33,169 bases of DNA from Geobacter sp. (GCA_018262735.1 JADFDR010000006.1:1-33169); one strand, 5' to 3'. Positions 1 to 33,169 are shown, counted from the stretch's first letter. Notes: a model not told the origin generated them from the letters alone. Numbers and translations: made by a program.

Positions 1-1
1 G

Positions 2-400
2 GATTTTCTTGCCGTGTTTGGCGTCATGCATCACTTGCCCGGCTTTGAAAATCGCGTTGCGTTTTTGTGCGAGGCCGCGCGGGCGTTGCGCGCGGGTGGC
101 TTGCTTGCCGTCACATTCTGGCAGTTTGGAAAGTTCGAGCGCTTTGGGCGCAAGATCGTGCCGTGGTCGGTGCTTGGCGCTGCGGCACCGTCGAAGGCGC
201 AGCTCGAAGCGGGGGATTTTCTCTTGTCGTGGGGATCGTCGCACGATGCACTTCGCTATTGCCATTTTGCCGATGAAGCTGAGCTTGCGCACTTGCGAGC
301 GCGACTCGAAGCCGCTGGTGTGCACTGCCAGGAAGCCTTCTCGTCCGACGGAGAAACCGGCGATCTCAACATCTATTGGTTGCTGACCCGCGCCGGTTGA
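2..400 (+). CDS. SAM-dependent methyltransferase, C-terminal part (Trm9/ALKBH8-MTase-like), truncated by window start
   Basis: Frame open from base 2: DFLAVFGVMHHLPGFENR (class I MTase post-motif), FGRKIVPWSVLG, RYCHFADEAELAHL, C-terminal GDLNIYWLL; Trm9-like arrangement. Confidence 0.7.
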   Translation, partial: DFLAVFGVMHHLPGFENRVAFLCEAARALRAGGLLAVTFWQFGKFERFGRKIVPWSVLGAAAPSKAQLEAGDFLLSWGSSHDALRYCHFADEAELAHLRARLEAAGVHCQEAFSSDGETGDLNIYWLLTRAG

Positions 401-444
401 ATTGGCGGATTGGCTCCGGCGCTTGAAACCCGCAAGGCAAATTC

Positions 445-556
445 CCTCGGAAATCTCGTCGACTCCTTCTGCTTGAGGAAGACGAGTTGATTTTTCACCG
501 ACGGAAAACCGCCAGCCTGGTTTGCGAACGTATCCGAAAATGGCTTGGATCCGAGG
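445..556 (+). repeat. Dispersed MITE/REP-like element, copy E1
   Basis: CCTCGGA...TTGATTTTTCACCGACGGAAAACCGCCAGCCTGGTTTGCGAA...TTGGATCCGAGG; aligns with E4, E6, E9. Confidence 0.75.
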
Positions 557-735
557 CCCAATTGCGGGAAGAAGAAACGCGAAGAAGAACTGTCGCAATT
601 TTGTGTGATCCGGAGAAACCGAATTTTGCAGGATGGTGCAGGATGCGAAAAAGTCGGGAAGGCGTGCGGTGAGGCTTGCTTCCCCGAAGCTTCCGGAGTT
701 TGCGCGTACCGACGGAAGTTTCCCAAAACGAAGAG

Positions 736-776
736 AGCGCCCTGAGCCTGCACGCAACAGCAGAACTCAGGGCGCT
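736..776 (-). terminator. Stem-loop, terminator-like when read on the minus strand
   Basis: AGCGCCCTGAG (736-746) pairs perfectly with CTCAGGGCGCT (766-776); minus-strand downstream is CTCTTCGTTTT. Confidence 0.45.
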
Positions 777-1211
777 GCCCTACGGCACGACACGCCGCCC
801 AAAGCATGTCGTGCACTCCACGATGGAGGATGCATAGAAATGCTCTCTTTTCATCGTCGGAGCGCCGAGCTTCTTGAGTTTTTTGCGAGAGAGCGCGCCG
901 CTTTCCGAGAAATCGTTTCTTGCAGAAAAACGCAAAAAGAGTTTCGGCATCGTCGGTGTGGAAATTTTCGAATGCCAAAGAATGCAAGAAGGTGCGGGCA
1001 CCGCGGCAAAGCGGCGTCAAGCTGCAGGAGAGTGAATCGTGAAGGCGGTGCTTGCTTGCGCTTGCGCACACGCGATCTTCGTCGCGCTCTTGCAAGCGAT
1101 TTGCGCATTTGTTTTTTCGTTTCGAAAAGATCGTCTGCACGTGCTTTGCATAAAATCTCGAAATGCAGTTCGGCGTTTTGGAGAGAGCTTCCCTCAAACG
1201 AGGCGCCAAAG

Positions 1212-1320
1212 GGTGCAAAGGGAAACTGGCTTTGGTTGTCTTGCGGGTGGACTGGGGCGTTGACCTCGCCCTGCCCATCGAGAAGGTGCAAAGGGAAACT
1301 GGCTTTGTTTGTCTTGCGGG
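1212..1320 (+). repeat. Direct repeat, 36 bp x 2, 73-bp period
   Basis: GGTGCAAAGGGAAACTGGCTTTGGTTGTCTTGCGGG at 1212-1247 and, with one mismatch, at 1285-1320; TGCGGGTGGACT recurs at 1242 and 1341. Confidence 0.85.
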
Positions 1321-1669
1321 CCGACAAGCTGCGCCCAAGTTGCGGGTGGACTGCTTTTCCGAGATGGGAAATCCGGTGTGTGGCTCGCCGCCTCAGGAGG
1401 CTTTGTCTTTTTGTGAAAAAAAGTTCACGTCCCCTTAACTTTTTGCATGCGTAATTCGAAAAGCCATGTAAATTGTGACTTCGGTTCTAGACCGCGTGCG
1501 CAGACGCGAAGCGAGAACGCGAACCTCTCGCGCGGTCTGTTCATTTGTGTTCATTGGGTTAGGTCAATGCAAGAAGTGGTTTTGTGTGTAGGTGTCGTGC
1601 TCGTCACGACGGGAAGCAAAAACCATCGACACCGACGGAAAATCTCGGTGGAAAAAGAAAACGATTGAG

Positions 1670-1697
1670 TTCGAACCAAATTCGAATTGGGTTCGAA
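1670..1697. promoter_or_regulatory. Palindromic site upstream of a PEP-CTERM gene
   Basis: TTCGAACC...AATTCGAATT...GGTTCGAA nested dyad about 80 bp before the 1779 start. Confidence 0.35.
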
Positions 1698-1778
1698 AAA
1701 GTCTAGGTCTGGCATAGCAAGAAAAAGCAAACAGAAGAAGCAAACAGAAAAATAGACAGATATGGGGGAAAGAAAATC

Positions 1779-2672
1779 ATGAAGAAAAATTGCGTTGCGC
1801 TCTTTGCTCTTTTGATCCTTCTCGGGATTTCCGCTCCGGCCAAGGCCGTGATGGTGCAGGTCACGGGAAGTCTGAACTTCCAGGTCGCGACCTGGAATCC
1901 ATTCATCGCAGCGATCAACGACGGCAATCCGTTCTGGATCGATGTGAATCCGACGACGGGCGCTTTCTCGCTTCCGGCCTCGATCTACCAGGCTCATGCC
2001 TCGGCCACGAACTTCGATCTTCCCTCAAGTATGGTTCCGCTTGGTCCGGTGACTCTCACCGGGCAAAACAAGGCAGGAGCCTTTGGTCCGACTTGGGTGC
2101 CGGCACCGAACTCACTGGCTCCGATGGGAAATCCGTGTAACGGCATTGGCGGTGTGAACGTGAATAACTGCGTTCCCGGAAATGGCTTTGGTGGCATCAT
2201 GGGCTTGCAAGTCAACGCCCATCTTTACAGCGGTGCGCCGACCCTGGTGACCATTACGCCGGGTATGGTTCCGCTGCTCACGCTTCCGCTGAGCATGTTT
2301 GGTGATTACAACGCCAATATTTATCAGCCCACTCCGACGTTCCCCGTAGCGATGTCCGCATGGGGCAATGGTTGGACGACGGGTGTTGCTTACGTCACGA
2401 ACAACACGGTCACGAACAGTTTTTCGAATGCGAATCTCGCAACGGTGACGGGTCATTTCTGGGACGGTTCCTATATCACCGCGACGGGTTCGACCATCAA
2501 TCTGGTGACTTCGGCGTTCATTCGAGAATTTAATTCGACCAATATTCCGGTGACGGCGGTTATGTCGCTTGTGATTCTTCCGATTCCGGAACCGAGCACG
2601 GCGCTCTTGCTTGGCGCTGGGCTTCTTGGTCTGGTCGTCGCGGGAAATCGCAAGCGATCGGCGAACGTATAA
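1779..2672 (+). CDS. PEP-CTERM sorting domain protein
   Basis: Signal peptide MKKNCVALFALLILLGISAPAKA; C-terminus PIPEPSTALLLGAGLLGLVVAGNRKR (PEP, TM, basic tail). Confidence 0.9.
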   Translation: MKKNCVALFALLILLGISAPAKAVMVQVTGSLNFQVATWNPFIAAINDGNPFWIDVNPTTGAFSLPASIYQAHASATNFDLPSSMVPLGPVTLTGQNKAGAFGPTWVPAPNSLAPMGNPCNGIGGVNVNNCVPGNGFGGIMGLQVNAHLYSGAPTLVTITPGMVPLLTLPLSMFGDYNANIYQPTPTFPVAMSAWGNGWTTGVAYVTNNTVTNSFSNANLATVTGHFWDGSYITATGSTINLVTSAFIREFNSTNIPVTAVMSLVILPIPEPSTALLLGAGLLGLVVAGNRKRSANV

Positions 2673-2682
2673 CTTTTGGGGT

Positions 2683-2721
2683 CCCAAAACACTCTGCGCA
2701 GTTTTGGCAGGGTGTTTTGGG
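2683..2721 (+). terminator. Stem-loop between two PEP-CTERM genes (attenuator/terminator-like, no U tract)
   Basis: CCCAAAACACTCTGC (2683-2697) pairs with GCAGGGTGTTTTGGG (2707-2721), one wobble. Confidence 0.5.
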
Positions 2722-2756
2722 CTTAAGAGAGCAATCAAATAAAGGGGTGTCTGAAA

Positions 2757-3869
2757 ATGAAAAAACAATCAAATGCGCAGAAGTTCTTGTCCTTCTTGAT
2801 GTTCGCTGTAGCGGGTCTTTGGCTTGCTCCGACGGACGCTCAGGCGGGTCATTGGAACGTGTTCTTTGATCTTCGTCCGACGGTGCTCGACGGTGGTCAA
2901 ACTGGTCCGACCGCAGGCTGCGGCACGATGTTCGTAAACACCGATACGCCACTTGGCGCGGGCAACTTTTCGCGCTGCGCAGGCGGTGTGCCGGGTGGCG
3001 GTGTGGATGCTCGCTCTGGCGACGCCAATCACATTGTGCACACCTCGGTCACCTTCAATGCAGGGAAGGGTCCTTCGGGCGGTGAATACACGCTTCCGGC
3101 TTGGGCTTGGAATGGTGGCATGGTGCTTCGCTTTAACGATGCCGATGGAAACGGTGTTCCGGCAAACGGCGAGGCAGTGAGTCTCATTTGGTTCTCAAAC
3201 GAGCAGCACACGCGAACCGCAAACATTCCGCTTTACGGCGGCGATGTGCGCGTTCATATGCATACACGCGCTGTGATGGCAGATGCGCCGAGTGCAGTGA
3301 ACTGCCCGGCCACGATCGGAGCTGTGGCTCCGCAAGGCGCTCATGCTGTCACTTGTATGGGTTCGTACACTCCTGCGACTTATCAAGCGAATGGTACGTG
3401 GAACACGGCAAGCAATCGAATCGACTGGAGTGCAACCATTCTTTCCGGAACGGCACCCAACGCGATTTACTCCGGACAAATGCGAAACACGCATAACTTC
3501 GGTTATGTCGATTGCACGAGTTCAGCGAACGGTTGTAGCCAAGGTTCTTTGAGCGTAGGTCTCAACTGGAAGGAAGGTTACACGAACTGGAATGTGCGAA
3601 AGATACAGGGTGGAAATGTAAATTCGGGTCCGCTCAGCGCGTTTAACTTTACGGGAACGGTGAACTTCTCCACGGCGACCTCTTCGTTGTACTTCTCGAC
3701 TGCCAGCGATCTCTTGGCGGATAGTGCAAACTCGGGTGGCACTCATAACTCGTGGTGGAGACTCAAGGGTGTTTTCAACCAGGCTCTTTATGTTCCGGAG
3801 CCGGGAACCGCACTTCTTGTGCTCGGTGGTTTGATCGGGCTCGTCGCAAGCCGACGTCGCCAGAGCTAA
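2757..3869 (+). CDS. PEP-CTERM sorting domain protein
   Basis: N-terminal signal peptide ending DAQA; C-terminus YVPEPGTALLVLGGLIGLVASRRRQS. Confidence 0.92.
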   Translation: MKKQSNAQKFLSFLMFAVAGLWLAPTDAQAGHWNVFFDLRPTVLDGGQTGPTAGCGTMFVNTDTPLGAGNFSRCAGGVPGGGVDARSGDANHIVHTSVTFNAGKGPSGGEYTLPAWAWNGGMVLRFNDADGNGVPANGEAVSLIWFSNEQHTRTANIPLYGGDVRVHMHTRAVMADAPSAVNCPATIGAVAPQGAHAVTCMGSYTPATYQANGTWNTASNRIDWSATILSGTAPNAIYSGQMRNTHNFGYVDCTSSANGCSQGSLSVGLNWKEGYTNWNVRKIQGGNVNSGPLSAFNFTGTVNFSTATSSLYFSTASDLLADSANSGGTHNSWWRLKGVFNQALYVPEPGTALLVLGGLIGLVASRRRQS

Positions 3870-3895
3870 AGCCAAAGCAAGAAGTTGCAAGATCA

Positions 3896-3927
3896 AGCGC
3901 CCGTGGGTTTCCACGGGCGCTTTTTTT
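3896..3927 (+). terminator. Rho-independent terminator
   Basis: AGCGCCCGTGG-GTTT-CCACGGGCGCT followed by TTTTTT. Confidence 0.92.
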
Positions 3928-4065
3928 GCCTGGATGTGCTGGCGCTTTGGAGCGAGCGAGGAAAGTCATTTTTCTCGCGCTGCGGTGTTCTTCGCGTGAC
4001 GGGTGTTCTTGCGTCGCCGTGTTGCGGGCTTTCCTTTGTGGGGGCGCGAGAAGAGGCGTAAGAAA

Positions 4066-4157
4066 ACTCGGAGCATTCCTGCTTTTAAAAGACAAGTCAT
4101 GCTGTTTTCCGTCGGTGAAGAATTTTTGATTCGCTCGAAAAGGGAATGGATCCGAGG
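4066..4157 (-). repeat. Dispersed MITE/REP-like element, copy E2
   Basis: Reverse complement reads CCTCGGATCCATTCCCTTTTCGAGCGAATC...CTTCACCGACGGAAAACA...GGAATGCTCCGAG. Confidence 0.75.
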
Positions 4158-4169
4158 CTCCCTAGAAAC

Positions 4170-4278
4170 CCTCGGATCCATTTTCTTTTTCGAGTATTCT
4201 GGCAAACCCGGGCTGATGCTTTCCGTCGGTGAAGATCGGCTCGCATTCATCGAGCAAAATCAAGTCGAGCTTCCTTCG
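4170..4278 (-). repeat. Dispersed MITE/REP-like element, copy E3 (outer end approximate)
   Basis: Reverse complement reads GAATGCGAGCCGATCTTCACCGACGGAAAGCATCAGCCCGGGTTTGCCAGAATACTCGAAAAAGAAAATGGATCCGAGG. Confidence 0.8.
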
Positions 4279-4310
4279 GCGGATCCGCCGACGCGGCGCT
4301 TGCGAGATCC

Positions 4311-4436
4311 GCTCTCTTCGCACCCGCCGCGTTTGCATCGCCTGCGGAACTCCGACGTTGACGCGCGCGAGATCGCTCTCTTCGCACCCGCCGCGTTTGC
4401 ATCGCCTGCGGAACTCCGACGTTGACGCGCGCGAGA
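4311..4436. repeat. Perfect tandem duplication, 62-bp identity with 64-bp period
   Basis: GCTCTCTTCGCACCCGCCGCGTTTGCATCGCCTGCGGAACTCCGACGTTGACGCGCGCGAGA at 4311-4372 and 4375-4436. Confidence 0.95.
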
Positions 4437-4439
4437 GTC

Positions 4440-5750
4440 TTAGCGGCGCTTGCGGGTGTTTTTCTGGACGAAGACGAAGTTGCGTCCTGCGCCTTTGGCG
4501 CGATAGAGCGCTTGATCGGCGGTTTTGAGCACCTGCTCGGGATCGGCGTCGCGCGAATCGGCCATGGCCACACCGATGCTGACGGTGACACTGAGGCCGC
4601 GCCCACGTTCGCGCACATCGTTTTCGATGCGGCGTGTCACTTTGCTTTTTTCCTTGGGCTTTTCTTTGGGTTTTTTTTGGGGACGCGCGGCGCTGCGCAA
4701 GGTGAAGCGGCTCTCTTCGATCTCTTCGCGCAGCGCTTCGAGGTGGGGGACGGCATCGTCGAGATCGCGGCCCGGAAAGACGATCGTGAACTCTTCTCCG
4801 CCATAGCGAAAGGCTTGTCCGCCGCCGCCGACTTGAGCAAGGCGACTTGCGACGAGTTTCAAGACCTGATCGCCGACGTCGTGGCCGTGGCGATCGTTGA
4901 AGCGCTTGAAGTGATCGACATCGACCATGGCGATCACGTAGCGGCTTCCGAGGTTCTTGAAGGTTTCGTAGAGCGCGCGCCTTGCAGGAAGGCCCGTGAG
5001 TTCGTCGCGGTAGGCAAGCGCATACGAAAATTCGAGTACGGAGAAAAAGAGAATGATTCCCGCGAGCGCAAAATGGATTTGCAGCGAAGTGCCGAGGGCG
5101 AATTCGCGAAGTCCGAGCGTGCTTGCGAGAAAGGCCCAGAACAAGCCTGCTTCGACGTGGCTGCGTCGCACGAGAAGCGCGAGCGCCAGCACTGCGACGG
5201 AAACGGATCCGACCAGCATGACCATCTGCGGTGTCGCGCTTGCCTGAATGGAGTTTGCAACGAAGGCGGGCGCGAACTTCAGGATTCCGTCGAGCGGGCG
5301 CATTTGCAAAAGTGCGCCGAGCGGTTTTTCGAAGCGCGACAACGCGCCGAATAACACGAAACTTTGTAGTGCGATCCAACCTGCGAACGAAATGCCCCAT
5401 TTCCCAAACACGCCGCGGTCTTGCATGGCCGCAAGCAACAGGAAGTTGAAGGCGATGACGAGGCCAAGGCTGTGAAAGAGCAGGGCCGTCGACGCTGCCG
5501 GCGTTGCTTGCCCGAGCAGAGTGCTGAGCGTCGCATAAGCGAGGCCGAGAGTTGCCGTCGCAAAAACGACGCGCCCGCGATGAAACCGCCACGCGAGAAA
5601 GAGCAGAAGCACGAAGAACATCGGCAAGAAGGTGTCGAGCCAGGGTTCGATCTTCGCCACGAATTTTGCATTGCGAACGAGGAAGAGCGCCGCGAAGAAA
5701 AGAAAGCCCGACGGAAAAAAGAGATCCCAGACGAGTTTACGAAATCGCAT
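4440..5750 (-). CDS. Membrane-anchored GGDEF protein (putative diguanylate cyclase)
   Basis: MRFRKLVWDLFFPSG start; multiple TM segments; DELTGLPARRALYE...MVDVDHFKRFND...FRYGGEEFTIVFPG. Confidence 0.9.
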   Translation of the reverse strand: MRFRKLVWDLFFPSGFLFFAALFLVRNAKFVAKIEPWLDTFLPMFFVLLLFLAWRFHRGRVVFATATLGLAYATLSTLLGQATPAASTALLFHSLGLVIAFNFLLLAAMQDRGVFGKWGISFAGWIALQSFVLFGALSRFEKPLGALLQMRPLDGILKFAPAFVANSIQASATPQMVMLVGSVSVAVLALALLVRRSHVEAGLFWAFLASTLGLREFALGTSLQIHFALAGIILFFSVLEFSYALAYRDELTGLPARRALYETFKNLGSRYVIAMVDVDHFKRFNDRHGHDVGDQVLKLVASRLAQVGGGGQAFRYGGEEFTIVFPGRDLDDAVPHLEALREEIEESRFTLRSAARPQKKPKEKPKEKSKVTRRIENDVRERGRGLSVTVSIGVAMADSRDADPEQVLKTADQALYRAKGAGRNFVFVQKNTRKRR

Positions 5751-6711
5751 CGGTCGCCTCTGGGAAGAAAAGCGTTTGGAAATGGTGCAAGGCGATGCCT
5801 GAAGCGGTGGCGACGTTGAGCGAATCGACTTCGGCGCAAATGGGGATTTGCACCGAGAGATGCGCATGACGCAAAACAGTGTCGCTCAGCCCCTTTCCCT
5901 CGGAACCGAAAAAAAGTGCAACGCGTTTTGGCAAGCCGTGCACAAAGGCTGTGTGCGCAGAGCGCGCATTTCGAAGCGCAGAGTTTCCGTCGGTGGGGTG
6001 CGGTTTGTCCCTTTTTCGTGTCGCCTGATCGGGGGGGGTGATCTCTTGCGCGCTTGCATCGAAGTGCTTCGCGACATGCGCCAGAGGGATCGCCCCCGAA
6101 TGGGGAGTGAGGGCGATGCTGCAGAATCGATTTTCCGCGAGCAGCTCGAAAACCTTGCTCCAATCTTCGATGCGAAAGAACGGAACTTGCAGCGCAGCGC
6201 CCATCGAAACGCGAACGGCTTTGCGATACAGCGGATCGACGCAGCGCGGACTGAGCAAAATGGCGGCGGCGCCGAAGGCTTGGGCGTTGCGAAAGATTCC
6301 GCCCATGTTGTCGGGGTTGATGATGTCTTCGAGCACGACGAGGCACGCGACTTTGCGCGCAAGCATGCTCCGAAATTCGCTCGCCGCATCTGCATTGCGT
6401 CGCTCGCCGATGGCGAGGCAGCCGCGATGAAATTCGATTCCCGTCAGTGTTTGCAGGGCTTCGCGCGGGATGACGTAGCAGCGTGTCGCAGCGAGGAGCG
6501 AGGCGTCGAGCGTGGTGCCGAAGTTTTCCCATACTTCCGGTGTCATCAAGAGCGAACGTGCGCGAAAGCGCGCACTTTCGAGCAGGCGCTTTACGATGAA
6601 GCGACCTTCGGCGACGAAACGCCCATGACGCACAAGTGTGTCGGGGTTTGCCACCCAGCGATATTCGGCAAGCTGCGGATCTTCGATCTCACGAACGATT
6701 TCGATGGGCAT
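5737..6711 (-). CDS. SpoU/TrmH-family RNA 2'-O-methyltransferase
   Basis: MPIEIVREIEDPQLAEYR...; NPDNMGGIFRNAQAFGA, FFGSEGKGLSD, DSLNVATASGIALHHF SPOUT motifs. Overlaps the downstream GGDEF start. Confidence 0.85.
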   Translation of the reverse strand: MPIEIVREIEDPQLAEYRWVANPDTLVRHGRFVAEGRFIVKRLLESARFRARSLLMTPEVWENFGTTLDASLLAATRCYVIPREALQTLTGIEFHRGCLAIGERRNADAASEFRSMLARKVACLVVLEDIINPDNMGGIFRNAQAFGAAAILLSPRCVDPLYRKAVRVSMGAALQVPFFRIEDWSKVFELLAENRFCSIALTPHSGAIPLAHVAKHFDASAQEITPPDQATRKRDKPHPTDGNSALRNARSAHTAFVHGLPKRVALFFGSEGKGLSDTVLRHAHLSVQIPICAEVDSLNVATASGIALHHFQTLFFPEATDAIS

Positions 6712-7004
6712 CGATGCGTTTCGAACCTTTTGCGATTGTGCGTGCGGAGGGGGTTCTTGTATCAAAACATGAAGCGCGGAAAATCTAACCTTTTTTCGCA
6801 CGACTCGTGGCACGACAGCCGGATGCTTGAAGTGGCTGCGAACCGAGCGTGGGCTTTGCCCCGATGCGCAACTCGCACCCCACGAGCCTACTTTCGAAGA
6901 AGAAAATTTCTCGAGATCTGCGGTTAAGTTTTTGGGTTCTTTTGCCGTAGGAAAGAAGTCGTCATTCGCCGGCACATGAAATTTTCAAGTCTCAGGAGAA
7001 CGTC

Positions 7005-7976
7005 ATGAAACGATTGCGAGCCTTGCGTTTTGCATTCCTTTTTCTCTTTTGCGCAAACTACGGACTTGTGGCAACGGATGCCAAGGCGCTGACGTTTCTC
7101 GTCGATTACAGCTACGACACGTTGAGCTTCTTCAACACGCAAGCCAAGAAGGACGTTTTTGAAGCGGCGCTCGCGTCGGTCGGCGACAACATTCCCGATA
7201 CGTTGGCGGCGATTACGCCGGTCGCGCCGGAGCATTGGCAGATCACCTTCGCGCGCCCCGATACCGGTGCGACGGCAACGGTCTACGACCCGACGATTGC
7301 GGCCAACACTTTGGTGATCTACGCCGGTGGGCGCGATCTTGGTTCGCCGACGCTCGCGCAGGGCGGACCGGGCGGCTATGCCGTGACGGCTTGCTTTGGG
7401 TCGCCTGGCAATCTTTGTGAGCAAGCGCGCTATCGCGGAGAAGTGGGCGAGACGCGTGGACCGACGGCGACCGAGTCGGCGTGGTGGGGCGGCGCGATCA
7501 CGTTCGACACCAACCTCGATTCGGGGCAGAACTGGTATTTCGGCGATCTCTCCGGGACGCCGGGTGGGAGCGACAACGATTTCTGGTCGGTAACGCTGCA
7601 CGAACTCGCGCATGTGCTCGGCATTGGCATTCAGGGTGGAGGCGGCTCGCAGACACCTTGGCAGAACCTTATTTCGGGCGGGCAATTCACGGGCGCAAAC
7701 TCGGTCGCCGAACATGGCAGCAATGTTCCGCTCGACGGTGGCTTGGGGCACTGGGCAAACGGCACGATGAGCACGGTGGCCGGAACCGTGACCGCGCAAG
7801 AAGCCGCGCTCGATCCGAGCATCGTGATCGGCACGCGAAAACTCATGACCGATCTCGACTATGCAGGATTGCAAGATATTGGCTGGGATGTGTCGATCGT
7901 GCCCGAGCCTGGCAGTGCGCTTTTGCTCGGCCTTGGTTTGATCGGGCTTTCCGTGCGTCGTAAGGCGCTTCGCTAG
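7005..7976 (+). CDS. PEP-CTERM metalloprotease-like protein
   Basis: VTLHELAHVLGIG (HExxH zinc motif); C-terminus IVPEPGSALLLGLGLIGLSVRRKALR. Confidence 0.88.
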   Translation: MKRLRALRFAFLFLFCANYGLVATDAKALTFLVDYSYDTLSFFNTQAKKDVFEAALASVGDNIPDTLAAITPVAPEHWQITFARPDTGATATVYDPTIAANTLVIYAGGRDLGSPTLAQGGPGGYAVTACFGSPGNLCEQARYRGEVGETRGPTATESAWWGGAITFDTNLDSGQNWYFGDLSGTPGGSDNDFWSVTLHELAHVLGIGIQGGGGSQTPWQNLISGGQFTGANSVAEHGSNVPLDGGLGHWANGTMSTVAGTVTAQEAALDPSIVIGTRKLMTDLDYAGLQDIGWDVSIVPEPGSALLLGLGLIGLSVRRKALR

Positions 7977-7999
7977 ATTTTTTTCTTTCTCCGACGATG

Positions 8000-8033
8000 G
8001 GGGCGAAATCGTGTGCGAGCACGATCTCGCCCC
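8000..8033 (+). terminator. Terminator-like stem-loop
   Basis: GGGGCGAAATCGTG-TGCGAG-CACGATCTCGCCCC (one mismatch) followed by TGTTTCTTGTTTT. Confidence 0.75.
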
Positions 8034-8131
8034 TGTTTCTTGTTTTCGGAAGCGAGTAGTCTGAAAATCGTGCGTCGGTGCGCAGTGCAGTTCGAAAATC
8101 GTGCACGACTTTGCGTGACGTGAAGGATGTT

Positions 8132-8251
8132 CTTGGGAAGCCTCGGAGGAATACCGATTTCGAAATGGAAGTTGATTTTCCACCGACGAAAAACATCAGA
8201 CCTGGTTTGCGAAAACACTCGAAAAAGGAAATGGATCCGAGGTTCCTTGGG
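8132..8251 (+). repeat. Dispersed MITE/REP-like element, copy E4
   Basis: CTTGGGAAGCCTCGGA...TTGATTTTCCACCGACGAAAAACATCAGACCTGGTTTGCGAAAACACTCGAAAAAGGAAATGGATCCGAGGTTCCTTGGG; extended terminal inverted repeats. Confidence 0.85.
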
Positions 8252-8331
8252 GCAGTGCAATCGCGAACCGATTTGTTTGCCCAGGATTCGATGATTCGAT
8301 GCGAAAGATCGGAAAGATCGAAGTGGAAACC

Positions 8332-9768
8332 ATGAGCGAAGAACACGAGGTCGAGTTGGTGCCGGATTCGCACGCCGCATCCACCGCTCCGACGGAGAAC
8401 ACTGCCGCGACCGATGCAGAACGGTCGACGGAAGATGCGGTGCCGCGCACGGGGCAACGCTCCCTCCTGGGTTGGGGGCGTGTGGCGCACGTTTTTGCGC
8501 GCGAGCTTTGTTCGGAGAATCTCGAAGAAATTTCAAAGCAAGCGGTGCTGAGTCGTGGCCTTGGCCGTTCGTATGGCGACGCATCCCTTCCTGCACCGGA
8601 ATTTGGACCGGCGCTCAGCACGCGCTTTGCCGATCGCATTCTGGATTTCGATTCGGAGACGGGCGTGCTTCGCGCCGAGGCAGGGCTTTCGCTGCGCGAT
8701 CTATTACACAGTTTTTTGTCGAGTGGATTTTTCGTGCCGGTGACACCGGGCACGCAGTTCGCAACGCTTGGCGGCTGCGTGGCCTCGGACGTGCACGGCA
8801 AGAATCATCACCGCGACGGATCGTTTGGCGAGCATTTGCGCAGCCTGAAAATGCGCGTTGCCGACGGACGCATTCTTGTGTGTTCGCCCGATCACGAAGC
8901 AGAGCTTTTTTACGCCACGCTCGGTGGCATGGGGCTTACGGGGCATATCCTCGAAGTCGAACTGCAGATGGCACGCGTGCCGTCGCCGTGGATTTGGCAA
9001 AAGGTGAAACACTTCGACAATCTCGAGTCGCTGTTCGTGGCGCTGCGTTCCGGCAGCGCGAAGTGGCCGTTTAGTGTGGCGTGGATCGACGGCCTGACTG
9101 CGCCGGGGCGCGAGCACGGAATCTTGATGCTCGGTCGCTGGGCCGAAGCCGACGAAGCGCCGCGCAAGTTTCCCAAGCCGCGCAAGGCGCGCACGGTGCC
9201 CTTCGATGCGCCGTCGTGGTTTTTGAACGGCTTGACGGGGCGCATCCACAACCGTTTGCATTCGTGGACGCATCGCAACTCCGTCGGAATCGAGCATCCC
9301 GAAACCTTTTTTTATCCGCTCGATCACGTTCGCGATTGGAACCGTTTGTACGGGAAGCGCGGGTTCATTCAATACCAGTGCATCTTGCCGCACGAAGAGG
9401 AAGGCTACGCAGTTTTGCGTTTCCTGGATTTGCTGCGCAAGCTTGGTGCAGATCCTCTGCTTTGCGTGCTCAAGGATTTTGGTGCGCAAGGCAAGGGCAT
9501 GCTCTCGTTTCCCAAACCCGGCTTTACGCTCTGCATCGACTTGCCTTACCGGGGAGATCGAACACAAAACCTTGTCGATCAGCTCAATGAATTTGTCCTT
9601 GCCGAAGAAGGGCGCATTTATCTCGCGAAAGATTTGCATACGCGTGCCGAACACTTTTTTGCGATGGAGCCGCGCTTTGAAGCCTGGAATGAAGTGCGGC
9701 GACGCTGGGATCCGCAAGCGTCGATCCGCAGCGCGTTGTCGGTGCGACTCTTCGGAGATGACGCATGA
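8332..9768 (+). CDS. FAD-binding oxidoreductase, DprE1-like (decaprenylphosphoryl-ribose oxidase family)
   Basis: GWGRVAHVFARELCSENL...LSRGLGRSYGDASL...TPGTQFATLGGCVASDVHGKNHHRDGSFGEHL...; C-terminal YLAKDLHTRAEHFFAMEPRFEAWNEVRRRWDP. Confidence 0.85.
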   Translation: MSEEHEVELVPDSHAASTAPTENTAATDAERSTEDAVPRTGQRSLLGWGRVAHVFARELCSENLEEISKQAVLSRGLGRSYGDASLPAPEFGPALSTRFADRILDFDSETGVLRAEAGLSLRDLLHSFLSSGFFVPVTPGTQFATLGGCVASDVHGKNHHRDGSFGEHLRSLKMRVADGRILVCSPDHEAELFYATLGGMGLTGHILEVELQMARVPSPWIWQKVKHFDNLESLFVALRSGSAKWPFSVAWIDGLTAPGREHGILMLGRWAEADEAPRKFPKPRKARTVPFDAPSWFLNGLTGRIHNRLHSWTHRNSVGIEHPETFFYPLDHVRDWNRLYGKRGFIQYQCILPHEEEGYAVLRFLDLLRKLGADPLLCVLKDFGAQGKGMLSFPKPGFTLCIDLPYRGDRTQNLVDQLNEFVLAEEGRIYLAKDLHTRAEHFFAMEPRFEAWNEVRRRWDPQASIRSALSVRLFGDDA

Positions 9769-10502
9769 AGGTGGTCTTGCTCGGCGCTACGAAGGGCATG
9801 GGACGCGCCGTTGCGCGCAAGTTCGCAGAGCGCGGCGATTCGATCTTTCTACTCGGACGCGATCAAGACGAACTCGAACGAAGTGCGCTCGATCTCGAAA
9901 ACCGTGGCGCCCGGCAGCGCATCGAATATGGCTTCTGCGATTTGTTGCAGCCGCGATCGTTTGAGCCGGGACTCGCGCAAGCATGGGAAACACTCGACGG
10001 TGTCGATGCGGTCGTAGTGACAGCGGGGATTTTTGGAGCGCAGGAAGATCTCGAAGTGCGCGATGCGCACGCGGCGCGTGTTTTGACGGCGGATTTCACG
10101 AGCACTGTTTTGTTTTGCGAGGTTGCGCGCAAGCGTTTGCTCGAAGACGGGGGCGGCACGCTCTGCGTGTTTAGCTCCGTCGCAGGAGATCGTGGGCGAA
10201 GCAAAGTTGTGTTGTACGGCGCTGCGAAGGCGGGGCTTTCGGCGTATCTCGAAGGGCTCGATCATCGCTATCGCCGCGCGGGTTTGCGCACGGTTTGTGT
10301 GAAACCCGGCTTCGTGCGTACGGCGATGACGGCCGATTTGGATGCGCCGCCGTTTGCGTGCGATCCTGAAACGATTGCGCCGCGCGTGGTTCGCGCGATC
10401 GATCGAGGAACGCCGGTGGTGTATGTGCCGGGCATTTGGAGATGGGTTTTGTTGGCGATTCGGATGCTCCCGCGCTTCGCGATGCGTCGGATCGACTTTT
10501 GA
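9765..10502 (+). CDS. SDR-family oxidoreductase, DprE2-like
   Basis: MKVVLLGATKGMGRAVARKFAERG; YGAAKAGLSAYLEGLDHRYRRAGLRTVCVKPGFVRTAMT; ATGA overlap with the upstream oxidase. Confidence 0.85.
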   Translation: MKVVLLGATKGMGRAVARKFAERGDSIFLLGRDQDELERSALDLENRGARQRIEYGFCDLLQPRSFEPGLAQAWETLDGVDAVVVTAGIFGAQEDLEVRDAHAARVLTADFTSTVLFCEVARKRLLEDGGGTLCVFSSVAGDRGRSKVVLYGAAKAGLSAYLEGLDHRYRRAGLRTVCVKPGFVRTAMTADLDAPPFACDPETIAPRVVRAIDRGTPVVYVPGIWRWVLLAIRMLPRFAMRRIDF

Positions 10503-10515
10503 GCGAGGCATCGGC

Positions 10516-11391
10516 ATGGTGAATTCTTTACTCCGGCTTGCACGCCCTCGACACTGGATCAAAGGCGGGTTTCTCGTCGCACCGATTCCGTTTGCAGTCG
10601 CCGCCGGTGCGCATTTCGATTGGCGCGTCTTTCTCGAAGGTTTTTTCGGGTTCTGCCTGTTGAGTTCGAGCGCCTACGTCTTCAACGACTTACACGATAT
10701 TGAGTCGGACCGAAAAGATCCGCGAAGGCAAGATCGACCGCTCGCTTCGGGCGAAGTGTCTGCCGGCGTTGCGTGGGTGGAGTGCGTCGCTCTTTTGTGT
10801 AGTGCGTTTTTTCTTTTTTGGCTCTCGGGCATCACGCTGCTTTTCTGGATCGGCGGAATCTATGCGGTGTTGAATGTCGTCTATTCGTTGCACGCAAAGC
10901 ATGTTCCGCTTCTCGATGTTTTTTTTCTTACTTCGGGATTTGTGCTGCGCGTGTTTGCGGGTTGCGCCATCGTCGGTGTGACGGCATCGAGCTGGCTTCT
11001 GCTTTGTTCTTCGACGCTCGCATTCTTTCTTTCGTTCGCAAAGCGCCGTGCAGATCTGAGAGCTGGATTTACGGAAAAAGATCGCGGTGCACTCTCGGGC
11101 TACAATCTTGTGTTTCTCGATCATGCCATGACGATTTCGGCGGGAATCACCATCGTGGCCTATGCGTTTTATGCGCAGGAGACCAAGCTTTTTTTGCCAC
11201 GACGCGAGCTCGTGGGGCTTCCCTTCATCGCTTTCGCAGTTCTCGATTATTTGCGCCTGGCTTTCGTGGAAGGAGTGGGCGCTTCTCCGACGGAAGTCGC
11301 CTATCGATCGATCCCGATCCGAATTTGTGTCGTCGGCTGGGCCATCACTAGTCTTTGGGGATTAGGGCTTTTCGAGCGCGGATTTCCCTGA
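10516..11391 (+). CDS. UbiA-family prenyltransferase, decaprenyl-phosphate phosphoribosyltransferase (DPPR synthase)-like
   Basis: RPRHWIKGGFLVAPIPFA; NDLHDIESDRKDPRRQDRPLASGEVS; YSLHAKHVPLLDVFFLTSGFVLRVFAG; resembles the Rv3806c family. Confidence 0.85.
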   Translation: MVNSLLRLARPRHWIKGGFLVAPIPFAVAAGAHFDWRVFLEGFFGFCLLSSSAYVFNDLHDIESDRKDPRRQDRPLASGEVSAGVAWVECVALLCSAFFLFWLSGITLLFWIGGIYAVLNVVYSLHAKHVPLLDVFFLTSGFVLRVFAGCAIVGVTASSWLLLCSSTLAFFLSFAKRRADLRAGFTEKDRGALSGYNLVFLDHAMTISAGITIVAYAFYAQETKLFLPRRELVGLPFIAFAVLDYLRLAFVEGVGASPTEVAYRSIPIRICVVGWAITSLWGLGLFERGFP

Positions 11392-11449
11392 GAAGCCTGG
11401 ATCTATTTTCTTTTCCCGAAAGTACTCGAACAACGGAATGGGTCCGAGA
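11391..11449. repeat. Dispersed element copy E5, centre deleted, fold-back of both ends
   Basis: CCTGGATCTATTTTCTTTTCCCGA ... TCGAACAACGGAATGGGTCCGAGACG: both terminal repeats present, central motif missing. Confidence 0.6.
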
Positions 11450-11492
11450 CGCCTGAACTCGCATTCCAGAAGCATTCCAGAAGTGGAAGGAA

Positions 11493-13397
11493 TCAGAATT
11501 TTCCTGAGCGTGCGTCGGCTTTGGCGATGGCTTCGGCGAGCGCCTTCGATTCTTTCGTTTCACCAAAGAGACGTTGTTCGAGTACAAGAATCGTTTTTGC
11601 TTGCTCGAGAATTTCGGTGTTGGTGTCGTGCGCGCCGACGACTTCGATCCAGATCGGATTGGCATCGGAGAATCGTCCGACGAGAAAATACGCCAATCCG
11701 CGTTGTGCGCGAATCGAGGTCGCTTCCTGTGGTGTTTCCGGCGGAAGGGAACGCCAGATTTGTTCTGCTTGGCGCGCTTGTTGACGAACGTTGTAGGCGT
11801 CGGTGTATTGCGGATAGAGCCGCAGCGCTTCGCCAAACTCACGATCGGCGGCCTGAAAATCCAGTGCACGTGCCAGTGCGTTCGCGTAGAGATAGCGAAA
11901 CTCGGCTTCGTTTGGAGACGAAGCGACCAAATCCGCGAGCAGGGTCGTGGCTTGCGAAAACTTCCCGACAGAAGAAAGTGTAACTCCCCATCCCGCGAGC
12001 AGGCTCGTCGATATCAGGTAGTCGGGATAGAGGGTTTGAAATTGTTTTTCGAGCGAGTAGGCAGTTTCGAGATAGCCCAGTGCTTCTTGTGGACGCCCTT
12101 TTGTGTTCAAAACTTGGGCCAGGGCTACGTGTGCGAGTCCGTTCTTGGGAGAAATTTTTTCCATTTTTCCGACGGTGATTTCCCAGATGCGCACTTCGTC
12201 CTGCCAATCCCGATTGCGTTTGTGGGTCGCCCCGAGAAAGCCGAAGGCCAGGAGCGCAAGCGCGAGTGCAGCGAAGCGTTGAGTGCGCTGCGAAAGACGG
12301 GAGTAGTTTGCAAAAAGCAAAAAGCAAAGCGCCCAAAAGGGCAGATACAAAAACCGATCGGAGGCGAGTGGGCGCAGAGGCGTTCGGATCCAGTGCAGAA
12401 CCGGAAAGAGGGCTGCCGTACAAAGCACGAAGAAGGTTGCGTTCCTCGGCAAAAGCGCACGTCGAAAAACGGCGACGAGAGCAAGCAGAATCCCTGCACC
12501 CACGAACACGCCGAGCACGATTTGTCCGACGACGAAAATCCCCAGTGTACCGACGTAGAAATTCGGCTGAAACGGCGTGAGTAGCATTCCGACATAAAGG
12601 CCGAGAGCTTGGAACACCGCGCCAACATGCTCGACGAACGTCAGCGAAAACGCAGGGCGTAGCGAAACTCCTGATCCCGCACGCAGGTTGAAATAAAATC
12701 CGACGGCAAAGAGCAGCGGAAAAAGATTGAGAAGGGACTCTTGGATTTGAAGAGATACTCTTTTTTGTGTTTGCTTCGCAATCGTCCATTCGTATGCGAC
12801 GAGAGCGACGAGACCCGCAAGCGCGACTTCTTTGCCGAGGAGCCCGACGAGAAGTGCAAGCGCCGAGGCGACGCGCATTTTCCAGGCTGCGGGCTCGGAG
12901 CGATACAAGGTGATCGCCAGAATCGCGCCCAGCGTTGCGAGAAGATCGGTGCGCCCGGAAATCCAGGTGACACTTTCGGTAAGACGCGGCATGGCTCCAA
13001 AGAGAAGCATGGCGAGGAGCGCGACATACGACGGTGAACCCGCACGCCGCACTCCGAGGAAAAGCAACGCACAATTGGCGAAGTGAAGCAGGAGATTCGT
13101 GAGATGAAACCCGAAAGGTTGTATTCCCCAGAGCCGTGCGTCGAGCGCGAAGGAGCCGATGACCAGCGGACGGTAGTAGGCATTCGAAACGCTCCGATGA
13201 GGCAGAGCCCAAAATTTTGCATCGAAGATTTTCTGCCAACTGTCGATTTGCGATAGCACCGGGTTTTGTTCGATGAGAGCGTGATCGTCCCAAAAGAAGG
13301 GCACCGAGAGTGCGTTCGAAGAAGCCGCGGCGAGCAAGGCCAGGCCGAGCACGAGCAACGCAAGATCGACTTTGTTTCGGAAAGGCAACTCTTTCAT
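11493..13397 (-). CDS. Multi-TM TMTC/PMT-like GT-C glycosyltransferase with C-terminal TPRs
   Basis: MKELPFRNKVDLALLVLGL...SVPFFWDDHALIEQNPVLSQ...YYRPLV...LLHFANCALLFLGVRR; later TPR helices (LAHVALAQVLNTKGRPQEALGYLETAYSLE). Confidence 0.8.
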   Translation of the reverse strand: MKELPFRNKVDLALLVLGLALLAAASSNALSVPFFWDDHALIEQNPVLSQIDSWQKIFDAKFWALPHRSVSNAYYRPLVIGSFALDARLWGIQPFGFHLTNLLLHFANCALLFLGVRRAGSPSYVALLAMLLFGAMPRLTESVTWISGRTDLLATLGAILAITLYRSEPAAWKMRVASALALLVGLLGKEVALAGLVALVAYEWTIAKQTQKRVSLQIQESLLNLFPLLFAVGFYFNLRAGSGVSLRPAFSLTFVEHVGAVFQALGLYVGMLLTPFQPNFYVGTLGIFVVGQIVLGVFVGAGILLALVAVFRRALLPRNATFFVLCTAALFPVLHWIRTPLRPLASDRFLYLPFWALCFLLFANYSRLSQRTQRFAALALALLAFGFLGATHKRNRDWQDEVRIWEITVGKMEKISPKNGLAHVALAQVLNTKGRPQEALGYLETAYSLEKQFQTLYPDYLISTSLLAGWGVTLSSVGKFSQATTLLADLVASSPNEAEFRYLYANALARALDFQAADREFGEALRLYPQYTDAYNVRQQARQAEQIWRSLPPETPQEATSIRAQRGLAYFLVGRFSDANPIWIEVVGAHDTNTEILEQAKTILVLEQRLFGETKESKALAEAIAKADARSGKF

Positions 13398-13678
13398 GTG
13401 TAGGCTCTGTCGCACAGGCGACGCAAGGTGGAAGACGCAAGGTGTTTTGAGAAAACCGTTTCCATGAGAATTTGTTTTTGCAATTGCGCGTGCAAGAGAT
13501 CGGCATGGCCGAAGCGCTGCTTGAACCTTGGTTTCCGTTGCTTTCGAGCTTGTTTTGGTGGCAGCGTTTTCGCGGCTTGAGAACGGATTGCATTGTACTC
13601 CGGAAAAATGGACGGATGCGAGTTCTTTGCGGAAGTGCGCAATGGGTCTGTCGTCGAGGTTCTGATAAGCTGCTCGCC

Positions 13679-14482
13679 ATGAAAACGCCGACACGAATTT
13701 TCATTACGGGTGCGAGCAGCGGGCTTGGTGCAGGGCTTGCGCGCCACTATGCGCGGCCGGGAGTGACGCTGGGGCTCGTCGCACGCCGGCGCGACTTGCT
13801 TGCGACGTTGCAAGCAGATCTCGCGCAGCGTGGTGCGACGGTGCATGTCTACGAGCAAGACGTTTGCGATACGTCGAAGCTGGCCGCGTGCGCGCGGGAT
13901 TTTCTCGAACGTGCCCAGGGCATCGACCTCGTGCTCGCGAACGCGGGCGTCGGCATTCGCAATTCGATTCACGAAGGCGAGAGCGACGAAGTGGCGGCGC
14001 TGATGCAGATCAACGTGATTGGCGTAACGAATACGTTGCTGCCGTTCGTGCCGACGATGCTGAAACAAAAAAGTGGCACCCTTGTCGGGATGAGTTCGAT
14101 GGCCGGGCATCAGGCGCTACCGGGGCGCACGGCGTACTGCGCTTCGAAGGCGGCCGTTCGTGTTTTCATGGATGGTTTGCGAATGGATTTGCATGGCACG
14201 GGCGTTCATGCGATGACGCTTTGCCCCGGGTTCGTCGATACGCCACTGATTCAGGATAATCCGAGCACGTTCTGGGTCGTCGATCTGGAGCGCGGCGTGC
14301 GCTTGATGGCCAAGGCCATTGCGGCGCGCAAGCGAACCTACACTTTTCCGTGGCAGATGAATCTGTTGCACTATCTCGCAAAATGCCTGCCCGAATGCGT
14401 CGTGCGCCGTCTTGCGCCTGCACCGCGCACGCGCTCTTCGCTCCGACGCGAAGGAGTGTCGATCGGGCGTCCGGCTCCCTGA
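13679..14482 (+). CDS. SDR-family NAD(P)-dependent oxidoreductase
   Basis: MKTPTRIFITGASSGLGAGLARHYA; LVLANAGVGI; YCASKAAVRVFMDGLRMDL. Confidence 0.9.
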   Translation: MKTPTRIFITGASSGLGAGLARHYARPGVTLGLVARRRDLLATLQADLAQRGATVHVYEQDVCDTSKLAACARDFLERAQGIDLVLANAGVGIRNSIHEGESDEVAALMQINVIGVTNTLLPFVPTMLKQKSGTLVGMSSMAGHQALPGRTAYCASKAAVRVFMDGLRMDLHGTGVHAMTLCPGFVDTPLIQDNPSTFWVVDLERGVRLMAKAIAARKRTYTFPWQMNLLHYLAKCLPECVVRRLAPAPRTRSSLRREGVSIGRPAP

Positions 14483-14590
14483 GACGCCTTGGAGGAACCC
14501 CGCTTTCGGAATGCGGATGGATTTTCCACCGACGGAAAGCGTCGTGCCTCGGCTCGCGAAAAGACTCGAAAAACAGAATGGACTTGGGGT
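14481..14590 (+). repeat. Dispersed MITE/REP-like element, copy E6
   Basis: GAGACGCCTTGGAGGAACCCCGCTTTCGGAATGCGGATGGATTTTCCACCGACGGAAAGCGTC...CTCGCGAAAAGACTCGAAAAACAGAATGGACTTGGGG. Confidence 0.85.
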
Positions 14591-14593
14591 TTG

Positions 14594-16939
14594 CTAACCC
14601 GTAAAGCGGAAAAACGCGACGGCCGACCAGGTGCAATCCGTCGGAAGACGAGAGCCGAGTTTGCGAATGCTGTCGGCCCAATGCGCGCTCAGGTTCCAGT
14701 CTTTCGGTGAAGCCGCTTTGGCGTAGGGCAGACTTTTCCAAAGTGCGGGGAGCCAGTCCGGACGCGGTTTGCCTTGCGTATCCAGAAGGATCGGTCGACA
14801 CTTTTTTGAGTCGATCGCCAGTGCGAGCAAGCCCGCGCCACTTTGTCCGAGCTGCGGGATGTCCAGCAAGACGGCGCGCCCGCGCGGTCCGTCTTCGAGC
14901 TCGAGCAGAAGACCTTCGACGAGGGGATGTCCGCTTGCGAAAAATTCGAGTTCGTCGCAGGCAATCGCTTCGTTGCGATCAAAAGTGCCGAGGAGTCGTG
15001 CGCCGCCGGACACGCCGGGCAGAGAATCGATGCGCGCATGCGCGCCGATTTCGACGTAAAAACGCGCCGCACCGCCTTTTTCAATCACATCGAAGCCGAG
15101 TTCGCGCGCCGCTTCGATGCAAAAGCGCTGCGTGAGCTTCTCGAGATCTTGGGGCACGAGCGCAAGGAGCGCTTGCGCCTGATGGGCGTCGTAGCCGTCG
15201 CGATAATAAACCTGCAACGGAGTTTGTGCGTTCACGGCACGCGCAGTGCGCACGCGCTCGATCCATGCATCGATTTCGATCGATGGCGATCCCTGCAACG
15301 CGGCTTCGAGTATGGCTTGTGCGCCGCTGAGCGCGAGATCGAGCCCCGCGCCCGGCGTGGCAAAGAGATCGAGTGCTTCGTAAACATCGGCGAGATCGAA
15401 CGGGACTCCCTTCCGACGGAAATACACGATTTCGACCGGCGTTTTGCGTCCGATGCGATCGAGGCGTCCGATGCGTTGTTCGAGCACGACGGGGCTCGTC
15501 GGCAAATCGTAGTGGATCATGCGCGCGCAGAACTGAAAGTTGCGACCTTCTTCGCCGGCTTCGGAACAAAGCAAGAGCGACGAAGCCGAATCTCGAAACA
15601 ACGCGAGATCGATATCGCGCTGTTCGGAAGACATTTTTTCGTGGAACACAAAAACGCGTACCTTCGTTTCGGCTTCGAGATAGCGCTGCAAGGCAAGCAG
15701 CGTTTCGACCTCGTGAACGAACACCAAAACTTTTTCCGATCGCTTGCGCCAGGATTTGGTTTGTTCGCGAAGCCAGCGCGCACGCGGATCCTGTTTGACG
15801 CGCGCGACAAGATCGCTCGGCGCCTCGGCAAGGTTCGAAAAATCCAGGTCGACGGCAAGCGGTACGCGCGGAGGCAGCCCGCCGATGTCTTGGCGACGCA
15901 CGGCACTTGCGCAAGGAATAGCCGCGCGTCCTGCACGCAATTCGCGCTCGAAATCTTCGTAACTCGAAAATGTGTCGGGATGCAGAAGGCTTAAGAGTTG
16001 AAAGAAACCGGCGCGATCGGCTTGAAGCGGAGTCGCGGTAAGCAAGAGCACATGCTTGGCGACGTGAATCCGCGGTGCGAGCGCGGCGCCGATCGCGGAA
16101 TCGACCAAACGGTGCGCTTCGTCGACGACGATCAAATCGAGCCCGGCTTCGTCGGCGAAATGTTGCAAGGCCGGTTGATCGAGCAAGGCCTCGTGTGCAA
16201 CGACGGCGTATGGATGCACTTCGAACGGGTTGACGCCTTCGCCATAATCGCGCGACACACTTTCGACTCGCTCCGCGTCGAGAATCACAAAAATTTGATG
16301 GAATTTCCGATAGAGCTCGCCGAGCCACTGCACGACAAGACTTTCGGGGGCCACGATCAAGACGCGTTTCGTGCGACCCGTGCGAATCAGTGCCGAGAGG
16401 ATCAAGCAGGCCTCGATCGTTTTTCCGAGGCCCACTTCGTCGGCGAGAAGCCAGCGCACGGATTCACTGGCAACGGCCTGGCGCGCGACATGGAGCTGAT
16501 GCGGAAAAAGTTCGATGCGTCCGCCAAGGAAACTGCCGAGGCCGCCTGCTTCGCGCAATTCCGTCAAGTGCAGTCCGTCGATGCGGTTTCGAAATGCGGA
16601 AAGAGAATCGAGGCGTAAACTTGCTAGACGTTCGAGCGGCGTGTCCGGCGGCGCAAGCGGCCAAAGTTCGGCATCGGCGATTTGGCGTCCGTCGCGCAAG
16701 AGATACGCAAAGTCGTGTACCTCGGCGATTTCGACTTCTTCGCCGGTTTCGAGAATCTCGGCGCGTTGCCCGGGTGCGAGGATGAGTCGCGTGAGTCCAC
16801 TTCCTTCGACGGAGAGAGTCAGCTCTTGATCGGCACGCGGAAAATAGGCGTGCAAGAAGCGTCCGTCGACTTTCTGGACGATGCCGACGCCGAGTTCGGC
16901 GTTGTAGGGATGCGTTAGCTTATGACCCGGGCGCCACAC
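14594..16939 (-). CDS. SNF2/RapA-like ATP-dependent helicase (GTG start proposed)
   Basis: VWRPGHKLTHPYNAELGVG; LLADEVGLGKTIEACLIL; VVDEAHRL; LLLTATPLQ; LLLCSEAGEEGRNFQFCARMIHYDLPTSPVVLEQRIGRLDRIGR. Confidence 0.88.
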   Translation of the reverse strand: MWRPGHKLTHPYNAELGVGIVQKVDGRFLHAYFPRADQELTLSVEGSGLTRLILAPGQRAEILETGEEVEIAEVHDFAYLLRDGRQIADAELWPLAPPDTPLERLASLRLDSLSAFRNRIDGLHLTELREAGGLGSFLGGRIELFPHQLHVARQAVASESVRWLLADEVGLGKTIEACLILSALIRTGRTKRVLIVAPESLVVQWLGELYRKFHQIFVILDAERVESVSRDYGEGVNPFEVHPYAVVAHEALLDQPALQHFADEAGLDLIVVDEAHRLVDSAIGAALAPRIHVAKHVLLLTATPLQADRAGFFQLLSLLHPDTFSSYEDFERELRAGRAAIPCASAVRRQDIGGLPPRVPLAVDLDFSNLAEAPSDLVARVKQDPRARWLREQTKSWRKRSEKVLVFVHEVETLLALQRYLEAETKVRVFVFHEKMSSEQRDIDLALFRDSASSLLLCSEAGEEGRNFQFCARMIHYDLPTSPVVLEQRIGRLDRIGRKTPVEIVYFRRKGVPFDLADVYEALDLFATPGAGLDLALSGAQAILEAALQGSPSIEIDAWIERVRTARAVNAQTPLQVYYRDGYDAHQAQALLALVPQDLEKLTQRFCIEAARELGFDVIEKGGAARFYVEIGAHARIDSLPGVSGGARLLGTFDRNEAIACDELEFFASGHPLVEGLLLELEDGPRGRAVLLDIPQLGQSGAGLLALAIDSKKCRPILLDTQGKPRPDWLPALWKSLPYAKAASPKDWNLSAHWADSIRKLGSRLPTDCTWSAVAFFRFTG

Positions 16940-16949
16940 GTCGGTGTAC

Positions 16950-17795
16950 TCATTCCACTTCGACGCGCAACAGCAGCACTTGCTCGTCGCTTGCGTTTCC
17001 GACGGAAGCGCCACTCGTTATGCTCGTTGTTTTTTCCGAGCGGGTTTGATCGATGCCGCCGATCGTCAAAAGTTCGCCGGGCACGAGCGTGACCGTGGTG
17101 ACCGCGCCAGTCGTGTGAACGACACCGCTTGATGTCATTTCTTCCTGGTAGGGATTGATGTCGATTTGCACGCGACCGTCGCCGAGAATGTGCGGCCTTG
17201 CGTCGAAACCGGATGCGGCACTCACAAAGGCAGTCGTGTCGTGGTGGTGCCCGTGGTGCGCACCGTGGATGGAAATGGGCATGGTGGTGCCCGTGCTGAT
17301 CGTCGCGGAATTGCCTTCGAGCACCCGCACCATGCTCGAAAAGTCGAGTTTCTGCGTGCGATCGATCTCGCCGACGCGCACTTCGACCTGGCTTCCCGAG
17401 CCGATCGGAAGTGCATTGCCGATGCGGAAATCGCCGGCTTCGACACTCCAGCGCACATCGAATCCGGCGGCGTGAAGCTCTTGGGTGCGTTTCATGGCCG
17501 AGTGAATCACGACGCTACGCAATTTTGCGTCTTGCTGACTTAGAACTTGCAGCGCGGTTTCGATGCCCTCGGCACTTCCGACCAACAAGAGTGAGTTTGT
17601 GCGCGCATCGAGCGTGGCGCTGCCCTCGCTGCCGATGGCTGCTTCTGCGATCGGCAAGAGTTCTTCGGCTGTGCGGTGCTGGGCCTTGTAGAGATGGACC
17701 TTGCGCTCTGCCTGGGCCGGGCCGCTGGCAAGCAGCAGGGCAAAGAAAAGCGTGAAAAGCCATCCGACACGAACTCGTGTTGCTTGATTGCGCAT
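16950..17795 (-). CDS. Short secretin-domain protein (type II/III secretin-like), exported
   Basis: Signal peptide MRNQATRVRVGWLFTLFFALLLASGPAQA; HLYKAQHRTAEELLPIAEAAI...LDARTNSLLLVGS (N-domain); GRVQIDINPYQEE...VTLVPGELLTIGGID (secretin core-like). Confidence 0.75.
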   Translation of the reverse strand: MRNQATRVRVGWLFTLFFALLLASGPAQAERKVHLYKAQHRTAEELLPIAEAAIGSEGSATLDARTNSLLLVGSAEGIETALQVLSQQDAKLRSVVIHSAMKRTQELHAAGFDVRWSVEAGDFRIGNALPIGSGSQVEVRVGEIDRTQKLDFSSMVRVLEGNSATISTGTTMPISIHGAHHGHHHDTTAFVSAASGFDARPHILGDGRVQIDINPYQEEMTSSGVVHTTGAVTTVTLVPGELLTIGGIDQTRSEKTTSITSGASVGNASDEQVLLLRVEVE

Positions 17796-17882
17796 AGAGC
17801 CTCCGTGGATTTTCTTGGGTTTGCCCGCCAATTTCTTGCAGGAAAATCTTGCAGGAGATTGGCAGAGAAGCGATCGTTTTTT

Positions 17883-17950
17883 GGAGCCTCGGATCCATTC
17901 CGTTTTGAGATCCTTTTGCAAACCTATCGGACGATGCTTCGCATGTCACC
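17883..17950 (-). repeat. Dispersed element, copy E7, truncated
   Basis: GGAGCCTCGGATCCATTCCGTTTTGAGATCCTTTTGCAAACCTATCGGACGATGCTT matches the reverse complement of the element's 3' half. Confidence 0.65.
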
Positions 17951-17965
17951 ATAAAGTGTTATTCG

Positions 17966-19576
<1,611 letters not shown>

Positions 19577-19959
19577 GTTCTCCTCTTTCGTTTCTCGGTG
19601 TACGATGTGGCGTTCGTGTGTCGCAGCGCACTCGCGCTGCGGGGCTTGCGCCCTCGAATGCCCTCGGAGTTTGTGTTTTGCAGTCGGATGTCACATCGGC
19701 GGCGCGTCAGTTCGTGTTGCCTGCAATTCTTGCGTGCGATGCGCGGCCCTGCCGCTGCGGGCCGGACTATAGCGGATTCTCGGCGCGATCTGGCCGGTGG
19801 CGAGAGGTTTGAAGTCGCGCGGTTTGTCTGCAATTTGCACTCGATCTGCGCAGGGCTGCCCAAGTTGTGCAAAGCAAGGCCTGCTTCGGTTCTCTTTTGC
19901 GGTCGGATCTCAAGCGGGGCACGAAAGGTTCCAAAATTTCCAGGAGTTGTTTTTCCTCC

Positions 19960-20781
19960 ATGATTAGAATGCACTTTATGCGCGCAGAGCGATTCCTACA
20001 TCGTCTTGGTCTTTTCTCGATTTGCTTGGGGTTGGCGGCCACGGTTTTTTCCGAGGCGCATGCAGCCGGGCCGCGTTGCGTGGCGTGGCCGGGTGAAATT
20101 TCGCCTTTGCCGACGGTAGATCACGAAGATTCGCTGCGTTCCGAGTGGGCGAGTCGCCGTGCCGAAGAGCTTGCAGCGCTGGCGCGCACCGTCGAGAAAA
20201 GCAATTCGAGCGAGGCGTATCGTGTTTGGCAGCACGTTCTTTGTCTGGATTCTGAAAACGCAGCAGCGCGCAAAGCCGTAGCGACGATTTCGCTCGTTCA
20301 GGTGCATCAACCGCAGGTGCTGCAGGTCGCGGCGGAGCCGACCGTAGAGCGTGTCGCGCGTGTCGAGGATGCATTTGCCAATCTTGCACAGCCGATTCGT
20401 GTCGGGCCGCAACGTGCCGTGGAAGTGGCGCAGTCTGTGCCCGAGCCAAGCGATCGTGCGACGGACGACGTGGATCGCAAGCTCGGGCAAGCCAGCGCCC
20501 TCGTGCGCGAAGCACGCTTTCGCGAGGCGCTGGCGCTTGCCAAAGAAGTGCAAGCGCAGTTGCAGGGCAAGCGAGGCGAGCCGGGGACGAGTGTGCGTTT
20601 CGTGCGTGCAGCCGTACTCGCTGCGACGGCGGAAGTGGCGCTTGGTCGCAAGCTCGAAGCGCGCGCGAGCTTTGAGCGTGCGCTCGAAATGCAGCCCGGG
20701 CTCGAACTCGATGCTGCCACGACTTCGCCCAAAGTGATTCGCGTGTTTCGCGGCGCCAAAGTTTTGAGGGGGCAAGAGTGA
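19960..20781 (+). CDS. Secreted TPR-like hypothetical protein
   Basis: Signal peptide MRAERFLHRLGLFSICLGLAATVFSEAHA; helical repeats (ASALVREARFREALALAKEVQAQL; EVALGRKLEARASFERALEMQPGLELD). Confidence 0.7.
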   Translation: MIRMHFMRAERFLHRLGLFSICLGLAATVFSEAHAAGPRCVAWPGEISPLPTVDHEDSLRSEWASRRAEELAALARTVEKSNSSEAYRVWQHVLCLDSENAAARKAVATISLVQVHQPQVLQVAAEPTVERVARVEDAFANLAQPIRVGPQRAVEVAQSVPEPSDRATDDVDRKLGQASALVREARFREALALAKEVQAQLQGKRGEPGTSVRFVRAAVLAATAEVALGRKLEARASFERALEMQPGLELDAATTSPKVIRVFRGAKVLRGQE

Positions 20782-21755
20782 TGGGTGACTCGATTTTGTG
20801 TTTCCCGTTGCGCTTTGCGACTCCGTGCGCGGCGATTGCCTTGGCTTTCGTGAGCGCTTGCGCTTCCACTTCGCAGGATGTTCCGACGGGGCCGGCACGG
20901 GTTTCCGTGGAAGTGCACCGCGGCCTGGCCAGCGTCAGTACGTGGCCGACCGAAACACTTCCGCGTGTCGAGATCGTCGTCGATGTTTCTTCCTCGATGC
21001 GAAGCTCTCTTGGCGGCGTGGCGCGCGTCGATGCGGCACGTTCCGGCGCAATCCAACTGATGGAGTCGCTGCCGTCCGGCACAGAAATCGGGTTGTACGC
21101 GCTTGGTCACACACGGGGTGGCGCCTGCACGGCACCGCAGCCGCTGACCAATGCGCTCGAGATCGAGCGTCGCGAGACACTCGTAGCGCGTGTCGCATCG
21201 TTGCGTTCGCAAAGCGAAAGCTCGCTGGCTGAGACACTGCACGCCGTACACAAAGAAATGTCGGAAGTGGGAGCGTCGAGCCGAGCGCGCGTCGTGGTGT
21301 ATACCGATCTCGACGATGGAAATTGCGGCGGAGATTTCTGTGCTGCGGCGCAGGAGATCGTCGGTGCGGGAGGGCAGCTCGATCTCGTTTTGCTTGGCGT
21401 CGCGAGCCCGCCGGCTTGTTTGCGCGGTTTGACGCCGGGCGGAGTGCCGCCGGGTCCGTTGGCGACGACGCTCGTGCCGCCTTCTCCGACGTATCAACTC
21501 GTCGAAGTGGAGCGCACCTCGACGAGTTTCGAAGAGGGAACGGGCGAGCAGACCGTGACTGGACGAACGGGAGGGCAATCCGTCGAAGTGCGAGCGGGTC
21601 TCGTGATGGTGACCGTCGATCTCGACACGCCCGAGCGCATTGGCCCGTTCAACGCGCCGGCAGGCAAGGAAACCCGCGTGCGCGTGCTCGATTTTCCGAC
21701 GTCGAATCCACCGCTGCGTTCCTGGCGTGTTGAGCGCGAAGGATTCGATTGGTAG
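20778..21755 (+). CDS. VWA-domain lipoprotein
   Basis: Lipobox-like AFVSAC; MIDAS VEIVVDVSSSM; VVVYTDLDDGNCGGDFC; overlaps upstream stop. Confidence 0.82.
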   Translation: MMGDSILCFPLRFATPCAAIALAFVSACASTSQDVPTGPARVSVEVHRGLASVSTWPTETLPRVEIVVDVSSSMRSSLGGVARVDAARSGAIQLMESLPSGTEIGLYALGHTRGGACTAPQPLTNALEIERRETLVARVASLRSQSESSLAETLHAVHKEMSEVGASSRARVVVYTDLDDGNCGGDFCAAAQEIVGAGGQLDLVLLGVASPPACLRGLTPGGVPPGPLATTLVPPSPTYQLVEVERTSTSFEEGTGEQTVTGRTGGQSVEVRAGLVMVTVDLDTPERIGPFNAPAGKETRVRVLDFPTSNPPLRSWRVEREGFDW

Positions 21756-22009
21756 AGGATCGACGGTATGTGTCGACGGATGCAAGCGGGCCGAGGGTCT
21801 GAAAACCTACGCGGAAGATTTTGCAATGGATCTCAGCATCTTGCGCGAGAATGACGATATTCACAAAACTCGGTAAGGGTTCTTCCTGTGTGTCCGTCCA
21901 TGTGTGCGGGGCTTGGTCGGTGCCGCAATGTCACCAAGGGGCGAGGGCGACCATGGCGTACTCCACAGCGATTCGATGTCACGCAAAGCGCGTTTCGATT
22001 GAAACAAAA

Positions 22010-22954
22010 ATGTGTCGAGCGATGAGCGCGCTCGCTTTCGTTTCCTTTTTTTGTGTCACCTCCTTGGGGCGCGCGGAGGATGCGGTGCCTGCGGCGGAGC
22101 CGAGCGCGTCCACGGCTGCATCCCGAGAGGCAAGCCCCGTGCGAGCAGCACCCACCGACGCTGCGCCCGCTGCTCGTCCGATCGCAAGTGTTGCGCGTGC
22201 ACGCGTACGCGAAGAAGTTCCCGTTCCTCCGGCGCAAGAGCTTTTGAGTCAAACGTTTACGAGCATTTACGGAATCAACACCAGTCATCTCGTGCAGATC
22301 ATCAATCACACCGATGCGGGCGTGACACAGCAGGCGCGCATTCAAGTCATTCGCAAGAAGATCAACGGTCGCTTGCACGGACTTGCGAATTTTACGTCGC
22401 CGGATCATATGCGCGGCATGCGTATCCTCACCGTCGAGAACGTCGATCGCAACGATGACTATTTTGTGTATCTGCCCGCATTGCGTCGCGTGCGTCGTGT
22501 GGCCAATGCGCAGCGTGCAGATGCGTTTCTTGGCAGCGATATGACTTTCGAAGACATCGAACCGAAACGCTTGAACAATTTCGAACTCATTGGGCGCTCC
22601 TCGATGAAGATGGACGGGGAAACCGTGCATGTGGTGATGGCGCGACCGTTGTACGAATCGGCGTACGATCGAGTCGAGTTTTTTATTGCTGAAAAAGATG
22701 CTGCCTGGCTCGAGCATCGCTATTACCGGCGAGGTTCCTTCAAGCCGTTCAAAATCATCCGTGCGCCGAGGGAATACATGGAAGTGGTGGACGGCTATGC
22801 GTTCCCGACACGAGTTTTTGTTCAAGATCTCGAAAAAGGCTCGCTGACCGAGTTGCGAATGCTCGATCTCAAGGTCAATCCCGATCTCGACGACAAACTT
22901 TTTTCCGTCGTACAGCTTGAAAAAAATGCCTCGATTCCAGGTTTGGGAGAGTGA
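22010..22954 (+). CDS. Outer-membrane lipoprotein-sorting (LolA-like) family protein
   Basis: Signal peptide; ITNH-like repeats; GMRILTVENVDRNDDYFVYLPALRRVRRVANAQRADAFLGSDMTFEDIE, typical of this family. Confidence 0.82.
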   Translation: MCRAMSALAFVSFFCVTSLGRAEDAVPAAEPSASTAASREASPVRAAPTDAAPAARPIASVARARVREEVPVPPAQELLSQTFTSIYGINTSHLVQIINHTDAGVTQQARIQVIRKKINGRLHGLANFTSPDHMRGMRILTVENVDRNDDYFVYLPALRRVRRVANAQRADAFLGSDMTFEDIEPKRLNNFELIGRSSMKMDGETVHVVMARPLYESAYDRVEFFIAEKDAAWLEHRYYRRGSFKPFKIIRAPREYMEVVDGYAFPTRVFVQDLEKGSLTELRMLDLKVNPDLDDKLFSVVQLEKNASIPGLGE

Positions 22955-22957
22955 CGG

Positions 22958-24766
22958 ATGGACGTCGCGGATCCCTTCGCGCTTTGCGCAAATCCGGCTG
23001 CTTATGTTGCGCGACCTGCGACGGAGCGCATCCTGGCGCAACTGGAAACGTCGGTGACTTTGCGCCGTCGTCCGACGTTGCTCGTCGGTCCGCCCGGAAT
23101 GGGCAAAACATTTCTTTTGCGCTGCTTGGAGCAGAGGCTCTCGGATCGACTCCGTACGGTGTATGTTCCGATTCCTACGCTTTCTCCGACGGAGCTTTGT
23201 CGCTGGGTGCTGGCTCAGCTTCGTGAGGAAAGTGGCCCCGACCCCGCGCTTGCACTCGCCAATGTGAGTGCGCGCCTTCAATCTCAACATTCCGCGTTGC
23301 TCCTGCTGGTGGACGACTTCGCATCGATGACGAAGGAGGCGCTACGCCAGTTGCTCGAACTTTGGTGGGTTTCCGAAGGCGGCTTCCGCCTGCTTTTTGC
23401 CAGCATCGAGGACGATCGCTACGCCGCCTTGTTGCCCGAATTTGAGGGAAGCGCCGAGACCGTCTCTTTCTGCGAGCCGATGACACCGACGGAAACCACA
23501 GAATACATTCGCACGCGATTGCAGCGCTCCGACGTAGAGGAGGAAGTGAGTGCGCGTTTTGATGACGCACTTCTGGCGCGGATCCAGCGCGAGACGGGGG
23601 GTGTGCCGGCGTGGGTAAACGCGGCGGGCGAGGCCGTGCTCTTTGCGACGCGCTATAGGAGGGAATTGCCGGAGGAGGATTTGTCGACGCAGACGGAAGA
23701 AGTTCGTCACGAAAAAGTGTCGGATACCACTGCGTTCGAAGGGAAACTCGATTGGCCGCCAGCCGAAGACGATTTCGCCGCCGCGCGTCGCGGTCGTCAC
23801 CGCAAGAAAGAAGCCAAGTTGCAAGCCGAGGAAGAAACGCGTCGCAAGGCTCTGGCCGAGGAAGATGCAAAGCGTCGCGCGGCCGAGGAAGCGAAGCGCC
23901 GCGCGTTGGAGGAAGAAGCGCGTCGCAAGGCTCTGGCCGAGGAAGATGCAAAGCGTCGCGCGGCCGAGGACGCAAAGCATCGCGCGCTGGAGGAAGAAGC
24001 GCGTCGCAAGGCTCTGGCCGAGGAAGCGAAGCTCCGTGCAGCCGAGGACGCAAAGCATCGCGCGGAAGAAGCGGAACGCCGACGAGCGATCGAGGCGGCG
24101 GATGCGAAGCGCCGCGCGTTGGAGGAAGAAGCGGCAGCGCCGATCTTGCCGCCTGCGCTGCTCGAAGTGCCTTCCGCAAAGGGGGCGCCCGCAGCGCTCG
24201 AAATTCCTGCGGCGGAAAGTCGTCCAACCGAGAAAAGTGTCGGAGCGAAGCTTTGGCTTGTTGCCGCAGGGCTGGTGCTTGCGTTCGGAGCGGGTCTATT
24301 GGTTTTGCATTTGGATCGCACACCGGATCGCGTGTCGAATGCATCTACACAATCGAATGTCGCAGCGACGCCTGTTGCCGGTGCGGAGGCGCGCAAGTCG
24401 CTGAGCCCTGCTTCGGGCGCGACGCAATCCTCTGCGGTGCTGCCGGGTGCGCAACCCACGGAATCGACGACGACCGACATGGCGCAAGATCGTTCGAGCC
24501 TTGTCGCTGCGCGAGGTGGTGAGCCTTCGCCTTTGAACGAAACGTCACTCTCGGAGTCGCTTGCGCTCGAGCCTGTCTTGGTGAGTGTGAATGCGACACC
24601 GTGGGCGATCATCGAGGTCGATGGAATCGAATTTGGCGAGACGCCGCTTGCCGAAATTCCGCTTTTGCCCGGGCAACACAAATTTGTGGCGAAAATGCCG
24701 GGTGGGCGCGTCGTCGAACGTACGATTCTTGTCGATTCGAAGACGCAGCAAATCGTTTTCGATTGA
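22958..24766 (+). CDS. ExeA/GspA-like AAA ATPase fused to charged coiled coil, TM helix and C-terminal PEGA domain
   Basis: PTLLVGPPGMGKTFLLRCL (Walker A), ALLLLVDDFASM (Walker B); (A/E)EEARRKALAEEDAKRRAAE repeats; TM LWLVAAGLVLAFGAGLLVL; VSVNATPWAIIEVDGIEFGETPLAEIPLLPGQHKFVAKMPGGRVVERTI (PEGA). Confidence 0.85.
   Translation: MDVADPFALCANPAAYVARPATERILAQLETSVTLRRRPTLLVGPPGMGKTFLLRCLEQRLSDRLRTVYVPIPTLSPTELCRWVLAQLREESGPDPALALANVSARLQSQHSALLLLVDDFASMTKEALRQLLELWWVSEGGFRLLFASIEDDRYAALLPEFEGSAETVSFCEPMTPTETTEYIRTRLQRSDVEEEVSARFDDALLARIQRETGGVPAWVNAAGEAVLFATRYRRELPEEDLSTQTEEVRHEKVSDTTAFEGKLDWPPAEDDFAAARRGRHRKKEAKLQAEEETRRKALAEEDAKRRAAEEAKRRALEEEARRKALAEEDAKRRAAEDAKHRALEEEARRKALAEEAKLRAAEDAKHRAEEAERRRAIEAADAKRRALEEEAAAPILPPALLEVPSAKGAPAALEIPAAESRPTEKSVGAKLWLVAAGLVLAFGAGLLVLHLDRTPDRVSNASTQSNVAATPVAGAEARKSLSPASGATQSSAVLPGAQPTESTTTDMAQDRSSLVAARGGEPSPLNETSLSESLALEPVLVSVNATPWAIIEVDGIEFGETPLAEIPLLPGQHKFVAKMPGGRVVERTILVDSKTQQIVFD
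23840..24082 (+). repeat. In-frame tandem repeat, 81 bp (27 aa) period, about 3 units
   Basis: CGTCGCAAGGCTCTGGCCGAGGAA recurs at 23840, 23921 and 24002. Confidence 0.9.
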
Positions 24767-24842
24767 ACCGAATCGTTCGAGTCGCTTCTTTCTCGTGCAG
24801 TCTGCTTGCCGCATTTTTTTTCTGCCGAAGCGCGACAAGCAA

Positions 24843-24876
24843 AAAGCCCCTTCGAACTTTTCTTCGAAGGGGCTTT
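24843..24876. terminator. Bidirectional terminator between convergent genes
   Basis: AAAGCCCCTTCGAA-CTTTTC-TTCGAAGGGGCTTT perfect 14-bp stem. Confidence 0.92.
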
Positions 24877-24899
24877 GCTGTGCCGAGCTTGCCTTGGCG

Positions 24900-25490
24900 C
24901 TACTTGTATTGCTTGACGAAGAAATCCTTGCTCTTTTGAACATCGGGCTTGATCGTCGCAGATCCTTCCTGCCAGTTTGCCGGGCAAACCTCGCCGTGTT
25001 TTTCATTGAACTGCAAGGCTTTCACCACGCGCAACGCCTCATCGACGCTGCGGCCAAGCGGCAAGTCATTGACGACCTGGTGACGAACGATGCCTTTCTG
25101 GTCGATCAAGAACAGGCCGCGCAGTGCGATTCCGGCGTCGAGCAGCACGTCGTACTTGCGCGCAATTTCCTTGTTGAGATCGGCGATCAACGGATAGCGG
25201 ACGTCGCCGATGCCTCCTTCGTTACGCGGAACATTTCGCCACGCAAGATGCGTGTAGTGGCTGTCGACGGAGCAACCAAGCACTTGCACGCCGAGTTTTT
25301 CGAATTCGGCCTGTGCCTCCGAGAACGCAATGATTTCCGTGGGGCATACGAACGTGAAGTCGAGCGGGTAGAAAAACAAAAGCACCTGCTTGCCTTTGTA
25401 ATCCGACAGAGAAACTTGCTTGAACGAACCATCGGGCATCACGGCCTGTGCCGTGAAATCCGGGGCGGGCTTGGTAACGAGTACGCTCAT
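24900..25490 (-). CDS. 2-Cys peroxiredoxin (AhpC/TSA family)
   Basis: [15 protein letters not shown] and GEVCPANW active-site motifs. Confidence 0.95.
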
Positions 25491-25986
25491 GGTGGATCTC
25501 CTTTTGAAAGAGGAAGTTTGGTAAGTAAGGTAAGGATCTTTCGAAAGAAGTCAATAGCCTAGCATTATTCAAAGGATGAATAGTCTCCGCAACTTAACAA
25601 AAGTACCCAAAATGCTTTCGGATTTGGCTGTATACGAGAAAAGCGGCGACGGATTTTGCACAGCGGTCTCCTCGCCTCGGCTTTCGGCTGGACGGTTTGA
25701 CCTGCGCAAACCCGTCGCCCGTGCCCGAGTGCGCCGCGCGCAGCTTTTGAGAGCGGCGCGACGTTGTTTCGCCTTGTGCTTTTTGAAGGAATTCCGAAAA
25801 GACTCGAAGAAAAAACCTCGTCCTTTTCGTCAGGATGGAACGTTTGTTTTAGGCCAACGCCAGGGAAAAACAAAGTTGGATTCAGTTGGAATCGTTCTAC
25901 GCGCGACATCGCGCGGCAAAATATCAGGACGCGCGCGAGAAGTTTGCAGGGGCTTGTCGCGGAATCGTTTGTTCGGAAAGTAGAAC

Positions 25987-27813
25987 ATGGCCATACACTT
26001 TTCGGTTATCCAGTGCCTCTTCGTGTTGACCGTCGCGATTTTTATTTTCGCTTATGTGAGCTTTCGATCGCGCTGGAATCTTTTGCGCTGGCTGCTTGCA
26101 GGCACGATGGTTTCGCTCGTGATGTGGGCGCTTGGCGAGAGCATACGCTGGCTGGGTTCCGAGCGGTTCTTTTACGATGCCGGGATTTACATTCAGTACT
26201 ACGGCTTGATGTCGACCGTGCCGCTTTGGGTTTTGCTCGCGCTCAACTATGCGCGCGTGCAATGGCTCAAATCGAATCCGCAACTGATCGCATTTGTTTC
26301 TGCACCGTCGGTGATTTCGTATTTTGCGTTGTTGACGAACGATCTGCATCACGAGTTCATCAAAGATATGTCGCGCGCAGCGATGGCGGAGAGCACGCTG
26401 GTTTGGGCGGGTCCGATTCTTTGGTTTTTCATCGTGTGGTCGTTTTTTTGCGGGCTCGGCACGGTGGCCTTGTATCTCGGCGCGGCGCGACGCGAGCGTG
26501 GCGTACGCGAGCGTCATCGACGACTTTGGATTTCCGGCGCGGCGGTATTGCCGCTGCTGACAAGCGGACTCGTGTTCGTTGACATCGGTTCCAACTTCGT
26601 GGATGTGACACCGACGGCACTTTCGATTTCGGTGTTGATTTTGTTCGGTGCAGTTTTCCGGCATCGTCTTTTTTCAGGGCGATCCCTCGTGCGGCCCGAA
26701 ATGATCGAGCCGTTGCGTTACGGTGTCGTTTTTGCCGACGGAGAAGGCCGGATTACGGAGATCAATCCTGCGGCAGAAGTCTTGCTTGGTTTGACTGCGG
26801 CGCAAGTCGCGCATCGGCAGCTTGCCGAATTGAGCCTTGTGATTTGCGAGAATTCAGAAGCCGCCACAGAACTGAGTCGGCGCTTTCAAGAACTTTCGGA
26901 AGCGGGCGCGGGTTTTCTTTTCGAGGTTGCCTTGCGCAACGGGCAGCGCATCGAGTTCGACGCAGTGGTGATACGCCACGAAGAAAAGGTCGCCGGGCAG
27001 TACATCGTGATGCGAGATCGCACGGAAGATCATCGCGATGCGGATTTGTCCGCATCCGGAAAGAAACTTGAAAGTGTAGGCAACCTCGTTGCCGGAATTG
27101 CGCACGAGGTGAACAATCCTCTTGCCTACGTTCATTCGAACTTGGTCTATTTGGAACGCTTGAGTGCGATCGTGCAGAGTCGCCTCGATGCCTTCCAGGC
27201 CGAAGAGGCCAAGCAGCTTGGCGAGATGCCGCAAGTTCTTGGAGAAACACTGAACGGAGTCGAGCGCATCATGAAAATGGTGCGTGGGCTGCGACGCTTT
27301 TCGCGCGTGCCGAGCGACGAGATTTGCCCCGTCGATCTCAATCAAGTGCTGGAGGAGGCGCTTCGCCTGGCGGAGTTGCACGAAAACCAAGGCATCGCAG
27401 TTCTCCGTCACTTTGGCTTGGAGTTGCCCACGGTTCAGGGCTCTCCGGAGCGGCTGTGTCAGGTGTTTTTGAATCTTCTCCTCAACGCGAAGCACGCGCT
27501 ACGCGGAGTCGAGCGCGGCACGATCCTCGTCGAGACGGTACGGCGCGGTCCTTGGATCGAAGTGCGCATCACCGATAACGGGCCCGGGATCGAGCCCGAT
27601 GTGCTCATGCGCATCTTCGAACCTTTCTTCACGACGAAGGGCCCTGAAGAAGGGACGGGGCTTGGGCTTGCCATCGTCTCGGATATTTTGCACGGACACG
27701 GCGGAGACATTCAGGTTTCTTCGCATCCCGGACAAGGTGCGAGTTTTGTGGTGCACTTGCCGATCGATCGCCCGGGCCCGCATGGAGTCGCTACTTCTCG
27801 ACCGCAGAAGTGA
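25987..27813 (+). CDS. Sensor histidine kinase (N-terminal 7TM-like region, PAS, HisKA, HATPase_c)
   Basis: N-terminal TM segments; PAS; GIAHEVNNPLAYVHSNLVYLERL; ITDNGPGI; TTKGPEEGTGLGLAIV. Confidence 0.92.
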   Translation: MAIHFSVIQCLFVLTVAIFIFAYVSFRSRWNLLRWLLAGTMVSLVMWALGESIRWLGSERFFYDAGIYIQYYGLMSTVPLWVLLALNYARVQWLKSNPQLIAFVSAPSVISYFALLTNDLHHEFIKDMSRAAMAESTLVWAGPILWFFIVWSFFCGLGTVALYLGAARRERGVRERHRRLWISGAAVLPLLTSGLVFVDIGSNFVDVTPTALSISVLILFGAVFRHRLFSGRSLVRPEMIEPLRYGVVFADGEGRITEINPAAEVLLGLTAAQVAHRQLAELSLVICENSEAATELSRRFQELSEAGAGFLFEVALRNGQRIEFDAVVIRHEEKVAGQYIVMRDRTEDHRDADLSASGKKLESVGNLVAGIAHEVNNPLAYVHSNLVYLERLSAIVQSRLDAFQAEEAKQLGEMPQVLGETLNGVERIMKMVRGLRRFSRVPSDEICPVDLNQVLEEALRLAELHENQGIAVLRHFGLELPTVQGSPERLCQVFLNLLLNAKHALRGVERGTILVETVRRGPWIEVRITDNGPGIEPDVLMRIFEPFFTTKGPEEGTGLGLAIVSDILHGHGGDIQVSSHPGQGASFVVHLPIDRPGPHGVATSRPQK

Positions 27814-27880
27814 TCGAGAGTTTTCTTTCAATCACGCTTTCCTGTGTTGACCGTTTTGTGTGTATGTCGCGAAATGCGCG

Positions 27881-29488
27881 TCAGCGGGTTTGCGTTGAGC
27901 GCACGCGACCGCTGGGGCCGGGTGGCAGAAAAAGATTCATCTGCACGATCCCGATATCGACCATGTCGATCCGACCGTCTTCGTTGAGATCGAACCGATC
28001 GCTATAGCCGCCGTTTGACAGATACGGGAGGATGCTTTCGAGATCGCCGCGACGGTTGGTGAGCATAGGATTGAAAGCGGGCGAGACGATGCCGTCGTTG
28101 TCGAAATCTGCGTCGCAGGCGTTGCCAAAGCCGTCGTCATCGGAATCGAGTTGCGAGGGGTTCGGGATCTCCACGCAATTGTCGAAGCGATTGCGATGTC
28201 CGTCGCCGTCGAGATCGTCGGGGAGTGCCGTGCTCGGACGCGCGATCTGCATCAAGGGATCGCCAACGTAAACATTCATCCAGCTCAAATGCGGGATGCT
28301 TTGATAGAAGGCTTCGGCGGCGGGACGTCCGAGCGCATACTCGCGAAAGAAGATTTGAGGACGTGCTACACCGTTGAGTGACGGCTCGGCGACGTGTCCT
28401 GCTGCGCCGGAAGCGCCGAGCCGGATCAAATCTGCAACGAGAGATTGGCCATACTCGGGTGGGGAAACGAAGCTGCGTGCATTGGTGCTCACGATATCGA
28501 TGGCGACGGAGCGCGGTGCAAATCGTCCCGGAACGATTTGCTCATCGATCTCGCCGTACGTGGAAGTGCCAAGGCGATGCGTGTCATTGCTACCCCAAGA
28601 TGTGTAGCCCGCGATTTCCTCCGAGGTGAAAAAGAATTTGGCTTCGCGATCGTGCAATGTGGGAAGCCTCATGGCCTGAAGCACGGCGGCCGTGGATTGC
28701 AAAAGAAGCAGATTTGCACCGGCGCGTGCGAGAGGTTGCTGCGGATCTTCGTCGACGACGAAGCGTGCTGCTGCGGGAGCGGGCGCGACGGCGGAGTCGA
28801 TCAAGTTGCGGATGTCGCGCGGGATTTGGGTTTCGGGATCGAGCGGGGTTGGATAGCCCGCGATGCGCGTCACCAGATAACGCAATTTTGAGTCGGGCTT
28901 CTGTTTGCGAAATTCGGCAAAAGATTGCGATGCGTTGTAGAACGGGTTTTGTGCATCCAGAATTCCGGGGCTGCCTTCGAGTTGCGAGCCGAGCACTGCG
29001 ATTTCGGCATCGACGGAGGCCTCGCTGCTACGAACGATCAATTCTTCGAGTGGCGTTGGCGGAGATTGTGTGACGCGGAGCGGAATGCCCGGCATGAGGA
29101 CGATGAACTGAATTTTGTTTGTTGGATCGCGTGCCGCGAGTTCTTGCAAAAGCGGATCGCGAATCTGGCGTTGGTACTCTTCGCGCGAGATTCGTTCGTC
29201 GCTGCGTTTCGAAAGATCCGGCGTATAGGCGGGCAGCGGAAGTTCGACGAAGTGAGCGTCGGGAATTTTGCGTGCGTTCTGGTAGTAACGACCGACCGCG
29301 CGCGAAAGTTCGTTGTTGCCGTTGACGACGACGAGCACCTCCGAATAGTCGATGCGCGGCGCTTTGTACAAGGCTTCGAAAGTTGTTCCGAATTCGGAAT
29401 CCGAATTGCAACTTGCACCGAGCGTGAGCAAGGTGAGTCCCAGGGCGAGCGCAACTTTTTGCAAACGCTTTCGTGCAATCAAGATCAT
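27881..29488 (-). CDS. TIGR03790-like lipoprotein/secreted protein with Asp-rich TSP3/dockerin-like C-terminus
   Basis: [13 protein letters not shown] lipobox; [50 protein letters not shown]-terminal [42 protein letters not shown] and [14 protein letters not shown]. Confidence 0.78.
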
Positions 29489-29669
29489 GAGGTTCCTCGG
29501 GTCGGCATCGCCCGATACTATCCGTTTGGAAGAGCGCGTTGCTACGGGCTTCTGCCCGCTTCTGCGCTGACGATCCGCGTTGTGCCGGGTAGAATGCAAG
29601 CCCGCTACCGCTCGGTCTTGCGGTGCCGATTCGTTCCTGTCGAATCGGTCATGAAACAAGGAGAGTACT

Positions 29670-31343
29670 TTGGCCCAGTTTGTTTTTACGATGCACGAAG
29701 TTCGCAAGGTCGTTCCGCCCGATCGCATCATTCTCGACGGAATTTCGCTTTCCTTCCTGTTCGGAGCGAAGATCGGCGTGATCGGACACAACGGCGCCGG
29801 CAAGAGTTCGCTGCTTCGCATCATGGCGGGTTTGGATCCTGACATTCTCGGTGAAGCGCGACCTGCACCCGGAATTCGTATCGGTTATTTGCCGCAAGAG
29901 CCCACGCTCGATGCGACGAAAGATGTACGCGGAAATGTGGAAGACGGCGTGGCGGAAGTGCGCGATTTGTTGCGTCGCTTCGAAGAGGTGAATGCGAAAT
30001 TCGCCGAGCCGATGGACGACGATGCGATGAATCAACTCCTCGCCGAGCAGGCCGAGCTGCAAGATCGCATCGACGCTGTGAATGCGTGGGAGATCGATCG
30101 CACGCTCGAAATTGCGATGGATGCGTTGCGCCTTCCGCCGGGCGATGCGGACGTGACGAAACTTTCCGGCGGTGAGCGACGGCGCGTGGCGCTTTGCCAG
30201 TTGCTTTTGCAGAAACCGGATTTGCTTTTGCTCGATGAACCGACGAATCATCTCGATGCGGAGTCGGTGGCGTGGCTCGAACGTTTTTTGCAGGAGTACC
30301 CGGGCACCATCGTTGCGATCACCCACGATCGTTACTTCCTCGACAATGTGGCGCAGTGGATTCTCGAACTCGATCGCGGTGAAGGCATTCCGTGGAAGGG
30401 AAATTATTCGTCGTGGCTCGATCAAAAACGGCAGCGTCTTGCTACCGAAGAAAAGCAAGAGAGTGCGCGCCAACGCACGTTGCAACGCGAACTCGATTGG
30501 GTGCGCTTGGCGCCGAGCGCGCGGCACGCCAAGAGCAAAGCGCGCATTCGGCAATATGAGGAACTGCTGAATCAAGGTCCGAAAGAAAACTATGGCAGCT
30601 CCGAAATGACGATTCCGCCGGGACCGCGGCTCGGCGACGTGGTCGTCGAAGCCAAGAACGTATCGAAGGCGTATGGCGATCAACTTTTGATCGACAATCT
30701 GAACTTCGCGCTTCCGCCGGGTGGCATCGTCGGTGTGATCGGACCGAACGGTGCCGGGAAGACGACATTGTTTCGCATGATCGTCGGTGCCGAGAAACCC
30801 GACTCGGGCGCGTTGCGTCTTGGTGAAACCGTAAAGCTTGCCTATGTGGATCAATCGCGCGACGCGCTCGATCCCAAGAAAAACGTCTGGCAAGAAATCA
30901 GCGGCGGCGAAGAGGTGTTGCGCGTCGGAAACCGCGAGGTGAACTCACGCGCTTATGTGTCATCGTTCAATTTTCGTGGCGCCGATCAGCAGAAACTCGT
31001 CGGCAATCTTTCCGGCGGAGAACGCAATCGCCTGCATCTTGCGAAACTCCTGCAAAGCGGCGGCAACGTGCTCTTGCTCGACGAGCCGACCAACGATCTC
31101 GACGTCGACACCTTGCGTGCGCTTGAAGATGCACTCGTGAACTTCGCGGGTTGCGTGGTCGTGATTTCGCACGATCGCTGGTTTCTCGATCGCATTGCGA
31201 CGCATATGCTCGCGTTCGAAGGCGATAGCCATGTCGAATGGTTTGAAGGCAACTATCAAGAGTACGAAGCCGATCGCAAACGTCGCCTCGGTGCGGACGC
31301 CGATCAGCCGCATCGTCTGCGTTACAAGAAGCTCACTGCGTAG
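29670..31343 (+). CDS. ettA: Energy-dependent translational throttle protein EttA (ABC-F), TTG start
   Basis: Two ABC cassettes ([27 protein letters not shown]), [25 protein letters not shown]; full-length EttA-like architecture; AAGGAGAG upstream. Confidence 0.93.
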
Positions 31344-31344
31344 T

Positions 31345-31452
31345 CAGCCTCGGAGCCAATTCCTTTCGTGGATGCTTTACGTCCCAAGGTTCTTTTGCCG
31401 ACGGAAAGAAGCGATGGAATTTGCAAAAGAAATCGGAATTGGGCAGAGGCTC
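31345..31452 (+). repeat. Dispersed MITE/REP-like element, copy E8
   Basis: CCTCGGAGCCAATTCC...TTTTGCCGACGGAAAGAAG...GGAATTGGGCAGAGGCTCC; clear terminal inverted repeat. Confidence 0.75.
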
Positions 31453-31527
31453 CCTGGGCATGCAAGCCGCAGAGCGCGATCTGACTCTTTTTGGTGTCTC
31501 CCGATACGCTGAGCGCACTGGGGGGGG

Positions 31528-31635
31528 ATGCTCTGATTGATTTCGCTTTCGGAATGCTGATGGATTTTCCACCGACGGAAAACATTCGCTTTGGTTCGCG
31601 AAAGTGTTCAAAACGAAATGGACCCGAGGCTCTCT
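31528..31635 (+). repeat. Dispersed MITE/REP-like element, copy E9
   Basis: CGCTTTCGGAATGCTGATGGATTTTCCACCGACGGAAAACATTCGCTTTGGTTCGCGAAAGTG...GAAATGGACCCGAGGCTCTC; very close to E6. Confidence 0.85.
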
Positions 31636-31656
31636 CGTTTGAGCGATGCATTTGAA

Positions 31657-32892
31657 CTAGCGGCCAAAGCTGCGCTGGATGCGTGCGATGGCTTCGAGCA
31701 CGTTCTCGCGCGAATTGAAGGCGGAGAGTCGGAAATAGCCTTCGCCCGATGGGCCGAACCCTGCGCCGGGAGTGCCGACGACGTGCGCTTTGGCGAGAAG
31801 GTCGTTGAAGAAATCCCAGGAAGAAACACCGTAGGGTGTATGCATCCATAGATACGGTGCGTGTTCTCCGCCAAACACGCGAAAGCCTGCGGCAGCAAGT
31901 CCTTCGCGCAAGAGCCGCGCATTTTCCATGTAGAAGGCGATTTGTTCTTCGGTTTGTGCGAGACCTTCTTGTGTGTAGACTGCCTCTGCGCCGCGTTGCA
32001 CGAGGTAGGAGACGCCGTTGAACTTCGTGCAATGCCGGCGATTCCAGAGCGCATTGAAAGAGACGCGCGCGCCGTTCTTGGTTTTTCCGGTGAGTGTTTT
32101 GGGAATGACGACGAAGGCGCAGCGCACGCCGGTAAAGCCCGCACGCTTCGAGAAACTTCGCAACTCGATGGCGCATTCTTTGGCACCTTCGATTTCGTAG
32201 ATCGAGCGCGGAAGTTCGGGATTGCGGATGAAGGCTTCGTACGCGGCATCGAAAAGAATCACCGCGTCGTTCTTGCGTGCCCAGGCAACCCATTTTTGCA
32301 GATAGGCTTTCGTTGCGACGGCGCCGGTGGGATTGCTTGGCGAGCAAAGAAAAGCAAAATCGGCTTTTTCCGTCGGAGGATTTGGCAAGAAGCCGTTTTC
32401 TTCGGTGGCTGGGAGATAGACGATTCCTGCATAGCGCCCGTTTGCGTCGATCGTGCCGCTGCGACCAGCCATCACGTTCGAATCGACATACACGGGATAG
32501 ACCGGATCGGCAACACACAAAATTGCGTCACTCGCAAAGATCTCTTGCAAATTGCCGCTGTCGCACTTGCTTCCGTCGGAGACGAAGATTTCGTCGCGTT
32601 CGATCTCGACGCCGCGTGCGGCGTAGTCGTGCTTGCGGATGGCATCGATCAAAAAGTCATAGCCTTGTTCCGGGCCGTAGCCGTGGAATCCGCTGCGGGA
32701 ACCCATTTCTTGCGCGGCTTGCACCATGGCGCGCGTGATCGCAGGCGCGAGCGGTTCGGTGACATCCCCGATACCGAGCCGGATGATCGCAGCCTGCGGA
32801 TTTTCCTGCGCAAACACGCGTACGCGTCGGCCGATTTCGGGAAACAAATAGCCGGCCTGCAGCTTTTGAAAATTCTCATTGATATACGTCAT
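31657..32892 (-). CDS. dapL: LL-diaminopimelate aminotransferase
   Basis: [95 protein letters not shown]. Confidence 0.95.
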
Positions 32893-32898
32893 TTTGTG

Positions 32899-33168
32899 TC
32901 ACCAATGGAGCGAAGTCGGTGCGAGCGCTTCGAGGAGTTCCAGATCCGGTTTGTTTTCGCCCTCGCGCCGCGGCAAGGCTTGGATCGCGACTTGCGTCGC
33001 ACCCGCCGCAAGGTGTTCGCGAATGCGGCGTTCGATGGCTTTTTCATCTCCCCAGGCCACGATGGCATCGACCAGTCGATCGCTCCCACCGTCGGTAAAA
33101 TCCGGATCCGAGAAACCGAAGTTGCGCAGGTTGTTCTGGTAGTTCGGCAGCGCGAGATAAATTTTCAT
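32899..33168 (-). CDS. F420-dependent LLM-class oxidoreductase, C-terminal part (continues beyond window)
   Basis: YLALPNYQNNLRNFGFSDPDFTDGGSDRLVDAIVAWGDEKAIERRIREHLAAGATQVAIQ. Confidence 0.7.
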   Translation of the reverse strand: MKIYLALPNYQNNLRNFGFSDPDFTDGGSDRLVDAIVAWGDEKAIERRIREHLAAGATQVAIQALPRREGENKPDLELLEALAPTSLHW

Positions 33169-33169
33169 C

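Follow-up and report, generated by a model that had tools for sequence, protein, structure and literature searches.

AAA, VWA and TPR proteins are encoded together in the MoxR/Bat operons. GspA consists of an AAA domain, one transmembrane (TM) segment and a periplasmic wall-binding part; it has a partner, GspB, and GspA-GspB fusions exist (PMC9239104; PMC4098917). ExeA and ExeB assemble a secretin (PMC4098917). TPR and VWA genes clustered with those of TolQ/TolR-like motors have been described as putative force transducers (PMC12204202), and a Borrelia cluster of a LolA-like protein and an ABC ATPase has been proposed as an export system (PMC13078400).

The locus analysed here encodes TPR, VWA lipoprotein, LolA_like and AAA-TM-PEGA proteins. 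It lies in a 33-kb contig (the window, 33,169 nucleotides) of a 1.97-Mb metagenome-assembled genome (MAG) that is 74.6% complete. The module's lineage is a class of uncultured bacteria that has been little studied and is known almost solely from metagenomes.

Organization of the operon and its products

The four ORFs all run in the same direction on the plus strand, from 19960 to 24766. Genes 1 and 2 overlap at 20778-20781, as an earlier note on this DNA had stated: gene 1 ends with a stop at 20781, and the start codon of gene 2 is GTG 20778 or ATG 20781. The 3-bp spacing of genes 3 and 4 (22955-22957) is also borne out. Genes 2 and 3 are separated by about 254 bp, a gap absent from that note and counted from the likely gene 3 start, ATG 22010 (alternative 22022); a consensus scan found no terminator above chance in it. 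The same kind of scan placed a terminator-like hairpin with a 14-bp stem at 24843-24876, the putative end of the operon, between gene 4 and a convergent peroxiredoxin gene; its stem is the longest in the scan, which overall found no more such sites than shuffles do. Upstream the operon is flanked by a divergent fumarase gene.

Other genes in the window include one for a SNF2/RapA-like helicase (14594-17014, minus strand), with a RapA match of E=4.5e-113 that is nevertheless below the cut-off and similarity to DpdE and DISARM DrmD, and one whose TIGR03790 product carries thrombospondin type 3 repeats and ends in a region of weak dockerin likeness (27881-29845, minus strand). Between the fumarase and helicase genes, a short secretin-like protein of 323 aa is encoded (16950-17921, minus strand; Secretin E=1.1e-8, Secretin_N E=2.8e-7). 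A tie of the operon to this gene was rejected because the gene has no homologue in any relative locus examined.

Gene 1 (19960..20781) encodes a secreted protein with only weak TPR similarity in Pfam. An alignment of 17 sequences shows a signal peptide, an N-terminal helical region with a conserved CxAWPGE/two-Cys signature, and C-terminal TPR-like helices that end in an SPKV motif. The AlphaFold model is all-helical (mean pLDDT 81); a fold search against the PDB gave no match at E<=0.001, the weak matches being mostly to TPR proteins.

Gene 2 (20778..21755) had been read as a VWA lipoprotein, and this is borne out by a VWA_2 match (Pfam, E=5.9e-8) and by a lipobox (VSAC, followed by AS) whose Cys is invariant in 17/17 VWA proteins. 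In the window, position +2 is occupied by Ala, a residue that favours the outer membrane under the E. coli rule, and the product is predicted to be an outer-membrane lipoprotein. The sequence has a MIDAS-like DVSSS/ESS/D pattern and a C-terminal beta-sandwich with a DFP motif. In the AlphaFold model (mean pLDDT 79.5) the VWA fold likewise precedes a beta-sandwich, and a PDB fold search with this model returned VWA domains. The window and most relatives keep a DxSxS-type MIDAS, which is degraded or lost in some.

This last observation bears on the idea that the operon specifies an adhesion or force-transmitting module, in which the AAA ATPase, in place of TolQR, would be the inner-membrane motor that pulls on the VWA protein, itself an adhesin on the surface or an anchor in the outer membrane. 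The force transducers proposed for TPR-VWA-TolQ/TolR clusters (PMC12204202) and the presence of gliding species in the phylum of this class are in keeping with such a role. However, the MIDAS is not kept in all members, the VWA protein is a lipoprotein without a TM segment, no adjacent TolQ/TolR-like gene was found and gliding genes were not seen, so that we consider this role distinctly unlikely.

Gene 4 (22958..24766) encodes an AAA_22 domain (residues ~1-250; Pfam E=1.5e-14), a Glu/Ala/Arg-rich linker, one TM segment (~432-450) and a PEGA-like C-terminus (~540-602), which supports the earlier description of an ExeA-like ATPase with one TM segment and a PEGA domain, the latter predicted to be periplasmic. 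The TM segment is found at the same place in most relatives; in L095, L096 and L105 it is not above threshold or the sequence is cut. The PEGA match is below the Pfam gathering score (E=0.028; 14.8 bits against 20.8) and, since the domain is sub-threshold, a Pfam PEGA search of the host genome returned nothing passing E 0.001. The assignment is firmer than this score because the region aligns with relatives at 49-57% identity, and the more distant relatives in L107 and L127 pass the gathering score. Similarity of the ATPase to the ExeA/TIGR03015 group, as suggested earlier, stands (E=7.6e-10, NCBIfam), but membership of TIGR03015, the PEP-CTERM family, does not, the match scoring 38.7 bits where the cut-off is 324.5.

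The ATPase domain also shows weak nSTAND similarity, and sets of TPR, VWA and NTPase proteins are common in regulatory systems. Both points would fit an envelope sensor, in which the VWA, TPR and PEGA domains read the state of the envelope and signal inward to an AAA/STAND-like ATPase. We regard this as improbable: there is no output domain or consistently linked regulator, no PADLOC system matched (only trivial P-loop matches were returned), and a sensor leaves the LolA partner and the LolA fusions described below unexplained.

Conservation of the gene set in relatives

A check of the neighbourhoods in relatives, as the earlier note had proposed, shows that the gene set is kept together. In 80 genomes of the order, matches to gene 2 and to the ATPase domain adjoin each other. 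Across the class, full-length matches to the VWA profile were found in 16 of 91 genomes, some of them split by contig ends (G000, G003, G004, G006, G009, G016, G022, G027, G033, G040, G045, G046, G049, G062, G063 and G088), and TPR matches, full-length or split by contig or frame, occur in the identical 16. The TPR and VWA genes are adjacent wherever a contig end does not cut the locus, and their ends usually overlap. Partial TPR-family pieces without a VWA gene are found in G014 and G069.

Scans by tblastn and profile place TPR, VWA and ATPase/PEGA genes in one direction in L091, L092, L094-L097, L099-L101 and L103-L105; an ATPase-PEGA gene also follows TPR-VWA in the window and twice in L199. 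L103 starts inside the VWA gene, its TPR gene being on another contig, L130. These loci come from incomplete MAGs, in which contig ends cut L093, L099, L100, L102, L103, L105, L107 and L130, and their genes were called with a simple ORF caller rather than taken from curated annotation, part of the neighbours being annotated. The PEGA-TM protein of G040 has lost its ATPase, and in G045 the 1.7 kb that remain before the contig end contain no ATPase. Linkage of the module genes far exceeds chance.

In several loci the cluster is downstream of thrS-infC-rpmI-rplT-pheS-pheT-ihf-merR (identities by Pfam); the window copy is not at this site and lies beside the fumarase gene instead. Divergent small genes lie between merR and the operon in L091 (4171-5779) and at the same place in several relatives, one encoding a Yip1-domain membrane protein and two having no Pfam family. 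Many genomes carry the ATPase after merR without TPR-VWA, which argues for a role of the ATPase that is independent of these proteins. In a tree of the ATPases, operon and stand-alone members are not separated, so no history of gain and loss can be read from it.

Outside the class, a sample of 379 genomes from across the phylum yielded no further full-length member of the VWA family; below the 135-142 bits of G088, the next profile scores in this sample are 90 bits or less, the level of VWA proteins in general. For the ATPase-PEGA alignment, the best match listed outside the class has a score of 100 bits and is confined to the ATPase part. From these scores, both the VWA family and the subfamily with the AAA-TM-PEGA layout look restricted to the class within the phylum sample.

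LolA proteins and domain fusions

Gene 3 (22010..22954) encodes a periplasmic LolA_like protein (PF17131, E=3.5e-33; 115 bits against a gathering score of 30) that matches none of the models for LolA proper in Pfam or NCBIfam. Its PDB relatives are 3bk5, 9tp6 and 4z48; two PDB relatives are named outer membrane lipoprotein-sorting proteins. The window has its LolA gene between the VWA and ATPase/PEGA genes, as do G040 (L098, whose PEGA-TM protein is the one without an ATPase), G004 (L102, where the contig ends soon after LolA) and G088 (L199, two tandem copies). In L107 (G046) LolA precedes the ATPase and the contig begins there. G088 belongs to another order of the class and its proteins are ~27-35% identical to those of the window; it has the four-gene order twice, with different flanking genes (HDOD and TetR among others), and the order is partly found in two other genomes. 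Over L199 1-10813 the whole operon is duplicated in tandem with an HDOD gene between the copies, and L198 has a third TPR-VWA pair with a convergent LolA gene.

LolA is missing from most copies of the module, and therefore LolA-type carriage of lipids or lipoproteins cannot be the core function. The earlier proposal of a conserved, unnamed envelope gene set thus stands, but not as a constant set of four: the near-invariant core is TPR, VWA and ATPase-PEGA, and LolA is present in a subset only.

In a tree of 26 LolA proteins, in which the non-operon members were chosen by similarity to gene 3, the operon and fused LolA proteins all lie on one side of a branch (support 91/85), a separation given by 0/500 label shuffles. 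With 20 more distant paralogues added, the group is retained (89/84) and gains one row, from G013, which belongs to an ATPase-LolA ORF. Large proteins (~800 or 1550 aa) are often encoded beside the nearest non-operon LolA genes, and the size and context of these proteins suggest that they are RND transporters. Gene 3 does not group with the paralogues beside these putative RND-type genes in the trees and there is no RND-type gene next door in the window. By the trees and gene orders, LolA is outside the core and, where present, is of its own lineage tied to the module ATPase.

These data also bear on whether the four genes are chance neighbours, unrelated envelope genes that happen to be adjacent. 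The 254-bp gap between genes 2 and 3 and the lack of LolA in most copies are what such an origin would predict. Against it, the gene order recurs, among other flanking genes, in a genome from another order of the class, the operon LolA proteins group together and domains of the set are fused, and we consider chance very improbable indeed.

One fusion is in L106 (G013), where a single ORF encodes AAA_22, one TM segment and LolA_like (E=1.6e-17); L221, from the same genome, has this layout with a weaker ATPase score. Another is in L108 (G048, 2878-5376), which combines AAA_22, LysM and a TPR region similar to gene 1 and appears to be a wall-binding version of gene 4. The fusions put LolA, TPR or a wall-binding domain at the usual position of PEGA, on the predicted periplasmic side of the ATPase. 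Double-AAA ATPases with PEGA are encoded in L127 (1485-5239) and L129 (6953-10750), followed by a ~207-aa unknown protein and a Kdo/WaaP-type LPS kinase gene, a second linkage of the ATPase family to envelope genes.

The LysM domain in L108, the single TM segment and the likeness of the ATPase to the ExeA/TIGR03015 group, with the ExeA-ExeB precedent in secretin assembly (PMC4098917), would also be expected of a helper of GspA/ExeA type, which would open the peptidoglycan or scaffold it so that a secretin of a type II secretion system (T2SS) or type IV pilus can be inserted, VWA and TPR proteins replacing GspB or a pilotin. However, gene 4 has no peptidoglycan-binding domain, GspB was not found, and no secretin or pilus genes were recognised in the neighbourhoods examined, part of whose ORFs were annotated; the window's own short secretin-like gene is not shared with the relative loci. 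A secretin helper is therefore an unlikely explanation of the module.

Proposed mechanism and comparison with known systems

The linkage, the shared architecture, the fusions and the class restriction in the sample make the module itself well supported. The reading that we prefer, and to which we give about an even chance, is that the four genes form one conserved trans-envelope ATPase module, a cytoplasmic ATPase with periplasmic partners that delivers, positions or assembles some hydrophobic or lipidated molecule at the outer membrane or through it. We infer the physical complex, the ATP-driven action, its direction and its cargo. A GspA/ExeA-like AAA ATPase in the cytoplasm would cross the inner membrane once and show its PEGA domain to the periplasm, where its partners would be the secreted TPR protein as a scaffold, the lipid-anchored VWA protein and, in some lineages, a LolA-fold carrier docked to the ATPase. 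ATP-driven changes in the ATPase would pass through the single TM segment to the periplasmic parts, and the hydrophobic or lipidated molecule would be assembled, positioned or delivered there. The simplest such molecule would be the VWA lipoprotein and its complex; no candidate substrate, secretin or outer-membrane channel linked to the module was found in the neighbourhoods examined. With no substrate found, the earlier note's suggestion that the set moves or assembles lipoproteins or a surface structure stays a conjecture. A more specific proposal is a non-ABC route for lipids or lipoproteins powered by the AAA ATPase, which from its place in the membrane would pass lipidated or hydrophobic cargo to a dedicated LolA-type carrier, and this in turn to TPR-VWA at the outer membrane as a complex; it seems to us a long shot.

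If the preferred reading of a trans-envelope ATPase module is true, the operon would represent a further kind of ATP-powered trans-envelope machine, in which a GspA-like ATPase is combined with exchangeable periplasmic modules (PEGA, LolA, LysM-TPR) and cytoplasmic ATP hydrolysis is tied to the handling of lipoproteins or lipids at the outer membrane.

The earlier note recognised no named system in this combination. Literature searches found no description of the gene set, and the module lacks one or more of the features that define each of GspA, the PEP-CTERM ATPase, LolA, Bat/MoxR and TolQR-VWA. The module shares its AAA, VWA and TPR set with the MoxR/Bat operons, but its AAA protein is AAA_22/ExeA-like without a MoxR model match in Pfam or NCBIfam and its VWA protein is a lipoprotein. 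The XrtA/PEP-CTERM ATPase is of the same broad AAA family, but gene 4, besides its low score, has a TM segment and PEGA, and no exosortase/EPS locus was seen. With the Lol pathway (LolCDE-LolA-LolB) the module has in common the LolA fold and the combination of an inner-membrane ATPase, a periplasmic carrier and a lipoprotein. In contrast with that pathway and with the LolA_like carriers elsewhere in these genomes, its ATPase is AAA and not ABC, and gene 3 belongs to PF17131 rather than LolA proper and is not beside an RND-type exporter.

In composition, the nearest published system is TPR-VWA-TolQR (PMC12204202), where a TPR gene also adjoins genes for a VWA protein of the periplasm and for an energy unit in the inner membrane. 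In the module the ATPase replaces the proton motor and the VWA protein is a lipoprotein rather than TM-tethered. In its proposed mechanism, the module has its nearest relative in GspA/ExeA. The module differs from it in having PEGA (or LolA, or LysM-TPR), with no PF01471 in gene 4 by Pfam, and in its partners, which are TPR, VWA lipoprotein and LolA; no gspB or T2SS genes were recognised among the Pfam-annotated neighbours. The likeness lies in the cytoplasmic AAA ATPase, single TM segment and large periplasmic part, and in the small conserved cluster with partner fusions.
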